Part shown: piece by piece, positions 1 to 64,000 of the stretch
Layout of the letters: every line of letters starts with the position of its first letter
How positions within the stretch are numbered: the first letter of the stretch is position 1
Source: Ruegeria arenilitoris
GTDB taxonomy: Bacteria > Pseudomonadota > Alphaproteobacteria > Rhodobacterales > Rhodobacteraceae
DNA length: 64,000 nt
Direction of reading: 5' to 3'
NCBI RefSeq assembly: GCF_013032855.1
Contig: NZ_WQDA01000001.1
Location: 813,501-877,500, forward strand
The notes under the pieces: model-generated
Database searches by the model: none
The model's input: only the letters and a program-made list of their open reading frames with translations
Told to the model about the DNA's origin: nothing
Program-made: the position numbers and the translations under genes

Positions 1-1
1 G

Positions 2-1663
2 GATCTGGAGGGCTTCACATACATGCGGCAGGACCAGAAGGGCGTTCTGGTCGGCATCTACGAAGTCGATCACGAGCACTGGGCCATGGACGGCGCGCCG
101 TGGAATTATGGCGAGGAGCTGTTTCAGGAACAGCTGGACCGCATTGAGAACGAGCTGATGCTGGGCTTCGAACGCTACCCGGCGATCCAGAACGTGGGCA
201 TCAAGACATGGGTGAACGGTGCCTTCACCTTCTCGCCTGACGGCAACCCTCTGGTCGGTCCTGTACCGGGCAAGCGCGGCTATTGGACTGCCTGTGCGGT
301 GATGGCCGGGTTCCTGCAGGGGGGCGGCGTCGGCAAGACGCTGGCCGAATGGATGATCCATGGCGAGCCCGAGGCCGACGCCTGGCCGATGGACGTGGCG
401 CGCTATGGCGACTTTGCCCAGAACAAGCGCTACATCCGCGAGACGACGGGCCAGTTCTATTCACGCCGTTTCGTGATGACCTATCCGAACGAGCAACTGC
501 CCGCCGGACGCCCGTTGAAAATGTCGCCGGCCCATGACGCGATGACCGAAGCGGGTTGCAAATGGGGGGTCAGTTGGGATCTCGAGGTGCCGCTCTATTT
601 CGCGCCCAAAGGGTTTGAGGAAACGCCGACCCTGAAGCGCTCGAACGCCTTCGACATCGTGGCCGAGGAATGCCGCACCATCCGCGAAGGCGTGGGCCTG
701 ATGGACATCACCGGGTTCTCACGGTTCGAGGTTTCGGGGCCCAATGCGGAAATCTGGCTCAACAAGGTGATGGCCTCGAAACTGCCGGGACCGGGCCGCG
801 CGAAACTGGCGCCGATGCTGGGCGAGAACGGGCGGCTCAAGGGCGACCTGACGGTGCTGAACTGGGGCGACGGCACCTGGTGGATCATGGGCAGCTATTA
901 CCTGCGGGCCTGGCACATGCGCTGGTTCGACGATCACATGATCGATGGCGTACAGGTGCGCGACCTCGGCGAGGAGGCCTGCGGCTTTGCCGTGGTTGGC
1001 CCGAAATCACAGGCGGTGGTCGAGAAACTGGCCGAACAGGATATCTCAACCCTGAAATTCATGGGCTGCGGTGACTACGACATCGGCCTCGTGCGCGCCC
1101 GGGTGGCCCGCATGTCGGTCACTGGCGAAAAGGGTTATGAGATCAACTGCCGGTATGGCGACCACATCGCCCTGCGCCGCGCGCTGCTCGAGGCCGGAGC
1201 CAGCGAAGGCATCCGCGAATGCGGCTTCAACGCGATGCTGTCCACGCGACTTGAGAAAAGCTTTGGCATCTGGTCGGCCGAGTTCACCCAGGCCTACACC
1301 CCCGGCATGACCGGCATGGACCGCTGGATCGACTGGGACAAGGATTTCGTAGGCAAGGACGCGGCACTGGCCGAGCGTGAGGGCAACGGCCCGGCGCAGG
1401 TTCAAGTCACGCTCGAGGTGGACGCGCTGGATGCGGATGCCAGCGGGTACGAGCCGGTCTGGGCGGGCGACCAGCGCGTGGGTTTCGTGACCTCGGGCGG
1501 GTATGGCCACTATATCGGCAAGTCGCTGGCCATGGCGCTGGTGGACCGCGACAAGGCGCAGCCGGGTACCGAACTGTCGGTACATGTGGTCGGGGTCGAG
1601 CGGCCCGCGCGGGTGATCGCGCCGTCTCCCTACGACCCCGAGGGCAAGGCGATGCGGGGCTGA
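2..1663 (+). CDS. GcvT-domain FAD-dependent dehydrogenase (dimethylglycine/sarcosine dehydrogenase family), 5' partial
   Basis: The frame is open from the first bases, so the gene starts upstream and only the last 553 residues are visible. Residues 1-130 are the end of a DAO-type FAD oxidoreductase domain, including NPLVGPVP and the glycine-rich GFLQGGGVGKTLAEW segment near the FAD. The rest is a GcvT-like aminomethyltransferase domain (SRFEVSGP, TGEKGYEINC) ending in the C-terminal barrel. Family members oxidatively demethylate N-methylated glycines and pass the one-carbon unit to tetrahydrofolate. The MttB-family gene follows two bases after the stop, and a second FAD oxidoreductase lies downstream, which supports a role in N-methyl amine catabolism. 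The exact substrate cannot be read from the sequence. Confidence 0.85.
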   Translation, partial: DLEGFTYMRQDQKGVLVGIYEVDHEHWAMDGAPWNYGEELFQEQLDRIENELMLGFERYPAIQNVGIKTWVNGAFTFSPDGNPLVGPVPGKRGYWTACAVMAGFLQGGGVGKTLAEWMIHGEPEADAWPMDVARYGDFAQNKRYIRETTGQFYSRRFVMTYPNEQLPAGRPLKMSPAHDAMTEAGCKWGVSWDLEVPLYFAPKGFEETPTLKRSNAFDIVAEECRTIREGVGLMDITGFSRFEVSGPNAEIWLNKVMASKLPGPGRAKLAPMLGENGRLKGDLTVLNWGDGTWWIMGSYYLRAWHMRWFDDHMIDGVQVRDLGEEACGFAVVGPKSQAVVEKLAEQDISTLKFMGCGDYDIGLVRARVARMSVTGEKGYEINCRYGDHIALRRALLEAGASEGIRECGFNAMLSTRLEKSFGIWSAEFTQAYTPGMTGMDRWIDWDKDFVGKDAALAEREGNGPAQVQVTLEVDALDADASGYEPVWAGDQRVGFVTSGGYGHYIGKSLAMALVDRDKAQPGTELSVHVVGVERPARVIAPSPYDPEGKAMRG

Positions 1664-1665
1664 TC

Positions 1666-3210
1666 GTGGCGGCGCGGGGCAGGGATCGGCGACGGCGGGG
1701 CAGGGGCGCGGAGGCCGCACCTGCGACCCGGCGGGACGTGAATTATCGCCAGTTGCGTAACCCGTTTCCGGTGATGGAGGCCTTTCCGGCCGACCAGATC
1801 GCCGACATGCACGAAACCGCGCTGCGCACGCTGGAGGAACTGGGCGTCAAGGTCCTGCTGCCCGAGGCGCGGCGCCTCTTTGCCGCTGCAGGCGCGCGGG
1901 TGGATGAAGCCAGCGAGATGGTGTTCATCGGCCGCGATCTGGTCGAGGCCTCAGTGGCCTCGGCCCCGAAATCCATCGCCTGCCGGGCCGGGGCGCGGCA
2001 TCGCGACTTTACGCTGGAGCTGGGCAGCCTTGTCTTCCAGCCCGGCGCAGGGGCGCCCAATGCCACCGATCTGGAACGCGGCCGCCGCCCGGCCAGCGGG
2101 CAGGATTACTTGGAGTTCCTGAAGCTCACCCATCATTTCGACGTGTTCCAAATGATCTCGCCGCAGGTCGAGCCGCAGGACGTGCCGACCCACCTGCGCC
2201 ACTATTTCACCACGCAGGCACAGATGGAGCTTACCGACAAGTTCCCGTTCTTCTTCTCGCGCGGGACGCCGCAGTTGATGGACTGTTTCCAGATGCTGGC
2301 CGTCGCCCGCGGTCTGTCCGATGACGAGTTCCACGCCCGGCCGCATTGCTACACGATCATCAACACCAACAGCCCGCGCACGCTGGACATTCCGATGGCG
2401 CAGGGGCTGATCGATTTCGCCCGTCATGGGCAGATGTCGATCATCACGCCGTTCACGCTGATGGGGGCGATGGCGCCGATCACGGTTGCGGGCGCGATCA
2501 CCCTGTCCCATGCCGAGGCGCTGGCCGCCCTGACCCTGACCCAACTGGCAAAACCCGGCGCGCCGGTCTGCTATGGCACCTTCACCAGTAACGTGGACAT
2601 GAAATCCGGCGCCCCGGCCTTTGGCACGCCCTCGCATTTCCAGGCCTCGCTGGCGGCGGGACAACTGGCGCGGTATCTGGGCCTGCCGTGGCGGTCGGCG
2701 GCCGGGTCGGCTTCGAACGCCAATGACGTGCAGGCCGCTAATGAAAATCAGTTTGGGCTGTGGGGTTGCCTGATGGCGGGGGCCACGGTGATCATCCATT
2801 CGGCCGGGTGGCTGGAAGGGGGGCTGACCGTGTCCTTCGAAAAGCTGGTCTGCGATGCCGAGGTGCTGAACATGGTAGCCGAGCTGTGCGCAGGGGCTCA
2901 GGCGGGTTCGGCTGAGATCGGGTTCGACACTGCGCTGTGCGAGGTCGAGCCCGGCGGCCATTTCTTTGCCGCCAGCCAGACGATGGAGCGCTACACCACC
3001 GAATTCTACGAACCGCACCTGCATGACTATGCCAATTTCGGCACCTGGACCGAACGCGGATCGGTCGATGCGAACCACCGGGCCACTGCGGTTTGGCGCA
3101 ACATCCTGAACAATTTCGAACCACCCACGCAGGACCAGCCCGGGCTGGAGGCCATGCGTGATTTCATCGCCCGCCGAACCGCCGAGGGCGGCGCGCCGCC
3201 GGAGAGTTGA
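1666..3210 (+). CDS. MttB-family (trimethylamine/betaine methyltransferase-like) protein, non-pyrrolysine
   Basis: This 514-residue protein has family-typical length and an arginine-rich N-terminus followed by a TIM-barrel-like body (ALRTLEELGVKVLLPEARRL, PITVAGAITLSHAEALAALT, GSASNANDVQAANENQFGLW). MttB relatives move a methyl group from a quaternary or tertiary amine to a corrinoid protein. The frame has no internal amber codon, so it is the pyrrolysine-free branch that includes glycine betaine methyltransferases. The GTG at 1666, two bases after the upstream stop, keeps the basic N-terminus seen in relatives; an ATG at 1774 would remove it. No corrinoid protein gene is visible in the window; it may lie upstream. 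Confidence 0.85.
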   Translation: MAARGRDRRRRGRGAEAAPATRRDVNYRQLRNPFPVMEAFPADQIADMHETALRTLEELGVKVLLPEARRLFAAAGARVDEASEMVFIGRDLVEASVASAPKSIACRAGARHRDFTLELGSLVFQPGAGAPNATDLERGRRPASGQDYLEFLKLTHHFDVFQMISPQVEPQDVPTHLRHYFTTQAQMELTDKFPFFFSRGTPQLMDCFQMLAVARGLSDDEFHARPHCYTIINTNSPRTLDIPMAQGLIDFARHGQMSIITPFTLMGAMAPITVAGAITLSHAEALAALTLTQLAKPGAPVCYGTFTSNVDMKSGAPAFGTPSHFQASLAAGQLARYLGLPWRSAAGSASNANDVQAANENQFGLWGCLMAGATVIIHSAGWLEGGLTVSFEKLVCDAEVLNMVAELCAGAQAGSAEIGFDTALCEVEPGGHFFAASQTMERYTTEFYEPHLHDYANFGTWTERGSVDANHRATAVWRNILNNFEPPTQDQPGLEAMRDFIARRTAEGGAPPES

Positions 3211-3211
3211 G

Positions 3212-3898
3212 ATGAACAGCAAACCCATCCTGCATCGTGACGACCCCAAGGCCGAGCCGCTTGTCGGCAACGTTAAGGTCACGCGCGACGACTGGTTGAA
3301 CGTGGCGATGGACGTGCTGATCTCGGACGGGGTCGAGCAGGTCAAGGTGCTGAACCTTGCCGAGCGCATGGCGGTATCGCGGTCGTCCTTCTACTGGTAC
3401 TTCAAATCCCGGCAGCAGCTGCTGGATGCGCTGCTGGATCACTGGCAAGCCACCAACACCGCCGCCCTGATCGCGCAGGCCGAAGCCCCGGCCGAGTCCA
3501 TCACCGCTGCCGTCTGCAACGTGCATCGCTGCGTGGTCAACACCGCCCTGTTCGACACGGCGCTGGACTTTGCCGTGCGCGACTGGGCGCGGCGGTCGGG
3601 CAAGGTGCGGCGGATGCTGGACCAGTCCGATGCCCGCCGCCTGGCCGCGCTGCGGGCCATGTTCGCCCGACATGGCTATGAGGCGGTCGAGGCCGAAACC
3701 CGTGCGCGCGTGCTGTACTACATGCAGATCGGCTATGATCTGGCGCAGTTGAACGAGCCGTTGGCCATGCGCCTGTCTCTGGTGCCGCACTACCTGTACG
3801 TCTTTACCGGGGTCGAACCGCGGCCCGAGGAAATCGAGGAATTCAGCGCCTATGCCAAGCGCTGTTGGGAGGGAGGATCAAGCCATGAGCCAGCCTGA
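3212..3898 (+). CDS. TetR-family transcriptional regulator
   Basis: A 228-residue protein with an N-terminal helix-turn-helix at about residues 25-70 (LNLAERMAVSRSSFYWYFKS, followed by RQQLLDALL), the classic TetR recognition helix pattern. The C-terminal ligand-binding half is all-helical and has no named motif that I recognise. The ATG at 3212 is chosen over an upstream in-frame start because it begins one base after the MttB-like stop and leaves a normal TetR N-terminus. The 3' end overlaps the next FAD oxidoreductase by 14 bases, so it is translated within the demethylation operon. It is likely a local regulator, with the effector perhaps an operon substrate; that is inference. Confidence 0.88.
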   Translation: MNSKPILHRDDPKAEPLVGNVKVTRDDWLNVAMDVLISDGVEQVKVLNLAERMAVSRSSFYWYFKSRQQLLDALLDHWQATNTAALIAQAEAPAESITAAVCNVHRCVVNTALFDTALDFAVRDWARRSGKVRRMLDQSDARRLAALRAMFARHGYEAVEAETRARVLYYMQIGYDLAQLNEPLAMRLSLVPHYLYVFTGVEPRPEEIEEFSAYAKRCWEGGSSHEPA

Positions 3899-5189
3899 CG
3901 CAATCATCATCGGAACCGGCGTGATCGGCGCGGCCATCGCGTTCGAGATGGCCAAGGGCGGCTGGAAGACCATGTCGCTGGACCGCAACGCGCAGGTGGG
4001 GCACGGCTCGACCGCCGGGTCCTGCGCGATCATCCGGATGCACTATTCAACCTTCGACGGCACCGCCTTTGCGTGGGAGGGCTATCATTGCTGGCGCGAC
4101 TGGGCGGACTATCTGGGCCTGCCCGACGGAACCGATCTGGCGCAATTCCGCGAGACGGGCTGCTTGGTCATGAAGACCGAGTCCAACGGCCACCTGTCAA
4201 AGCACATGAAATACAGCGCCGAGTTGGATTGCCCTTTTGAGGAATGGTCGGCCGAACAGATTCTCGACCGCCTGCCGATCTATTCTCTGGACAGTTTTGC
4301 CCCGGCCAAACGGATGGACGATCCAGCCTTTGGTCAGCCCAATGGCAGCAGGATGCAGGGGGCGGTGTTCTGGCCCAAGGCCGGTTATGTCACAGACCCG
4401 GCCCTGTCCGCGCAGAACCTGATGCAAGCGGCCACGCAGCGCGGCGCGCAGGTGCGGACCGGGGCCGAGGTCGTCGAAATTCTGCAGGAAGGTGGCAGAG
4501 TCAAAGGCGTCAGGCTGGCCTCGGGCGAAGAGATTTACGCGCCGGCGGTGATCAACGTGGCCGGGCCGGGATCGTCGATCATCAACCGCATGGCGGGTGT
4601 GCTGGACGACATGACCATCGAAACCCGCCCGCTGCGGCAGGAGGTGGTCCACGTTCCCGCGCCGGAAGGGTTCGATTTCGAGCGTCAGGGAACCATCGTA
4701 TCGGACGGCGATATCGCCTGCTACTGCCGGCCGGAACATGGCAACCATATCCTGATCGGCTCGGAAGACCCGGACTGCGACCCGCATCAGTGGTGCGAGG
4801 ACGATGTGCACTACAACCACGACTTCACCGACCAGTGGACGACGCAGGCTATGCGATACGCGCAGCGCGTTCCCAGCCTGGGCATTCCGTCCAGAACGCG
4901 GGGAGTGGTCGATCTGTACGACGCCTCGACCGACTGGATCCCGATCTATGACAAGTCCAGCCTGCCAGGGTTTTACATGGCCTGCGGCACCAGCGGGAAC
5001 CAGTACAAGAACGCGCCGATCGCGGGCAAGATGATGGCCGCGTTGGTCGAGTATTGCGAGGGCGGGGCGGATCACGACGCCCAGCCCCTGCAGTTCGAGC
5101 TGCCCCATATCAAACGCACCATCGACGCGGGCTTTTACTCCCGCAAGCGACCCATCAACGAGGAAAGCAGTTTTTCCGTCCTTGGCTAG
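3885..5189 (+). CDS. FAD-dependent oxidoreductase, DAO / sarcosine oxidase beta-like
   Basis: A 434-residue flavoenzyme with an N-terminal dinucleotide-binding GxGxxG (G10, G12, G15 in IIIGTGVIGAAIAFEMAKGG) and the DAO C-terminal signature GFYMACGTSGNQYKNAPIAG. The single-domain architecture matches sarcosine oxidase beta or D-amino-acid-oxidase-like proteins that oxidise secondary or tertiary amines. The ATG at 3885 is preceded by GGGAGG and overlaps the TetR gene end, so the two are coupled. Together with the GcvT-fused dehydrogenase and the MttB-like protein it points to stepwise N-demethylation. The substrate is unknown. A perfect palindrome spans its stop codon. Confidence 0.85.
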   Translation: MSQPDAIIIGTGVIGAAIAFEMAKGGWKTMSLDRNAQVGHGSTAGSCAIIRMHYSTFDGTAFAWEGYHCWRDWADYLGLPDGTDLAQFRETGCLVMKTESNGHLSKHMKYSAELDCPFEEWSAEQILDRLPIYSLDSFAPAKRMDDPAFGQPNGSRMQGAVFWPKAGYVTDPALSAQNLMQAATQRGAQVRTGAEVVEILQEGGRVKGVRLASGEEIYAPAVINVAGPGSSIINRMAGVLDDMTIETRPLRQEVVHVPAPEGFDFERQGTIVSDGDIACYCRPEHGNHILIGSEDPDCDPHQWCEDDVHYNHDFTDQWTTQAMRYAQRVPSLGIPSRTRGVVDLYDASTDWIPIYDKSSLPGFYMACGTSGNQYKNAPIAGKMMAALVEYCEGGADHDAQPLQFELPHIKRTIDAGFYSRKRPINEESSFSVLG

Positions 5190-5194
5190 CCAAG
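5181..5194. promoter_or_regulatory. 14-bp perfect palindrome at the end of the FAD oxidoreductase gene
   Basis: CTTGGCTAGCCAAG reads identically on both strands and includes the TAG stop (5187-5189). It sits about 50 bases before the start of the next gene. It could be a protein-binding site for that gene; with no loop it is a poor RNA hairpin. No regulator is assigned. Confidence 0.25.
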
Positions 5195-5243
5195 CCGGAC
5201 AAATGCGCTAGCTCTCTGGAAACACTGAGAAAGGGCGGGCGCG

Positions 5244-5975
5244 ATGGCGGAGAATGACACCAAAGTTCTGATCTTGGGAAGTGCGCCCGCAGCGCTGGCG
5301 GCACGGGAATGGGCGCGTGGGCCGTTCACTCACATCGTGGTCATCAACAACGCCTGGCGCATCCGCGAAGATTGGGATTTCCTGATCCATCCCGAGGATT
5401 TTCCGGCCGAGAACCGTCCCGACTGTCTGACAGCGACACAGCGCATCGTGACGGCGCAGGATTATGTCCCGATCCAGAACGCGTATGGCGGTTTCGTCTA
5501 TGCCGGAGGCACCATGGCCTTTACCGCCGGGTACTGGGCGCTGGGCGCTCTCAAACCATCGGTGATTGCCTTCTTTGGCTGCGACATGGTCTATCCGCGC
5601 TCGGGCAATACCCATTTCTACGGCCAGGGAACGGCCGATCCCTTGCGTGCCGACGTCACTCTGCGTTCGCTCGAGGCGAAATCGGCACGGCTGGCGCTGC
5701 TGGCGGCGCGTCAGGATTGCAACGTGGTGCGGTTGTCCGTTGGACCCAGCCGGCTGGTCTATCCGTCCGTCTCTCATACCGAAAAGATCCCCAAGGCCCG
5801 GCCGCGCACTGAACACGTCGATGCTCTGCTGCAGGCCGAGTACGAGGCGGGCTACATGGTGCCATCCGGCCGGTATTGGGAGGTCGAAGACCGGTTCAAT
5901 CCAGCCGTTGTCGACCGGCTGGATGCGGCTTGGCTTGCGGCCTACAAAGCCTCGGCGCTGGATCAGGCGGCCTGA
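5244..5975 (+). CDS. Uncharacterised protein, Rossmann-like, possibly MptE/DUF115-related
   Basis: This 243-residue protein is not firmly recognised. It starts with a strand-loop motif KVLILGSAPAALAAREWARG, then VVINNAWRIREDWDFLIHPE, and later FFGCDMVYPRSGNTHFYG. The order (a GSxPS-like loop, an aspartate in a D-F-L-I-H strand, then a G-C-D-M strand) resembles the pyrophosphokinase/glycosyltransferase-like fold of the MptE/DUF115 group, but this is a weak structural analogy. The ATG at 5244 follows a GGGCGGGCG stretch. The last 13 bases overlap, tail to tail, the end of the indolepyruvate oxidoreductase gene on the other strand. Its function and its link to the upstream operon are unknown. 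Confidence 0.7.
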   Translation: MAENDTKVLILGSAPAALAAREWARGPFTHIVVINNAWRIREDWDFLIHPEDFPAENRPDCLTATQRIVTAQDYVPIQNAYGGFVYAGGTMAFTAGYWALGALKPSVIAFFGCDMVYPRSGNTHFYGQGTADPLRADVTLRSLEAKSARLALLAARQDCNVVRLSVGPSRLVYPSVSHTEKIPKARPRTEHVDALLQAEYEAGYMVPSGRYWEVEDRFNPAVVDRLDAAWLAAYKASALDQAA

Positions 5976-8900
5976 GCGCGCGGCGCGCGCAACAAGTCAT
6001 CGACCTTTCGTCTGGCGGTCTCGGCCGCTTTTATCCGAACCGGGCCGTAACCGCGGATCTCGTCAGCGCAGGACAGGATGCTTTGCCACGTTTCGGTATC
6101 CCGATCCCCGTACTCTGCCACAAGGCGGTCCAACAGCCCCTGGTACCAATTCAGCAGATCGCGGTGCAGGCGCGCTTCGGCATGATAGCCAAACGGATTG
6201 AGAGCTGTTCCGCGCAGTGCCCGCATCTTTGACAGGCCCCGCAGAACCGGCTGCATCCAAGGTCCGAACGCCTTTTTCAGCGGTCGGCCCCGGGCATCCG
6301 TTTTGCGGCTCAGCAGGGGCGGAGCCATGTGGAAACGGACCGCAAAATCGCCCTCGAACTGGTTGGCCAGTTCCTTTGCGAAATGGTCCGAAGTCATCAG
6401 CCGCGCGACTTCGAACTCATCTTTGTAGGACATCAAGCGGAACAGGTTGCGAGCGACGCTGCGCAGCAGGGTCTCGTCAGCCTGTGGCAGCGCCGAGCGG
6501 AGGGTGGCGATACGATCGGCGTAGGCCTGCGCGTATTTCGCGTTTTGATACTCGGTCAGGTAGGCGGTGCGGCGCGCAATCATCTGATCCAGAGTTTCTT
6601 TCGAACCAACGTCGTCGGAAGGCAGCGCCAGACTGTCCGGACGAACCGCCATGTTGCGCCCGATTGCAAAAGCCAGACGGTTCTTCTCGACAGCGACGCC
6701 GTTCAGCAGAATCGCCTGACCCAGCGCGACTTGCGATACCGGCACAAGACTGTGCTGCCACGCAAAACCCAGCATGATCGCATTGGCAAACACGGCATCA
6801 CCCAGCAGGGTTTCCGCCACGACGTTGGCGTCGAAACCGAACAGGTTTTCCGCCCCGACCACGTTCTGAATGGCCTGTTCACGGGCATTTACCTGCAACT
6901 GAGCATCGCGGCGCAGAACGATATCGCCGGTCGGCATTTCCGCCCGGTTCAGGACCACGCGCGTACCCTTGCGGTAATGCGCCGAGGCTTTGGGGGCTGA
7001 ACTGACGACGACGTCGCAACCAATCACCGCATCGGCCGCGCCCTGATCAATGCGGACCTGGTTCAATGCGTTTGGAGAGTCGCCCAAACGGATATAGCTG
7101 AGAACGGTTCCGAATTTCTGTGCAAAGCCTGTGAAATCCAGGACCGAGGCGCCTTTCCCCTCGAGATGGGCCGCCATCGTGATCAGCGCCCCCACCGTTA
7201 CCACACCCGTGCCGCCCACGCCGGTAACCAGCAGCTCGAACGGCTTGTCCAGGCGGGGCAGGGCAGGGTCGGGCAGCCCGCCCTCAAGTGTTGCCAGATC
7301 CAGCTTTGCCATGCGTTTGCGGCGTTCGCCGCCTTCGATGGTCACGAAGCTGGGGCAGAATCCGTTGAGGCACGAGAAATCCTTGTTGCACGAGCTCAAA
7401 TTGATCTTGCGCTTGCGGCCCAGCGGGGTTTCGCGCGGCTCGACGCTCAGGCAGTTGGATTCGACCGAGCAGTCGCCACAGCCCTCGCAGACCAGATCGT
7501 TGATCCAGACGAACCGCTTGGGGTCCTCCATCGTGCCGCGCTTGCGGCGGCGGCGCTTTTCGGTGGCGCAGGTCTGTTCATAGATCAGAACGGTGACGCC
7601 CGGGATCTCGCGCAGTTCGCGTTGCAGGCTGTCCAGTTCGGCCCGGTCGTGGAAGGTTGTCTGCGCCGGAAAATCCGCGTGGTGGAATTTCGAGATATCG
7701 TCAGACACGACGGCGATCCGTTCCACGCCCTCGGCGCGGCAGGTCTGGGCGATGCCGGCCACGCTGACCGGGCCGTCCACCGGCTGGCCGCCGGTCATGG
7801 CCACGGCGTCGTTGTAGAGGATCTTGTAGGTGATGTTGGTCCCGGCCGCGACCGCCTGCCGGATCGCCAGCGAGCCCGAGTGATACCAGGTGCCCTCGCC
7901 GAGATTTTGGAAGATGTGCTTGCCGCCGTTGAACTTGGACGCCACCACATGCGGCACGCCCTCGCCGCCCATCTGGGCATAGCCGACGGTGTGGCGATCC
8001 ATCCACGAAGCCATTACGTGGCAGCCGATGCCACTGGCCGCGATCGAGCCGCCGGGCACTTTGGTCGAGGTGTTGTGCGGGCAGCCCGAGCAGAAATAGG
8101 GCGTGCGGGTCGCGCCGGACACGTTGATCAGTTGCGGCGGCCGGTCCGTCAGCGCCTTGGCTTTGGCGGGCAGGTCTTGCTCGGGGAAGAACCGGTGCAG
8201 GCGGTCGGCCACGATGGGCACCAGCATCAGCGGGCTGAGTTCACCCGTCCAGGGGATCAGCGGCTCGCCGTGGCTGTCGTATTTGCCCACCATCTTGTGC
8301 GGCTTGTCGCCGGGCCAGTCATAGAAATACTCCTTGAACTGGCTTTCGATGATGCCGCGCTTTTCCTCGACGACCAGAACCTCGGCCTTGCCCTTCACGA
8401 AGCGCAGCGCGTTGCGCCGCGCCAACGGCCACACCATGCCGACCTTGTAGATGTCGATGCCCAGACGGCGGCAGGCGGCCTCGTCCAGCCCCAGCAGGCG
8501 CAGCGCCTCCATCAGGTCCAGATGCGCCTTGCCGGTGGTGACGAAGCCGAACTTGGCGTGGTCGAGGTCATAGATGCACCGGTCGATCGGATTGGCCTCG
8601 GCAAAGGCGCGCACGGCGCGCAGCTTGTGCTGGATGCGGGTCTCGATCTCGGGCGAGGGCAGGTCGGCGGCGCGCACGTGCAACCCGCCGGAGGGCAGGT
8701 CGATCTCGGGCAGGATGAACTGTCGGTCGGGGCGCAGCTCGACCGAGCGGGCGCTTTCGACGGTCTCCGAGATCGCCTTGAACCCGACCCAGGTGCCGGA
8801 AAACCGCGACAGCGCAAAGCCGTATTCGCCGAATTCCAGATATTCCTCAACCGAGGCGGGGTTCAGCGTAGGCATGAACCATGCCATGAAGGCCACGTCG

Positions 8901-9391
8901 GACTGGTGCGGCATGGAGGAGCTGACGCAGCCGTGGTCGTCACCGGCCACGACCAGCACGCCGCCCTTAGGCGCCGAGCCATAGGCATTGCCGTGCTTCA
9001 GCGCATCGCCCGAGCGGTCGACGCCCGGCCCCTTGCCGTACCACATCGAAAAGATGCCTTCGAATTCGCACAGCGGGTCCAGCGTCGCCTGCTGCGCGCC
9101 CAGAACGGCGGTTGCGCCCAAATCTTCGTTCACGGCGGGCATAAACGTAATGCGGTCGGATTTCAGCCGTTCGCGCGCGCGCCACAGCTCCAGGTCCAGC
9201 CCGCCCAAGGGCGAGCCGCGATAGCCCGAGACGAACCCGCCCGTGTTCAGCCCTGCATCGCGGTCGCGCCGCGCCTGATCCATCAGGATGCGCGCCAGCG
9301 CCTGCGTGCCGGTCAGGAACACGCGACCCTCGGTCTGTTCGTACCGGTCTGTGAGTTGATAAGTGCGAAGAGTGCTGTCGTGGCGGCTCAT
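5963..9391 (-). CDS. Indolepyruvate ferredoxin oxidoreductase, fused alpha-beta(-gamma) chain
   Basis: This 1142-residue single chain combines the modules of indolepyruvate:ferredoxin oxidoreductase, which decarboxylates aryl 2-oxo acids to aryl-acyl-CoA with thiamine diphosphate and FeS clusters. The N-terminal pyrimidine-binding part contains GYRGSPLGGLD. A cysteine motif FCSGCPHNTS (about 431-440) precedes the TPP-binding domain. A ferredoxin-like cysteine cluster (CEGCGDCSVESNC and CNKDFSCLNGFCP) lies at about 625-670, and the gamma-type domain starts at TGVGGTGVVTVGA (about 722). The ATG at 9391 begins MSRHDSTLRTYQLTDRY; an upstream in-frame ATG would add 30 non-conserved residues. A divergent Lrp regulator sits 139 bases away, suggesting amino-acid-responsive control of aromatic amino acid catabolism. 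Confidence 0.93.
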   Translation of the reverse strand: MSRHDSTLRTYQLTDRYEQTEGRVFLTGTQALARILMDQARRDRDAGLNTGGFVSGYRGSPLGGLDLELWRARERLKSDRITFMPAVNEDLGATAVLGAQQATLDPLCEFEGIFSMWYGKGPGVDRSGDALKHGNAYGSAPKGGVLVVAGDDHGCVSSSMPHQSDVAFMAWFMPTLNPASVEEYLEFGEYGFALSRFSGTWVGFKAISETVESARSVELRPDRQFILPEIDLPSGGLHVRAADLPSPEIETRIQHKLRAVRAFAEANPIDRCIYDLDHAKFGFVTTGKAHLDLMEALRLLGLDEAACRRLGIDIYKVGMVWPLARRNALRFVKGKAEVLVVEEKRGIIESQFKEYFYDWPGDKPHKMVGKYDSHGEPLIPWTGELSPLMLVPIVADRLHRFFPEQDLPAKAKALTDRPPQLINVSGATRTPYFCSGCPHNTSTKVPGGSIAASGIGCHVMASWMDRHTVGYAQMGGEGVPHVVASKFNGGKHIFQNLGEGTWYHSGSLAIRQAVAAGTNITYKILYNDAVAMTGGQPVDGPVSVAGIAQTCRAEGVERIAVVSDDISKFHHADFPAQTTFHDRAELDSLQRELREIPGVTVLIYEQTCATEKRRRRKRGTMEDPKRFVWINDLVCEGCGDCSVESNCLSVEPRETPLGRKRKINLSSCNKDFSCLNGFCPSFVTIEGGERRKRMAKLDLATLEGGLPDPALPRLDKPFELLVTGVGGTGVVTVGALITMAAHLEGKGASVLDFTGFAQKFGTVLSYIRLGDSPNALNQVRIDQGAADAVIGCDVVVSSAPKASAHYRKGTRVVLNRAEMPTGDIVLRRDAQLQVNAREQAIQNVVGAENLFGFDANVVAETLLGDAVFANAIMLGFAWQHSLVPVSQVALGQAILLNGVAVEKNRLAFAIGRNMAVRPDSLALPSDDVGSKETLDQMIARRTAYLTEYQNAKYAQAYADRIATLRSALPQADETLLRSVARNLFRLMSYKDEFEVARLMTSDHFAKELANQFEGDFAVRFHMAPPLLSRKTDARGRPLKKAFGPWMQPVLRGLSKMRALRGTALNPFGYHAEARLHRDLLNWYQGLLDRLVAEYGDRDTETWQSILSCADEIRGYGPVRIKAAETARRKVDDLLRAPRAQAA

Positions 9392-9530
9392 GGCTTGGAC
9401 CTGGATTGGCTTTGAGATTGAACAACTGTAGTTCGGTATTTGCGAAATGTTGTGCCAATGGGTCCGCAAGCTTGATATCATTTCGAAAAAGTTTGCCGAT
9501 AAACCCTAAGAGGACGAAAAGGTTTACCAA
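9392..9530. promoter_or_regulatory. Divergent promoter region between indolepyruvate oxidoreductase and Lrp-family regulator
   Basis: A 139-base AT-richer spacer separates the two divergent start codons. It contains a perfect TTTCGAAA palindrome at 9481-9488 and the near-palindrome TTTGCGAAA about 40 bases before it, plausible half-sites for the adjacent Lrp-type protein. I could not fix -10/-35 elements with confidence. Confidence 0.45.
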
Positions 9531-9992
9531 ATGATGCAGCTGGACGACAGAGATCGCCGGATTCTGACTCTGCTACAAAGGGACAGCCGTGTGTCGAATG
9601 CGGACCTTGCCGATGCGGTCGGTATGTCGACCTCGGCCCTTTGGAGACGGGTGCGCGCATTGGAAGAGGCCGGGATCATTGAACGCTACGGCGCAGTTGT
9701 GAACCCGGTCGCGCTGGGGTTGGGGTTCGAGGCGATCGTACATGTGCATCTGACGCGGCATGATCCCGACAAGATCGTGGAGTTCATCCGGGCAATCGAA
9801 ACCTGCAAGGAAGTTCAGGAATGTTTCGCAACGACCGGTCAGGCAGACTATCACCTGCGAGTGCAGTGTCCCGATCTTGCCGCCTACAACGTCTTTTTGG
9901 AGAGGTTTCTGTTTCGCTTGCCGGCCGTCGCAAGTGCACAGACGAATGTGGTTCTGCGCGCGGTCAAACGCAATCGTTCGGTCGAGTTCTGA
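9531..9992 (+). CDS. Lrp/AsnC-family transcriptional regulator
   Basis: A 153-residue Lrp-family protein with an N-terminal winged helix (LDDRDRRILTLLQRDSRVSN, then ADLADAVGMSTSALWRRVRA) and a C-terminal RAM ligand-binding domain (QECFATTGQADYHLRVQCPD). Family members sense amino acids and bind as octamers or hexadecamers. The ATG at 9531 has AAAAGG eight bases upstream; the adjacent ATG at 9534 is a slightly worse fit. Its divergent placement from the indolepyruvate oxidoreductase suggests it controls that gene and itself. Its stop abuts, without a spare base, the end of the convergent DUF3307 gene. Confidence 0.93.
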   Translation: MMQLDDRDRRILTLLQRDSRVSNADLADAVGMSTSALWRRVRALEEAGIIERYGAVVNPVALGLGFEAIVHVHLTRHDPDKIVEFIRAIETCKEVQECFATTGQADYHLRVQCPDLAAYNVFLERFLFRLPAVASAQTNVVLRAVKRNRSVEF

Positions 9993-10385
9993 CTACCGCG
10001 CGACGAATTCAACCCAGGCCCAGGCCATCGCGATGTAAGTGAGGTTGTGCAGGCATTGATCCAGACCGGCGGCCCGCCAAAAGGCGGCCTGATCAGGTTG
10101 CAATTGTTTCTTGTCGGAATAGCTGGCTTTGGCGAAATCGATATTGAAATGCACGATCCACTCAAGCGCACCGATGATCAGAATGAACGAAAGCGGCGCG
10201 CCGAATATCAGGAAAACCACGACTGAACCCACAACATGCACCGCAGCATGCTGTGCGCGCCCGACATGCAGGTACTCCCCCCGCCCAGACAGCATCTTGG
10301 GCGTTTGAAGGTAGAAATCGGCAAACATGTGTTTGATCTGCAGTGCACACAGCAGAAGCAACACAGTGCCAAGTGTAGCAGGCAA
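9993..10385 (-). CDS. DUF3307-family membrane protein
   Basis: A 130-residue protein with three or four hydrophobic segments (LGTVLLLLCALQIKHMFADF, VVGSVVVFLIFGAPLSFILI, YIAMAWAWVEFV). The early K-H-x-x-A-D-F-x-x-Q signature (IKHMFADFYLQ) is what I associate with DUF3307 proteins. The function of this inner-membrane family is not known to me. It is convergent with the Lrp-type gene, with no intergenic bases. The start at 10385 is the longest frame; no clear ribosome-binding site decides it. Confidence 0.75.
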   Translation of the reverse strand: MPATLGTVLLLLCALQIKHMFADFYLQTPKMLSGRGEYLHVGRAQHAAVHVVGSVVVFLIFGAPLSFILIIGALEWIVHFNIDFAKASYSDKKQLQPDQAAFWRAAGLDQCLHNLTYIAMAWAWVEFVAR

Positions 10386-10446
10386 AAACTACCCTCCCGA
10401 TATCGTCCTGACCTTCAGACTAAGGGCTATGAGACAGGATCGCAAA

Positions 10447-10458
10447 TGAACTAGTTCA
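10447..10458. promoter_or_regulatory. 12-bp perfect palindrome and two-codon ORF upstream of the pseudo-ABC gene
   Basis: TGAACTAGTTCA is self-complementary and lies 35 bases before the TTG start of the next gene. The same bases encode ATG-AAC-TAG (10446-10454), preceded at a good distance by AGGA (10436-10439). An operator or a minimal leader ORF is possible; neither is demonstrated. Confidence 0.35.
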
Positions 10459-10492
10459 CACAAGTCGAAATAGTTTTCGCCTTGGAAACCAT

Positions 10493-13400
10493 TTGCCTAT
10501 CCAAGCGCGATTGCAGTACCGTCGTGCTGCTTTGAGTGCGGCAGGATCGCTGCAAAACAGTTTCGGGTCACTAGTAGGGGCAGGGGCCATAGAACGTTCA
10601 ATTTTTGGATTTATTTGGAAGTATTCCAAGCGTGATCAGCTTGTTCTGCTGGCCGTGACGGCAACTTTGTTCCCGCTGCTGTACCTGACGCTTGAATTGC
10701 CCAAACGCATCATCAACGACGCAATCGGCGCCTCCAGCGAGATCGTGGATGTCTGGGGATACAGTCTGTCGCAGACGACGTTTCTGGTAATTTTGTGCTT
10801 CGCCTTTTTGGCGGCGGTGTTGGCGCATGGTTTGATGAAGATGCGCATCAACACGATGAAAGGCGTTCTCAGCGAACGAATGCTGCGCCGGTTCAGATAC
10901 CAGTTGATCAATCGCGCACTGTTGTTTCCTCAACCCTATTTCGAGCGCGTCAGTCAGGGCGAACTGGTCTCGATGATCACCGCCGAAAGCGAGCCGATGG
11001 GCGGGCTGATGGGCGATGCGATCAGCCAGCCTGTCCTTCAGGCGGGGCAGATGCTGACAATCCTGTCCTTTCTATTCCTGCAAAGCGTCTGGTTCGGATT
11101 GGCTGCTGTCGCGCTGATCCCATTGCAGGCCTGGCTGATCCCGCGATTGCAGCGCCAGATCAACCTGTTGAACAAGCGCCGGATCCAAGAGGTGCGCGTA
11201 CTGGCGGCTCAGATCGGCGAGAATGCAGCAGGCGCGGCAACCCTGCGGCAGAACGGCGGCTGGCGCCATCGCCGAGCGCTGATTTCAGATCAACTGTCCC
11301 GGCTGTTCAGCATCCGGTTCGAGATCTACCAGAAAAAATTCTTCATGAAGTTCATCAACAACTTCATCTCTCAGTTGACTCCGTTCCTGTTCTACCTGGT
11401 CGGTGGTTTGCTGGTTTTGCAGGGGTCAGTTTCGCTCGGTGCTCTCGTGGCCGCGCTCGCTGCCTACAAGGACCTCAGCTCGCCCTGGAAGGAGCTGCTG
11501 ACCTATTACAACCAGACACAGGACATGTCTCTGCGTTGGGAGGTGGTCATCGAACGGTTCGCCCCGAGCGGCATGCTGGATGAAACCCTGTTCGAAGGCG
11601 AGCCCGACAGCCGACCGCACCTGAATGGCCCGATCGAGTTGGAGCAGGTCTCGGTGCGTGATCTGGATGGCAATCAGGTTCTGGATGATCTGAACCTGAC
11701 CTTCCCTGCCGGCAAGACCATAGGGATCGCGGCCCCCAGCGAAGAGGACCGCCGGGCCCTGGCGGATCTATTGACCCGGGAGATCCTGCCAAGTTCGGGC
11801 CGGGTCGAAATCGGGGGTGTTAACCTGTCCTCGCTGCACCAGGCCGTCGTGGCGGCCCGGATCGGTCATGCCACATCGCGACCGGTGATGTTCCAGGGAA
11901 CCGTTGGCGGCAACGTGATGATGCCGATGCAGCTCAGGCCTCTGACCGCTCCACCGGAGGACGCGGACCACCTTGAAACGCTGCGTGCGGGCAACAGCCC
12001 CGATCCCTTCCGGGCCACTTGGCTGGACCCTTCCCTGGCCGGGTTCGAAACGGCCGAGCAGCTGCGCGATTGGTGGTTGAAGCTGATCGACGGACTGGGC
12101 TCCGGGCCCACCTTGTTCCAACGCGGGGCCGAGTTGGGTTTCGATCCTGAAAAACACCCCGACCTTGCTGCCAAGCTGATCGAGCTGCGGCCCTTAGTGC
12201 AGGACGCCGTCAAAAAGGCCGGTCTGGAGTCGCAAGCCCTGATTTTCGACCGCATGACGTACAACGCTGCGCTGCCCGTTGCCGAAAACCTGCTGTTTGC
12301 TGTGCCACGCGTGCAGGTGACTCAAGAGTTGCTGGCCCGGCAGACCGTTTTCCTGGGGCAGTTGCGCGAGTTGGGTCTGGATGAAACACTGGTCGGCCTG
12401 ACACGTGACGTGATCGAAATGCTGCGTCAGATCTTTGGTCTGGACGGGACGGATCACCCGTTGTTCCGCAAGCTGGGTCTCGAGGCCGCCACCTACGAAG
12501 CCGCTGTCGACCTGGTAGAGAGGACCCGGGAAACCGGCGCATCGGGGTTGGACGATGACCAGTTGGCCAGCCTGCTGGCCGTGCCTTTCGTGATCTCGGC
12601 CGAACAGATTGGGCCGGCCTTTTCCGAAGAGCTCAAGAACCGCATCCTCGAACTGCGGCACAGCCATTCCGACAAGTTGATGGAGCGCCTGAACGACGTG
12701 TTCGAGCCGCTGGACCCGGCCACCTTTGCGCCCGGATTGACGGTTATGGAGAATGCGCTGTTCGGCAAGGTCAGCCAGATCGGGGGCGCGCGGTCGGACG
12801 AGGTTCGGAAAGTGATCGCAGACGTGCTGACCGAAAACGGAGCCCGTCCGCTGGTGGTTGAGCTGATCTACGATGTACCGGTCGCGCTGGGCGGGCAGAA
12901 CCTGCCGGCCGCGCTGGCCGAGCCTTTGGCCTTCACCCGCGCGACAATCAAGAAGCCGGATATCCTTATACTGGAAAACGCGCTGGCGAGTTATGGCATG
13001 GACACGCAGGTGGCTGTGTTCAGAAACCTGCGAGAGCTGCTTCCGGACGCCACGATCATCTACCTGAACGAACAGTTCAAGAACCCCGGCGCTTTCGACA
13101 TGTTCGTCGAGATCCGACAGGGGCGCGTAGTGTCCGATCAGGTTCCGTCGGATGTCGAAGGTGACAGTGCAGCCTCGGCGGACCTCACGCGAAAGCTGCG
13201 TGCCTTGGAACAGACGCCGCTGTTTTCGGGGCTGGATCGTCGTCAGTTGCGGCTGCTGGCCTTTGGTGCGCGCTGGTACGAGGCAAAGGCCGGCGAAGTC
13301 GTGTTCCTCAAGGATGACCAGCCGACCGATGGTGCCTACATGATCATCGACGGCGAAGCGGGTCTGTACCTGCCGCAGCCGCCCGAGGAGGATCGGCTGG

Positions 13401-13597
13401 TGACCCGCGTCGGCAGCGGCACCCTGGTGGGCGAACTGGGCTTGATCCGCAAAGAGCCCCGTGCACTCAGCATGGTGGCCGAAACCGATCTGACCTGCCT
13501 GCGTATCGGCGAGGAAGAGTTCCTGGCCGTGGTGGAAAACGATGCTGCGACCGCGTTCAAGCTGTTGCAGGTGATCGCAGGCTATGTATCACGCTGA
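10493..13597 (+). CDS. ABC-exporter-like protein with degenerate nucleotide-binding domain, ~300-residue insert and C-terminal cyclic-nucleotide-binding domain
   Basis: This 1034-residue protein has four parts. Residues about 40-340 form a type I ABC-exporter membrane domain (YFERVSQGELVSMITAESEP; hydrophobic spans around LTPFLFYLVGGLLVLQGSVS). An NBD-like domain starts near residue 380, but every catalytic motif is altered. The P-loop position reads APSEEDRRAL (415-423) with no GxGK(S/T), and the Q-loop has no glutamine (IGHATSRPVMFQGTV). The signature is LGGQN (799-803), Walker B is ILILENA with no DE pair (824-830), and the H-loop position is N859. About 300 helical residues (500-790) interrupt the NBD between Q-loop and signature. 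Residues about 900-1034 are a cNMP-binding domain with GELGLIRKEPRAL. It probably does not hydrolyse ATP normally. No ATG start exists; TTG 10493 is tentative. Confidence 0.85.
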   Translation: MPIQARLQYRRAALSAAGSLQNSFGSLVGAGAIERSIFGFIWKYSKRDQLVLLAVTATLFPLLYLTLELPKRIINDAIGASSEIVDVWGYSLSQTTFLVILCFAFLAAVLAHGLMKMRINTMKGVLSERMLRRFRYQLINRALLFPQPYFERVSQGELVSMITAESEPMGGLMGDAISQPVLQAGQMLTILSFLFLQSVWFGLAAVALIPLQAWLIPRLQRQINLLNKRRIQEVRVLAAQIGENAAGAATLRQNGGWRHRRALISDQLSRLFSIRFEIYQKKFFMKFINNFISQLTPFLFYLVGGLLVLQGSVSLGALVAALAAYKDLSSPWKELLTYYNQTQDMSLRWEVVIERFAPSGMLDETLFEGEPDSRPHLNGPIELEQVSVRDLDGNQVLDDLNLTFPAGKTIGIAAPSEEDRRALADLLTREILPSSGRVEIGGVNLSSLHQAVVAARIGHATSRPVMFQGTVGGNVMMPMQLRPLTAPPEDADHLETLRAGNSPDPFRATWLDPSLAGFETAEQLRDWWLKLIDGLGSGPTLFQRGAELGFDPEKHPDLAAKLIELRPLVQDAVKKAGLESQALIFDRMTYNAALPVAENLLFAVPRVQVTQELLARQTVFLGQLRELGLDETLVGLTRDVIEMLRQIFGLDGTDHPLFRKLGLEAATYEAAVDLVERTRETGASGLDDDQLASLLAVPFVISAEQIGPAFSEELKNRILELRHSHSDKLMERLNDVFEPLDPATFAPGLTVMENALFGKVSQIGGARSDEVRKVIADVLTENGARPLVVELIYDVPVALGGQNLPAALAEPLAFTRATIKKPDILILENALASYGMDTQVAVFRNLRELLPDATIIYLNEQFKNPGAFDMFVEIRQGRVVSDQVPSDVEGDSAASADLTRKLRALEQTPLFSGLDRRQLRLLAFGARWYEAKAGEVVFLKDDQPTDGAYMIIDGEAGLYLPQPPEEDRLVTRVGSGTLVGELGLIRKEPRALSMVAETDLTCLRIGEEEFLAVVENDAATAFKLLQVIAGYVSR

Positions 13598-13602
13598 CAG
13601 GT

Positions 13603-13944
13603 TCAGGCCTGCGGGCTACAGAACAGGGAATGCATCAACTCGATCACCTGCTTGGCTTTGCCGTCACGCAGCGAATAGTAGATCGTCTTGCCCTCTCGGC
13701 GGGTTGAAACCAGGCCTTCGGTTCGCAGACGCGCCAGCATCTGGCTGACCGCGGCCTGGCGCAACTTGAGCAAGGCTTCAAGCTCGCCCACCGAGCGTTC
13801 TCCGGCCGCGAGATGGCACAGGATCATCAAGCGGCCCTGATGCGCCAGCGTCTTGAGGAAAGCCGCTGCTTGCGCGGCGCTTTCCTCCATTTCCGAGGGC
13901 AATTCGGATTGTGGGGTCGTCAATTCGGCGTCAGTGAAAGTCAC
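13603..13944 (-). CDS. ArsR-family regulator, SqrR/BigR-like persulfide sensor candidate
   Basis: A 113-residue winged-helix repressor (FLKTLAHQGRLMILCHLAAG, VGELEALLKLRQAAVSQMLA, RREGKTIYYSL). The only two cysteines are C43 in the ILC segment of helix 2 and C109 five residues from the C-terminus. From memory, SqrR and BigR sense sulfane sulfur through Cys41/Cys107 and Cys42/Cys108, the same 66-residue spacing. The GTG at 13944 has AAGG eight bases upstream; ATG 13890 is an alternative that keeps both cysteines. The gene is convergent with the pseudo-ABC gene (5-base gap) and lies downstream of the enolase-superfamily gene. Targets are not evident; no sulfide oxidation gene is adjacent. Confidence 0.85.
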   Translation of the reverse strand: MTFTDAELTTPQSELPSEMEESAAQAAAFLKTLAHQGRLMILCHLAAGERSVGELEALLKLRQAAVSQMLARLRTEGLVSTRREGKTIYYSLRDGKAKQVIELMHSLFCSPQA

Positions 13945-13960
13945 GTGGTACCTTGGGGAT

Positions 13961-14001
13961 GGAAATAAGGGGTAGACGCAGTATGCACCAACTTGTCTGA
14001 A
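13961..14001 (-). promoter_or_regulatory. Possible promoter of the ArsR-family gene
   Basis: On the minus strand ATGACA, an 18-base spacer and CATACT lie about 20-60 bases before the GTG start. The match is moderate and unverified. Confidence 0.3.
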
Positions 14002-14005
14002 ATTG

Positions 14006-15238
14006 TCATCCCTCGGTTGCCGGGGCCCCGCCCTGAAACGCATTGCCGTTGACATAGTCGCAGGGGGCTTCCTGCATCTGCAGGTGCAGACCGTCGCCGG
14101 AATAGGGGTGGGCACGGGCCAGTTCCTCGTCGACCTCGATGCCCAGGCCGGGGGCCGAAGGCGGCTCGACAAAGCCGTTATCGACCCGGATCGAGCCCTT
14201 GATCAGCTGGTCATGAAACGGCGTTTCGATGGTCTCGAGCAGCAAAAGGTTCGGGATCGAGGCCGCGAGATGGATGTTCGCGGCCCATTCCACCGGCCCG
14301 GCATAGAGATGCGGCGCCATCTGCGCATTGAAGACCTCGGCCATGGCGGCGACCTTCTTCATCTCCCAGATACCACCGGCCCGGCCCAAGGCGGGCTGCA
14401 GGATCTCGGCCGCGCCGGCGCGCAGAACCACGCCGAATTCGGCCTTGGTGGTCATCCGCTCGCCCGTGGCCACGGGGATGCGGACACTGCGGGCGACGCG
14501 CGCCATGTCCTCGATCATGTCCGGGGGGGTGGGCTCTTCGAACCACAGCGGCGAATAAGGCTCGATTGCCTGCCCAAGACGGATGGCGCCCGCGGTGTTG
14601 AACTGGCCATGGGTGCCGAACAGCAGGTCGGCCTTGTCGCCCACGGCGTCACGGATCGCCTTGCAGAAGGCCACCGACATCGAGATGTCGGACATGGCCG
14701 GCATATGTCCTCCACGCATCGTGTAGGGGCCGGCGGGGTCGAACTTGACCGCGGTGAAGCCGCGCCGGACCATTTCGGCGGCGCTTTCCCCGGCCTGTTC
14801 GGGCGAGGTCCAGAAATCGGTCAAGTTGTGTTGGGGCAGCGGGTAGAGATAGGTGTAGGCGCGGATGCGGTCGTTCATCCGGCCGCCGATCAGAGCGTAT
14901 ACCGGGCGGTCCCGGTCCTTGCCCAGAATGTCCCAACACGCGATTTCCAGCCCCGAAAATGCGCCCATCACCGTCAGGTCGGGGCGCTGGGTGAAGCCGC
15001 TGGAATAGGCGCGGCGGAACATCAGCTCGATATTCTCGGGGTTTTCGCCGGCCATGTGGCGGTCGAAGACGTCACGGATGACGTGTTTCATTGCCTCGGG
15101 ACCGACCGAGGAGGCATAACACTCGCCCCAGCCGGTGATGCCGGTATCGGTGGTGACCTTCACCAGAATCCAATAGCGCCCGCCCCAGCCCGGCGCGGGC
15201 GGAGCGGTCACGATGATGTCGAGATCCTGCAGTTTCAT
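14006..15238 (-). CDS. Enolase-superfamily (mandelate racemase/muconate lactonizing-like) enzyme
   Basis: A 410-residue protein with the N-terminal capping domain (GRYWILVKVTTDTGITGWGE) and a TIM barrel typical of sugar-acid dehydratases and cycloisomerases. Barrel features include AVKFDPAGP, WFEEPTPPD and VATGERMTTKAEFG. The strand that usually carries the first metal-ligand aspartate reads LLFGTHGQF instead of the common DANGAW form. The pattern recalls 3,6-anhydrogalactonate cycloisomerase-like members, but I would not name a substrate. It starts 31 bases after the zinc alcohol dehydrogenase gene, so the two probably form an operon for a sugar-derived substrate. The start MKLQDLDIIV is preceded by GGAGG. 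Confidence 0.82.
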   Translation of the reverse strand: MKLQDLDIIVTAPPAPGWGGRYWILVKVTTDTGITGWGECYASSVGPEAMKHVIRDVFDRHMAGENPENIELMFRRAYSSGFTQRPDLTVMGAFSGLEIACWDILGKDRDRPVYALIGGRMNDRIRAYTYLYPLPQHNLTDFWTSPEQAGESAAEMVRRGFTAVKFDPAGPYTMRGGHMPAMSDISMSVAFCKAIRDAVGDKADLLFGTHGQFNTAGAIRLGQAIEPYSPLWFEEPTPPDMIEDMARVARSVRIPVATGERMTTKAEFGVVLRAGAAEILQPALGRAGGIWEMKKVAAMAEVFNAQMAPHLYAGPVEWAANIHLAASIPNLLLLETIETPFHDQLIKGSIRVDNGFVEPPSAPGLGIEVDEELARAHPYSGDGLHLQMQEAPCDYVNGNAFQGGAPATEG

Positions 15239-15269
15239 CCGGTCTCCTCCCGCCGGTGGTCCGGGGCCG

Positions 15270-16364
15270 TCAGCCCCGGTCGAATACGATCACGTTGCGC
15301 TTGGCCGAACCGGTCTTGGTGTCCTCGATGGCCTCGTTGATCTGTTCCAGCGTCCAGCGACCCGAGATCAGCTCGTCCAGCTTCAGACGTCCCTGTTCAT
15401 ACAGATCGATCATCCACGGAATATCGCGCTGGATCACCACGTCGCCCATCTTCGACCCGACCATGCCCTGACCCAGGGCCGCCAGAATGACCGGCTCATA
15501 GCTGGATTGCGCGCCGGAATGCGGCATGCCGATCATCACCGCCTTGCCACCGCGACCCAGATAGCGGGGCGCCTGATCATAGGCGGGGATCGCACCGACG
15601 GTGATCAGAACCGCATCGGCCCCGCGACCGCCAAGGGCCTTGTAGGCTGCTCTCCACGGTTCTTTCAGCGTGGCCAGAACCCCATGCGTGGCGCCGAATT
15701 CCTTGGCGATTTCCAGCTTTTCCTCGGTCATGTCGACGGCCACGATCCTCCGGGCCCCGGCCAGCCGCGCGCCCTGGATCGCGTTCAGGCCCACACCGCC
15801 CGCGCCGATGACCACGACATCCTGACCCGGGCGCAACTGCGCGGCGTTGACCGCCGCCCCCACGCCGGTGATCACCCCGCAGGACAGCAGGCTGGCCACG
15901 TCCTTGGGCATCGCGTCGGGTATCTTGACGATCTGGCGGTGGCTGATCACGACCTTTTCGGCAAAGGCGCCACAGGCCATCGCCTGTTCCAGCGGCCCGC
16001 CATCCGCGGTGCGCAGCGGGCCCTTGACTGTGTCATAGGGCGTTTCGCAGATCACCGGCTTGCCGCTGGCGCAGGACGGGCAGGACCCGCAGGCGCGGAT
16101 CAGGGTCACCACGACCGCATCGCCAACCTTGAATCCTCCGCTGGCTTCTCCGACGGCCGAGATCACACCGGCGGCCTCGTGCCCGTAGACGGCGGGCAGA
16201 AACCCGCCCCAAGCGCCGCTGGCATAGGTGATGTCAGAATGGCAGATCGCCACCGCATCCAACGTGACTTCGACCTCGCCCATGCCGGGCGGCGCGATCT
16301 GGATGTCTTCGATGACAAGCGGTTCGTTGAAGGCGCGGCATACGGCGGCTTTGATGGTCTGCAT
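15270..16364 (-). CDS. Zinc-dependent alcohol dehydrogenase (MDR superfamily)
   Basis: A 364-residue medium-chain dehydrogenase. Catalytic zinc ligands appear as C-H-S-D (AICHSDITY) and GHEAAG. Structural zinc cysteines are RACGSCPSCASGKPVICE, and the NAD(P) Rossmann motif is VVVIGAGGVGLNAIQGA. It resembles class III/S-(hydroxymethyl)thiol-type dehydrogenases in layout, but the substrate is unknown. It lies directly upstream of the enolase-superfamily gene in the same direction. The ATG at 16364 follows GAGGG on the minus strand. Confidence 0.88.
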   Translation of the reverse strand: MQTIKAAVCRAFNEPLVIEDIQIAPPGMGEVEVTLDAVAICHSDITYASGAWGGFLPAVYGHEAAGVISAVGEASGGFKVGDAVVVTLIRACGSCPSCASGKPVICETPYDTVKGPLRTADGGPLEQAMACGAFAEKVVISHRQIVKIPDAMPKDVASLLSCGVITGVGAAVNAAQLRPGQDVVVIGAGGVGLNAIQGARLAGARRIVAVDMTEEKLEIAKEFGATHGVLATLKEPWRAAYKALGGRGADAVLITVGAIPAYDQAPRYLGRGGKAVMIGMPHSGAQSSYEPVILAALGQGMVGSKMGDVVIQRDIPWMIDLYEQGRLKLDELISGRWTLEQINEAIEDTKTGSAKRNVIVFDRG

Positions 16365-16444
16365 GGATCCCTCGTTTGGTTTGGGCCACGGTGACGCGGG
16401 AATCTGCGGTCCGCAAGGCTGAAACCGTCATTCCCGTGTCGTTG

Positions 16445-17644
16445 TTACGTTTCGCTGGGATGTGCACGCAGAAACAGGACGAATCCGGCCAGCATCAGCA
16501 GCAATGCCAACAGGAACGGGGCCCCTGGAAGATAGAATGCTGCATCAACCCGCGCGAATTGGGCAAAAACGGTGGTCATCACCAACGGGGAGATCACCAT
16601 CGACAGCGCGTGGAGCGCGGCCAGAACCCCCTGAAGCTCTCCCTGCTGCGAATCCGGTGTTGCGCGTGACATCTGTGCCTGAAGGGCCGGCGTCACGACG
16701 GCGCCCAGTGCGGTGATCGGAATCAGCATCAACGCAATTGTGCCGTTTGTGAGAAAACCCAGGGCCAGAAAGCTGACGATCTCGAAGATCATGCCCCAAA
16801 CGATCGTGGTCCGCTCTCCCAAGTGGCGGGTAGCGGGGCGGATCAAGCCGCCCTGAACTGCCGCCATGCCCAATCCGTAGACCGCGAGTGACAACCCGAT
16901 CATCTGCGGTGACCAACCGAAACGCTCGGTCGTGAAGTATGACCAGATGGCGGGATAGACGTAGATTGATACCGAGTACAAAAAGTATACCCACAGCAAC
17001 GGTCGGATGCCGGGCAGGGCGGCGATGGCACGTAATGCGCTGTCAGGACGCGCGCGGTGCCAGCGGAATCCGCGGCGGTTCTTGTCGGTCACCGTCTCAG
17101 GCATGACCGCGAGGCCCAGCAGGAAATTCGCAAATGACAATCCGGCAGCCGCCCAGAACGGGGCGCGGGTTCCGTATTCGCTCAGCAATCCGCCCATCAA
17201 AGGGCCGAGGACGAAACCCACACCAAAAGCTGCTCCGATGAGACCGAAATTGGCGGCCTTTTCATGAGGTTTCGAAACGTCCGCCATAAAGGCCGCTGCG
17301 GTAGAGTGGGTGGCCGCGGTGATGCCACCCACGATGCGGCCGATCAGCAGCAGCCAGATGCTGCCGGCCATGGCCATGACCACGTAGTCCAAGCTCATGA
17401 CAAACAGGGAAACCAGTAAGACCGCGCGGCGTCCGTAAGCATCCGACAGGTTGCCCAGCACCGGACCGAACAGGAATTGCATCGCGGCAAAGGCCGTGCT
17501 GAGGATCCCGCCCCAGATGGCTGCCGATGCCAGAGAGCCGCCCTGAACCTCGACGATCAGCTGAGGCATGATCGGCATGACCAGTCCGATGCCCATGGCA
17601 TCGATCATAACAGTGCCGAGGACGAACAGAAAAGGAAGACGCAT
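16445..17644 (-). CDS. MFS transporter, TetA-like drug:H+ antiporter family
   Basis: A 399-residue integral membrane protein with twelve predicted hydrophobic helices. It has motif A between helices 2 and 3 (GNLSDAYGRRAVLL) and the helix-5 antiporter-type region GLIGAAFGVGFVLGPLMGG. This matches the TetA/multidrug DHA1 exporters, although tetracycline transport cannot be claimed. It stands 80 bases upstream of the alcohol dehydrogenase gene and may be cotranscribed with it. The start MRLPFLFVLGTVMIDAMGIG is typical of the family. Confidence 0.88.
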   Translation of the reverse strand: MRLPFLFVLGTVMIDAMGIGLVMPIMPQLIVEVQGGSLASAAIWGGILSTAFAAMQFLFGPVLGNLSDAYGRRAVLLVSLFVMSLDYVVMAMAGSIWLLLIGRIVGGITAATHSTAAAFMADVSKPHEKAANFGLIGAAFGVGFVLGPLMGGLLSEYGTRAPFWAAAGLSFANFLLGLAVMPETVTDKNRRGFRWHRARPDSALRAIAALPGIRPLLWVYFLYSVSIYVYPAIWSYFTTERFGWSPQMIGLSLAVYGLGMAAVQGGLIRPATRHLGERTTIVWGMIFEIVSFLALGFLTNGTIALMLIPITALGAVVTPALQAQMSRATPDSQQGELQGVLAALHALSMVISPLVMTTVFAQFARVDAAFYLPGAPFLLALLLMLAGFVLFLRAHPSET

Positions 17645-17768
17645 GAAACCGCACGAATGACTTATTTTGCAGGACCTTAGTCGTCAGCCTGTCGTGTTGT
17701 AACCCGGTCTTTTGTGATCGAGGCGAAAATCTCGACTGACGGTACGTCAGCTTTGACCCGGCCGGATC
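17645..17768. other. Intergenic region with small hairpins
   Basis: Contains CTGACGGTACGTCAG (5-6 bp stem) and CGAG-N8-CTCG next to each other, downstream of the minus-strand esterase gene and upstream of the MFS gene. No strong U-tract follows, so a terminator is doubtful. No gene is seen. Confidence 0.3.
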
Positions 17769-18482
17769 TCAGACGCGGGTAGCGATTGCGTCCAATTGGC
17801 GGGCCAGATCCGCCGGATGCGAGAAGAATGGAGAATGGGAGCTGTCGATCGTCAGGCGCAATTCGGGCGGCGCGCAATGGCTCATCTCTTCCTGGTATTC
17901 AGTTGGAATCGTCCGGTCATCCATGGTGAGGATATAGGCCTTGGGAATTCCGTCAAAACGCTCGCTCAGAACCAACGGCGTGTCCTGCGGGCGGATCGCC
18001 TGCGGGCACAGGCGGGCCAGGGCATAGGTGACAACGTCGGCCGGACAGTCGTGGTAGAAGAGGGATTGCACCCGGTCCGGCAACACGCTGTAGGACAGTC
18101 CGTCTGCCGATTTCTCGACCGCATCGCCAATCAGCTGCCTTGGTGCACGCCGGCGCATTTCTATCATCGACAGCCCGGGGACCGGCACGTAGGCGCAGAC
18201 ATAGATCAGGGCCCGCATCCGGTCTGGGGCGAATTCGGCGGCCGCACTGATCGGGTAGCCGCCCCAGGAGTGGCCGACAAGGATCGTTTGCGGGGTCGTG
18301 GCATTCAAAACCGCATCTCGACATGTCTCGAGCGTGACCTCGGATACTGGGGTCGGGTCCGATCCATGGCTGGGCAGGTCGATCGCACGGACCGAATGCC
18401 CCAGATTCTCAAGTTCCGGTATCAGATCGCGCCAGCACCATGCGCCGTGGCAAGACCCGTGAACAAGAAGAAATTCCGCCAC
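17769..18482 (-). CDS. Alpha/beta hydrolase of the methylesterase/hydroxynitrile lyase-like family
   Basis: A 237-residue hydrolase with an N-terminal LLVHGSCHGAWCWRDLIPEL, the hallmark of the plant methylesterase/hydroxynitrile lyase-like group. The nucleophile elbow is GHSWGG and the catalytic His region is SSHSPFFSHP. GTG at 18482 is chosen because AGGAGG precedes it by five bases and it gives the canonical N-terminus. It starts 11 bases after the pcaD stop, so it belongs to the same transcript. Likely an esterase or lactonase on a small ester; the substrate is unknown. Confidence 0.83.
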   Translation of the reverse strand: MAEFLLVHGSCHGAWCWRDLIPELENLGHSVRAIDLPSHGSDPTPVSEVTLETCRDAVLNATTPQTILVGHSWGGYPISAAAEFAPDRMRALIYVCAYVPVPGLSMIEMRRRAPRQLIGDAVEKSADGLSYSVLPDRVQSLFYHDCPADVVTYALARLCPQAIRPQDTPLVLSERFDGIPKAYILTMDDRTIPTEYQEEMSHCAPPELRLTIDSSHSPFFSHPADLARQLDAIATRV

Positions 18483-18493
18483 CGTGACCTCCT

Positions 18494-19282
18494 TCAGATA
18501 TGTCCGGTTTCTCGCAGAAAAGCGTTCAGCAGCTCGGCGTAGACCTCGGGCCGCTCGACGCAGGGCAGGTGCCCGGCCTTGCGGATCAGCTCGAACCGGG
18601 AGCCGGGGATCAGGTCGACGGTTTCGCGCACCAGATCGGGAGGGGTCGAGCCATCTTCCGAGCCCGCAATTCCCAGCGTCGGCAGTCTGAGCCCGCTGGT
18701 TGGCGTATAGAAATCCGTGCCGGAGATGGCGGAACAGCAGCCCAGATACCCCTGCACCGGTTGGCGTACCATCATATTGCGCCATAGCTCGACATCGGGG
18801 GTATCCCGAAATGCTTTCGAAAACCAGCGCTCCATGGTTGCGTCGGCCAGCGCCTCGATCCCACCTGCACGAACGGCGGCCATCCGATCGGCCCACATAG
18901 AGGGCGTCCCGATTTTGGCGGCCGTGTTTGACAGGACCATCGCCCGGATCTGATCCATCCGCTTGACGGCCAGTCCCTGCGCGATCATTCCGCCGATCGA
19001 CAGGCCGACGAAGACGCAATCCCGCACCTCGAGAAAGTCCAGAAGCCGCTCGGCATCGCGCACCAGACTTCCCATCGAATAGGGACCATCCGGTTGCGAA
19101 GACAGGCCGTGCCCCCGTTTGTCATAGCGGATGATGCGCAGACCTTTGGGAAGCAGAGGTAGCACGGGGTCCCACAAGCGCATGTCGGTGCCCAACGAAT
19201 TGGCAAAAACCAAAGGTGGACCATCCGGGTCACCGTCCAGGCGATAGTGAATCTGAACATCTCCGAAATCAGCGATGTGCAT
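18494..19282 (-). CDS. pcaD: 3-oxoadipate enol-lactonase
   Basis: A 262-residue alpha/beta hydrolase with the PcaD pattern: LVFANSLGTDMRLWD, IIRYDKRGHGLSS, nucleophile GLSIGGM (Ser95) and catalytic His in KAGHLPCVERPE. PcaD opens the enol-lactone to 3-oxoadipate in the beta-ketoadipate pathway for aromatic acids. The other pca genes are not in this window, so it is either an orphan copy or a paralogue acting on a related lactone. The ATG at 19282 fits the family N-terminus. It lies 73 bases downstream of the threonine dehydratase-like gene and 11 bases upstream of the esterase gene. Confidence 0.75.
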   Translation of the reverse strand: MHIADFGDVQIHYRLDGDPDGPPLVFANSLGTDMRLWDPVLPLLPKGLRIIRYDKRGHGLSSQPDGPYSMGSLVRDAERLLDFLEVRDCVFVGLSIGGMIAQGLAVKRMDQIRAMVLSNTAAKIGTPSMWADRMAAVRAGGIEALADATMERWFSKAFRDTPDVELWRNMMVRQPVQGYLGCCSAISGTDFYTPTSGLRLPTLGIAGSEDGSTPPDLVRETVDLIPGSRFELIRKAGHLPCVERPEVYAELLNAFLRETGHI

Positions 19283-19355
19283 CTGGTCAGCCTTTTCTGC
19301 TGCGATCATTCCGACAGTTTACGCCGCGATTTATTGCATCTGTCCTAACCCGTTG

Positions 19356-20330
19356 TCAGGTAAGGAATTCCAACGCGCGGGCAAAGACCTGCGGATCGAC
19401 ATTCCCGCCCGATGCCACGACGATAACGGCGTCGCCCTGGATCTCGTTCTTGCGGAACAACGCCGACGCCAACGAGACTGCCCCGCCCGGTTCCAGAACG
19501 ACCTTGAGGCGCAGGAACGCCAAGGCCATGGCGCGGAGAGCCTCGTCTTCCGATACCGCCAATCCCGGTCCGCAGAGGCGACGGAGGATCGGAAAGGTAA
19601 AATCACCGGGCCGCGGTGTCAGGATCGCGTCGCAGATATTGCCTGCGGCTGCGTTGTTGGTCTGAACGGACCCCGAGGCCAGGGATCTTTTGACATCGTC
19701 GAATCCTTCGGGTTCGCAGGGGCGCGCCCTGAGACCCGGCGCATGTTTTTCCAGGGCAAGTGCCACGCCTGAGGTCAGTCCACCGCCACCACAGCATACC
19801 AGAACATCGGCGTCGGTCACACCGAGATCGCGCGCCTGCCGCGCCACCTCGAGGCCGACGGTGCCCTGACCGGCGATCACCTGCGGTTCGTCATACGGGC
19901 GGATCAACGTAAGACCGCGCTCCCGGGACAACGCCTCGCCGATCTCTTCGCGGCTTTCATTGGCGCGATCATATAGGATGACCTCGGCGCCCAACGCGCG
20001 AGTGTTTTTGATTTTCAGAGCCGGTGCGTCGGATGGCATGATGATGACGGACTGAACACCATGAAGCGTAGCGGCATGCGCCACGCCCTGCGCATGGTTG
20101 CCTGATGAATACGCGATCACCCCGCGTTTGCGAGCCTCGGAATCCAGGGCGGAAATCGCAGACCACGCGCCGCGAAACTTGAAGCTTCCAGTGTGTTGAA
20201 GACACTCGGGCTTGACCAGAACGCTCCGCCCGGCAAGGTCGTCCAGAAACGGCGATGTGAGGATCGGGGTTTCGCGCGCGTGCCCTTGCAGGCGCACGGC
20301 AGCGGCTTCGATCAGGTCAATTGTGCTCAT
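19356..20330 (-). CDS. PLP-dependent threonine/serine dehydratase
   Basis: A 324-residue fold-type II PLP enzyme. The Schiff-base lysine lies in HTGSFKFRGA, the SSGNHAQGVA motif follows, and the phosphate-binding glycine loop is CCGGGGLTSG. It lacks the C-terminal regulatory ACT domain of biosynthetic IlvA, so it resembles catabolic or serine-racemase-like dehydratases that deaminate Thr/Ser or 3-hydroxyaspartate. Its ATG overlaps the upstream hydrolase stop by four bases (ATGA), indicating translational coupling with a hydrolase and a dehalogenase. This context is unusual for amino-acid metabolism, so the true substrate may differ. Confidence 0.85.
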   Translation of the reverse strand: MSTIDLIEAAAVRLQGHARETPILTSPFLDDLAGRSVLVKPECLQHTGSFKFRGAWSAISALDSEARKRGVIAYSSGNHAQGVAHAATLHGVQSVIIMPSDAPALKIKNTRALGAEVILYDRANESREEIGEALSRERGLTLIRPYDEPQVIAGQGTVGLEVARQARDLGVTDADVLVCCGGGGLTSGVALALEKHAPGLRARPCEPEGFDDVKRSLASGSVQTNNAAAGNICDAILTPRPGDFTFPILRRLCGPGLAVSEDEALRAMALAFLRLKVVLEPGGAVSLASALFRKNEIQGDAVIVVASGGNVDPQVFARALEFLT

Positions 20331-21154
20331 ATCAAATCCAGTACTTTGCGAATGACGGTAATGGACTGCGGTTCGTCCAGAAATGGAACATGGCCCCGGT
20401 CGGGCACTTCAGCCGAAATCAGCCCCGAGTGACGCCGGTGCATCTCTGTAAGGGTCTCGGCGCTCAGCAAGTCCGAGTTCGCTCCACGGATCACTCCGGT
20501 GGTAAGCGGGTTCAGGGCTTCGAACAATGGCCACAAATCAGCGCGCGGGCCCGCTGCAATCTGTTCTTTCAACGCGGTTCTCAATGCGGGGTCATAGCGC
20601 AACCGAAGGCCGGTGCCGGTTTCTTCGTATTGGAATGCGGCCTGCTTTCTCCAGGTTTCAATCGATACGCCCGGAAACTGCGGGTCCATTGCCTGTTTCA
20701 GCGCAAACGCGGCCTGTTCCAGCGTTGTTGCGACAGGAACCTTGCCGACATAATCCATGATGCGCCCGATGGCCGACGGTTCGATTTCGGGGCCCACATC
20801 ATTCAGAATGACGGCACTCAGACGTTCGGGGCGAATTGCGGCGAGGGTCATGGCAATCAACCCGCCACGCGAGGTGCCAAGGATGCTGACCCGATCGAGC
20901 TTCAGGTGATCCAGCAACTCGATCACGTCCTGCGCCTCGCGCGGAACGGAATAGTTGCGATAATCCGGATCAAAATCCGAGTCTCCGCGCCCCCGATAGT
21001 CCATGGTAATGACCCGTACTCCGTTGGCGTACGGCGTGAAGAAGGAAAAATCCCGGCTGTTTCTGGTCAGGCCGGCAAGGCACAGCAGCGGCTTGCCGCT
21101 GCCTGTTTCTTCGTAGGTCAGGCGCAGACCGTCAGACGTCGTGAATTGCGGCAT
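20327..21154 (-). CDS. Alpha/beta hydrolase
   Basis: A 275-residue alpha/beta-hydrolase fold protein. The oxyanion region is LLCLAGLTRNSRDF, followed by VITMDYRGRGDSDFDPDYRN, nucleophile elbow LGTSRGGLIA (Ser in GTSRGG) and a late catalytic His in DRGHVPFLDEP. The R-G-R-G-D-S-D segment is like bacterial epoxide or haloalkane-type hydrolases and esterases, but no specific class can be assigned. Its ATG at 21154 overlaps the haloacid dehalogenase stop (TGATG), and its own stop overlaps the dehydratase start. It therefore sits in the middle of a tightly coupled three-gene operon. Confidence 0.85.
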   Translation of the reverse strand: MPQFTTSDGLRLTYEETGSGKPLLCLAGLTRNSRDFSFFTPYANGVRVITMDYRGRGDSDFDPDYRNYSVPREAQDVIELLDHLKLDRVSILGTSRGGLIAMTLAAIRPERLSAVILNDVGPEIEPSAIGRIMDYVGKVPVATTLEQAAFALKQAMDPQFPGVSIETWRKQAAFQYEETGTGLRLRYDPALRTALKEQIAAGPRADLWPLFEALNPLTTGVIRGANSDLLSAETLTEMHRRHSGLISAEVPDRGHVPFLDEPQSITVIRKVLDLI

Positions 21155-21840
21155 CAAACGCCCGCCAGTTCCGGGATCGAGGTCAGGTCGGACAGGACAT
21201 GCGCCGGGGTCCACGGCAATCGGTCCATTGGTTCGCCGGCGCGGTTGACCCAGGCCGTAACGAACCCGTACCCGCTGGCTCCGGCGGCGTCCCAACCATT
21301 CGAGCTGACGAACAGAACATTCGATCGTTCGCACCCGAAACGGTCGCACACAAGATCATAGACCCGTGCATGCGGTTTGAAGACGCCGACGCTTTCGACT
21401 GACAGTATGTCGTCCAATACGCCGCCGATACCCGCAGATCTGACCGCGCCTTCCAGCATGGGCGGCGATCCGTTTGACAGGATCGCGGTCTGCATCCCGC
21501 CATCCTTGAGCGCCTTTAGTATGGCGGGAACCTCGGGATAGGCCTGCAGTTCCCAATACAGGTCCAGCAGTCTCTGCCGCAGCGCAGGATCCCCCTGCAG
21601 GCCCGTCGCCTCGAGCGCCCAGTCCAGGCCATCCTGCGTTACGTCCCAGAAATCGGCATGTGCGTCCGCCACAGCACGCAGCCACGTGTATTGCAGCTGC
21701 TTCAACCGCCAGTGGTTGGCCAGTTCAGGCCACTTGTCACGCAGCGCATCCTGGCCCGGTTCGGCGGCCGCCTGACGTGCGGCTGCGGCCACGTCGAAAA
21801 GGGTTCCGTACGCATCGAAAACGCAGGTTGTGATCGCCAT
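21154..21840 (-). CDS. L-2-haloacid dehalogenase (type II, HAD superfamily)
   Basis: A 228-residue HAD protein with the type II haloacid dehalogenase motif set. The nucleophile is Asp9 in VFDAYGTLFD, the cap-domain segment is WRLKQLQYTWLR, motif II is AILSNGSPPM, and SSNGWDAAGA near the end is diagnostic for this subfamily. It hydrolyses 2-haloalkanoates to 2-hydroxy acids through an aspartyl ester. It is the first gene of a coupled operon with an alpha/beta hydrolase and a PLP dehydratase, suggesting degradation of halogenated or ester substrates. The start follows GGGGAGAGGC on the minus strand. Confidence 0.9.
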   Translation of the reverse strand: MAITTCVFDAYGTLFDVAAAARQAAAEPGQDALRDKWPELANHWRLKQLQYTWLRAVADAHADFWDVTQDGLDWALEATGLQGDPALRQRLLDLYWELQAYPEVPAILKALKDGGMQTAILSNGSPPMLEGAVRSAGIGGVLDDILSVESVGVFKPHARVYDLVCDRFGCERSNVLFVSSNGWDAAGASGYGFVTAWVNRAGEPMDRLPWTPAHVLSDLTSIPELAGV

Positions 21841-21967
21841 CTGCCTCTCCCCATCTTCCGGGGCAGGTTGGCACAGGCCATGCGCGGGTTAAAGCGTAAA
21901 AGGGTTTACATTGCCGGGTCAGTCTCTAGGTTGGACCGCTCATTCCAAACTCAGGTCGGAGACAGTC
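21841..21967. promoter_or_regulatory. Divergent promoter region, dehalogenase operon / FKBP gene
   Basis: 127 bases between divergent starts. For the + strand a TTTACA (21905-21910), 16-base spacer and TAGGTT (21927-21932) form a weak promoter. No operator is obvious. Confidence 0.35.
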
Positions 21968-22396
21968 ATGACCGCAATCAAACAAGGCGACACGGTTCGC
22001 ATTCACTACACTGGAACTTTGCGGGACGGCAACGTTTTCGACAGCTCGGAAGGACGAGATCCGCTTGAGTTCGCCGTGGGGTCCGGCCAGATCATTCCCG
22101 GTCTGGACGCCGCTCTGCCGGGTATGGAAATCGGCGAGAAGAAGCGGGTCGAAGTGGATTGCCAGGAAGCCTATGGGCCGATCAATCCCGCTATGCGCCA
22201 GGACGTCCCGCGCGAAGGCATCCCGGACGACATCCCGCTGGACCCCGGCACCCAGCTGCAGATGCAGACCCCCGATGGTCAGGCGCTGCCTGTGACGGTG
22301 GTGGACGCCAACGAAGAAACCGTGACCCTGGACGCAAACCACCCGCTGGCGGGCCAGGATCTGATCTTCGACATCGAGGTCGTTTCGATCAACTGA
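21968..22396 (+). CDS. FKBP-type peptidyl-prolyl cis-trans isomerase (SlyD-like)
   Basis: A 142-residue protein with the SlyD-type split FKBP: VRIHYTGTLRDGNVFDSSEG, SGQIIPGLDAALPGMEIGEK, an inserted chaperone flap around residues 70-120, and closing strands AGQDLIFDIEVVSIN. It lacks the long histidine-rich metal-binding tail of E. coli SlyD. It catalyses proline isomerisation and acts as a folding helper in the cytoplasm. The ATG at 21968 follows GGAG by six bases, and upstream frame residues are not FKBP-like. It is convergent with a small membrane-protein gene. Confidence 0.92.
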   Translation: MTAIKQGDTVRIHYTGTLRDGNVFDSSEGRDPLEFAVGSGQIIPGLDAALPGMEIGEKKRVEVDCQEAYGPINPAMRQDVPREGIPDDIPLDPGTQLQMQTPDGQALPVTVVDANEETVTLDANHPLAGQDLIFDIEVVSIN

Positions 22397-22407
22397 TCAG
22401 CGCGCGT

Positions 22408-22590
22408 TCAGCCGCCCAACAATGACCCAACCGCCTCACGAAGCTGCGGTTGGGTATAGAAGATCCACAATACCAACAATGTCGTCAGGGTCAGCAGCAG
22501 CGTACGCGCGCGGCTGCTGAGCACTCCGGCCTTGCGACGAGAGTGAGATGCACGCGAATTGGTCGCGATTATCCGGTCTAGTTTGCTCAT
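22408..22590 (-). CDS. Small single-pass membrane protein, hypothetical
   Basis: A 60-residue protein with a basic, serine-rich N-terminus (SRASHSRRKAGVLSSRAR) and one hydrophobic helix (TLLLTLTTLLVLWIFYT), then a short tail. Positive-inside topology predicts a cytoplasmic N-terminus. AGGGA lies about seven bases before the ATG at 22590. It is 58 bases downstream of fabI on the same strand. I do not recognise a family; a real gene seems likely from the start site and the hydrophobic segment. Confidence 0.6.
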   Translation of the reverse strand: MSKLDRIIATNSRASHSRRKAGVLSSRARTLLLTLTTLLVLWIFYTQPQLREAVGSLLGG

Positions 22591-22648
22591 GTGATATCCC
22601 TGCCGCGGAAGTTTGGTAAAATCTTGGCAACGACAGGGAAAGATCGCG

Positions 22649-23440
22649 TCACATGAAGTCGGGCTGAGGCATTCCCAAGATGTGGAAACCGCCGTCTACG
22701 CGAATGATTTCACCGGTGGTGCAGGCCCCTGCGTCCGACGCAAGGTAAACGGCCGTTCCGCCAACCGCTTCGAGCGTAGCATTCGATCGCAGCGGGGCGT
22801 TCTGGTCGCAGAACTTGTAGGTCTTGCGAGCCCCCCCGATGGCCGCGCCGGCCAGGGTTTTCATAGGTCCGGGCGAGATGGCGTTGACCCGGATCCCGTC
22901 GGGGCCCAGATCATTCGCAAGATAGCGCGTCGCCGATTCCAGAGCAGCCTTTGCAACACCCATGACATTGTAGTTCGGCACGACCTTGTTCGAACCCTGA
23001 TAGGTCAGCGTGAGCAGCGTCCCGCCGTTTTCCTTCATCATCGGATAGGCGCGACGAGCCACTTCGATGAATGAATAGGCTGAGACATCCAGCGAGTGCT
23101 TGAAATTCGCCCGCGTGGTGTTCAGGAACCGCCCGGTCAGCTCGGTCTTGTCCGAGTAGGCGATGGCGTGGACGAGGAAATCAATCGTTGGCCAACGAGC
23201 GGCCAGTTCGTCGAAGGCCCGGTCCAGCGATGCGTCATCGGTCACGTCCGCATCGACCATGAAGTCGCTGCCCAGGCTCTGTGCAAGCGGTTCCAGCCGT
23301 TTTCCGAAAGCCTCGCCCTGGTAGGTGAATGCCAGTTCAGCGCCTGCCTCGTGCATGGCCTTGGCAATGCCCCAGGCGATCGACCGATCATTGGCGACGC
23401 CCATGATCAGCCCGCGCTTACCCTTCATAGAATCCGACAT
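22649..23440 (-). CDS. fabI: Enoyl-[acyl-carrier-protein] reductase (NADH)
   Basis: A 263-residue short-chain dehydrogenase-like FabI. The cofactor loop is LIMGVANDRSIAWGIA (GVAxxxSIAxG), the catalytic Y-x6-K is YNVMGVAK, and the ISPGPMKTLAGAAI segment is typical. It reduces enoyl-ACP in the last step of fatty-acid elongation and is the triclosan target in many bacteria. Two consecutive ATGs occur at 23443 and 23440; the second gives MSDSMKGKRG, the usual N-terminus. It is five bases downstream of the fabB stop, in the order fabA-fabB-fabI. Confidence 0.95.
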   Translation of the reverse strand: MSDSMKGKRGLIMGVANDRSIAWGIAKAMHEAGAELAFTYQGEAFGKRLEPLAQSLGSDFMVDADVTDDASLDRAFDELAARWPTIDFLVHAIAYSDKTELTGRFLNTTRANFKHSLDVSAYSFIEVARRAYPMMKENGGTLLTLTYQGSNKVVPNYNVMGVAKAALESATRYLANDLGPDGIRVNAISPGPMKTLAGAAIGGARKTYKFCDQNAPLRSNATLEAVGGTAVYLASDAGACTTGEIIRVDGGFHILGMPQPDFM

Positions 23441-23445
23441 CATAA

Positions 23446-24675
23446 TCACCCGTTATACTTGGACAGAATCATGGAACCGTTGGTGCCACCAAAGCCGAAG
23501 CTATTGGTCATGACACTGTCCAAACCTGCGTTTTCAACAACCTCAGTTGCAATTTCGCCGGGCTGGATGCCTTCGGCCAGCGAGTCGACATTGATCGACG
23601 GCGCAATGAAATCATGCTGCAGCATCAAGAGGCAGAAAATCGCCTCGAGCGCGCCGGCAGCACCTTGAGCGTGGCCGGTCATCGATTTGGTCGAGGAGAT
23701 CGGCGGCACATTGCCCTCGCCGAAAATCCGGCGGACGGCTTCGACTTCGCCCACATCTCCGACCGGTGTCGAGGTCCCGTGGGCGTTGATGTAGCCGACC
23801 TTGCGGCCTTCGGGCAGGGTGGACAAGGCCAGGCGCATCGCGCGCTCTCCACCTTCTCCCGAGGGTGCGACCATGTCGTGCCCGTCCGAGGTTGCGGCAT
23901 AGCCCGTCACCTCGGCATAGATCTTCGCGCCCCGGGCCAGAGCATGTTCCAGCTCTTCCAGAACGACGATGCCGCCGCCGCCCGAGATCACGAACCCGTC
24001 GCGGTTCTGATCAAACGCGCGCGAGGCTTTTTCGGGCGTGTCGTTGTATTTCGAGGACATCGCGCCCATCGCATCGAACAGGCAGGACAGGGTCCAGTCC
24101 AGTTCTTCGCCGCCACCGGCGAACATCACGTCCTGTTTGCCCAGCATGATCTGCTCGGCCGCGTTTCCGATGCAATGCAGCGACGTCGAGCAGGCCGAAG
24201 TGATCGAGTAGTTGATGCCCTTGATCTTGAACGCGGTCGCAAGGTTGGCCGAGATCGTCGAGCACATGCATTTCGGAACGGCAAACGGTCCGATGCGCTT
24301 GGTTGCGCCGGTTTTCAGAACGGTCTGGTGCGCCGTCAGCATGGCGCTGGTGGAAGGGCCACCGGACCCGGCAACAAGACCCGTACGCGGATTGACGACC
24401 TGATCTTCGCTCAGCCCCGCGTCAGCGATTGCCTGGCTCATCGCGATATGGGCATACGCGGCGCCTGGCCCCATGAACCGCAAAGTGCGCTTGTCGACCT
24501 GTTCCGACACATCGATCTTGAGCGTCCCTGCAACCTGGCTGCGGAAGCCGTGCTCGACCATCTGCTCGCTGGCCTCGATGCCGGACTTACCCGCCTTGAG
24601 CGAGGCCAGAACCTCTTCGGCATTGTTCCCGATGGAAGAGACAACCCCCAAACCGGTGACGACGACGCGACGCAT
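23446..24675 (-). CDS. fabB: 3-oxoacyl-[acyl-carrier-protein] synthase I
   Basis: A 409-residue condensing enzyme. The active-site Cys is in [14 protein letters not shown], and the two catalytic histidines are in [11 protein letters not shown] and [22 protein letters not shown] is the C-terminal loop. The pairing with fabA marks it as KAS I of the anaerobic unsaturated fatty-acid route. ATG 24675 is preceded by AGGAG, and the upstream in-frame ATG adds only seven residues. It follows fabA by 48 bases. Confidence 0.95.
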
Positions 24676-24723
24676 TTGCGTTCTCCTGTGTTCCATTCCC
24701 TGTTGACTGTCAGTCAGCTGGGG

Positions 24724-25233
24724 TCAGCTTTCCGACAATGCAACCTTCATGTCCTTGACCTGATAGATGACTTCGCCATCCGCTTCGACCCGGCCATCCG
24801 CCACACCCATGGTCAGGCGGCGGGTCTGGACTGCCTTGGTGAAGTCCACGTAGTAGGTCAACATCTTGCGGTCAGGGCGCACCATGCCTGTCAATTTCAC
24901 TTCGCCCACACCCAGCGCATAGCCGCGACCCTGCCAGCCACGCCAGCCGAGGTTGAAACCGGTTAGCTGCCACAGTCCGTCAAGACCCAGACAACCCGGC
25001 ATGATCGGGTTTCCTGGAAAGTGGCAATCGAAGAACCAAAGGCCCGGTGTGATGTCGAATTCCGCCACGACATGCCCCTTGCCGTGCGCGCCGCCGTCGC
25101 CTGAAATGTCGGTGATGCGGTCCATCATCAGCATCGGGGGAGCCGGAAGCTGAGCATTTCCGGGGCCGAAGAGTTCGCCGCGGGCGCATTTCAGCAGGTC
25201 GTCCTTGTCAAAGCTGCTTGGGAATTGGGCCAT
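24724..25233 (-). CDS. fabA: 3-hydroxydecanoyl-[acyl-carrier-protein] dehydratase/isomerase
   Basis: A 169-residue hot-dog fold enzyme with catalytic His71 in [12 protein letters not shown] and Asp85 in GLDGLWQ, matching His70/Asp84 of E. coli FabA. It dehydrates 3-hydroxyacyl-ACP and isomerises trans-2- to cis-3-decenoyl-ACP, committing carbon to unsaturated fatty acids. The ATG at 25233 ([12 protein letters not shown]) fits the family and has an AGGAGA-like site upstream. It is first in the fabA-fabB-fabI transcript and divergent from irr. Confidence 0.95.
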
Positions 25234-25353
25234 TCTGCCGCGTCTCCTGCCAGGGGTCTGTTTATTCAATCTGGCCTCGTCTATCACCCGTTTGCAAGGT
25301 CCTGCAAGACCACCCGAACACATCCGGCCCGCCGGAGCCGCTGGTTGCGAATG

Positions 25354-25390
25354 AATTTCATTTGAAATTGGTGGTGGTCGGCACTTATAT
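25354..25390 (+). promoter_or_regulatory. irr promoter with overlapping inverted repeat (candidate iron-control operator)
   Basis: AATTTCA-TT-TGAAATT (25354-25369) is a perfect 7-bp inverted repeat. It overlaps a -35-like TTGAAA (25362-25367); a 17-base spacer leads to TTATAT (25385-25390), 31 bases before the irr ATG. The site also lies in front of fabA on the other strand. It could be an autoregulatory Irr or another iron-responsive site; this is inference. Confidence 0.45.
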
Positions 25391-25421
25391 ATTGGGGCAG
25401 GGGAAATTGGGTAATGGTTTC

Positions 25422-25841
25422 ATGACAGCTCAAAGCCGGGACATCGCTACGAACTGGTTGGTTGACGCCGGGCTGCGCCCGACGCGCCAGCGTGTTGCCT
25501 TGGCCGAATTGCTGGTGGGCGATGGCCGCCACCGACATGTCACCGCCGAAAGCCTGTTCGAGTCGGCCAAGAACAAGGGCGATGCTGTTTCCCTTGCAAC
25601 GGTCTACAATACCCTGCGCGCCTTCTGCGATGCCGGCGTTCTGCAGGAAATCACCGTGGACGGCTCAAAAAGCTATTTCGACACCAACACCCATGACCAC
25701 CCGCATTTCTTCTGGGAGGACGAGGGCCGCCTGAGCGATGCGCCGTCCGACCAACTGGTTATCCAGCGTCTGCCCGAAGCGCCGGCCGGGGTCGAGATCG
25801 CGTCGGTGGACGTTGTCATCCGGCTGCGCAAAAAGCGCTGA
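25422..25841 (+). CDS. irr: Iron response regulator Irr (Fur family)
   Basis: A 139-residue Fur-family protein. The DNA-binding part has WLVDAGLRPTRQRVALAELL and VSLATVYNTLRAFCDAGVLQ. The dimerisation half starts with SYFDTNTHDHPHF; the H91-D-H93-P-H95 cluster is the haem-responsive region of alphaproteobacterial Irr. Irr represses or activates iron genes according to haem status. ATG 25422 is chosen because upstream in-frame residues are not Fur-like. Placement divergent from fabA-fabB-fabI is, as I recall, common in this order. It abuts the convergent LysR gene with no spacer. Confidence 0.88.
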   Translation: MTAQSRDIATNWLVDAGLRPTRQRVALAELLVGDGRHRHVTAESLFESAKNKGDAVSLATVYNTLRAFCDAGVLQEITVDGSKSYFDTNTHDHPHFFWEDEGRLSDAPSDQLVIQRLPEAPAGVEIASVDVVIRLRKKR

Positions 25842-26738
25842 TCACAGTTTCCCAAGCGACCTAACCAGAGCCTGTTCAGCAGCGGCGACTGTCGTGTCCG
25901 CAGGGCCGATGCCGTGACGAGCCAGAATCACGGCCTCGGTTGCATCGGGGTCGGTGATCGGCAGGCTCAGCAGCGGCATCCGATCATAGCTGAGGCCGTT
26001 TTGCGGGCTGGCATAGCTGATGCCCACCCCTTCACCATGGGCCGCAAGACTGCGTTGGATCTCGAGCGATTCCGCGCGGTAGGACACGCTGGGGTGCAGT
26101 CCATGACGTCGGAACAGACCCAGGACATGCTGCGCTGACAGACCTTCTTTGGACAGGATGAGCGGGTATTGCTCAAGCTCGGCAAGCAAAACGCTGCCTT
26201 GCCCGGCCAGAGGGTGCGCGGGACTGACCAGCGCGTTTGGCGTACTGTCCAGCAGCTTGTGGCGTGAGAAACCGGCATCGAGGCCCAAATCATAGGTGAG
26301 CGCCAGATCGAAGCGGCCGTCGGTCAATCCGCCGATCAAGCCTTCGAAAGTGTCTACCCCGTGGGTCAGAACGATATCGGGAAGAGTGTCCCTGATCGTC
26401 TGCATTGCCCGCGCCAGCAGGAACGGCGCAAGATCCACAAAGCAGCCCAACTTCAAACGGCTTGTTCCGGCAACCGGGGCTTCCGCCTCTTCGATCTGGG
26501 CAGCGCTCGTCAGCAAGGCTTCGGCCTTGTCGATGAACTTGCGCCCCTGAGGCGTCAGCGACATTGCCGCGCCGCGTCGGCGCGAGAACAGCGGATGGCC
26601 CAGGTGTTCTTCGACCCGGGTCAGCGCGTTTGAAAGCGCAGGTTGCGAAACGTTCAGGTGCTGTGCCGCGGCGGACAGGCTTCCGTGTCGCCCAATGGCG
26701 CAAACATATTCGTATTGGCGCAAGGTGATATATAACAT
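25842..26738 (-). CDS. LysR-family transcriptional regulator
   Basis: A 298-residue LysR regulator with helix-turn-helix GSLSAAAQHLNVSQPALSNA at about residues 18-37, the RVEEHLGHPLFSRRR wing, and a periplasmic-binding-like effector domain. The start MLYITLRQYEYVCAIGRHGS matches the family; the longer frame upstream would add 31 unlikely residues. It is divergent from the phytanoyl-CoA dioxygenase-like gene, the classical arrangement of a LysR protein and its target. The effector is unknown. Confidence 0.9.
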   Translation of the reverse strand: MLYITLRQYEYVCAIGRHGSLSAAAQHLNVSQPALSNALTRVEEHLGHPLFSRRRGAAMSLTPQGRKFIDKAEALLTSAAQIEEAEAPVAGTSRLKLGCFVDLAPFLLARAMQTIRDTLPDIVLTHGVDTFEGLIGGLTDGRFDLALTYDLGLDAGFSRHKLLDSTPNALVSPAHPLAGQGSVLLAELEQYPLILSKEGLSAQHVLGLFRRHGLHPSVSYRAESLEIQRSLAAHGEGVGISYASPQNGLSYDRMPLLSLPITDPDATEAVILARHGIGPADTTVAAAEQALVRSLGKL

Positions 26739-26745
26739 GGAGTTA
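26733..26745. promoter_or_regulatory. LysR-type T-N11-A site in the LysR/PhyH intergenic region
   Basis: TAAC-N5-GTTA forms a T-N11-A dyad exactly overlapping the LysR start codon region, within the 86 bases separating it from the divergent dioxygenase gene. The arms are only four bases, so chance occurrence is possible. Confidence 0.3.
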
Positions 26746-26824
26746 ATGCTTATTTTGAAAGATATGATTTGAACAGGGGTGCCAGACATGTGCAAATCGG
26801 CCTCAGCAAATGACGGAGACCGAA

Positions 26825-27622
26825 ATGCCACACCCTCTTGTTTCCCCGGAGATGATCGAAACCTATCGCAATGACGGGGTTGTTCTGGTCAAGGGCCTGT
26901 TCGCCGATCACGTCGATGCCTTGCGAGAAGGGGTGGCTCGCAACATGGCTGATCCCGGGCCATATGCGTCGGAAAACAAGAAAGTAGGCGAAACCGGCCG
27001 TTTCTTTGACGACTACTGCAACTGGTCTCGCATCCCCGAGTTTCGGCAGGTCATTCAAGCCTCTCCGGTTGCCGAGGTCGCTGCTGACCTGATGGAGTCC
27101 CGTTCGGTCCAGATTTTCCATGACCACGTTCTGGTAAAGGAGCCCGGCACCTCGATGGCCACGCCGTGGCATCAGGATGGGCCCTATTACTTTGTGGAAG
27201 GGCGTCAGACGATAAGCTTCTGGTCGCCGCTCGACCCGGTGACGCAGGCGACTCTGCGTTGCGTGGCGGGGTCTCACCTGTGGGAAAAGGAAGTGTTGCC
27301 GACGCGCTGGGTTTCGGAGGAGGGTTTCTTTCCTGACGAGGGCCAGTACATCGCGGTGCCAGACCCCGAGGCCGAAGGGATGCGGATCGTTGAGTTCGAC
27401 ATGGAACCCGGCGATGCGGTCGCCTTCAACTTTCGAACCCTGCACGGTGCCCGAGGGAACCAGTCCGACAGCCGGCGCCGCGCCTTCTCGCTGCGGCTGG
27501 TCGGGGATGACGCCCGGTATGTCGAGCGTCCGGGCCGGACGTCGCCGCCGTTTCCGGGGCATGACATGCGGGCTGGGCAACGACTGCGCGAGGACTGGTT
27601 CCCGGTCCTGCTCAATCGCTGA
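26825..27622 (+). CDS. Phytanoyl-CoA dioxygenase (PhyH)-family Fe(II)/2-oxoglutarate oxygenase
   Basis: A 265-residue double-stranded beta-helix oxygenase. Iron ligands are the H-x-D of ATPWHQDGPYYF and the distal His in RTLHGARGN, with a nearby arginine (SRRRAFSLRL) for 2-oxoglutarate. PhyH relatives hydroxylate small molecules such as acyl-CoA, ectoine or alkylphosphonates; the substrate is unknown. GGAG seven bases before the ATG at 26825 favours that start over the ATG at 26810. The divergent LysR gene probably controls it. Confidence 0.88.
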   Translation: MPHPLVSPEMIETYRNDGVVLVKGLFADHVDALREGVARNMADPGPYASENKKVGETGRFFDDYCNWSRIPEFRQVIQASPVAEVAADLMESRSVQIFHDHVLVKEPGTSMATPWHQDGPYYFVEGRQTISFWSPLDPVTQATLRCVAGSHLWEKEVLPTRWVSEEGFFPDEGQYIAVPDPEAEGMRIVEFDMEPGDAVAFNFRTLHGARGNQSDSRRRAFSLRLVGDDARYVERPGRTSPPFPGHDMRAGQRLREDWFPVLLNR

Positions 27623-27637
27623 GCCGTTCCGGCCCCC

Positions 27638-28501
27638 TCAGAACCACTGGCCGGGTTCCATCAGGCCAAGGTCCAGCAACTGGTGCGAGTTCCATTGGAA
27701 AGGAACCGAGGACGGGCAGCGGAAACTGGGAATATCAAAGGTCGATCCCGCATTGCTTTTCAGCGCTTTGGCGGCGCGGAAGGAACAGATGGCGGCCGTC
27801 AGGTTGTGATGCCAGGGACAGGCATAGGTGTTGTACTCGGGCTCGTTAAAGGTGTGATCGGGTTGGAGGGTCAGACCCTTGCAGCTTTTGAACAGCGCGA
27901 TCCGGTCGATCCGGCGCCGTTCGTACGGGATGTGATCCTCAAACCGCCAACGCAGGCCACCGGACATGTCCAACTGACGCTCCAGCGGTTGTCCCGATCG
28001 CTCGTGCCGGGAATGAGCATAATATCCAGTACTGTCCAGCATCGCATGATCCGGGGCCACGCCGTTGGGATAGGCGGACAGGTCGTCGGCGTAGATGTCG
28101 ATCACGTGGCAGAGCATCGCGTCGCGCCGCTCCTCGGCGTGAAAGGCCAGCATCTCTCCGACCGTGCGCGTTTCGCAGAACGGAAAGAACAGGTATTCCG
28201 AGTTGTAGCAGTAGAACAGCCAGATGTTTGGCGCCGCCTGAGTGACGCGGTTTATGGTGTCGAACACCACGTTTCTGGGCGAGCAGCGCATCGTGACCCG
28301 GTGCACCCGGTCCAAGATTTCAGGCAGGATCGAAAACTGGGCCGGTGCAAATACGATCACGGATTTGAACCCCAAGTCCAAGTGATGGCGCAAGGTCCCA
28401 TCAAGCTCGACATCGTCTTCGGCGAAAACCAATGCGACCGGCCCCTTGGTCAACGCTGCCCGGCCCGATTTCAGAAAGTGGTCGAGGGATTCGTATTTCA
28501 T
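27638..28501 (-). CDS. Uncharacterised protein, faint glycosyltransferase-like features
   Basis: A 287-residue soluble protein that I do not firmly recognise. The N-terminal half has LRHHLDLGFKSVIVFAPAQF, reminiscent of glycosyltransferase 2/92-type openings, and VFAEDDVELDG, an acidic cluster; later DIYADDLSAYPNG and FEDHIPYERRRIDRIALFKS. No transmembrane segment or signal peptide is visible. The ATG at 28501 gives MKYESLDHFLKSGRAALTKG; the longer frame adds 22 residues without support. It is convergent with the dioxygenase gene and divergent from miaB, so it has its own promoter. Function unknown. Confidence 0.7.
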   Translation of the reverse strand: MKYESLDHFLKSGRAALTKGPVALVFAEDDVELDGTLRHHLDLGFKSVIVFAPAQFSILPEILDRVHRVTMRCSPRNVVFDTINRVTQAAPNIWLFYCYNSEYLFFPFCETRTVGEMLAFHAEERRDAMLCHVIDIYADDLSAYPNGVAPDHAMLDSTGYYAHSRHERSGQPLERQLDMSGGLRWRFEDHIPYERRRIDRIALFKSCKGLTLQPDHTFNEPEYNTYACPWHHNLTAAICSFRAAKALKSNAGSTFDIPSFRCPSSVPFQWNSHQLLDLGLMEPGQWF

Positions 28502-28623
28502 TACCCGCGTGTAGCCTGCCTTGCTGGAAATATCCGTCAAATTCGGGTAATTGCGCCAGCATTGCAAGCGGCGTTCGATGCGTATAGACGACGCCGGTCC
28601 AGCGAACGCAAAAGGCTCAGCCC

Positions 28624-29943
28624 ATGTCCGAACCGAAAAAGCTGTATATCAAGACCTATGGCTGTCAGATGAACGTCTATGACAGCGAACGCATGTCCGA
28701 GGCGTTGGGCGGGCAGGGCTATGTGGAAACGCAGTCGCCCGAAGATGCGGACATGATCCTGCTGAACACCTGCCACATCCGCGAAAAGGCGGCCGAGAAG
28801 GTGTATTCCGAACTGGGCCGGTTCAAGGGGTTGAAGGCCGAAAAGCCCGATCTGAAGATCGGCGTGGCCGGTTGTGTGGCGCAGGCCGAGGGCGAAGAGA
28901 TCATGCGTCGGCAGCCGCTGGTCGATCTGGTCGTCGGCCCGCAAAGCTACCACCGCCTGCCCGAGTTGGAGGCCAAGGCGCGTGCGGGCGAAAAGGCGTT
29001 GGATACCGATTTCCCCGAAGAGGACAAGTTCGAGAAACTCAAGAACCGTCCCAAGGCCAAACGCGGCCCGACGGCGTTTCTGACCGTGCAGGAAGGTTGT
29101 GACAAGTTCTGTGCCTTCTGCGTCGTGCCCTATACTCGCGGGGCCGAGGTCAGCCGCCCCGCCGACCGCATCCTGCGCGAGGCGCAGGACCTGGTCGAGC
29201 GCGGCGTGCGTGAGATCACGCTACTGGGCCAGAACGTCAACGCCTATCACGGGGCCGGTCCCGATGGCGACATGACTTTGGCCGGGCTGATCTGGGAATT
29301 GAACAAGATCGACGGGCTGGAGCGCATCCGGTTCACCACCTCGCATCCCAACGACATGACCGACGACCTGATCGAGGCGCACGGCACCTGCGAAAAACTG
29401 ATGCCCTATCTGCACCTGCCGGTGCAGTCGGGGTCGGACAAGATCCTCAAGCGGATGAACCGCAGCCACACGGCCGAAAGCTATCTGCGTCTGATCGAGC
29501 GGATCCGCGAAGCGCGCCCCGATATCCTGATGTCGGGCGATTTCATCGTGGGCTTCCCCGAAGAAACCGAAGAGGATTTCCAGGCCACGTTGGATCTGGT
29601 CGAGCAGGTCCGCTATGGCTATGCGTATTCCTTCAAGTATTCGACACGGCCGGGCACGCCCGCGGCCGAGCGTCCGCAGGTCGATCCGCAGGAAGCTGAC
29701 GACCGACTGCAACGCTTGCAGGCTCTGATCACCCGGCACCAGCGCGAGATCCAGGATGCGATGGTTGGTCGGACAGTCCGGGTTCTGTTTGAGAAACCCG
29801 GGCGTCTGGCCGGACAGATGGTTGGCAAGTCCGAGTATCTGCATGCCGTCCACGTTTCCGGAGCCGATCTTTCGGCGGGAGATCTTCGCAACGTCCGGAT
29901 CACGGCCTCGGGCGCCAATTCACTGGCCGGCGAGGTGCTGTGA
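28624..29943 (+). CDS. miaB: tRNA-2-methylthio-N6-dimethylallyladenosine synthase
   Basis: A 439-residue radical-SAM methylthiotransferase. The N-terminal UPF0004 domain has Cys in [21 protein letters not shown] and [11 protein letters not shown]; the radical-SAM CxxxCxxC is in [16 protein letters not shown]; a TRAM domain closes the protein. It adds the methylthio group at A37 of tRNAs reading U-starting codons. The start [20 protein letters not shown] is family-typical. miaB is normally followed by phoH-ybeY; here an outer-membrane barrel gene intervenes. Confidence 0.97.
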
Positions 29944-29994
29944 CAGGGCTGCGGTTCACCGCTCACGCAATACTCGTGGCGTTTGTTTCCAAAA

Positions 29995-30023
29995 TTTACC
30001 CTTGATTTATCGCTTGGAACTAT
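29995..30023 (+). promoter_or_regulatory. Probable promoter of the outer-membrane barrel gene
   Basis: TTTACC, a 17-base spacer and AACTAT lie about 100 bases upstream of the GTG start, in the 183-base gap after miaB. This is a reasonable sigma-70-like match, unverified. Confidence 0.4.
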
Positions 30024-30126
30024 GGTCGGAGAATAGCCAGAATTCTCGGGGCCGTGTTTCCAGTGGCCTTCGGGCTTTACATCGGTGGGGCTTCGGGTCG
30101 CCCGGGCACCGCAATGGAGGGTACGA

Positions 30127-30891
30127 GTGACACGTCAGGCAGGTATTCGACAAACAGGGGTGGGCCGTGTTCTGGCCGGCCTATTGCTGGCCGCCAGCGC
30201 AGGTATTCCCACTCATGCGGGGGATTTGGACGGCGCCGTTTCCGATCCGGTCGTGTTGGGGCCGGAGCGTTATTCCAAAGACGTCAGCGCCTTCTATCTG
30301 GGGTTCAGCGCCGGGTATGGATCAGGCGGAACAGACCAGTTCGGGCTGGCCACCAATGCGGGCACCTTTCCTATCGGAAAACTTGACCTGAGCGGTGCCT
30401 ACGGCGGGATACGGGGCGGTTGGCGCGGTGTTCTGCCTGCGCGTGGCGGGCGCGATTACGTCTACGGGTTCGAGATCGGGTACGATTTCGCTTCGCTGGA
30501 TGACAGTGTCACCACGCAGATAGGCACCACGACCGTTCAGGGCGGTTCCGAGATATCGGATGTGCTGTCGCTGCGGTTCAAGAACGGGCTGACCAACCCC
30601 AGCGGTTCGGTTCTGTATTTCGTTACCGTCGGGTTCGTTCAGGGTGAAATCGAAACGACCAACAGCCTGTCCAGCGGCGGCACCACTCAGTCTTTCGCAA
30701 GCGATGACCGACGCAACGGATTCGTTGCCAGCATCGGGGCCGAGCATCAGTTGAACGACAATTGGTCCGTCACCGGCGAATTCGAATATGTGCAGTTTCA
30801 GTCGAAGGTCGTCGATTTTGGCTCGGGCTTCTCGACCAAATCCACGCCCAGCTACCAGGGGATTCGCGTCGGGTTGAACTACAAGTTCTGA
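30127..30891 (+). CDS. Outer-membrane beta-barrel protein (OmpA/opacity-like)
   Basis: A 254-residue exported protein. GTG 30127 is chosen because GGAGG lies six bases upstream and it yields a signal peptide (VLAGLLLAASAGIPTHA, cleavage near residue 33). The mature part shows alternating strands with aromatic ends (FYLGFSAGYGSGG, YVYGFEIGYDFASLDDS, WSVTGEFEYVQFQSKV) and ends IRVGLNYKF, the terminal Phe typical of BAM substrates. About eight strands fit a small barrel. It separates miaB from phoH. Function, ligand and surface role are unknown. Confidence 0.82.
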   Translation: MTRQAGIRQTGVGRVLAGLLLAASAGIPTHAGDLDGAVSDPVVLGPERYSKDVSAFYLGFSAGYGSGGTDQFGLATNAGTFPIGKLDLSGAYGGIRGGWRGVLPARGGRDYVYGFEIGYDFASLDDSVTTQIGTTTVQGGSEISDVLSLRFKNGLTNPSGSVLYFVTVGFVQGEIETTNSLSSGGTTQSFASDDRRNGFVASIGAEHQLNDNWSVTGEFEYVQFQSKVVDFGSGFSTKSTPSYQGIRVGLNYKF

Positions 30892-31055
30892 TCCCGCCGG
30901 CGGAATCCGGTCTGAGATTTTATCACGCCGGGCCATGAATTCCTTTCCGCCTGACCGATTTGCGATCAGTTGCTCAGATTTTTGAATCTGTGGCTTGCGC
31001 CGACCGACTCTTGTTGTCTACGCTTGGGGTGACAACGCCAAGACAGGAGAACGGA
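30892..31055 (+). promoter_or_regulatory. Leader region of phoH with a small inverted repeat
   Basis: The 164-base gap contains CAGATT-TTTG-AATCTG (30975-30990), a perfect 6-bp hairpin or operator-sized repeat, and AGGAG (31045-31049) six bases before the TTG start of phoH. No convincing -35/-10 pair was fixed. Confidence 0.4.
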
Positions 31056-32078
31056 TTGGCCATCGGTGCCCTTACCCCACCGCAAGATGAAATGCCCGCG
31101 AACGAGGCGTTTGTTGAATTCCCTGACAACCGATTGTTGATTGATCTTTGCGGCGAATACGACCGCAATCTGGCCGAGATCGAGCGGAAGCTTTCCGTTC
31201 AGATCGTGCGCCGCGGCAACCAACTGGTCGTCATGGGCGAAGACGAGCTTCAGAAGCAGGCGATTGAGGTTTTGCAGGCCCTCTACACCCGGCTGGAAGG
31301 CGGGCGCGACGTCGAAGCTGCTGACGTTGATCGCGAATTGCGGATGGGCAATTCCGAGGCCGGAACCGGCTCGCGTGATGGCGACCAGCTTGAAATGTTC
31401 AAGGGGGGAACTGTCGAAATCAAGACCCGCAAAAAGCTGGTCGAACCCCGTACTGACGCGCAAAAGGCTTATGTGCAGTCGCTGTTCAACAACGAACTCG
31501 CCTTTGGCATCGGCCCGGCGGGAACGGGCAAGACCTACCTTGCCGTGGCCGTGGGTGTGTCGATGTTCATCGGCGGACATGTGGATCGAATCATCCTCAG
31601 CCGCCCAGCCGTCGAAGCCGGCGAAAAGCTGGGTTACCTGCCCGGAGACATGAAAGACAAGGTCGATCCGTATATGCAGCCGCTGTACGACGCGTTGAAT
31701 GACTTTCTGCCTGGCAAGCAACTGGCCAAGCTGATCGAGGAAAAGCGGATCGAAATCGCCCCGCTGGCGTTCATGCGCGGGCGGACACTGGCCAATGCCT
31801 TCGTTGTATTGGACGAGGCCCAGAACGCCACGACGATGCAGATGAAGATGTTCCTGACGCGCTTGGGCGAGGGTAGCCGGATGGTGATCACCGGCGACCG
31901 GTCGCAGGTGGATCTGCCGCGCGGCGTGGCTTCGGGGCTTGCGGATGCCGAGCGGCTGCTGAAGACGATCCCGAATATCAGCTTCAACTACTTCACATCC
32001 AAGGACGTGGTGCGCCATCCGCTTGTCGCCGCGATCATCGAGGCGTATGAGGCCGACTCGGGCCGGGAAACGGGTTGA
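31056..32078 (+). CDS. PhoH family ATPase
   Basis: A 340-residue PhoH-like protein. The N-terminal KH-like part (SVQIVRRGNQLVVMGEDELQ) is followed by the P-loop GIGPAGTGKTYLA, Walker B AFVVLDEAQNAT and the VITGDRSQVDLPRG motif. The TTG at 31056 has AGGAG at ideal spacing and gives the normal length; ATG 31090 would lack a good site. PhoH proteins are RNA helicase-like NTPases implicated in RNA metabolism. It heads a phoH-ybeY-corC-lnt cluster, and ybeY encodes the rRNA-processing endonuclease. Confidence 0.93.
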   Translation: MAIGALTPPQDEMPANEAFVEFPDNRLLIDLCGEYDRNLAEIERKLSVQIVRRGNQLVVMGEDELQKQAIEVLQALYTRLEGGRDVEAADVDRELRMGNSEAGTGSRDGDQLEMFKGGTVEIKTRKKLVEPRTDAQKAYVQSLFNNELAFGIGPAGTGKTYLAVAVGVSMFIGGHVDRIILSRPAVEAGEKLGYLPGDMKDKVDPYMQPLYDALNDFLPGKQLAKLIEEKRIEIAPLAFMRGRTLANAFVVLDEAQNATTMQMKMFLTRLGEGSRMVITGDRSQVDLPRGVASGLADAERLLKTIPNISFNYFTSKDVVRHPLVAAIIEAYEADSGRETG

Positions 32079-32118
32079 ACCGTCGGGCCTGGGCAAATCG
32101 GCCTCGGAGCGTCACGAG

Positions 32119-32613
32119 ATGAACTTGGAAATCACGATCGAAGACCCGCGTTGGCAGGGTATTGAGCCGTTGGCGCGCAAGGCCGTGGCCGCGACGCTGG
32201 CGCATTGCGGCGTGGATGCCGATTTGTGCGAAGTCAGCGTTCTGGGCTGCGACGGCGCCCGGATTGCCGAGTTGAACGCTGAATTTCGTGAAAAGCCTGC
32301 GCCGACGAATGTGCTGAGCTGGCCCGCCGAGGACCTTGCTGCGGATCAGCCCGGCGGCACACCGCTTGTGCCCCAGCCGGATTTCACGGGTGACATCGCG
32401 CTTGGTGACATCGCGATTTCGTATGACACTTGCTGGCGCGAGGCTCAGGAGGCCGGGAAATCCATGGATGACCACGTGACCCATTTGCTGGTTCACGGAG
32501 TGTTGCATTTACTGGGGTATGATCACATTCGTGACCTTGACGCCACTTTGATGGAACGTGCCGAGGTCGAGATACTTGGCAAATTGGGTATTGATGACCC
32601 ATATAATGGGTAA
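32119..32613 (+). CDS. ybeY: Endoribonuclease YbeY (16S rRNA maturation factor)
   Basis: A 164-residue metalloenzyme with the HGVLHLLGYDH zinc motif (H3xH5xH) at about residues 131-141. YbeY takes part in 16S rRNA 3' maturation and ribosome quality control. The ATG at 32119 has a GAG-type site upstream and excludes 32 non-conserved residues. It follows phoH by 40 bases and precedes the CorC gene by 36 bases, a widely conserved order. Confidence 0.95.
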   Translation: MNLEITIEDPRWQGIEPLARKAVAATLAHCGVDADLCEVSVLGCDGARIAELNAEFREKPAPTNVLSWPAEDLAADQPGGTPLVPQPDFTGDIALGDIAISYDTCWREAQEAGKSMDDHVTHLLVHGVLHLLGYDHIRDLDATLMERAEVEILGKLGIDDPYNG

Positions 32614-32649
32614 TGTGGGCCTTGGTGCCCGATCTATTGGAACAGGAAA

Positions 32650-33534
32650 ATGGGCGATATTGACGGCAGTTCTGGAGCGGCGCAGAGCGCGCACTCGCAG
32701 AGCAGCGATGAAACCAAAGAGAAAAGCGGGCTTTTCTCTCGTATTCTTGATGCTTTTTCTTCCGCCGAGGATGACGCCGAAGTCGTCGTGAACGGGAATG
32801 AGGCCGTGACCCCTCAGCCGCGCGGCATGATCAATCTGCGGCGCATGCGGATCGAGGATGTGGCAATTCCTTCCGCCGACATCGTGTCCGTGCCTTCGAC
32901 CATCACCAAAGAGGAACTGGCCCAGGTCTTCCGGGATAGCGGTCTGTCCCGAATACCGGTCTACGAGGGGACGCTGGACACGCCGCTGGGCTTTGTTCAC
33001 CTCAAGGATTTTGCCCTGACGCATGGGTTCAACGGTGGATCGGCGGAATTCGATCTGATCTCGATGCTCCGCCCGTTGCTGTTTGTCCCGCCTTCGATGC
33101 CGATCGGTGTTTTGCTGACCAAGATGCAGACCGAGCGTCGCCACATGGCGTTGGTGATCGATGAATATGGCGGCGTCGACGGGCTTGTCACGATCGAAGA
33201 TCTGATCGAACAGGTCGTCGGAGAAATCGCCGATGAGCATGACGCCGACGAAAATCAGCTGTGGGTGCAAGAAAAGCCCGGGTGCTATATCGTTCAGGCC
33301 AAGGCGCCGCTTGAGGACTTCGAGGCCGAAATCGGCCGGTCGCTGACCAGCCACGAGGATGTGGACGAGGAAGAGATCGAGACCCTGGGCGGGCTGGTCT
33401 TCATGCTTTCTGGGCGGGTTCCAGCTCGCGGTGAGGTGGTTTTGCACCCCGAAGGCCCCGAGTTCGAGGTTATCGACGCGGATCCGCGGCGCATCAAGCG
33501 CCTGCGGGTGATGCTGCCGGATATGGCTGCATGA
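32650..33534 (+). CDS. corC: CorC/HlyC-type CBS-domain protein (magnesium/cobalt efflux family)
   Basis: A 294-residue cytoplasmic protein with two CBS repeats (RMRIEDVAIPSADIVSVPST; LLTKMQTERRHMALVIDEYG, continuing GVDGLVTIEDLIEQVVGEI) and a C-terminal CorC_HlyC domain (ETLGGLVFMLSGRVPARGEV). It lacks the DUF21 membrane domain of full CNNM/MpfA transporters, as in E. coli CorC/YbeX. It is likely linked to Mg/Co homeostasis and ribosome function with YbeY. Its TGA overlaps the lnt ATG by four bases, so the two are coupled. Confidence 0.92.
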   Translation: MGDIDGSSGAAQSAHSQSSDETKEKSGLFSRILDAFSSAEDDAEVVVNGNEAVTPQPRGMINLRRMRIEDVAIPSADIVSVPSTITKEELAQVFRDSGLSRIPVYEGTLDTPLGFVHLKDFALTHGFNGGSAEFDLISMLRPLLFVPPSMPIGVLLTKMQTERRHMALVIDEYGGVDGLVTIEDLIEQVVGEIADEHDADENQLWVQEKPGCYIVQAKAPLEDFEAEIGRSLTSHEDVDEEEIETLGGLVFMLSGRVPARGEVVLHPEGPEFEVIDADPRRIKRLRVMLPDMAA

Positions 33535-35036
33535 ATCCTGCCTTGCGGTGGCCGCATTGGCTGCGCGTGGTACTGGCCGCGATACTCGGCGCGTTGGCGG
33601 CCTTTGGCTTGGCGCCGTATGGCTATTGGATAATCACCTGCATTGCGCTTGCATCCGTCGCGCCGTTGTTTCTGGCCAGTGCCACGCGCGCTCGCGCGGC
33701 ATGGGTGGGCTGGGCTTTCGCAACCGGTTACTTCGCCAATGCCCTGAGCTGGATCATCGAGCCCTTTCAGATCGACGCTGAGCGTTATGCCTGGATGGCC
33801 CCTTTTGCGCTTGTGTTCATGGCTGCTGGCTTGGCCTTGTTCTGGGCGTTTGCTTTTTGGCTCGCGCGCGGAACCCGAGAGGTGGGGCCGCGGAAGGTCA
33901 TCGTTCTGGCCCTGACCCTGTCGCTGGTTGAAATGGCGCGCGGCTACGTTCTGACCGGGTTTCCTTGGGCGGGAATGGCACAGATTTGGGTGGATGCCCC
34001 GGCCGGGCAACTCTTGGCATGGGTTGGTCCATATGGCCTTGGGGCCGCGACCTTTTTGCTTGCCCTGCCGTTGGGCGCTGCCGTCGCCGGTCCTCGCAAC
34101 GGCAAGGCGTTTCTTTGGCCCGTCGTGGCAGTTGGCATCTTTGCCGGTTTGGCGCTGGTTCAAGCCAGCAACCGCCCGAGGGTTGCAGAGACCGGTCACA
34201 TCGTTCGTCTGGTCCAGCCCAACGCGCCGCAAGAGCAGAAATGGGACCCGTCTTTTGCCCCGCTGTTTTTTGCTCGACAGATTGAATTCACTGCCGCCGA
34301 TCCGCGTCCGGACCTGATCGTATGGCCCGAGACGTCGGTTCCTGCGTGGCTAGGCAGTGCGGGTCCCCATCTGGAAGCGATTGCCGAGGCCGCTCAGGGA
34401 ACACCCGTCATCCTCGGTATCCAACGCGGAGACGGGCCGCGCATCTACAATTCGATGATCTACCTCGACGAGCAGGGGCGTCAGACCGGCCTGTACGACA
34501 AGCATCATCTGGTGCCCTTCGGCGAGTATGTTCCCCTTGGCGATCTGATGGACAGGTTCGGAATACACGGTATGGCCGCGGCCACGGGAAGTGGCTTCAG
34601 CGCCGGGCCCGGAGCGGCGATGTTGAACGCCGGCAAGCTGGGTCTGGCGCTGCCGCTGATCTGCTACGAGGCGATCTTTCCGCAGGATGTTTCGGCGGCG
34701 CCGCAGCGTCCGGATTTCCTTCTGCAGATAACCAATGATGCCTGGTTCGGGACCCGTACAGGACCATTCCAGCATCTGGCGCAGGCAAGGATGCGGGCCA
34801 TCGAACAGGGTCTGCCGCTGGCGCGGTCGGCAAATACCGGTGTTTCGGCGATGGTCGATCCCTATGGCAACGTAATCGCCTCCCTGCCTTTGGGTCAGGC
34901 GGGTTTCGTGGATGCTAACCTTCCGGCGCCATTGCCTCCGACACTGTATGCGCGAACCGGCGACGGGCCGACGCTTGGGCTATTGTTGGTGCTTCTGCTG
35001 CTGTTTGGGCGCAACGTTCGGTTTGGCAGGGCATAA
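33531..35036 (+). CDS. lnt: Apolipoprotein N-acyltransferase
   Basis: A 501-residue inner-membrane enzyme with about seven hydrophobic helices in the first 200 residues followed by a periplasmic nitrilase-like domain. The catalytic triad is visible: Glu in VWPETSVPAWL, Lys in YDKHHLVPFGEYVP and Cys in PLICYEAIFP. It N-acylates the lipoprotein N-terminal cysteine. It is translationally coupled to corC by an ATGA overlap and followed by the metK riboswitch region. Confidence 0.96.
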   Translation: MNPALRWPHWLRVVLAAILGALAAFGLAPYGYWIITCIALASVAPLFLASATRARAAWVGWAFATGYFANALSWIIEPFQIDAERYAWMAPFALVFMAAGLALFWAFAFWLARGTREVGPRKVIVLALTLSLVEMARGYVLTGFPWAGMAQIWVDAPAGQLLAWVGPYGLGAATFLLALPLGAAVAGPRNGKAFLWPVVAVGIFAGLALVQASNRPRVAETGHIVRLVQPNAPQEQKWDPSFAPLFFARQIEFTAADPRPDLIVWPETSVPAWLGSAGPHLEAIAEAAQGTPVILGIQRGDGPRIYNSMIYLDEQGRQTGLYDKHHLVPFGEYVPLGDLMDRFGIHGMAAATGSGFSAGPGAAMLNAGKLGLALPLICYEAIFPQDVSAAPQRPDFLLQITNDAWFGTRTGPFQHLAQARMRAIEQGLPLARSANTGVSAMVDPYGNVIASLPLGQAGFVDANLPAPLPPTLYARTGDGPTLGLLLVLLLLFGRNVRFGRA

Positions 35037-35080
35037 TTATCGATTGACCCCCTGTTTCTTCGGGCGTATCCCGTCGAATG

Positions 35081-35128
35081 CCTGTCACAACGGCTTCCTG
35101 GCGTGACGGGGAAATCTTAATGGAGCGC
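35081..35128 (+). ncRNA. SAM/SAH riboswitch upstream of metK
   Basis: The leader forms stem P1 between 35081-35088 (CCTGTCAC) and 35103-35110 (GTGACGGG). The loop carries ACGGCTTCCTG, whose GCTTCC can pair with the GGAGC at 35122-35126. That segment is the metK Shine-Dalgarno, so ligand-stabilised pseudoknot formation would block translation. Loop sequence, stem and position before metK match, from memory, the SAM/SAH class described in Rhodobacterales. Confidence 0.9.
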
Positions 35129-35132
35129 TTTC

Positions 35133-36314
35133 ATGTCCCGACAGAACTACATTTTCACTTCGGAATCCGTTTCCGAAGGGCATCCCGACAAGGTGTGCGA
35201 CCGAATTTCAGATGCGGTACTGGATGCCTTTCTGAACGAAGAGCCCGAAGCGCGCGTCGCGTGCGAAACCTTTGCCACCACTGATCGGGTGGTCATCGGC
35301 GGCGAGGTCGGTCTGTCGGATCAGGAAAAATTGCACGACTACATGGGCAAGATCGAAGAGATTGCCCGCGCTTGCATCAAGGACATCGGTTACGAGCAGG
35401 ACAAGTTTCACCACGAAACGGTCGAGGTGACGAACCTGCTGCACGAGCAGTCCGCACACATCGCCCAAGGGGTCGATGCGTCCGCTGACAAGGATGAAGG
35501 CGCCGGTGACCAAGGCATCATGTTTGGATATGCCACCACCGAAACCCCAGCCCTGATGCCGGCTCCGATCCAATATGCACACGCCATCCTGCGCCGTCTG
35601 GCGGAAGTGCGCAAGAACGGGTCTGAGCCCGCTCTGGGTCCCGATGCCAAATCGCAGCTGTCGGTGATCTACCGTGACGGGCGGCCAGTCGGTGTCAGTT
35701 CGGTCGTGCTGTCCACCCAGCATCTGGATGAGGCGCTGACCTCGGACGATATTCGCCAGATCGTCGAGCCCTACATCCGCGAATCTCTGCCCGATGGCTG
35801 GCTGAGCGACCAGACGGAATGGCATGTGAACCCTACCGGCAAGTTCGTCATCGGCGGCCCTGACGGGGATGCTGGCCTGACCGGGCGCAAGATCATCGTT
35901 GACACATATGGCGGTGCGGCTCCGCATGGCGGCGGGGCGTTCTCGGGCAAGGACCCGACCAAGGTCGACCGGTCGGCGGCCTATGCTGCGCGGTATCTGG
36001 CGAAGAACGTCGTGGCCGCCGGCATGGCCGAGCGTTGCACGATCCAGCTGAGCTATGCGATCGGCGTTTCCAAGCCGCTTTCAATCTACGCCGACACCCA
36101 CGGCACCGGACAGGTTGCCGACGCCGAGATCGAGAAGGCGGTCGGACAGGTGATGGACCTGACCCCGCGCGGCATCCGCGAACACCTGCAACTGAACAGG
36201 CCGATCTATCAGCGCACCGCGGCCTATGGGCATTTCGGGCGCGTGCCGGATGCGGACGGCGGCTTCAGCTGGGAGCGGACCGATCTGGTTGAGGCCTTGA
36301 AAAAGGCTGTCTGA
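35133..36314 (+). CDS. metK: S-adenosylmethionine synthetase
   Basis: A 393-residue MetK with the start [20 protein letters not shown] (methionine/ATP-binding), [12 protein letters not shown] (hexapeptide ATP region) and [20 protein letters not shown] (P-loop-like GGGAFSGKD). It forms AdoMet from methionine and ATP. GGAG at 35122-35125 is the ribosome-binding site and lies within the riboswitch pseudoknot, so translation is likely product-repressed. A strong terminator follows 27 bases after the stop. Confidence 0.98.
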
Positions 36315-36340
36315 GCCAGCACCGGGAAACCAAACACGGC

Positions 36341-36368
36341 AAGGCGCGTCCGATCTGGCGCGCCTTTT
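36341..36368 (+). terminator. Rho-independent terminator after metK
   Basis: AAGGCGCG (36341-36348) pairs perfectly with CGCGCCTT (36359-36366) around a 10-base loop, ending in TTTT. Confidence 0.85.
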
Positions 36369-36442
36369 CCGTTCCGAAGGACGCACCCCCGGACGCGGCC
36401 CGCCCCTTGCAACGCAAACGCCGCCGCAGTAAGGGCACCGGC

Positions 36443-37153
36443 ATGAGCACCCAGTCACCCGAACGCCCCCGCAGAAACTTCTATGGCCGCTTCAAAGGCA
36501 AGACCCTGAAGCCCAGCCAAAAGACCTATCTGTCCGAGGACCTGGCCGCCCTGTCGCCCGGCGCTGTGGATTGGGACAGCAACCCCGACCGTACCCCGAT
36601 TGACCTGAACGCTCTGTTTGACGGCAAGCCGGTATGGCTTGAGGTCGGGTTCGGCGGCGGCGAGCATCTGGTGCATCAGGCACAGCAGAACCCCAATATC
36701 GGCATCATCGGCGCCGAGCCGTTCATCAACGGCGTGGCCATGCTGTTGGGCAAGATCCGCCGGGCCGAAGTGACCAACCTGGCGGTGCATCCCGGCGATG
36801 TGCGCGACCTGTTCGACGTGCTGCCCGACACCAGCATTTCGCGCGCGTTTCTGCTCTATCCCGATCCGTGGCCCAAAAAGCGTCACCACCGCCGCCGCTT
36901 CGTGACGCCCGAGCATCTGGAGCCGCTGGCACGTGTGCTGAAACCCGGCGCGATTTTCCGCGTGGCGACCGACATCCCGGACTATGTCCGCCAGACGCTC
37001 GAGGAGGTGCCCCGCGCCGGTTTCGAATGGCTGGCCGAGGGGCCCGAGGATTGGCGCAAGCCGTGGGACGACTGGATTTCGACCCGCTACGAGCAGAAGG
37101 CCCTGCGTGAAGGCCGCACCCCGCACTACCTGACCTTCCGACGCAACGGGTGA
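36443..37153 (+). CDS. trmB: tRNA (guanine-N7-)-methyltransferase
   Basis: A 236-residue SAM-dependent methyltransferase with [15 protein letters not shown] (SAM-binding), [13 protein letters not shown] and the diagnostic [15 protein letters not shown] motif. It makes m7G46 in tRNA. ATG 36443 has AAGGG about eight bases upstream; the longer frame adds 12 basic residues with no support. It is separated from metK by a terminator and followed 68 bases later by aroA. Confidence 0.95.
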
Positions 37154-37221
37154 TTGCGGCTGGACGCTGCGGCGCCAATTCGCTAATCGGCAGGGGCACT
37201 GATAGCGCAAAAGGAGCCCTC

Positions 37222-38568
37222 ATGTCCGGACACGGCACGCCCATCCCGATGACCTCGCATCCCTGCGGCCCGCTGACCGGCACGGCCGAAGTGCCGGGTG
37301 ACAAGTCGATTTCGCACCGCTCTCTGATCCTTGGGGCGATGGCCGTGGGCGAGACCCGGATCTCGGGCCTGCTGGAAGGCGAAGACGTTCTGGACACCGC
37401 CAAGGCGATGCGCGCCTTCGGGGCCGAGGTGATCTCGCACGGGAATGGCGAATGGACGGTGCACGGCGTCGGCGTGGGCGGCTTTGCCGAGCCGGATCAG
37501 GTGATCGACTGCGGCAACTCGGGCACGGGCGTGCGCCTGATCATGGGTGCGATGGCCACCAGCCCGATCAGCGCGACCTTCACCGGCGATGCCAGCCTGA
37601 ACAAACGCCCGATGGCGCGGGTGACCGATCCGTTGGCGCTGTTCGGGGCACAGGCCGTGGGCCGTTCGGGCGGGCGTCTGCCAATGACCATCGTCGGCGC
37701 GGCCGATCCGGTGCCAGTCTGGTACGAAGTGCCTGTGCCTTCGGCCCAGGTGAAATCTGCCGTTCTGCTGGCCGGCCTGAACGCGCCCGGCAAGACCGTG
37801 GTGATCGAGAAGGAAGCCACCCGTGACCATTCCGAACGAATGCTGGCCGGGTTCGGCGCCGAAATCACCGTCGAGGACACCGACGAAGGCCGAGTCATCA
37901 CATTGACCGGCCGGCCTGAGTTGAAACCGCAGGTGATCGCCGTGCCGCGAGATCCCTCCAGCGCGGCCTTCCCGGTCTGCGCGGCGCTGATCACGCCGGG
38001 ATCGGACGTTCTGGTGCCGGGCATCGGCCTGAACCCCACGCGCGCCGGCCTGTTCACGACGCTGCGCGAGATGGGCGCCGATCTGACCTATGAGAACATG
38101 CGCGAGGAAGGCGGCGAGCCGGTCGCCGACCTGCGCGCGCGTTACTCGCCCGACATGAAGGGCATCGACGTCCCGCCCGAACGCGCGGCTTCGATGATCG
38201 ACGAATATCCGGTGCTGTCGGTGGTTGCGGCCAACGCCACCGGTAAGACGATGATGGGCGGCGTCAAGGAACTGCGCGTCAAGGAAAGCGACCGCATCGA
38301 CGCCATGGCGCGTGGCTTGCGGGCCAACGGCGTCACGGTTGACGAGGGCGATGACTGGTGGTCGGTCGACGGGCTGGGCATTGGCGGCGTTCCCGGCGGC
38401 GGCACCTGCGAAAGCTTTCTGGACCATCGCATCGCCATGTCGTTCATGGTGATGGGCATGGGCGCGCAACAGGCGGTCTCGGTCGATGACGGCAGCCCCA
38501 TCGCGACCTCGTTCCCGATCTTCGATCCGCTGATGAAGGGCCTTGGCGCCAAGGTCGAACGCACATGA
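37222..38568 (+). CDS. aroA: 3-phosphoshikimate 1-carboxyvinyltransferase (EPSP synthase, class II-like)
   Basis: A 448-residue EPSP synthase. PEP/shikimate-3-phosphate binding shows as [15 protein letters not shown] (Lys28), [13 protein letters not shown] (N99-G103), [15 protein letters not shown] and [17 protein letters not shown]. Sequence texture resembles class II enzymes of the Agrobacterium CP4 type more than E. coli class I. However, the residue aligned with the CP4 tolerance alanine is glycine (G101). AAGGAG precedes the ATG at 37222. Its end overlaps cmk by four bases. Confidence 0.95.
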
Positions 38569-39182
38569 GCTTTACCGTCGCCATCGACGGCCCGGCCGCT
38601 GCGGGCAAGGGCACGATCTCCAAGGCCGTGGCTGCGCATTTCGGGCTGGCGCATCTGGATACGGGGCTGCTCTATCGCGCGGTCGGCCGACGCACGTTGG
38701 ACGGCACCGACCCGGTCGAGGCGGCGCGGTCCCTCGCGGCCGAGGAGTTGGAGCAGGGCGACCTGCGGACCGCCGAGATCGCACAGGCGGCGTCGAAAGT
38801 GGCGGTGATCCCCGAGGTGCGCGCAGCTCTGGTCGATTTCCAGCGCAGCTTTGCCCGGCGGGCCGGCGGCGCGGTGCTGGACGGGCGGGACATCGGCACG
38901 GTGATCTGCCCCGAGGCCGAGGTGAAGTTGTTCGTCACCGCCAGCCCTGAAGTGCGCGCTGAGCGACGCTATCTGGAGCTGGCAGACAAAGGTGCGGAAA
39001 TAACGCGCGCGCAGGTTCTGGCCGATGTCCGCGAGCGCGACGCGCGGGACGCCGAGCGCAGCACGGCCCCGATGAAACCGGCCGACGATGCCGTAATTCT
39101 GGACACGTCGAACCTGAGCATCGAAGCCGCGCTGGAAAAGGCGATCGCGGTTATTCAAGGAAAGCTGCCCGCGGCAAGGTGA
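38565..39182 (+). CDS. cmk: Cytidylate kinase
   Basis: A 205-residue NMP kinase with P-loop GPAAAGKGT (residues 9-17), [11 protein letters not shown] and [20 protein letters not shown]. It phosphorylates CMP/dCMP and is part of the widespread aroA-cmk-rpsA locus. The ATGA overlap couples it to aroA. rpsA, usually next, lies 3.9 kb further on behind an unrelated block. No clear terminator is seen in the 30 bases before the convergent YHS gene. Confidence 0.95.
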
Positions 39183-39212
39183 GACAGCGGACAGCGCTTG
39201 GCGACAGTCCGA

Positions 39213-39692
39213 TTACAGTTCGCCGACCGCAATCGACTTGATATTCGCCCACTGGTCATCCGCGGTCTTGGCGGTGCCGGACACGTCTTCGAGGAACTTG
39301 GCGCGAGTTGCCGCGTTCAGAAACAGGTACAGCTTGCCATCGGCCAGCAGGTACTGATCCGGATCGCCATCGAACTTCTTGCCCACGGAAACACCATACG
39401 AGCAGAAGCCGCCGTGCTGCGGCAGGTATGCTTCGGGGTTGGCCTCGAAAGCTTCGCGGTTCTCGGCCGAGGTGAAGTAGTATGACGCGCCGTCATAGGT
39501 GGCCGAATGCGTGGCGAACCCTTCGACCGGGTTGCCGTCGGTGACCAGCGCAACCAGATCGACCCCGTGAGCAGCCAGCGGCGCACCGCCGGCCGAGATC
39601 CCGTTCGAAACATTGATCTCATCCGCCGCAAAAGCCGGTGCGGCGATCATCGGCAGGACGGCGACAAGGGCGCTGAGTACAACAGATTTCAT
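39213..39692 (-). CDS. Exported YHS-domain-containing protein
   Basis: A 159-residue protein with a clear signal peptide (MKSVVLSALVAVLPMIAAPA, cleavage after AFA) and a YHS-like module (VDLVALVTDGNPVEGFATHS, YYFTSAENREAFEANPEAYL, PQHGGFCSYGVSVGKKFDGD). Secreted YHS proteins of this kind are common in Proteobacteria; the module resembles metal-binding domains, but here the role is unknown. AAAGGAAC stands just before the ATG. It is convergent with cmk and divergent from the next secreted protein gene. Confidence 0.85.
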   Translation of the reverse strand: MKSVVLSALVAVLPMIAAPAFAADEINVSNGISAGGAPLAAHGVDLVALVTDGNPVEGFATHSATYDGASYYFTSAENREAFEANPEAYLPQHGGFCSYGVSVGKKFDGDPDQYLLADGKLYLFLNAATRAKFLEDVSGTAKTADDQWANIKSIAVGEL

Positions 39693-39908
39693 TGTGTGTT
39701 CCTTTCGTGTTCAGTTGTGGCCGGCACTCGCGCCGACCCGTGTTGAACAGATAAATGCGGGCGTGCGGACGCGTAATCGCAGGGCGAACGGAAAACCTTG
39801 CAGATCGTTCGCACTTGCCGAGAGTCTGCCAAACCGGCTCACCAAGCTGTGTTTGGCCAGTTGATCAGTCCCCGCTTAGGCTGAACGCGTCTATGGTGGA
39901 GAGAACGG
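39693..39908. other. Divergent intergenic region, YHS gene / secreted protein gene
   Basis: 216 bases without a gene. It must hold both divergent promoters, but I see no strong -35/-10 pair, repeat or hairpin. Confidence 0.4.
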
Positions 39909-40424
39909 ATGATCCGATTTGCCTTGATTTGGGTTTTGTTGGCCGGCCATGCGTTGGCACAGGAAGCCGAGCCACCGATGACCTACGAGAGACTGGGCAA
40001 GATCATCTTTGCTCTCGACCCCGATGCCGAGCCGCAGGGTCCGGGCTTTACCATGACGATTTCCGATGTGCCGGTGCTGGTTGTTACTGATGTGCATGCA
40101 GACCGGATGCGGGCGATGGTTGCGATCAGCGGCACCTCAGAGCTTTCGGCCGAAGACTTGCAGCGCATGATGCAGGCCAATTTCGACAGCACGCTGGACG
40201 CGCGCTATGCGATCGCCAACGGAACCTTGTGGGCCGTGTTCATCCACCCGCTGTCACGGCTGAACAAGGATCAACTGATCTCGGGCCTGGCGCAGACCGT
40301 CAATATCGCTCGGACCTATGGCACTCTCTATTCCGGGGGTGCGGCCGAGTTCGGCGGTGGGGACAGCCATGATCTGCAACGCGAACTGATCGACGATCTT
40401 CTGAAGAAAGGCGAGGACATCTGA
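39909..40424 (+). CDS. Exported hypothetical protein with YbjN/CesT-chaperone-like texture
   Basis: A 171-residue protein with an N-terminal signal peptide (MIRFALIWVLLAGHALAQ, cleavage after ALA). The mature part reads as an alpha/beta sandwich: PVLVVTDVHADRMRAMVAIS, QANFDSTLDARYAIANGTLW, AVFIHPLSRLNKDQLISGLA. This strand order and the L-x-x-A-N-F helix resemble YbjN or Tir-chaperone (CesT) folds, an analogy rather than an assignment. No partner secretion system is nearby. Confidence 0.72.
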   Translation: MIRFALIWVLLAGHALAQEAEPPMTYERLGKIIFALDPDAEPQGPGFTMTISDVPVLVVTDVHADRMRAMVAISGTSELSAEDLQRMMQANFDSTLDARYAIANGTLWAVFIHPLSRLNKDQLISGLAQTVNIARTYGTLYSGGAAEFGGGDSHDLQRELIDDLLKKGEDI

Positions 40425-40563
40425 GGCTGCCTCGGAAGGCTCAACCGTCATCGCTGTCCGTTCAGTGCAAGGGAAGCAGGTCGTGACCATGCGTTGCTTT
40501 GGCAAAGGCGCCCGTTTGGGCCTACTTGATGCCGCCATTGGCCCTAGCTGGATGCCTGAAAGC

Positions 40564-40572
40564 TGCTATAGT
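40564..40572 (+). promoter_or_regulatory. Extended -10 promoter candidate upstream of the halogenase-like gene
   Basis: TGCTATAGT gives TGn followed by TATAGT, an extended -10 element about 90 bases before the ATG at 40664. A matching -35 at normal spacing is absent. The rest of the 239-base gap shows nothing further. Confidence 0.35.
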
Positions 40573-40663
40573 TTCCCTCAGCGATAAGGGGAGGTCGCCA
40601 CCGAGGCCCGGAAAAACGGGCAGGCGGCCGCATAATCCTCACAGCCAACAGGGACAGAACAAC

Positions 40664-42349
40664 ATGAATAATCGTTTGCAAAAAATCACCATCGTGGGTG
40701 GCGGTACGGCCGGCTGGATGACGGCGCTGCTACTCGAGATGGTGTTTTCGCGCACGTCAGCACCCAAGGATCGTCCGCGGATCTGCCTGATCGAAAGCCC
40801 GAACATCGCCACGGTCGGCGTTGGTGAAGCGACCGTGCCACGTATGCCGGTCACGCTCCGGCAGGCTGGAATTTCAGAGCGAGACTTTTTCCGCGAAACC
40901 AATGCGTCGTTCAAGCTGGGCGTCAAATTCTGCAACTGGAACAAAGACGCAAAGGGAAAGCGCATCGACTATGTGAACCCATTTGCCCATGGCCAGATGC
41001 TGGAAGGACTCGAGGCCGCCGAATACTTCCTTCGGTTTGGCAACGGGGACCGGGATTTCACTCAGTCCATCTCGCCACATGATGACCTGGCTCGGCTGTG
41101 CAAGGGCGCGCGGCTTCTGGGGCAACCCGAATTCGAGCAGCGGTTTGGCTATGCCTATCACCTGGACGCCGTAAAATTCGCAGGCATGTTGACAAGGGTC
41201 TGTACGCAGCGTGGCGTCGAACATATCCGCGACGAGGTGCAGTCGGTCGAGTTAAATGAACAGGGCAATGTCAGCCATCTGATGCTTGAGCGTGCAGGCC
41301 GCCACGATATTGAAATGGTCGTGGACTGCACCGGTTTCCGCGGCCTGATCATCAATCAGGCACTGGGCGAGCCGTTCATGGATTATTCGGACTATCTGCC
41401 GAACGACCGTGCCATGGCGTTGCAGATTGAGCACCCCAATCCGCGGAAGATCGAAAGCGTCACGCGATCGACTGCACTTGGCGCTGGTTGGACATGGCGC
41501 GTGCCTCTCTACAACCGTGTGGGTACGGGATACGTGTATTCATCCGCGCACCGGACGGATGATCAAGCGGCGGACGAATATCTGGAGTGGCTGGGTGACA
41601 GCGGCAAAGGCGTGACGCCGCGGGTGATCCCCATGCGGATCGGGCGCGTTCGCAATGCGTGGGTGAAGAACTGCGTTGCAATCGGGCTGGCCGGTGGGTT
41701 CATCGAGCCGCTTGAAAGCACTGCGATCCATATGGTCGACCATGCTGTGCGCTGGTTCGCAGAGCATTTGCCGACCCGCGATATCGAACCCTCATTGAGG
41801 GACAGGTACAATCGTCAGATGAACAAGCTCTATGACGAAGTGCTGGATTTCATTTGCCTGCATTACAAGCTGAACAATCGCACCGATGATCAATACTGGA
41901 TCGACGCGCGGACCGAGATGAAGGTGCCGGACAGGCTGGCTGAAAACCTCGAGCTTTGGAAAAACCGCCTTCCGATGCAGCACGATGTCGAGTTTGCAAC
42001 GCTGTTTGACCATCGCGTCTATCAGACGGTTCTGCTGGGCAAGCAGGTCTATGACACGGGGTATGGCACTGGAATTCGTGATCGCATTCGACCATTGCGG
42101 AAGGACATCTGGTTCCAATGGTGGAAGGGCGCGAAAGTGGACCTTGCGCAGATCCTGAAAGCGATGCCGGATCACAAAACCCTTCTGCGCGACATTCGCG
42201 GAGAGCTCAAGCAACCCACCTTTGCGATGGCCAAGGCGGCACAGCCGACCGTTCCGATGCCGGGTGCCGCGCCCGAACCGGTGGTCATCCAGAACATGCC
42301 GAACCTGGCCGAGATTCAAAGCGGCAAGAAAGACCTGCAACTGTTCTAG
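40664..42349 (+). CDS. Flavin-dependent (tryptophan) halogenase-family protein
   Basis: A 561-residue protein with all landmark motifs of flavin-dependent tryptophan halogenases: FAD-binding GGGTAGW (12-18), catalytic lysine K84 in NASFKLGVKFCNW (Lys79 of PrnA), the WxWxIP-type motif WTWRVP (276-281) and E351 in PLESTAIHM (Glu346 of PrnA). It probably forms hypohalous acid in the flavin tunnel and halogenates an aromatic substrate. No flavin reductase, NRPS or PKS gene is nearby. The C-terminal ~50 residues are Pro/Ala-rich. ATG 40664 has AGGGA upstream. It stands inside the cmk-rpsA interval. Confidence 0.87.
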   Translation: MNNRLQKITIVGGGTAGWMTALLLEMVFSRTSAPKDRPRICLIESPNIATVGVGEATVPRMPVTLRQAGISERDFFRETNASFKLGVKFCNWNKDAKGKRIDYVNPFAHGQMLEGLEAAEYFLRFGNGDRDFTQSISPHDDLARLCKGARLLGQPEFEQRFGYAYHLDAVKFAGMLTRVCTQRGVEHIRDEVQSVELNEQGNVSHLMLERAGRHDIEMVVDCTGFRGLIINQALGEPFMDYSDYLPNDRAMALQIEHPNPRKIESVTRSTALGAGWTWRVPLYNRVGTGYVYSSAHRTDDQAADEYLEWLGDSGKGVTPRVIPMRIGRVRNAWVKNCVAIGLAGGFIEPLESTAIHMVDHAVRWFAEHLPTRDIEPSLRDRYNRQMNKLYDEVLDFICLHYKLNNRTDDQYWIDARTEMKVPDRLAENLELWKNRLPMQHDVEFATLFDHRVYQTVLLGKQVYDTGYGTGIRDRIRPLRKDIWFQWWKGAKVDLAQILKAMPDHKTLLRDIRGELKQPTFAMAKAAQPTVPMPGAAPEPVVIQNMPNLAEIQSGKKDLQLF

Positions 42350-42393
42350 GTCTCCCGGCTTCGGCTAATATTGAGAGCTTCGAAATGGTTGAG

Positions 42394-42420
42394 GGCAGGG
42401 TTGCAGAACCCTGCCTTTTT
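42394..42420 (+). terminator. Rho-independent terminator after the halogenase-like gene
   Basis: GGCAGGGTT (42394-42402) pairs perfectly with AACCCTGCC (42407-42415) across a four-base loop, then TTTTT. Confidence 0.9.
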
Positions 42421-42434
42421 GACCACAATCCGGG

Positions 42435-42474
42435 GTTGCGCAACAAAAGTATGTTACGTAATAACATAACATAC
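42435..42474. promoter_or_regulatory. Cluster of palindromes upstream of the small basic protein gene
   Basis: GTTGCGCAAC (42435-42444) is a perfect 10-bp palindrome. It is followed by GTATGTTA-N10-TAACATAC (42449-42474), which also nests ATGTTA-N5-TAACAT (42451-42467). The segment is markedly AT-rich in a GC-rich genome and lies about 80 bases before the next gene. It looks like a regulator-binding region; the regulator is unknown. Confidence 0.45.
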
Positions 42475-42552
42475 CAGTTGGGGCGTTTCCCCAACCCATT
42501 CCGTCCGGTCCAGTTCCCGCTCTGAAAATTCGCATTGGTACAGTCGATGCCC

Positions 42553-42810
42553 ATGACCAATCAAAGACGCAATCTGCGCAGCCGCCTGAACCGCCGGAGA
42601 CGGCAACGTCCCGCGATGCAGGCCTATGACACCCTTCCGCCTCAGTTGCGTCAGTGGCTTGCGAATGCCTGCTTGCCTTGGAGTCCGAACTCGGCCCTCA
42701 AGATTTGGAAGGCAGCCGGTGGGGCAAAGGCCCCGGCCGACGCACTGGCGCGTTTGAATGCGATCGAGCAGGCCATGCTGCTGAGGGATGCCCGGATTTG
42801 GGAGGAGTAG
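42553..42810 (+). CDS. Small basic protein, DUF6525-like
   Basis: An 85-residue protein with a strongly basic N-terminus (RRNLRSRLNRRRRQRP) followed by AYDTLPPQLRQWLANACLPW, SPNSALKIWKAAGG and an alanine-rich helix ending LLRDARIWEE. The pattern matches my recollection of the DUF6525 family found in Rhodobacteraceae. Two near starts exist (ATG 42547 and 42553), neither with a clear ribosome-binding site. Function unknown; nucleic-acid binding is only a guess from charge. Confidence 0.6.
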   Translation: MTNQRRNLRSRLNRRRRQRPAMQAYDTLPPQLRQWLANACLPWSPNSALKIWKAAGGAKAPADALARLNAIEQAMLLRDARIWEE

Positions 42811-42945
42811 CTGGCCCGGAAAACGCAAGCGGAATCCCGCGTCGGCTTGCAACAAGGGCCTTTCTGCTTGCGCTGTGCCCAGAATCCGCCTATACGCGCG
42901 CTGTCTGAACAAGGGCGGTCAACGCCCGGACGACGTATCTGAGCA

Positions 42946-42968
42946 GGGCCGGGTTTCCTCGGCCCTTT
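42946..42968 (+). terminator. Terminator-like hairpin before rpsA
   Basis: GGGCCG (42946-42951) pairs with CGGCCC (42960-42965) across an 8-base loop, followed by TTTGTGTTT. It lies in the 271-base gap between the small basic protein gene and rpsA; the gap must also hold the rpsA promoter, which I could not pin down. Confidence 0.55.
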
Positions 42969-43081
42969 GTGTTTGTTTAGCCAGATGCGCACCGGGTCAC
43001 GCCAGAGGACATCATGAAACAAGACCGGCGGAGACAACCGCTCGGCCAGCAAAAACGTTATGTAAAGGAAAACAACGCCAC

Positions 43082-44758
43082 ATGGCTAACGCATCCATGG
43101 AGGAATTCGAAGCCCTCCTGAACGAAAGCTTCGAAATGGACACCCCCGAAGAGGGTTCGGTTGTCAAAGGCAAGGTCATCGCGATCGAAGCGGGCCAGGC
43201 CATCATCGACGTAGGCTACAAGATGGAAGGCCGTGTCGATCTGAAAGAATTCGCAAATCCCGGCGAAGCTCCTGAAATCGCTGTTGGCGACGAGGTCGAA
43301 GTCTACCTGCGCGCCGCAGAAAACGCCCGTGGCGAAGCCGTCATCTCGCGCGAGATGGCCCGCCGTGAAGAGGCATGGGACCGTCTGGAAAAAGCATATG
43401 CCGACGACCAGCGCGTCGAAGGTGCTATCTTTGGCCGCGTCAAAGGTGGTTTCACCGTCGATCTGGGTGGCGCAGTTGCATTCCTGCCCGGCAGCCAAGT
43501 TGATGTCCGCCCCGTGCGCGACGCTGGCCCGCTGATGGGTCTGAAGCAGCCGTTCCAGATCCTGAAAATGGACCGCCGCCGTGGCAACATCGTTGTCTCG
43601 CGTCGCGCCATCCTGGAAGAATCGCGTGCCGAACAGCGTGCCGAAGTTATCGGCAACCTGTCCGAAGGTCAGACTGTCGAGGGTGTCGTCAAGAACATCA
43701 CCGAATACGGTGCATTCGTTGACCTGGGCGGCGTTGACGGCCTGCTGCACGTCACCGACATGGCATGGCGCCGCGTGAACCACCCGTCCGAGATCCTGAC
43801 GATCGGCGAGACCATCAAGGTTCAGGTCATCAAGATCAACAAGGAAACCCACCGCATCAGCCTGGGCATGAAGCAGCTGCAGGAAGATCCGTGGGATCTG
43901 GTTGGCGCCAAGTACCCGCTGGGTTCGGTGCACAAGGGTCGCGTCACCAACATCACCGACTACGGCGCGTTCGTCGAGCTGGAGCCCGGTGTCGAAGGTC
44001 TGGTGCACGTGTCCGAGATGTCTTGGACCAAGAAAAACGTCCACCCCGGCAAGATCGTTTCGACCAGCCAGGAAGTCGACGTCATGGTTCTGGAAATCGA
44101 CGGCGCCAAGCGTCGCGTGTCTCTGGGCCTCAAGCAGACCCAGCGCAACCCGTGGGAAGTGTTTGCAGAAACGCACCCCGAGGGCACGCAGGTCGAAGGC
44201 GAAGTCAAGAACATCACCGAATTCGGTCTGTTCATCGGCCTGGAAGGCGACATCGACGGCATGGTTCACCTGTCCGACCTGTCGTGGGACGAGCGTGGCG
44301 AAGATGCCATCCAGAACTACCGCAAGGGCGACGTCGTTCAGGCGGTTGTCTCGGAAGTTGACGTCGAAAAAGAGCGGATCTCGCTGTCGATCAAAGCCCT
44401 GGGCGGTGACAAGTTCGCCGAAGCCGTGGGCGGCGTGAAGCGTGGCTCGGTCATCACCGTCGAAGTGACCGCGATAGAAGATGGCGGCATCGAGGTGGAG
44501 TACGAAGGCATGAAGTCCTTCATCCGCCGTTCGGACCTGAGCCGCGACCGTGCCGAACAGCGCCCCGAGCGTTTCTCGGTCGGTGACAAGGTCGACGTCC
44601 GCGTCACCAACGTGGACAGCAAGACCCGCCGTCTGGGCCTGTCGATCAAGGCGCGCGAAATCGCCGAAGAGAAAGAGGCCGTGGAACAGTACGGTTCCTC
44701 CGACTCGGGTGCATCGCTGGGCGATATCCTTGGCGCAGCGCTGAAGTCCGGCGACTAA
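43082..44758 (+). CDS. rpsA: 30S ribosomal protein S1
   Basis: A 558-residue protein with six S1 (OB-fold) repeats, clearly marked by recurring GxVxxITxYGAFVxL patterns (VKNITEYGAFVDLGGVDGLL, VTNITDYGAFVELEPGVEGL, VKNITEFGLFIGLEGDIDGM). It binds mRNA leaders on the 30S subunit. ATG 43082 (MANASMEEFEALL) matches the family; AAAGGAAAA lies upstream. The codons are uniformly preferred ones, as expected of a highly expressed gene. A strong terminator follows, then ihfB. Confidence 0.97.
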   Translation: MANASMEEFEALLNESFEMDTPEEGSVVKGKVIAIEAGQAIIDVGYKMEGRVDLKEFANPGEAPEIAVGDEVEVYLRAAENARGEAVISREMARREEAWDRLEKAYADDQRVEGAIFGRVKGGFTVDLGGAVAFLPGSQVDVRPVRDAGPLMGLKQPFQILKMDRRRGNIVVSRRAILEESRAEQRAEVIGNLSEGQTVEGVVKNITEYGAFVDLGGVDGLLHVTDMAWRRVNHPSEILTIGETIKVQVIKINKETHRISLGMKQLQEDPWDLVGAKYPLGSVHKGRVTNITDYGAFVELEPGVEGLVHVSEMSWTKKNVHPGKIVSTSQEVDVMVLEIDGAKRRVSLGLKQTQRNPWEVFAETHPEGTQVEGEVKNITEFGLFIGLEGDIDGMVHLSDLSWDERGEDAIQNYRKGDVVQAVVSEVDVEKERISLSIKALGGDKFAEAVGGVKRGSVITVEVTAIEDGGIEVEYEGMKSFIRRSDLSRDRAEQRPERFSVGDKVDVRVTNVDSKTRRLGLSIKAREIAEEKEAVEQYGSSDSGASLGDILGAALKSGD

Positions 44759-44785
44759 GCCAGACTTGCAGTTTTGAACACTCAG

Positions 44786-44821
44786 ACGGCCCCGCTCATC
44801 CCGAGCGGGGCCGTTTCTTTT
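44786..44821 (+). terminator. Rho-independent terminator after rpsA
   Basis: A perfect 12-bp stem, ACGGCCCCGCTC (44786-44797) with GAGCGGGGCCGT (44803-44814), a 5-base loop and a T-rich tail. Confidence 0.92.
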
Positions 44822-44952
44822 GCGAATCAATGTGTTCCGGTTTTGCGAGTTATTCGGTGATAGGTGCAGGCATGAACCGCCGGATTCGCGTCTCTACAGG
44901 CGAATTTCCGGTGCTTTCTTGGAAAATGCACCCCGGACACACAGAGTTTACA

Positions 44953-44981
44953 TTCCACCCGGCACCGTTTTTTCCTATACT
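44953..44981 (+). promoter_or_regulatory. Promoter candidate for ihfB
   Basis: TTCCAC (44953-44958), a 17-base spacer and a strong -10 TATACT (44976-44981), 49 bases before the ihfB ATG; GGGAGGG provides the ribosome-binding site. The rest of the 209-base gap shows nothing else. Confidence 0.5.
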
Positions 44982-45030
44982 GACCAAACCAGTAGACGAG
45001 ATGACACGGTGACCTGGGAGGGTAGCACGC

Positions 45031-45315
45031 ATGATCCGTTCAGAACTGATTCAGAAAATCGCCGACGAAAATCCACATCTGTACCAACGTGATGTCGAGC
45101 GGATCGTGAATACCGTATTCGAGGAAGTCACAGACGCGATGGCGCGCGGTGACCGTGTCGAACTGCGGGGCTTCGGAGCTTTTTCGGTCAAGAAACGGGA
45201 TGCGCGGGTCGGCCGGAACCCACGCACTGGCGAGACGGTTCAAGTCGAGGAAAAGTGCGTGCCGTTTTTCAAGACCGGCAAGTTGCTAAGGGATCGTTTG
45301 AACGGTAAAGCGTGA
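45031..45315 (+). CDS. ihfB: Integration host factor subunit beta
   Basis: A 94-residue HU/IHF-family protein: [40 protein letters not shown] and [13 protein letters not shown] are the IHF-beta signatures, including the beta-arm proline that intercalates DNA. It pairs with IHF-alpha encoded elsewhere and bends DNA by up to 180 degrees. The rpsA-ihfB order is conserved. GGGAGGG lies just before the start. The LapA-domain gene follows after four bases. Confidence 0.96.
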
Positions 45316-45319
45316 TCTC

Positions 45320-45673
45320 ATGATGCGCTACATTCGATACGGTTTTCTTGCGGTCCTGGGGATCGTCCTTGTCTCGGTCTCGCTGGCCAATCGCCAAATG
45401 GTTCAGTTGCAGTTGATGCCGGACGCCTTGTCTGACTTGCTTGGCTTCAATCTGGCCACTTCGCTGCCGTTGTTTCTTGTAGTTCTTGGCGGGATTGTGG
45501 CCGGCCTTGTCATCGGTTTTCTGTGGGAATGGCTGCGTGAGCACAAGCACCGCAAGGACGCCACCGTCAAAAAGACCGAGGTCAAGAAGCTCGAGCGCGA
45601 GGTCAAGAAGCTCAAGAAGAAGCAGAACGAAGGCCAGGACGATGTGCTTGCCCTTCTGGACGAGGCCAGCTGA
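45320..45673 (+). CDS. LapA-domain (DUF1049) membrane protein
   Basis: A 117-residue protein with two membrane helices (IRYGFLAVLGIVLVSVSLAN and LPLFLVVLGGIVAGLVIGFL) and a highly charged C-terminal coiled coil (KKTEVKKLEREVKKLKKK). This is the LapA/DUF1049 pattern; E. coli LapA is linked to LPS assembly regulation with LapB. It lies between ihfB and trpF with only a few spacer bases on each side, so the three are probably cotranscribed. Confidence 0.88.
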   Translation: MMRYIRYGFLAVLGIVLVSVSLANRQMVQLQLMPDALSDLLGFNLATSLPLFLVVLGGIVAGLVIGFLWEWLREHKHRKDATVKKTEVKKLEREVKKLKKKQNEGQDDVLALLDEAS

Positions 45674-45679
45674 GAGCCG

Positions 45680-46324
45680 ATGTCTTCCGAGATCAGCGTA
45701 AAAATATGCGGCTTGACCGCACCCGAGCATGTGCGTGCCGCCGTTGAAGCAGGTGCGCGTTACATTGGGTTCAATTTCTTTCCCAAGTCTCCACGCTATG
45801 CACCGATTGCCCAGGCAGCGGCGCTGGCCAGTGACGTGCCGGTCGGCGTAGCCAAGGTGGCCTTAGCGGTGAACTTCAGCGACGCGCAGTTGGATGAGAT
45901 CGTGGCGGGGGTTCCACTGGACATGCTGCAGCTGCATGGGGCTGAAAGCCCCGAGCGCGTGGCCGAGGTCAAATCACGCTACGGCCTGCCGGTGATTAAG
46001 GCGATTGGAGTGGCGGAAGCCGAGGATTTGGCCGCAATAGACCTGTATTCGGACGTGGCCGATCAGTTGTTGGTTGACGCCAAACCGCCGAAGAACTCTG
46101 AGCTACCCGGCGGCAACGGTTTGCCTTTTGACTGGCGTCTGCTCGCCGGTCGCAAATACTGGCGGACGCCGTGGATGCTGTCGGGGGGGCTCAACCCGGA
46201 CAACGTAGCCGAGGCGATCCGTATGACCGGTGCAAAGCAGGTGGACGTGGCATCGGGCGTGGAAAGCGCCCCGGGCGTCAAGGATCCGGGCCTGATCCGC
46301 TCATTTATTGAAGCGGCACGGTGA
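45680..46324 (+). CDS. trpF: Phosphoribosylanthranilate isomerase
   Basis: A 214-residue TIM barrel with catalytic Cys10 in VKICGLT and the general-acid aspartate in [21 protein letters not shown] forms the phosphate-binding loop. It performs the third step of tryptophan synthesis. The order lapA-trpF-(small ORF)-trpB suggests one transcript, but trpA is elsewhere in the window on the other strand. The gene starts six bases after the lapA stop. Confidence 0.95.
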
Positions 46325-46372
46325 TCTGACCAGAACGCGCTTGCGTATTCTTCTCAAAGGGGAGGATGCGGG

Positions 46373-46708
46373 ATGCTGGCTGCAATTGGCGCGGTTTCAC
46401 TGAAGCGATGGTACCATGGGCCCGAGTTCTTCTGGCGCGCGGGCAAGGCCTTGCGCCAGGCCAAGGGCGATCCCTTGTGCCTCCATGCCGAAGTGTTTTC
46501 GCATGAGGGCGCGTATTTCTCGCTAAGCGTTTGGCATGACGTCGAAGCCATGCTGACCTTTGCCCAGTCGAACCCGCACCGAGGGGTGATGCAAGCTGCC
46601 CCACGTTTGACCAATACCTACCACTTCCGTCACTTTGCCTGCATCGCCATTCCGACCCGGGAACAGGCGCTGACTATCTGGATGAACGGCAGTACCGCGG
46701 CGGAATAG
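46373..46708 (+). CDS. Small antibiotic-biosynthesis-monooxygenase-like (dimeric alpha/beta barrel) protein
   Basis: A 111-residue protein. The central [20 protein letters not shown] followed by PHRGVM matches the T-x-S-x-W-x-D-x-x-A-M-x-x-F-x-x-S-x-x-H-R pattern of ferredoxin-like ABM/EthD-type barrels. Function is unknown; many such proteins are haem or quinone-modifying, but no catalytic residue is diagnostic here. GGAGG seven bases before the ATG at 46373 makes it a well-supported gene. It interrupts the trpF-trpB pair. Confidence 0.75.
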
Positions 46709-46775
46709 TGCGATTTGCGATGGCAAATCCCGCCGGCACCTCCTAATAACAACAGGCACGACGATGGAGACCACC

Positions 46776-48023
46776 ATGGCCAATGATCTGTTCAATTCCT
46801 TCATGTCCGGCCCGGATGAAAACGGCCGCTTCGGCATTTTCGGCGGACGCTTCGTCAGCGAGACTCTGATGCCGTTGATCCTGTCGCTGGAGGAGGAATA
46901 CGAGAAGGCCAAGACCGACCCGAGTTTCTGGGCCGAGATGGACGATCTGTGGGCCAACTACGTGGGCCGTCCGTCGCCCCTGTATCACGCCGAGCGCCTG
47001 ACCGAACATCTGGGTGGCGCCAAGATCTATATGAAGCGCGACGAGTTGAACCACACCGGCGCGCACAAGATCAACAACGTGCTGGGCCAGATCATCTTGG
47101 CGCGCCGCATGGGAAAGACCCGGATCATCGCCGAGACCGGGGCAGGGCAGCACGGTGTCGCCACCGCGACGGTCTGCGCCAAGTTCGGTCTGAAATGCGT
47201 GGTCTACATGGGCGCACATGATGTCCAGCGGCAGGCGCCCAACGTGTTCCGCATGCGCTTGCTGGGGGCAGAGGTGATTCCGGTGACCTCGGGCCGCGGC
47301 ACCCTGAAGGACGCGATGAACGACGCGCTGCGCGACTGGGTAACAAATGTGCGCGACACTTTCTATTGCATCGGTACCGTGGCCGGACCGCATCCGTACC
47401 CGGCGATGGTGCGCGACTTCCAGTCGATCATCGGCAAGGAAGCCAAGGAACAGATGATGAAGGCCGAGGGTCGCCTGCCGGACACGATCATCGCGGCAAT
47501 CGGTGGCGGCTCGAACGCCATGGGGCTGTTCTATCCGTTTCTTGACGACAAATCGGTCAACATCATCGGCGTCGAAGCCGGCGGCAAGGGCGTCAACGAA
47601 AAGATGGAGCATTGCGCCTCTCTCACCGGCGGCCGGCCGGGTGTTCTGCACGGCAACCGTACCTATCTGCTGCAGGACGACGACGGCCAGATCCTCGAGG
47701 GGTACTCGATTTCGGCCGGGCTGGACTATCCGGGCATCGGCCCCGAACATTCCTGGCTGCACGATATCGGGCGCGCGCAGTATGTCTCGGTCACCGACAA
47801 AGAGGCGCTTGAGGCGTTCCAGCTGTGCTGCGCGACCGAGGGGATCATCCCTGCGCTCGAACCCAGCCACGCGCTGGCGCATGTCATGAAGATCGCGCCC
47901 GATCTGCCCAAGGATCACATCATCTGCATGAACATGTGCGGACGTGGCGACAAGGATGTTCAAACGGTCGCCAAGTATCTGAACTTCGACATGTCTGATA
48001 CCGAGGGTCGCGACGCAACCTGA
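46776..48023 (+). CDS. trpB: Tryptophan synthase beta chain
   Basis: A 415-residue PLP enzyme with Schiff-base Lys98 in [14 protein letters not shown], the phosphate loop [12 protein letters not shown], and [20 protein letters not shown]. It condenses indole with serine. GGAG sits six bases before ATG 46776, preferring it over the ATG at 46764. A strong terminator follows. The partner trpA lies 4.6 kb downstream on the opposite strand. Confidence 0.97.
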
Positions 48024-48042
48024 GCGCGGCCCAAAGTACAGG

Positions 48043-48073
48043 ACCCGGCACGCTTCAATCGTGCCGGGTTTTT
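48043..48073 (+). terminator. Rho-independent terminator after trpB
   Basis: ACCCGGCACG (48043-48052) pairs perfectly with CGTGCCGGGT (48060-48069) across a 7-base loop, then TTTTC. Confidence 0.92.
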
Positions 48074-48083
48074 CATTCGCGGT

Positions 48084-48464
48084 TCACTGTCCGGAGTCTG
48101 CGCGGTGGCTGGTCAGAACGTGCAGCGGCACGATTTCCAATGCGCGCTGGTGAGTCGCCTCAAGATGGACCTTTGGCGCACAGCCCTCGTCATGGGCCTG
48201 CATGAACCGTGCGGCACACAGGCACCAGCTGTCGCCGGGCTTGAGGCCCGGGAAATCGAATTCGGGCCGGGGCGTGCTCAGGTCGTTGCCGACATATTTT
48301 GAATAGGCCAGAAACTCGGCCGTCATAACAGCGCAGACCGTGTGGCTGCCGCGATCCTCAGGGCAGGTGTTGCAGGCCCCGTCGCGGAAAAAACCGGTCA
48401 GGGGCTTTCGTGAACACGGAGCCAGCACGCCGCCCAGAACATTTATACTGTCCTGCTTTTGCAT
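48084..48464 (-). CDS. DUF2237 family protein
   Basis: A 126-residue protein matching DUF2237 end to end: NVLGGVLAPCSRKPLTGFFR, DGACNTCPEDRGSHTVCAVM, GNDLSTPRPEFDFPGLKPGD, SWCLCAARFMQAHDEG and a final helix RALEIVPLHVL. Conserved cysteines suggest metal or redox chemistry, but no function is known to me. The start lies nine bases after the serine hydrolase stop on the same strand, so the two may be cotranscribed. Confidence 0.88.
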   Translation of the reverse strand: MQKQDSINVLGGVLAPCSRKPLTGFFRDGACNTCPEDRGSHTVCAVMTAEFLAYSKYVGNDLSTPRPEFDFPGLKPGDSWCLCAARFMQAHDEGCAPKVHLEATHQRALEIVPLHVLTSHRADSGQ

Positions 48465-48473
48465 GAAGCTACC

Positions 48474-49637
48474 TTACAGGCTTTGCGCGATCTTGCGGAA
48501 CATTTCGATGTTCTGCTCATTGACCCCGGGCTCGCGGAACTTCCGATCAGCGCCCGTGGCTACGATCAGCACGCCGCGCGACTGGTCGAAATACATGTAC
48601 TGGCCATAAACACCGCGTGCCAGAAACTCACCGTCATGGGCGCCAACGGGGATCCACCACTGATATCCGTAGCCGATCTTTCCGGGTTCGGTCGGCGCGC
48701 TTGGCAAGGTGGATTCCTTGATCCAGTCGGCCGGAACGATCTGGCGTCCATCGCGCATGCCGTTCTGCAGGATCATTTGGCCAAAACGGGCGTAATCCCG
48801 CGTCGTGAAATTCAAGCCACCCAGAACAAAGGCGACGCCGGCGCCGTCGGTGATATAGTATCCGTCCCGCTCAAGACCGAGGTGCTGCAGAATCTTTTCG
48901 TCCAGCAACGCGGCGACGCTTTGACCCGTCGCCCCTCGGATCACCATTCCAATGACATGGGTATCGATGGAAACATACTGCCAGGTCTCGCCAGGTGCCG
49001 CGAAACTGTCCTTCAACGAGGCCGCAAAGTCATCCAACTCGCCGCCCAGGGCGACGACCCGACCCATACGGTTGATGTCGGATTTCGGGTCCAGATAGTC
49101 TTCGTCAAAGGTTACACCGCTGGCCATGTTCAGCACGTTGCGGATCGTGGCTGTTTCATAGGCGCTGCCCTGCAGCTTGGGGGCATATTTGATGACCGGA
49201 TCATCCAGCGAGGCTATGGCGCCCTCCTCAAGAAGGATGCCGAACAGAGCGGACAAATAGCTTTTGGCCATCGACCACGAGATCCGGCGGTCCTCCGGCG
49301 ATGTGCTCAGAAAATACTCCTCGAACCGGATCTGCCCGTCCTGCATCACCAGCAGGGATGTGACGGCGCGCTCTTCGATCCAGTCTTGCGTCTCGGCGGG
49401 CAGGTCGAATTCAGCGCCATAGGGCAGGTCCCAGGTGGGACCATTCCCGCGAGGGAGGTCGACAGTCAGAAACGCCGCGTCCATGTGAGAGAAATTCTGA
49501 ACGATCTTTTCTTCAGAAAACAGAGAGTTCACCGCCAGAAGGCGCTGGATTTCCTCGCGCTTCCAGAAACCGACAACTGCAGCGGCCAAGACCAGCGTCA
49601 GGACGATTCGCAGCAGCCACTTCAGACCTGTTTTCAT
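48474..49637 (-). CDS. Serine hydrolase, beta-lactamase class C / 6-aminohexanoate-dimer hydrolase-like
   Basis: A 387-residue protein with an N-terminal membrane anchor or signal (LLRIVLTLVLAAAVVGFW) and the class C fold. The catalytic S-x-x-K is SMAK in RRISWSMAKSYLSALFG, and YVSIDTHVIGMVIR carries the Y-x-S motif. The third motif is near HDGEFLARGVYGQYMY. Substrate unknown; relatives are esterases, peptidases or nylon-oligomer hydrolases rather than true beta-lactamases. ATG 49637 is preceded by GGGAGG at ideal spacing. Confidence 0.85.
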   Translation of the reverse strand: MKTGLKWLLRIVLTLVLAAAVVGFWKREEIQRLLAVNSLFSEEKIVQNFSHMDAAFLTVDLPRGNGPTWDLPYGAEFDLPAETQDWIEERAVTSLLVMQDGQIRFEEYFLSTSPEDRRISWSMAKSYLSALFGILLEEGAIASLDDPVIKYAPKLQGSAYETATIRNVLNMASGVTFDEDYLDPKSDINRMGRVVALGGELDDFAASLKDSFAAPGETWQYVSIDTHVIGMVIRGATGQSVAALLDEKILQHLGLERDGYYITDGAGVAFVLGGLNFTTRDYARFGQMILQNGMRDGRQIVPADWIKESTLPSAPTEPGKIGYGYQWWIPVGAHDGEFLARGVYGQYMYFDQSRGVLIVATGADRKFREPGVNEQNIEMFRKIAQSL

Positions 49638-49715
49638 GATTATCCTCCCGTTTGGCGGCATTGGATCGTGATGACGGAAATTCTGCAATTGCTACGTTGC
49701 GGAAGGTCTTTGCCG

Positions 49716-50402
49716 CTATCGGAACTTGTCCAACAGCTTCTGCATCGCCGTGCGGTCATCGGGCGTTGGCGTCTCGGCTTTCGGGGTAGGAGAGGTCTTG
49801 GTTTCGGATTTGGGCGTCGTGGTGGAACTGCGCGGTGGCGCTGTTCGCAGCGCCACCGCGTTCATGAACTTGGCCGCATCGCCCGCAGCCAGATGAACCG
49901 CCCCGTCTGCAACACCTTGCAGAACATCGTCCAGCCAGTCGGCGTCTGCCTTGGCGAAATCGCCCAGAACATAGGGCGAAACCAGCTCTTTGCGTCCGGG
50001 ATGGCCGATCCCCAGCCGGACACGGTCATACGCGGCACCGATATGGTCGTGGATCGACCGCAGGCCGTTATGCCCGGCATGGCCGCCACCGGCCTTGGCG
50101 CGAACCTTCCCGGGTGCAAGGTCCAGTTCGTCATGGAAAACGGTCACATCGGTTGAGACGAGCTTGAAGAACCGCATGGCCTCGCCGACCGATTGACCCG
50201 AGCGGTTCATGAAGGTCATGGGTTTCAGCAGCAGGACCTTCTCTCGGCCCAGCATTCCTTCGGATATTTCACCCTGAAATTTCGAACGCCATGGCCCAAA
50301 GCCATGATCCCTGGCGATGGCATCCACCGCCATGAAACCGATATTGTGCCGGTTGCGGGCATACTTTGCGCCCGGATTGCCCAATCCGACAAACAGCTTC
50401 AT
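49716..50402 (-). CDS. pth: Peptidyl-tRNA hydrolase
   Basis: A 228-residue Pth: [20 protein letters not shown] (catalytic His19), [15 protein letters not shown], and [20 protein letters not shown] with the catalytic-site aspartate. It recycles peptidyl-tRNA. The tail after residue ~185 is an unusual low-complexity Pro/Thr/Ser/Lys extension (about 40 residues) ending [11 protein letters not shown], beyond the usual ~190-residue length. It lies 132 bases downstream of rplY, as in many bacteria. Confidence 0.96.
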
Positions 50403-50475
50403 CGCGAATTCCTTGTGCGTTTCGGTCCGGCGCAGAATTGCACGAGATTCCTTTCCGGCGCCAGCCGGTCTTTCA

Positions 50476-50505
50476 AAGAAAAACGGGGCCCTGGACGAGG
50501 CCCCG
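50476..50505 (-). terminator. Rho-independent terminator after rplY
   Basis: CGGGGCC and GGCCCCG (50484-50490 / 50499-50505) form a 7-bp stem; read on the minus strand it is followed by TTTTTCTTT, between rplY and pth. Confidence 0.88.
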
Positions 50506-50534
50506 CTTCAAATTCCAATCCGAAGGATCCGGAT

Positions 50535-51191
50535 TTATTCTTCGTCTTTGCCTACGACTTCAACTTCGTCGGCTGCGACTTCCTCTTCACCTTCGCCTTC
50601 TTCATCGTCGCTGGACGCCAGGCCGGTCGGTGCCGAGATGTTCGCAATCACGAAGTCACGGTCGATGGTCGGTTTGGTGCCGTTGGGCAGGTCAACAGAC
50701 GAGATGGTGACAACGTCGTTGATTTCCAGGCCGGTAAGATCGACGGTGATCTTTTCGGGGATGTCGCCGGCGGTGCAGACCAGCTCGACCTCAGGACGGA
50801 CAACGGTCAGAACGCCGCCCTTTTTGATGCCGGGGGCCTCTTCCTCGTTGATGAATTCGACGGGGATGTACAGGGCGATCTTGGTCGTACGACGCAGACG
50901 CATCAGGTCCAGGTGGGTCGGCAGGTCCTTGACTACATCACGCTGAACGTCGCGGCAGATGACGCGGACGTCCTCGTGGCCTTCGACCTTCAGGTTCCAC
51001 AGGGTCGACTTGAAGCGGCCTGCCTTCAGGCGCTTGAACAGTTCGTTGAACGGAATCTGGATCGGCAGCGGGTCTTTTTCGCCACCAAATACGATGCCCG
51101 GAACCATGCCGTCGCGGCGTGCCTGACGAGCGGCGCCCTTGCCTGTCCCCGTCCGTTCCAGAGCTACGAGATCAGGAATCTCACCAGCCAT
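50535..51191 (-). CDS. rplY: 50S ribosomal protein L25/general stress protein Ctc
   Basis: A 218-residue long-form L25 (Ctc). The N-terminal L25 domain ([60 protein letters not shown]) is followed by the TL5-like C-terminal domain and an acidic tail ([19 protein letters not shown]). It binds 5S rRNA. It is followed by a terminator and pth. The start [20 protein letters not shown] fits alphaproteobacterial homologues. Confidence 0.95.
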
Positions 51192-51301
51192 GATAAATCT
51201 CCAATGTTAGGGCAGGGTGCCTCCAAGGCTGTCACCCCGCGTGAAGCGGCGTCCTTAGACCGAATCCGGCCATTTGGAAAGGGGTAAAAACGAATTCCGC
51301 G

Positions 51302-52468
51302 TCATTCCTGCCAGCGGCCGCAGAAATCCTGCGGGACAAGCAGGTTGTGCGGCCCCAGATCGGCCACGTTGCGCTCGCCGCACAGGGCCATGGTGGTGTC
51401 CAGTTCCTTCTGGATCACCTCCAGCGCGGTGGTCACCCCCTTTTGGCCCATCGCGCCCAGCCCGTAGACGAAAGCGCGCCCGATATAGGTGCCCTTGGCC
51501 CCCAGCGCCAGCGCCTTGAGCACGTCCTGCCCCGAGCGGATGCCGCTGTCGAGATGCACCTCGACGTCGCCGCCCACCGCATCCATGATCCGCGGCAGCA
51601 TCCGGATCGAGCTGAGCGCGCCGTCCAACTGCCGCCCGCCGTGGTTCGACACCACGATGGCGTCGGCGCCCAACTTGGCCGCCATCTTGGCGTCTTCGGG
51701 GTCCAGGATGCCCTTCAGGATTACCTTGCCGCCCCATTGCTCCATCAGCTTCTCGATCTTCTTCCAGTCGAGGCTGGGATCGAACTGTTCGGCCGTCCAC
51801 GCGCCTAGCGATGAGGCGTCCGAGATGCCCTCGACATGGCCCACGATATTGCCGAACTCGCGTCGTTTCGCGCCCAGCATCTCGATGCCCCAGGCCCATT
51901 TCGTCATCAGGTTGGCGATCGTTTTGGCCGTCAGTTTCGGCGGGGCGGACAGGCCGTTCTTCAGGTCCTTGTGCCGTTGGCCGAGGATTTGCAGATCAAG
52001 AGTGATGACCAGGGCCGAGCATTTGGCATCCTTGGCGCGCTGGATCAGGCGGCGGACGTAATCTTCGTCCTTCATGGTGTACAGCTGAAACCAGAACGGC
52101 GCGCCGGTATGTTCGGCCACATCTTCGATCGAGTTGATCGACATGGTCGACAACGTGAAGGGCACGCCGAATTCCAGCGCGGCCTTGGCGGCCTTCATTT
52201 CACCATCCGCATGCTGCATCCCGGTCAGGCCCACGGGTGCCAGGGCCACCGGCATGGCAACGTCCTGTCCGATCATCTGCGACGCGGTCGAGCGGCCGGA
52301 CATGTCCACCGCAACCTTCTGGCGCAGGCGGATGTCGTGGAAGTCTGAGCTGTTGTCGCGGAAGGTCTGCTCGGTCCAGCTGCCGCTTTCGGCATAGTCA
52401 TAGAACATCCGGGGCACCCGGCGTTCATAGATGCGTTTCAGGTCGTCGATATTGGTAATGACAGGCAT
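51302..52468 (-). CDS. lldD: L-lactate dehydrogenase, FMN-dependent (LldD family)
   Basis: A 388-residue alpha-hydroxy-acid oxidoreductase with FMN-binding SPVGLTGMQ-type region (PVALAPVGLTGMQHADGE), LYTMKDEDYVRRLIQRAK and the catalytic VSNHGGRQLDGALSSI (active-site His and Arg). The HLDSGIRSGQDVLKALALGA segment binds FMN phosphate. It oxidises L-lactate to pyruvate with electrons to quinone or cytochrome; a glycolate or mandelate substrate is an alternative. It stands alone between rplY and trpA, downstream of the trpA terminator. Confidence 0.92.
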   Translation of the reverse strand: MPVITNIDDLKRIYERRVPRMFYDYAESGSWTEQTFRDNSSDFHDIRLRQKVAVDMSGRSTASQMIGQDVAMPVALAPVGLTGMQHADGEMKAAKAALEFGVPFTLSTMSINSIEDVAEHTGAPFWFQLYTMKDEDYVRRLIQRAKDAKCSALVITLDLQILGQRHKDLKNGLSAPPKLTAKTIANLMTKWAWGIEMLGAKRREFGNIVGHVEGISDASSLGAWTAEQFDPSLDWKKIEKLMEQWGGKVILKGILDPEDAKMAAKLGADAIVVSNHGGRQLDGALSSIRMLPRIMDAVGGDVEVHLDSGIRSGQDVLKALALGAKGTYIGRAFVYGLGAMGQKGVTTALEVIQKELDTTMALCGERNVADLGPHNLLVPQDFCGRWQE

Positions 52469-52566
52469 GGCCGCGCCCTTCTGCAGATTGGTTAGGTTTC
52501 TTTACCAATTCTTCCGTCGCGGCGCAACGGCCAGTTGCGCAAGTGGTCAGGTGGGACGAAGGCGCA

Positions 52567-52603
52567 AAGAAAAACCGCCGCAGGCGTGCGGCCTGCAGCG
52601 GTT
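52567..52603 (-). terminator. Rho-independent terminator after trpA
   Basis: A 13-bp stem with one wobble (52573-52585 with 52591-52603) and a 5-base loop; on the minus strand it is followed by TTTTTC. It lies between trpA and lldD. Confidence 0.9.
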
Positions 52604-52626
52604 GCAATCCGTTTGGGATTTTGGCC

Positions 52627-53418
52627 TCAGGCGCTGTGGGCGCCGTCTGCCAGCGATTTCACGAAGTCCAGAACCTCGGCCACGGGTTTGCCGGCGGCGA
52701 TCTGACTGACGATGGCCGAGCCGACCACCGCTCCGTCAGCAACGCTGGCGATGGCACGTGATTTCTCGGGCGTATTGATGCCGAACCCCACGATCACCGG
52801 AAGATCGGTCGCCGCCTTGATGCGCGCGACCTCGGGGCCGACATCGGTGGCCTCGGCTTCGGCCGCGCCGGTGATGCCGGTGATCGAGACGTAATAGACA
52901 AAGCCCGAGGTATTCTGCAGCACCCGCGGCAGGCGCTTGTCATCCGTGGTTGGCGTGGCCAGCCGGATGAAGTTCAGACCGGCCGCCTGCGCGGGCAGGC
53001 ACAGTTCTTCATCTTCTTCGGGTGGCAGGTCGACGACGATCAGGCCGTCGATGCCGGCCTCTTTGGCGTCGGCAAGGAACTTGTCCACGCCGCGGCTGTA
53101 GATCGGGTTGTAATAGCCCATCAGTACGATCGGGGTGGTGTCATCGGTTTCCCGGAATGCCTTGGCCAGATCCAGCGTGCGCTGCAGCGTCATGCCACCG
53201 TCCAGCGCCCTTTGACCAGCCGCCTGAATGGTGGGGCCGTCCGCCATCGGATCGGTGAAGGGCAGGCCCAGTTCGATCACGTCCACGCCGGCCGCCGGCA
53301 GGCCCCGAACAATCTCAAGCGAGGTGTCATAGTCGGGATCCCCGGCCATGATATAGGCGACAAAGGCCTTCTTCCCCTCGGCTTTAAGGGCGGCGAACTT
53401 GGCGTCGATACGGGTCAT
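52627..53418 (-). CDS. trpA: Tryptophan synthase alpha chain
   Basis: A 263-residue TIM barrel with both catalytic acids at the E. coli positions: Glu49 in [11 protein letters not shown] and Asp60 in [11 protein letters not shown]. The phosphate loops [15 protein letters not shown] and GAVVGSAIV are present. It cleaves indoleglycerol phosphate and channels indole to TrpB. ATG 53418 (MTRIDAKF) follows a GGA-type site. Unlike the common trpFBA order, it is inverted and 4.6 kb away from trpB. Confidence 0.96.
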
Positions 53419-53496
53419 GGACGATCCTTGCATACAGGTTTGGACCTGATGTGCAGAAACTTTGGCCGAAAATCAATCCCGTCCTGAGCGGTGGTG

Positions 53497-53982
53497 TCAG
53501 AAGTTCAGGTGATACCGCAGCAAGAGCGCGTTCACGCCGGGGTTTTCCTCTTGCGTGCTGGCATTCGATTTGTGGGTCACGGCCAACGATATGTCATTGC
53601 CGTTGTTCAACGTATAGCCCAGCCCAAGAAGGCTTCGGATTTCGAAGCTCCCGCCCAGATCGTTCAATTCGTTGGCTTCGCTGTAGAAACCCGGCATCAC
53701 GCTGCCTTCCACGAACCATCTGTCGGCAAAGGAATAGACCCCGATCACCCCGGCGCCGATATGTGTGTTTCCATCCTCGTCCACCGACAGCGCGGCCCCC
53801 AGCGCAGCGCTGAAGCGGGTGGCCTCGTGAAATGGCCGGTGCTGGTATTCGAGGGAAAAGATCGCCTGGTCAATCGAGCTGCTGTCGGAATAGTCGGCGT
53901 AGCCGGCGCCGAAAATCACCGACTGCGCCTGCGCGGCTGTTGAAAAAGCCAGAAAAGCGGCGCTTGAAAGGAGGTTTTTCAT
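53497..53982 (-). CDS. Acyloxyacyl hydrolase (lipid A 3-O-deacylase, PagL-like)
   Basis: A 161-residue outer-membrane protein with a signal peptide (MKNLLSSAAFLAFSTAAQA) and about eight beta strands. The C-terminal VTHKSNAS carries the PagL catalytic pair His137 and Ser139 followed by Asn140; an acidic residue (E145/E146) sits where the PagL glutamate is expected. It ends in RYHLNF with terminal Phe for BAM. It would remove the 3-position acyl chain of lipid A. GGAGG precedes the ATG. It is monocistronic and divergent from ychF. Confidence 0.85.
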   Translation of the reverse strand: MKNLLSSAAFLAFSTAAQAQSVIFGAGYADYSDSSSIDQAIFSLEYQHRPFHEATRFSAALGAALSVDEDGNTHIGAGVIGVYSFADRWFVEGSVMPGFYSEANELNDLGGSFEIRSLLGLGYTLNNGNDISLAVTHKSNASTQEENPGVNALLLRYHLNF

Positions 53983-54177
53983 GGGGATGTTCGCTGTTGA
54001 TATTCGTTAAATGTTAAAGTTTGACACTATTCTCTCGTGTTCAATGTCAACAAGCACACGTTTTCCCTACATTTTCGTGATGTTGCAGTTTGGACTCAGG
54101 GCCAGCAGCCGCAGGTGCCTTGCGCATTGCACCGGACCCGCATAGAAGCAGCCCGCGAATGGCATCAGGAGGCCGTC
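53983..54177. promoter_or_regulatory. Divergent promoter region, PagL-like gene / ychF
   Basis: 195 bases, AT-rich near 54000. TTGACA (54021-54026) and TGTCAA (54045-54050) form an inverted repeat with an 18-base spacer, so each arm reads as a -35 hexamer on one strand. Matching -10 boxes were not resolved. Confidence 0.4.
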
Positions 54178-55275
54178 ATGGGCTTTAAAATGGGTATCGT
54201 GGGTCTGCCGAATGTCGGCAAGTCGACCCTGTTCAACGCGCTGACCAAGACCGCGGCCGCGCAGGCGGCGAATTTCCCGTTCTGCACAATCGAACCCAAT
54301 GTGGGTGACGTGGCCGTTCCCGATGCGCGTCTGGACAAGTTAGCTGCGATCGCCAAGTCGAAGCAGATCATCCCGACCCGGATGACCTTCGTAGATATTG
54401 CAGGCCTGGTCAAAGGCGCTTCAAAAGGTGAGGGGCTGGGGAACCAGTTTCTGGCCAACATTCGCGAAACCGATGCCATCGCTCATGTGTTGCGCTGTTT
54501 CGAAGATGGCGACGTGACCCATGTCGAAGGCAAGGTCGATCCGGTGGCCGATGCCGAGACCATCGAGACCGAACTGATGCTGGCCGATCTGGAAAGCATC
54601 GAAAAGCGTCGCGCCAACCTCGTGCGCAAGCTCAAGGGCAACGACAAGGAGGCGCAGCAGCAGGATCGGTTGCTGGCCACCGCGCAAGAGATGCTGGAAA
54701 GCGGCAAACCCGCCCGTTTGGTCGAGGTGTCTGACGAGGATGCAAAAGCCTGGAAGATGCTGCAGTTGCTGACCACCAAGCCGGTCCTGTATGTCTGCAA
54801 TGTCTCGGAAGAAGACGCTGCCGAAGGCAATGAATATTCCGCGCGTGTGGCCGAGATGGCCGCGACGCAGGGCAATGCCCATGTCATCATCAGCGCCAAG
54901 ATCGAAGAAGAGATCAGTCTGCTGGAGCCTGAAGAGGCGCAGATGTTCCTCGAAGAGATGGGGCTCGAAGAACCGGGCCTCGATCGGCTGATCCGTGCGG
55001 GGTACGACCTGCTCAAACTGGAAACCTATTTCACGGTCGGCCCGAAAGAGGCCCGCGCCTGGACCATTCGCAGGGGTACTGCAGCGCCTCAGGCGGCCGG
55101 TGTCATCCACGGGGACTTTGAAAAGGGTTTCATCCGCGCCGAGACCATTGCCTATGATGACTTCGTAGCGTGCAATGGCGAACAGGGTGCCAAAGAGGCC
55201 GGCAAGATGCGTGCAGAAGGCAAAAGCTATGTCGTCAAGGACGGCGACGTGATGCACTTCCTGTTCAACACCTGA
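54178..55275 (+). CDS. ychF: Redox-regulated ATPase YchF
   Basis: A 365-residue Obg-family protein. G1 is GLPNVGKST (9-17), G3 is [20 protein letters not shown], and the non-canonical G4 fits YchF's preference for ATP; a C-terminal TGS domain ([20 protein letters not shown]) ends [11 protein letters not shown]. It binds ribosomes and modulates oxidative stress responses. ATG 54178 has CAGGAGG upstream; the longer frame adds 47 unlikely residues. Usually near pth; here 3.8 kb away. Confidence 0.96.
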
Positions 55276-55348
55276 TCACGAAACAGCTTTTCTGGGCGGG
55301 CATTGGCGGTATCTTACGGTATCGCTCCAATCCGCCCGAGGCCCGCAC

Positions 55349-56230
55349 GTGTTCGAAATCCGCGATCTGCAACTGCTCAGCGCCTTGGCGCGCCACCGCC
55401 ATTTTGCCAAGGCGGCCGAGGAGTGCGGTATTTCGCAGCCCGCGTTCTCGATGCGAATCCGCAACCTCGAGGATCGGCTTGGCGTGTCCATCGTCCGCCG
55501 TGCGAACCGCTTTCAGGGCCTGACCGAAGAGGGCGAGATGATCGTCCGCCGCGCTCGCCGCATACTGGATGACGCCAAAGCGCTCGAGCAGGAGGTGCAG
55601 GCGATCAAGGGCGAGATCACCGGTACACTGATCCTGGGCGTGATCCCGACCGCCATCGCGTTTACTGGCCGCTTGGTCAAGCGGCTGCAGCAGGCGCATC
55701 CGCGTATCCTGTCGCGGATCGAGACGATGTCGGCCACGGCAATCCAGCACCGTCTGGACGAAGGCAGCCTGGATGCCGGGATCACCTATGGCGACAGCAT
55801 CGGCACTGACCTGCGCTATGTGCAGCCTTTGTACGAGGAAACCTATGTTTTGCTCGTACCCGAGCATATGACGCAGGGCACGGGCCCGATCCCCTGGGCA
55901 CGGGTGGCCGAGTTCCCGCTCAGCCTGCTGGAGCCCCAGATGCAGAACAGGCGCATCCTCGACAGGATATTTGCCGAACAGGGGTTGCATCCGCGTGTGG
56001 TGGCCGAAACCAGCGGGTTTACTGCCTCGATGGTCATGGCGCGCGAAGGGCTGGCGGCGACGGTCGTGCCAAGGGTTCTGGTGCGGGCGCTCGGCGATTT
56101 GAAAGGCACGCGTGTCCTGCCTCTGGTTGATCCTGTGGTCAGCAAGCCGATCTGTCTGGCGACGCTGGCGCGGGATCCGGAATTGCCCACCGTTGGCGCA
56201 TTGCGGCAGGTCGTGACGTCTTTGCGGTGA
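55349..56230 (+). CDS. LysR-family transcriptional regulator (probable formate dehydrogenase regulator)
   Basis: A 293-residue LysR protein with helix-turn-helix RHFAKAAEECGISQPAFSMR (about residues 17-36) and an effector domain (GTLILGVIPTAIAFTGRLVK; TSGFTASMVMAREGLAATVV). GTG 55349 is the start; the first 12 residues MFEIRDLQLLSA are canonical. It lies 85 bases upstream of the formate dehydrogenase operon in the same direction, an arrangement I recall for other formate dehydrogenase loci, so control of that operon is likely but inferred. Confidence 0.9.
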   Translation: MFEIRDLQLLSALARHRHFAKAAEECGISQPAFSMRIRNLEDRLGVSIVRRANRFQGLTEEGEMIVRRARRILDDAKALEQEVQAIKGEITGTLILGVIPTAIAFTGRLVKRLQQAHPRILSRIETMSATAIQHRLDEGSLDAGITYGDSIGTDLRYVQPLYEETYVLLVPEHMTQGTGPIPWARVAEFPLSLLEPQMQNRRILDRIFAEQGLHPRVVAETSGFTASMVMAREGLAATVVPRVLVRALGDLKGTRVLPLVDPVVSKPICLATLARDPELPTVGALRQVVTSLR

Positions 56231-56315
56231 TAAACTGTCGTTATCGTGTCATTGGTTTTTGCGATTTGACGATATGCTACTCTGATGAGAGACGAGGCTC
56301 GATCGGAGGGCATCA
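56231..56315 (+). promoter_or_regulatory. Leader of the formate dehydrogenase operon
   Basis: AT-rich 85-base gap with a TATGCT -10-like element and an upstream TTGGTT 15 bases away, flanked by an ATCG/CGAT dyad. GGAGGG just before the ATG at 56316 is the ribosome-binding site. Promoter assignment is weak. Confidence 0.35.
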
Positions 56316-58019
56316 ATGGCACCATTGGATACCAAGCCATCAGGCGCGCCAAAGGGCGTCTGGAAGTCAGGTAAAGGCAAGGGGCGGCACACGCCCAAGG
56401 GCCGTCAGTTCACGGACGAAGCGCAGGCCGAGATTCAGCGCCTGCTGGGCGACCGCCCGCGCCGCCGCGATCTGCTGATCGAGTTTCTGCACCTGATCCA
56501 GGATGCGCACGGCCATATCAGTTCCGACCACATCGCGGCGCTGGCGGTCGAGATGCGGATCGGTCAGGCCGAGATCTACGAGACCGCGACTTTCTATGCC
56601 CATTTCGACGTGGTGAAAGAAGGTGAAACTCCGCCGCCGGCCCTGACGATCCGCGTCTGCGACTCACTGTCCTGCGAAATGGCAGGCGCGCAGCAGTTGA
56701 AAAAGGCGCTGGAGGACGGGCTGGACCCGTCCGAAGTGCGCGTTCTGCGCGCGCCCTGCATGGGGCGCTGCGACACCGCGCCGGTGCTGGAAATCGGGCA
56801 TAACCATATCGACCACGCGACCCCCGAAAAGGTGCAGGCCGCCATCGCGGCCGGGGACACCCACGCCCATCTGCCCGACTATGAAACCTTCGCGGCCTAT
56901 GTCGAGAACGGCGGTTACGCCAAGCTGAAAGAACTGCGTGAGGGCGGCGACTGGGAAGAAGTACAGGAACAGGTTCTGGCCTCGGGCTTGCGCGGCCTTG
57001 GCGGCGCCGGTTTCCCGTCGGGCAAGAAATGGGGCTTTGTCCGCATGAACGACGGCCCGCGTTACCTGGCCGTGAACGGCGACGAGGGCGAACCGGGCAC
57101 CTTCAAGGATCGCTACTATCTGGAGCGCACCCCGCATGTTTTCCTCGAAGGCATGCTGATCGCCGCCTGGGCGGTCGAGGCAGAGACTTGCTACATCTAC
57201 ATGCGCGACGAATATCCGGCGGTGCTGGAAATCCTGCGGCGCGAGATCGCGGCGCTGGAACAGGCCGGGATCGTCGAGAAAGGCTATATCGACCTGCGGC
57301 GCGGCGCGGGCGCTTACATCTGCGGCGAAGAATCCGCGATGATCGAGTCGATCGAGGGCAAGAAGGGCCTGCCCCGCCACCGCCCGCCTTTCGTGGCGCA
57401 GGTCGGCGTATTCGGCCGCCCGACGCTGGTGCACAACGTGGAAACGCTCTATTGGGTGTCCAAGATCTGCCGGGAAGGCCCGGAAATCCTCAATTCGGTT
57501 GAAAAGAACGGCCGCAAAGGCCTGCGTAGTTACTCGGTCTCGGGCCGGGTGGCGAAACCCGGCGTCTACCTGCTGCCGGCAGGGTCGACAATTCTTGACG
57601 TGATTGAGGCCGCCGGGGGCATGGCCGAGGGCAACGTCTTCAAGGCGTATCAACCGGGCGGGCCGTCTTCGGGCCTGCTGCCCGCGTCGATGGACGAAAT
57701 CCCGTTGGACTTCGATACTCTGCAACCGCACGGCACCTTCATCGGCTCTGCCGCCGTGGTGGTCCTGTCCGATCGGGACACCGCCCGCGACGCCGCGCTG
57801 AACATGCTGCGTTTCTTCGAGGACGAAAGCTGCGGTCAGTGCACCCCCTGCCGGGCGGGCTGCGAAAAGGCGGTCAAATTGATGCAAGCCGAGAGGTGGG
57901 ACACCGACCTGCTGGAAGACCTGTGCCAGGTGATGGGCGATGCCTCGATCTGCGGTCTGGGGCAGGCGGCCCCGAACCCGATCCGCCTGGTCATGAAACA
58001 CTTCGCCAATGAGATCTGA
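56316..58019 (+). CDS. NAD-dependent formate dehydrogenase, fused gamma-beta (NuoE-NuoF-like) subunit
   Basis: A 567-residue fusion. Residues about 30-190 are a NuoE-like thioredoxin fold with a [2Fe-2S] site (VCDSLSCEMAGA and APCMGRCDTAP). Residues about 215-560 are NuoF-like, with NADH loop GLRGLGGAGFPSGKKW (about 226), FMN loop NGDEGEPGTFKDR and the [4Fe-4S] motif SCGQCTPCRAGCEK (about 504). It passes electrons from the alpha subunit to NAD+. The fused form and length match, from memory, the beta subunit (about 572 aa) of Methylobacterium extorquens FDH1. The alpha gene follows after 11 bases. Confidence 0.93.
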   Translation: MAPLDTKPSGAPKGVWKSGKGKGRHTPKGRQFTDEAQAEIQRLLGDRPRRRDLLIEFLHLIQDAHGHISSDHIAALAVEMRIGQAEIYETATFYAHFDVVKEGETPPPALTIRVCDSLSCEMAGAQQLKKALEDGLDPSEVRVLRAPCMGRCDTAPVLEIGHNHIDHATPEKVQAAIAAGDTHAHLPDYETFAAYVENGGYAKLKELREGGDWEEVQEQVLASGLRGLGGAGFPSGKKWGFVRMNDGPRYLAVNGDEGEPGTFKDRYYLERTPHVFLEGMLIAAWAVEAETCYIYMRDEYPAVLEILRREIAALEQAGIVEKGYIDLRRGAGAYICGEESAMIESIEGKKGLPRHRPPFVAQVGVFGRPTLVHNVETLYWVSKICREGPEILNSVEKNGRKGLRSYSVSGRVAKPGVYLLPAGSTILDVIEAAGGMAEGNVFKAYQPGGPSSGLLPASMDEIPLDFDTLQPHGTFIGSAAVVVLSDRDTARDAALNMLRFFEDESCGQCTPCRAGCEKAVKLMQAERWDTDLLEDLCQVMGDASICGLGQAAPNPIRLVMKHFANEI

Positions 58020-58030
58020 GGGAGACAGCC

Positions 58031-60814
58031 ATGCTTGATGCAAGCGAAACCAAGACCGTCACCTTCAACCTGAACGGCGAAGACGTGACCGTGCCCGAGG
58101 GCACCACGATCTGGGAAGCGGCCAACGGCAAGGGTCTGGTCATCCCGCACCTGTGCCACAAACCCGCGCCGGGCTATCGCCCTGACGGCAACTGCCGCGC
58201 CTGTATGGTCGAGGTCGAGGGCGAGCGCACGCTGGTCGCCTCGTGCATCCGTCCGGCGGCCGAGGGGATGGTGGTGAAAACCGACACCGACCGCGCCGAG
58301 AAATCCCGCGCGTTGGTGATGGAACTGCTGGTGGCCGACCAGCCGGAACAGCCGCACGATGTATCCAGCCATTTCTGGGACATGGCCAAGCTGAACGAGG
58401 TCAGCGACAGCCGCTTTCCGGCGAAAGAGCCCGAGAAGATCCCGCTGCTGGATGACAGCCATGTGGCGATGCGGGTCAATCTGGATGCCTGCATCAATTG
58501 CAACCTCTGCGTCCGCGCCTGCCGCGACGTGCAGGTCAATGACGTGATCGGCATGGCCGGTCGCGGGCATACCGCGCAGGTGGTGTTCGACCAGAACGAC
58601 CCGATGGGCGACTCGACCTGCGTCGCCTGTGGTGAATGCGTTCAGGCCTGCCCGACCGGCGCCCTGATGCCCGCCACCGTGCAGGACGACCAGCAGCGCG
58701 GCGACAGCAAGGATTACGACAGCGAGACCGAAAGCGTTTGCCCGTTCTGCGGGGTGGGCTGCAAAGTCAGCCTCAAGGTCAAGAACGGCAAGGTCAAATA
58801 TGTCGAGGGCATCAACGGCCCCGCCAACGAAGGCCGCCTGTGCGTCAAGGGCCGGTTCGGGTTCGACTATATCCACCACCCGCACCGCCTGACCAAGCCG
58901 CTGATCCGGCGTGAGGATGCACCGCCCAAGGGCCTGAACGTCGATCCCGCCGACTGGAGCACCCATTTCCGCGAGGCCACCTGGGACGAGGCGCTGGATC
59001 TGGCCGCCAAGGGGCTGATGAAGCTGCGGGATGAGGATCCGCACAGCGTGGCGGGCTTTGGCTCGGCCAAATGCACCAACGAAGAGGCCTATCTGTTCCA
59101 GAAGTTCATCCGGCAGGGCTTTGGCCACAACAACGTGGACCACTGCACGCGGCTGTGCCACGCCTCGTCGGTGGCGGCGCTGATCGAGAACGTGGGCTCG
59201 GGCGCGGTGACCGCGACCTTCAACGAGATTGAGAACGCTGATGTGGCGATCATCATCGGCGCCAACCCGATCGAGAACCACCCCGTCGCAGCCACCTATT
59301 TCAAGCAGTTCGCCAAGCGTGGCGGCAAGCTGATCGTGATGGATCCGCGCGGCGTGGGCATGCGCAAATTCGCGACCGAGATGCTGCAGTTCCGGCCCGG
59401 TGCCGATGTCTCGATGCTCAACGCGATCATGAACGTGATCGTCGAGGAAGAGCTGTATGACAGCCAGTACATCCACCGCTGGACCGAGAACTGGGAGGCC
59501 GAGAAGGAGCACCTGCGCCAGTTCACCCCCGAGAAGATGGCGCCGATCTGCGGTATCGAGCCCGATCAACTGCGCCGCGTGGCCCGGATTTTCGCTAACG
59601 CCAAGGCGGGTCTGATCTTCTGGGGCATGGGCGTCAGCCAGCATATCCACGGCACCGACAACTCGCGCTGCCTGATCTCGCTGGCCCTGATGACGGGCAA
59701 TGTGGGCAAGCCCGGCGCGGGTCTGCACCCGCTGCGGGGGCAGAACAACGTGCAGGGGGCGTCGGATGCCGGCCTGATCCCGATGTTCCTGCCCGACTAC
59801 CAATCGGTCACCGACGACGCCGTTCGGGCCAAGTTCAGTCAGGTCTGGAACTCGGGCGACTTCTCGAACGAGAAGGGCCTGACCGTGACCGAGATCATCG
59901 ACCACGCCTATGCGGGCAAGATCAAAGGCATGTACATCCTGGGCGAAAACCCGGCCATGTCCGACCCCGACGTGCACCACGCCCGCGAGGCGCTGGCCAA
60001 GCTGGATCTGATGATCGTGCAGGACATCTTTTTGACCGAGACGGCGAACTATGCCGACATCATCCTGCCCGCCTCGGCGCTGTATGAAAAGAACGGCACG
60101 GTATCGAACACGAACCGTCAGGTGCAGCGCGTGCGCCCCGCGGTGCCGCCGCCGGGCGAGGCGCGCGAGGACTGGGCGATCACCGTCGATCTGGCAAAGC
60201 GCATCGGGCTCAACTGGGATTACACGGATGTCTCGCAGGTGTTCAACGAGATGAAGCTGACCATGGCGTCGCTGGACAACATCACATGGGAGCGGCTCGA
60301 GACCGAGAGCATCACCTATCCCTCGCTGTCCGAGACCGATCCGGGCCAGTCGATCGTGTTTGGCGACGGCTTCCCGCGCCACGATGGCCGTGCGAAGTTC
60401 ACGCCGGCCAGCATCATCCCCCCGGATGAGGCCCCGGACGAGGAATTCCCGATGATCGCCACCACAGGGCGGCAGCTGGAGCATTGGCACACCGGGTCCA
60501 TGACCCGCCGGGCCATGGTGCTGGACGCGGTCGAGCCCGAAGCGAACTGTTCGATGAACCCGCGAACGCTCAAGCTGATGGGGATCGAACCCGGCGAGAT
60601 GGTGCGTCTGACCACCCGGCGCGGCTCGATCGAGATCATGGTGCGCGCCGACCGGGCGATCGCCGAGGACATGGTGTTCATCCCCTTCGCCTATGTCGAG
60701 GCGGCGGCGAACATCCTGACGAACTCGGCCATCGATCCCTATGGCAAGATCCCCGAGTTCAAGTTCTCGGCCATCCGCGTGGACAAGATCAAGGACGCCA
60801 TCGCGGCCGAGTAA
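58031..60814 (+). CDS. NAD-dependent formate dehydrogenase, alpha (molybdo/tungsto) subunit
   Basis: A 927-residue catalytic subunit. The N-terminal [2Fe-2S] ferredoxin domain (CHKPAPGYRPDGNCRACMVE) is followed by two [4Fe-4S] motifs (CINCNLCVRACRD and CVACGECVQACP). CPFCGVGC is the cluster before the bis-MGD domain. The metal ligand is Cys376 directly followed by His377 (LCHASSVAAL), the Cys-His pair of formate dehydrogenases. It oxidises formate to CO2. The metal (Mo or W) cannot be read from sequence. AGGGAGA precedes the ATG, and a terminator follows 29 bases after the stop. No fdhD or third subunit is seen. Confidence 0.95.
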   Translation: MLDASETKTVTFNLNGEDVTVPEGTTIWEAANGKGLVIPHLCHKPAPGYRPDGNCRACMVEVEGERTLVASCIRPAAEGMVVKTDTDRAEKSRALVMELLVADQPEQPHDVSSHFWDMAKLNEVSDSRFPAKEPEKIPLLDDSHVAMRVNLDACINCNLCVRACRDVQVNDVIGMAGRGHTAQVVFDQNDPMGDSTCVACGECVQACPTGALMPATVQDDQQRGDSKDYDSETESVCPFCGVGCKVSLKVKNGKVKYVEGINGPANEGRLCVKGRFGFDYIHHPHRLTKPLIRREDAPPKGLNVDPADWSTHFREATWDEALDLAAKGLMKLRDEDPHSVAGFGSAKCTNEEAYLFQKFIRQGFGHNNVDHCTRLCHASSVAALIENVGSGAVTATFNEIENADVAIIIGANPIENHPVAATYFKQFAKRGGKLIVMDPRGVGMRKFATEMLQFRPGADVSMLNAIMNVIVEEELYDSQYIHRWTENWEAEKEHLRQFTPEKMAPICGIEPDQLRRVARIFANAKAGLIFWGMGVSQHIHGTDNSRCLISLALMTGNVGKPGAGLHPLRGQNNVQGASDAGLIPMFLPDYQSVTDDAVRAKFSQVWNSGDFSNEKGLTVTEIIDHAYAGKIKGMYILGENPAMSDPDVHHAREALAKLDLMIVQDIFLTETANYADIILPASALYEKNGTVSNTNRQVQRVRPAVPPPGEAREDWAITVDLAKRIGLNWDYTDVSQVFNEMKLTMASLDNITWERLETESITYPSLSETDPGQSIVFGDGFPRHDGRAKFTPASIIPPDEAPDEEFPMIATTGRQLEHWHTGSMTRRAMVLDAVEPEANCSMNPRTLKLMGIEPGEMVRLTTRRGSIEIMVRADRAIAEDMVFIPFAYVEAAANILTNSAIDPYGKIPEFKFSAIRVDKIKDAIAAE

Positions 60815-60843
60815 GTCCTGCCACCAGTCACCAAAACACTGAA

Positions 60844-60870
60844 AAGGCGGGCCTTTGTGCCCGCCTTTTT
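60844..60870 (+). terminator. Rho-independent terminator after the formate dehydrogenase operon
   Basis: AAGGCGGGC (60844-60852) pairs perfectly with GCCCGCCTT (60859-60867) across a 6-base loop, followed by TTT. Confidence 0.9.
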
Positions 60871-60931
60871 CTCGGCTTGACAGATGCTTGCAGCCAGCCA
60901 ACCCTTGGGCCGCGCAATCCCGGAGGAGTTC

Positions 60932-61720
60932 ATGGCCCGCCGTTTCGTCGATCTGTCCGTCCCGCTGGAATCCGGCATCGTGTCTGACCCGCCGATCATG
61001 CTGCCGCAGATCGAATACATGAGCCACGACCAGACGGCCGAGCAGGTGATGGCCTTTTTCCCCGGCCTGAAGAAAGAGGACCTGCCCGGCGGTGAGGGCT
61101 GGGCCATCGAACGGCTGCAGATCGCCACCCATAATGGCACGCATCTGGACGCGCCGTACCATCACCACTCGACCATGAACCGGGGCGAGCGGGCGATCAC
61201 CATCGACGAGGTGCCGCTGGAATGGTGCATGAACCCGGGCGTGAAACTGGATTTCCGGCATTTCGAGGATGGCTACGTCGTCACCGCCGCCGATGTCGCG
61301 GCCGAGCTGAAGCGGATCGGGCATGACCTGCAACCGCTGGATATCGTCGTGGTCAACACCTCGGCCGGCACCTGTTATGGCCAGCCGGATTACCTGATGA
61401 AAGGCTGCGGAATGGGGCGCGAGGCCACGCTGTACCTGACCGAGCGCGGCGTGCGCGTGACTGGCACCGACGCCTGGAGCTGGGACGCGCCCTTTCCGCT
61501 GACCGCGCAGGAATACGCGGAAACACATGACCCCTCGATCATCTGGGAGGGGCATCGCGCGTCGATGGAGATCGGCTATTGCCACATGGAGAAGCTGACC
61601 AATCTGGAAAGCCTGCCGCCCACGGGGTTCGAGATCTCGTGCTTTCCGTTCAAGATCAAGGGCGCCTCGGCCGGGTTCATCCGCGCGGTGGCGATCTTCG
61701 AGGAGGAAGACGACGAATGA
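60932..61720 (+). CDS. Cyclase-family metal-dependent hydrolase (kynurenine formamidase-like)
   Basis: A 262-residue protein with the H-x-G-T-H-x-D-x-P-x-H metal motif in THNGTHLDAPYHHHST (about residues 67-80) and a downstream TDAWSWDAPF segment. This fold covers kynurenine formamidases, isatin hydrolases and related amide/lactone hydrolases; the long form here is not a standard KynB (about 210 residues). GGAGGAG precedes ATG 60932. Its stop overlaps the thioesterase start (ATGA), so the two are coupled. Confidence 0.85.
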   Translation: MARRFVDLSVPLESGIVSDPPIMLPQIEYMSHDQTAEQVMAFFPGLKKEDLPGGEGWAIERLQIATHNGTHLDAPYHHHSTMNRGERAITIDEVPLEWCMNPGVKLDFRHFEDGYVVTAADVAAELKRIGHDLQPLDIVVVNTSAGTCYGQPDYLMKGCGMGREATLYLTERGVRVTGTDAWSWDAPFPLTAQEYAETHDPSIIWEGHRASMEIGYCHMEKLTNLESLPPTGFEISCFPFKIKGASAGFIRAVAIFEEEDDE

Positions 61721-62238
61721 CCCGGCAAACCGAGCCTTTGGGAGGCCATGACGGCCCGTACCCCGCACCGGTCGAAATCACCGGTTTCACGGTCCGGCCC
61801 GACTGGATCGACTATAACGGTCACATGAATGTGGGGTATTATGGCGTGGTGTTCGATCTGGCCTTTGAACGGCTGCTGGTCGATCATCTGGGCTTGGGCG
61901 AACCGCAGGTCGCGGCGCTTGAACAGGGGCCGTACATCCTGCAGTCGCACCTGCATTTCCTGCGCGAGGTTCGCGAGGGCGAGGCGCTGGTTTTCCGGTT
62001 TCGGATGCTGGATGCCGATTACAAGCGTGGTCACTATTTTGCGCAGATGGTGTCGGCCGAGGATGGCGTGGTCTGTGCCACACAAGAGGCCCTGGTCATG
62101 AATGTCAGCCACACAACAGGCCGGTCGGTACCCTATCCGGACTGGGCCGCGGCGCGGCTGGCGCGAATGGTGTCCGACCATGCCACATTGCCCCTCGAGC
62201 CGCAGATCGGCAGACCAATCGGCATTCGGCGCAAGTAG
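61717..62238 (+). CDS. Hot-dog fold acyl-CoA thioesterase family protein
   Basis: A 173-residue 4HBT-type protein. The catalytic-loop signature VRPDWIDYNGHMNVGYYGVV is followed by a central helix (FDLAFERLLVDHLGLG) and strands YILQSHLHFLREVREGEALV. The D-x-N-G-H-M-N sequence resembles the thioesterase found with carnitine dehydrogenase and other small-acyl-CoA thioesterases. The start overlaps the cyclase-family stop by four bases. The pair may hydrolyse an amide/lactone and a thioester in one pathway; the substrate is unknown. Confidence 0.85.
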   Translation: MTRQTEPLGGHDGPYPAPVEITGFTVRPDWIDYNGHMNVGYYGVVFDLAFERLLVDHLGLGEPQVAALEQGPYILQSHLHFLREVREGEALVFRFRMLDADYKRGHYFAQMVSAEDGVVCATQEALVMNVSHTTGRSVPYPDWAAARLARMVSDHATLPLEPQIGRPIGIRRK

Positions 62239-62323
62239 CCCGGGGATGGCCTTAGTTGCCAGAATTCCAGGAGCGGGCTACGCTGACCACCCGGTTCGGG
62301 CTTGGCCACGGGAGGGCAACCAA

Positions 62324-62542
62324 ATGTGGATCTTGAGGAAATGCGCGCAGGCGCCAGCCTGTATATTGGCGGCGTCGCTGATCGTCTTGCCTGCGTCAGC
62401 CGCTTTGGCGGACAAGAAGAAGGAAGAAGATGCGCTGAAGGGAGCTTTGATTGGTGCCGGCGTCGGAGCGTTGATCGGAGATGGCAAAGGCGCGGCCGCA
62501 GGTGCGGTTGTCGGTGCAATCATTGGGGCAAACCGCAAGTGA
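62324..62542 (+). CDS. Exported glycine-zipper small protein
   Basis: A 72-residue protein with a signal peptide (APACILAASLIVLPASAALA) and a mature part dominated by a GxxxG zipper (LKGALIGAGVGALIGDGKGA, then AAGAVVGAIIGANRK). Such YMGG-type glycine-zipper proteins associate with membranes and with each other. GGGAGG lies eight bases before the ATG. Too short for frequent recognition by gene callers, but the start, signal and motif make it convincing. Confidence 0.78.
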   Translation: MWILRKCAQAPACILAASLIVLPASAALADKKKEEDALKGALIGAGVGALIGDGKGAAAGAVVGAIIGANRK

Positions 62543-62583
62543 CGGGGGTGTCCATGATTGACCGCCTTCAGAAAGGAGCTCTG

Positions 62584-62949
62584 ATGCGACTGCTTGATTT
62601 TAAACCTGTTCTGGCTGGCTTGATCCTTCTCCCGTCCATCGGCACGGCGGACGAGGCCGCCGACCAGATGGCGCAAGACGCACTTCCGCTGATGTACCAT
62701 ACCTGCGCTTCGGTCATCGAAGAGGCTGATGGGAATGATGAATACGTTTTCGACGTCGTCAGAAAGATGACCGCTCTTTCGCTCTACAATCGTCAGGTTG
62801 ATATCGAAGAGTTTGCATCCTCGGACGAAGAAAAGACCAAGCTGCGTGAGGCTTTTCTTTCAGCGCTGACCGAAGGTTGCGCAGGCGATGAGGATGCCCT
62901 GTTGGGTGGTGTCGTCGACGATGCCGTTAGATCATCGCTTGGGCTGTAG
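62584..62949 (+). CDS. Exported hypothetical protein
   Basis: A 121-residue protein with an N-terminal signal (MRLLDFKPVLAGLILLPSIG, cleavage near TADEA) and an acidic helical mature part containing two cysteines (YHTCASVIEEADG and LTEGCAGDED), which could form a disulfide. AAAGGAG directly before the ATG at 62584 decides this start over ATG 62554. I do not recognise a family. It follows the glycine-zipper gene by 41 bases, possibly in one transcript. Confidence 0.7.
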   Translation: MRLLDFKPVLAGLILLPSIGTADEAADQMAQDALPLMYHTCASVIEEADGNDEYVFDVVRKMTALSLYNRQVDIEEFASSDEEKTKLREAFLSALTEGCAGDEDALLGGVVDDAVRSSLGL

Positions 62950-62958
62950 GGGCTGGGC

Positions 62959-63153
62959 TCAATAGTGCGGTGGGCGCTCGTCGCCCAGAATGACCCCGCC
63001 GGATCCTTCCTGCGCACGCTCGGCTTCGCGCTGCATCAACATCGCTACGCGGCGGGTCAGGCGGTCGATCTCGTCCTGCTGTTTGGCGACGACCATGCTC
63101 AGGTCATCCACGGTGCGGGTCAGATGGGCAATTTTTTCTTCCAGATGCTGCAT
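62959..63153 (-). CDS. slyX: SlyX family protein
   Basis: A 64-residue coiled-coil protein: LEEKIAHLTRTVDDLSMVVA then KQQDEIDRLTRRVAMLM, ending LGDERPPHY, the P-P-H-Y tail typical of SlyX. Function is unclear even in E. coli. It is convergent with the secreted hypothetical gene and divergent from hisS. Confidence 0.88.
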   Translation of the reverse strand: MQHLEEKIAHLTRTVDDLSMVVAKQQDEIDRLTRRVAMLMQREAERAQEGSGGVILGDERPPHY

Positions 63154-63282
63154 CGCTGGGGCTCCTGTGATCTGGTGCGGTCATACCGCTGTGGCGCGCG
63201 CAATGCCAGCGCTGGCTTGCCCCGACCCAGACCATGGGATAGACCGCGCGCGCAAGTGATGAAATCCCAAGGACGCCCCACA

Positions 63283-64000
63283 TGGCCAAGCCCAAGAAAC
63301 AGCCCCGCCCCAAGGCCGTCACGCCGAAAGGGTTCCGCGACTATTTCGGCCAGGAAGTCACGCAGCGCACCGAGATGCTGCGGACGATTGCGGACGTCTA
63401 TCATCGCTATGGGTTTGACGCGCTGGAAAGCAGCGCCGTGGAAACGGTCGAGGCGCTGGGCAAGTTCCTGCCCGATGTCGATCGCCCGAACGAAGGCGTG
63501 TTCGCCTGGCAAGAGTTTGACGAGGGCCGCAACGGCGACTGGATGGCGCTGCGTTATGACCTGACCGCGCCGCTGGCCCGGGTCTATGCCCAACATCGCA
63601 ACGACCTGCCTACGCCCTATCGCCGCTATGCGATGGGGCCGGTCTGGCGCAACGAAAAGCCGGGGCCGGGGCGGTATCGCCAGTTCTATCAGTGTGATGC
63701 GGATACTGTAGGCACGGCCAGCATGGCCGCCGATGCCGAAATCTGCGCCATGCTCTCTGACACGCTGGAAACCGTGGGCATCCCGCGCGGCGACTATCTG
63801 GTGCGGGTCAACAACCGCAAGGTCCTCAACGGCGTGCTCGAGGCCATGGGCCTGAGCACGGACGCGGCGGCGCGCGACGACGTTCTGCGCACCATCGACA
63901 AGTTCGACAAGGTGGGCGAGCAGGGTGTGCGCGAGTTGCTGACCAAGGGCCGGCTGGATGCTTCGGGCGCGTTCATTGACGGGGTGGGCCTGTCCGACAA
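63283..64000 (+). CDS. hisS: Histidyl-tRNA synthetase, 3' partial
   Basis: The first 239 codons of a class II synthetase run off the window with no stop. The N-terminal basic stretch [20 protein letters not shown] leads into motif 1 and motif 2-type sequence ([47 protein letters not shown]), which binds ATP and histidine. ATG 63283 follows AAGGACG. It charges tRNA-His. The gene is divergent from slyX with a 129-base gap that should hold its promoter. Confidence 0.95.

Follow-up and report, generated by a model that had tools for sequence, protein, structure and literature searches.

Domain layout of the gene

The window (the whole stretch of 64,000 nucleotides from Ruegeria arenilitoris that was analyzed) carries an open reading frame of 1034 amino acids that runs without interruption from 10493 to 13597 on the forward strand. 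Within it lies gene A, a pseudo-ABC exporter, which we place at 10589 to 13597 on the same strand (about 1002 amino acids from an ATA codon), its probable start being placed by comparison of 38 close sequences. The divergent neighbor, a DUF3307 gene at 9993 to 10385 on the reverse strand, also adjoins A-type orthologues in other genera.

The protein opens with an exporter-type transmembrane domain (residues 40 to 355; 10610 to 11557, forward strand, as for all features below), the best-conserved part of the family. A degenerate cassette domain follows in two parts, an N-terminal one that holds the former P-loop and Q-loop (residues 375 to 490; 11615 to 11962) and a C-terminal one placed by alignment (residues 786 to 885; 12848 to 13147). 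The last domain, assigned by Pfam, is a cyclic-nucleotide-binding (cNMP) domain at about residues 906 to 1034 (13208 to 13594). Both ABC_membrane (PF00664; residues 73 to 322, 55.3 bits against a cut-off of 28) and cNMP_binding (PF00027; residues 931 to 1017, 55.5 bits against 27.5) passed their Pfam thresholds in the window protein, in agreement with an earlier note on this DNA, which had described an intact exporter membrane domain and a cNMP-binding domain after the cassette. Although ABC_tran (PF00005) stayed below its cut-off (14.0 bits against 25; E 0.08), the cassette fold was recognizable, as the same note had proposed for the overall layout of this domain. The membrane and cassette domains match an MsbA-like exporter fold structurally, and SUR2B was among the matches listed for the fold.

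The two parts of the cassette domain are separated by an insertion of two related helical modules (residues ~491 to 785; 11963 to 12847), a feature absent from the earlier account. The modules, at residues ~556 to 640 and ~712 to 790, each carry an ENLLFG-like motif and align to each other with an hhalign probability of 99.2. The insertion was predicted with a pLDDT of 89.7, and no structural match to it was found when the model was compared with known structures.

An ATA codon as the likely start of translation

The reading frame had been listed from a TTG codon at 10493; the frame itself is as listed, and translation probably does not begin at this TTG. In the 38 close sequences, the codon equivalent to 10589 to 10591 was ATA in 34 cases and ATC in 4, and the coding pattern began at or just before it. 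Variation at the three codon positions was 0.56, 0.54, and 0.53 far upstream and 0.08, 0.02, and 0.37 over codons 2 to 18 (38 sequences, near-duplicates included). Since codons 2 to 18 vary mainly at the third position, they must be translated. Codons −4 to −1 also varied mostly at third positions, and most of the 38 sequences had no canonical start there; this segment may represent either a Shine-Dalgarno sequence or some additional codons. A G-rich, Shine-Dalgarno-like stretch, GGGGCAGGGG, identified by sequence only, lies before the ATA at 10577 to 10586, and GGAG is found at a similar distance in several other genera.

A wider count, made on 138 loci from which 7 without the motif and 7 duplicates were removed, gave ATA in 62, ATC in 15, ATG in 45, and GTG in 2 of 124 distinct loci. 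ATA makes up only about 4% of internal isoleucine codons (79 of 1951 in the closest group). In many relatives, a stop codon in the same frame precedes the ATA or ATC by a few codons, and at 43 of the 77 ATA/ATC loci no ATG, GTG, or TTG lies between an upstream in-frame stop and this codon; in the window gene the frame is open further upstream and contains three TTG codons. Paralogue B has ATG at the family-shared N terminus where the window gene has ATA, and the Ruegeria sp. TM1040 orthologue is annotated as starting 17 codons further in. Translation thus appears to start at the ATA at 10589 to 10591, a placement well supported by comparison. A precedent is E. coli infC, a gene with an AUU start and control through IF3. 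The likely conserved AUA start codon described here is missed by automatic annotation.

Loss of the catalytic residues of the cassette domain

Motif positions were set by alignment with four ordinary exporters from the same genome, and seven residues were scored: the Walker A Lys and Ser/Thr, the Q-loop Gln, the signature Ser, the Walker B Asp and Glu, and the H-loop His. The window protein keeps none of them. In the former Walker A motif (A414-P-S-E-E-D-R420-R421; 11732 to 11755), Lys is replaced by Arg420 and Ser/Thr by Arg421, and two P-loop glycines are replaced as well. The Q-loop glutamine is now Ser462 (11876 to 11878), and the Asp-Glu pair of Walker B is now Glu828-Asn829 within ILILEN (residues 824 to 829; 12962 to 12979). 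All three losses had been noticed before. The loss of the H-loop histidine had been noticed too, but the aligned position is Glu860 (13070 to 13072) and not Asn859 as given then. An LGGQ at residues 799 to 802 had been taken for a retained signature; it aligns just before the signature, whose LSGGQ position is occupied by L804-P-A-A-L808 (12902 to 12916), so that the signature is lost as well.

The same pattern extended through the relatives. An orthologue was present in 54 of 54 Ruegeria-level genomes (the window's own and 53 others, with 79 to 86% identity in the latter), together with a second full-length paralogue, B, at 50 to 54% identity. The former P-loop reads SEEDR, mostly inside APSEEDRRA, in all 33 of the 54 orthologues that were aligned, and the cassette is also degenerate in 9 aligned paralogue-B rows and in 38 rows of lower identity. 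Among 106 distinct full-length members (127 open reading frames before removal of duplicates), none kept all seven residues, and five were kept in seven relatives. Walker A retained Lys in 48 of the 106 and Ser/Thr in 6, the other 100 lacking the latter; Walker B retained Asp in 30 and Glu in 43; the Q-loop Gln was kept in 19, the signature Ser in 42, and the H-loop His in 26. That the Walker A Ser/Thr is missing almost everywhere suggests that Mg-ATP chemistry was given up early and that the other residues drifted afterward. We consider it very likely that the window protein is a pseudo-ATPase, as the earlier note had proposed. A single member, L259, has Walker A and Walker B together, and its lineage may still bind ATP.

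Distribution and selection

When the class was sampled evenly, a family match (E up to 1e-40) was present in 132 of 385 Alphaproteobacteria genomes and in 88 of 277 genera, some matches being partial. Among genomes of nearer relatives the family was distributed patchily, with 74 of 148 genomes and 21 of 95 genera carrying it. A phylum-level sample gave matches in 36 of 398 genomes (E up to 1e-30); in the five from outside the class, these covered only part of the model. Of 80 loci, 70 were taken on, one (L107) was left out owing to an in-frame stop, and 69 were aligned with the window; 59 of the aligned loci were used for the analysis of the insertion.

Selection on the family is purifying. 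Across 30 Ruegeria orthologues, the median dN/dS was 0.034 for the membrane domain, 0.097 and 0.049 for the two cassette halves, 0.066 for the insertion, and 0.040 for the cNMP domain, based on 336 to 407 of 435 pairs after pairs with saturated dS were left out. Within Ruegeria, the membrane domain is better conserved than the cassette in an ordinary exporter too (dN/dS of 0.034 against 0.050 in 25 genomes). At the class level the order is reversed between the two: mean pairwise identity in the family was 0.52 for the membrane domain against about 0.35 for the cassette (107 sequences), whereas one ordinary exporter had 0.54 and 0.65, respectively (6 sequences). Such a reversal, seen only at the class level, would be expected if the membrane domain carries the function.

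A nearly constant cNMP partner

A cNMP domain accompanied 102 of the 106 members, either fused (30), encoded by the following open reading frame on the same strand (66), or in a reading frame that overlaps the 3′ end of the gene (6). It was not found in the remaining 4, two of which are located near the end of a contig (1.8 and 2.9 kb away). In the window protein, alignment placed the phosphate-binding cassette GELGLIRKEPRA at residues 980 to 991 (13430 to 13465), with the ligand-type residues Glu981 and Arg990, both invariant across 32 A-type rows. The pocket Arg was present in all 96 aligned cNMP domains, and the pocket Glu position held Glu in 80, Asp in 15, and Met in 1. The domain likely binds a cyclic nucleotide.

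The genome of the window encodes 14 class III cyclase domains. A cyclase was found near the family gene at 4 of 74 loci and none nearby at the other 70; cyclase-like matches or genes near the family gene were also seen in L067, L068, Phyllobacterium, and S. meliloti.

Linkage to envelope-glycan genes

The family gene is linked to a conserved glycan locus that comprises four glycosyltransferases, a histidine phosphatase, a deacetylase-like protein, and a methyltransferase. By tblastn, these were detected at 74 class-level loci, some of which had short flanks, as follows: GT-a-like at 48, GT-b at 47, GT-c at 45, and GT-d-like at 48 (the GT-a and GT-d queries cross-match, so that their counts overlap in part), the histidine phosphatase at 42, the deacetylase-like protein at 30, and the methyltransferase at 32. 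At the 48 loci with a GT-a-like gene, this gene lay within ~7 kb of the family gene and, in 46 cases, upstream on the opposite strand. Annotated plasmid relatives adjoin glycosyltransferases in R. leguminosarum, Sulfitobacter dubius, and S. meliloti, in the last case upstream and on the same strand, and glycosyltransferases lie within ~9 kb of the gene in Phyllobacterium and Azospirillum. GT-b (E up to 1e-60) was detected in 127 of the 385 class genomes; 125 of these are among the 132 genomes that carry a family match, and 2 are among the 253 that lack one (Fisher p of 8e-90, a value that ignores phylogeny and counts some partial matches among the 132); seven genomes had a family match and no GT-b.

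In outgroups, the glycan operon is usually adjacent and divergent to the family gene; in Ruegeria this adjacency is gone. In the genome of the window, the operon, with overlapping or near-touching genes, lies outside the window at about C1:794,676-801,222 and is separated from the window gene (823,993) by a peptide-type importer at ~805 to 811 kb. The orthologue and GT-b share a contig in 53 of 54 Ruegeria genomes, 13.3 to 24.9 kb apart (median, 20.0) and on opposite strands in all 53; in the remaining genome they are on different contigs. From this arrangement, the window gene appears to be part of an ancestral divergent locus that was spread apart by inserted genes. Paralogue B has other neighbors (DUF6478, CPBP, and accD). 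Taken together, a role of the family in the glycan pathway seems quite probable to us. No account of this widely conserved glycan locus was found in the literature searched.

A proposed cNMP-controlled membrane component and its alternatives

ATP hydrolysis is the defining activity of ABC exporters. Here the exporter shape persists without the ATP-burning parts, and the relatives almost always come with a cNMP sensor and usually with sugar-building genes; this combination suggests that a signal molecule, and not ATP, operates a membrane switch. Five lines of comparative evidence, namely, the loss of ATPase residues, the near-constant cNMP partner, the intact pocket residues, the linkage to glycan genes, and purifying selection, lead us to propose that the family works independently of ATP, as an exporter-fold component of an envelope-glycan system under cNMP control, a reading to which we assign a probability of roughly 0.5. 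The exporter-type membrane domain would be kept as a dimer, with the dead cassette domains and the insertion serving as a mechanical adaptor. cAMP or cGMP, bound by the attached or partnered cNMP domain, would replace ATP as the input and set the state of the membrane domain. The protein would thereby provide a cNMP-controlled membrane step (a conduit, a flip, or an assembly checkpoint), presumably for the glycan of the linked locus. Also in its favor are the class-level conservation of the membrane domain, the 14 cyclase domains of the genome together with the cyclases near the gene at 4 of 74 loci, and the existence of cassette-less relatives. The Walker A Lys in 48 of the 106 relatives and the L259 lineage count against this proposal, as do the dN/dS order shared with an ordinary exporter within Ruegeria, the seven genomes with a family match and no GT-b, the lost adjacency in Ruegeria, the different neighbors of paralogue B, and the 70 loci with no cyclase nearby. 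A fuller version, which we put forward tentatively and regard as doubtful, is that an ancient, class-wide ABC-fold family swapped ATP for a cyclic nucleotide, so that a cNMP-gated fold opens for, flips, or licenses an envelope glycan without hydrolysis, its expression being held low in the Rhodobacterales branch by the conserved AUA/AUC initiation codon. A family that kept its membrane machinery throughout a bacterial class, lost the catalytic residues, and is nearly always paired with a cNMP sensor would open two questions to testing: what an exporter membrane domain can do when ATP no longer drives it, and which processes cyclic nucleotides control in Alphaproteobacteria.

The same evidence can be read as pointing to a regulator or scaffold, in which nothing is moved and the exporter fold serves as the anchor of a platform that senses cNMP and recruits or switches glycosyltransferases. 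Such a protein could lose all seven catalytic residues with its domains still under purifying selection, its linkage to glycosyltransferase genes would fit, and a separate cNMP gene, as found in 66 of 106 members, is expected of a regulatory partner; SUR, which regulates a channel, resembles it in logic, not in sequence. The class-level conservation of the membrane domain (0.52 against about 0.35), however, goes beyond the needs of an anchor, and we would sooner bet against this possibility as a full account, even though a conduit or flippase on the one side and a pure regulator on the other appear about evenly matched. ATP might instead be bound but not hydrolyzed, playing a structural or sensing part, and the cNMP domain would then supply a second input. 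Many relatives do retain a G-rich loop and Lys without Ser/Thr, L259 has intact Walker A and B motifs, and a degenerate site of ABCC1 is described, in the available part of the source, as holding ATP for minutes (PMC7756269). In the window protein, though, the P-loop Lys, Ser/Thr, and two glycines, the Walker B acids, Gln, His, and signature are all replaced, which makes this explanation improbable.

Slightly less credible still is that the protein forms the dead half of a heterodimer whose intact half-transporter, encoded elsewhere, hydrolyzes ATP. In known heterodimeric pairs the degenerate protomer still gives a usable signature to the active site, whereas the signature of the window protein is lost too. 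An adjacent intact partner was also sought and rejected, as no other full-length exporter reading frame was seen in the flanks (up to ~7 kb) of 74 loci, in a scan that had no positive control. The genome of the window does encode other exporters, and exporters that pair a degenerate site with an active one are known and are the subject of a review, as far as its available text goes (PMC7756269). Finally, motif loss this heavy might have come from a decaying gene or an assembly error. We reject this, with next to no probability left to it: the orthologue is present in 54 of 54 genomes, the loss is equal in 33 of 33 aligned Ruegeria orthologues and in the 9 paralogue-B rows, dN/dS is 0.03 to 0.10, and the profile search and motif check of homologues, proposed earlier as a safeguard against recent decay, returned no full set of intact motifs in 106 relatives.

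Comparison with known systems

Channel or regulator functions of CFTR and SUR are a precedent for an exporter fold acting beyond ATP-driven export; both keep at least one ATP-hydrolyzing site and are not known to have a cNMP domain. Exporters of the MsbA, PCAT1, and TM287-288 type differ from the window protein in its lost catalytic residues, its insertion of ~295 residues, and its cNMP domain. The best NCBIfam match to the exporter part was the NHLM/NHLP bacteriocin exporter TIGR03796 (E 2.6e-30), at 105.3 bits far below the curated cut-off of 853.3, and the R. leguminosarum cNMP partner matched the NHLM-associated cNMP protein TIGR03896 weakly (43 bits against a cut-off of 161). The family differs from NHLM/NHLP systems in its degenerate cassette with an insertion and in having glycan genes as conserved neighbors.

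The nearest described design is HetC of Nostoc PCC 7120, which, according to the part of the source available, combines an ABC exporter membrane domain, a cassette, and a cNMP domain needed for function, the latter being N-terminal and binding ppGpp, with a C39 peptidase and an essential ATPase residue (PMC10986499). The family, by comparison with this description, has lost the ATPase residues and has its cNMP domain at the C terminus or on a separate protein. No peptidase was found in the window protein, which matches only four Pfam families at E up to 1. A simple assignment to the NHLM or HetC families was thus rejected, given the TIGR03796 score, the missing peptidase, and the lost ATPase residues. 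Among the results listed by searches of the open-access literature (subscription papers lay outside the search), we found no account of this family, which bears out, within that literature, the earlier statement that no system of this design was known. The design suggests a variant of the known theme of an ABC exporter with a cNMP domain, in which the exchange of ATP for a cyclic nucleotide would be the novel part.

Relatives that consist of the membrane domain alone

Some relatives of ~325 to 443 amino acids consist of the membrane domain alone and have no cassette domain. In a tree of membrane domains, these proteins and the pseudo-ABC family grouped apart from the ordinary exporters sampled with a support of 0.95; 4 and then 3 of 9 ordinary exporters served as the outgroup, a mis-assigned row (L056) having been left out of the later tree. 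In Ruegeria pomeroyi, Leisingera, and Pseudosulfitobacter, the cassette-less proteins are encoded in annotated copper (resistance) clusters, beside copper oxidase and cupredoxin-type genes.

Among the 106 distinct full-length pseudo-ABC relatives scored for seven ATPase residues, only one, L259 (genome G357, family f156), had an unbroken Walker A (GKS) together with an unbroken Walker B (DE). This protein carries a fused cNMP-binding domain and lacks the Q-loop and H-loop residues; it offers a case in which to test whether any ATP binding persists.

In a comparison of 124 distinct loci, the apparent start of the A-type pseudo-ABC gene (window 10589-10591) was a conserved ATA/ATC codon, preceded by a G-rich or GGAG stretch, and the matching position in paralogue B, the second full-length family copy, was ATG. 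The annotation places the A-type start elsewhere.

On pSymB of Sinorhizobium meliloti 1021 (L093, 16667-19433), the pseudo-ABC frame appears as two overlapping frames in the database record, whereas another S. meliloti strain (L084) has a single reading frame. One Ruegeria genome (L056, G019:C6) contains a diverged partial copy in two fragments with an in-frame stop, likely a decayed duplicate.

The glycan operon linked to the family lies outside the window on the same contig, C1 (L269, 8677-15223). Conserved Alphaproteobacteria-wide, it is compact here, comprising four glycosyltransferases, a histidine phosphatase, a Methyltransf_17 protein and a deacetylase-like protein without a Pfam match.

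Exporter-type membrane domains of ∼325 to 443 aa were also found standing alone, without a cassette domain, at L261-L263, at L073 in the window's own genome, and within annotated copper-resistance clusters at three loci (L275, L276 and L277).
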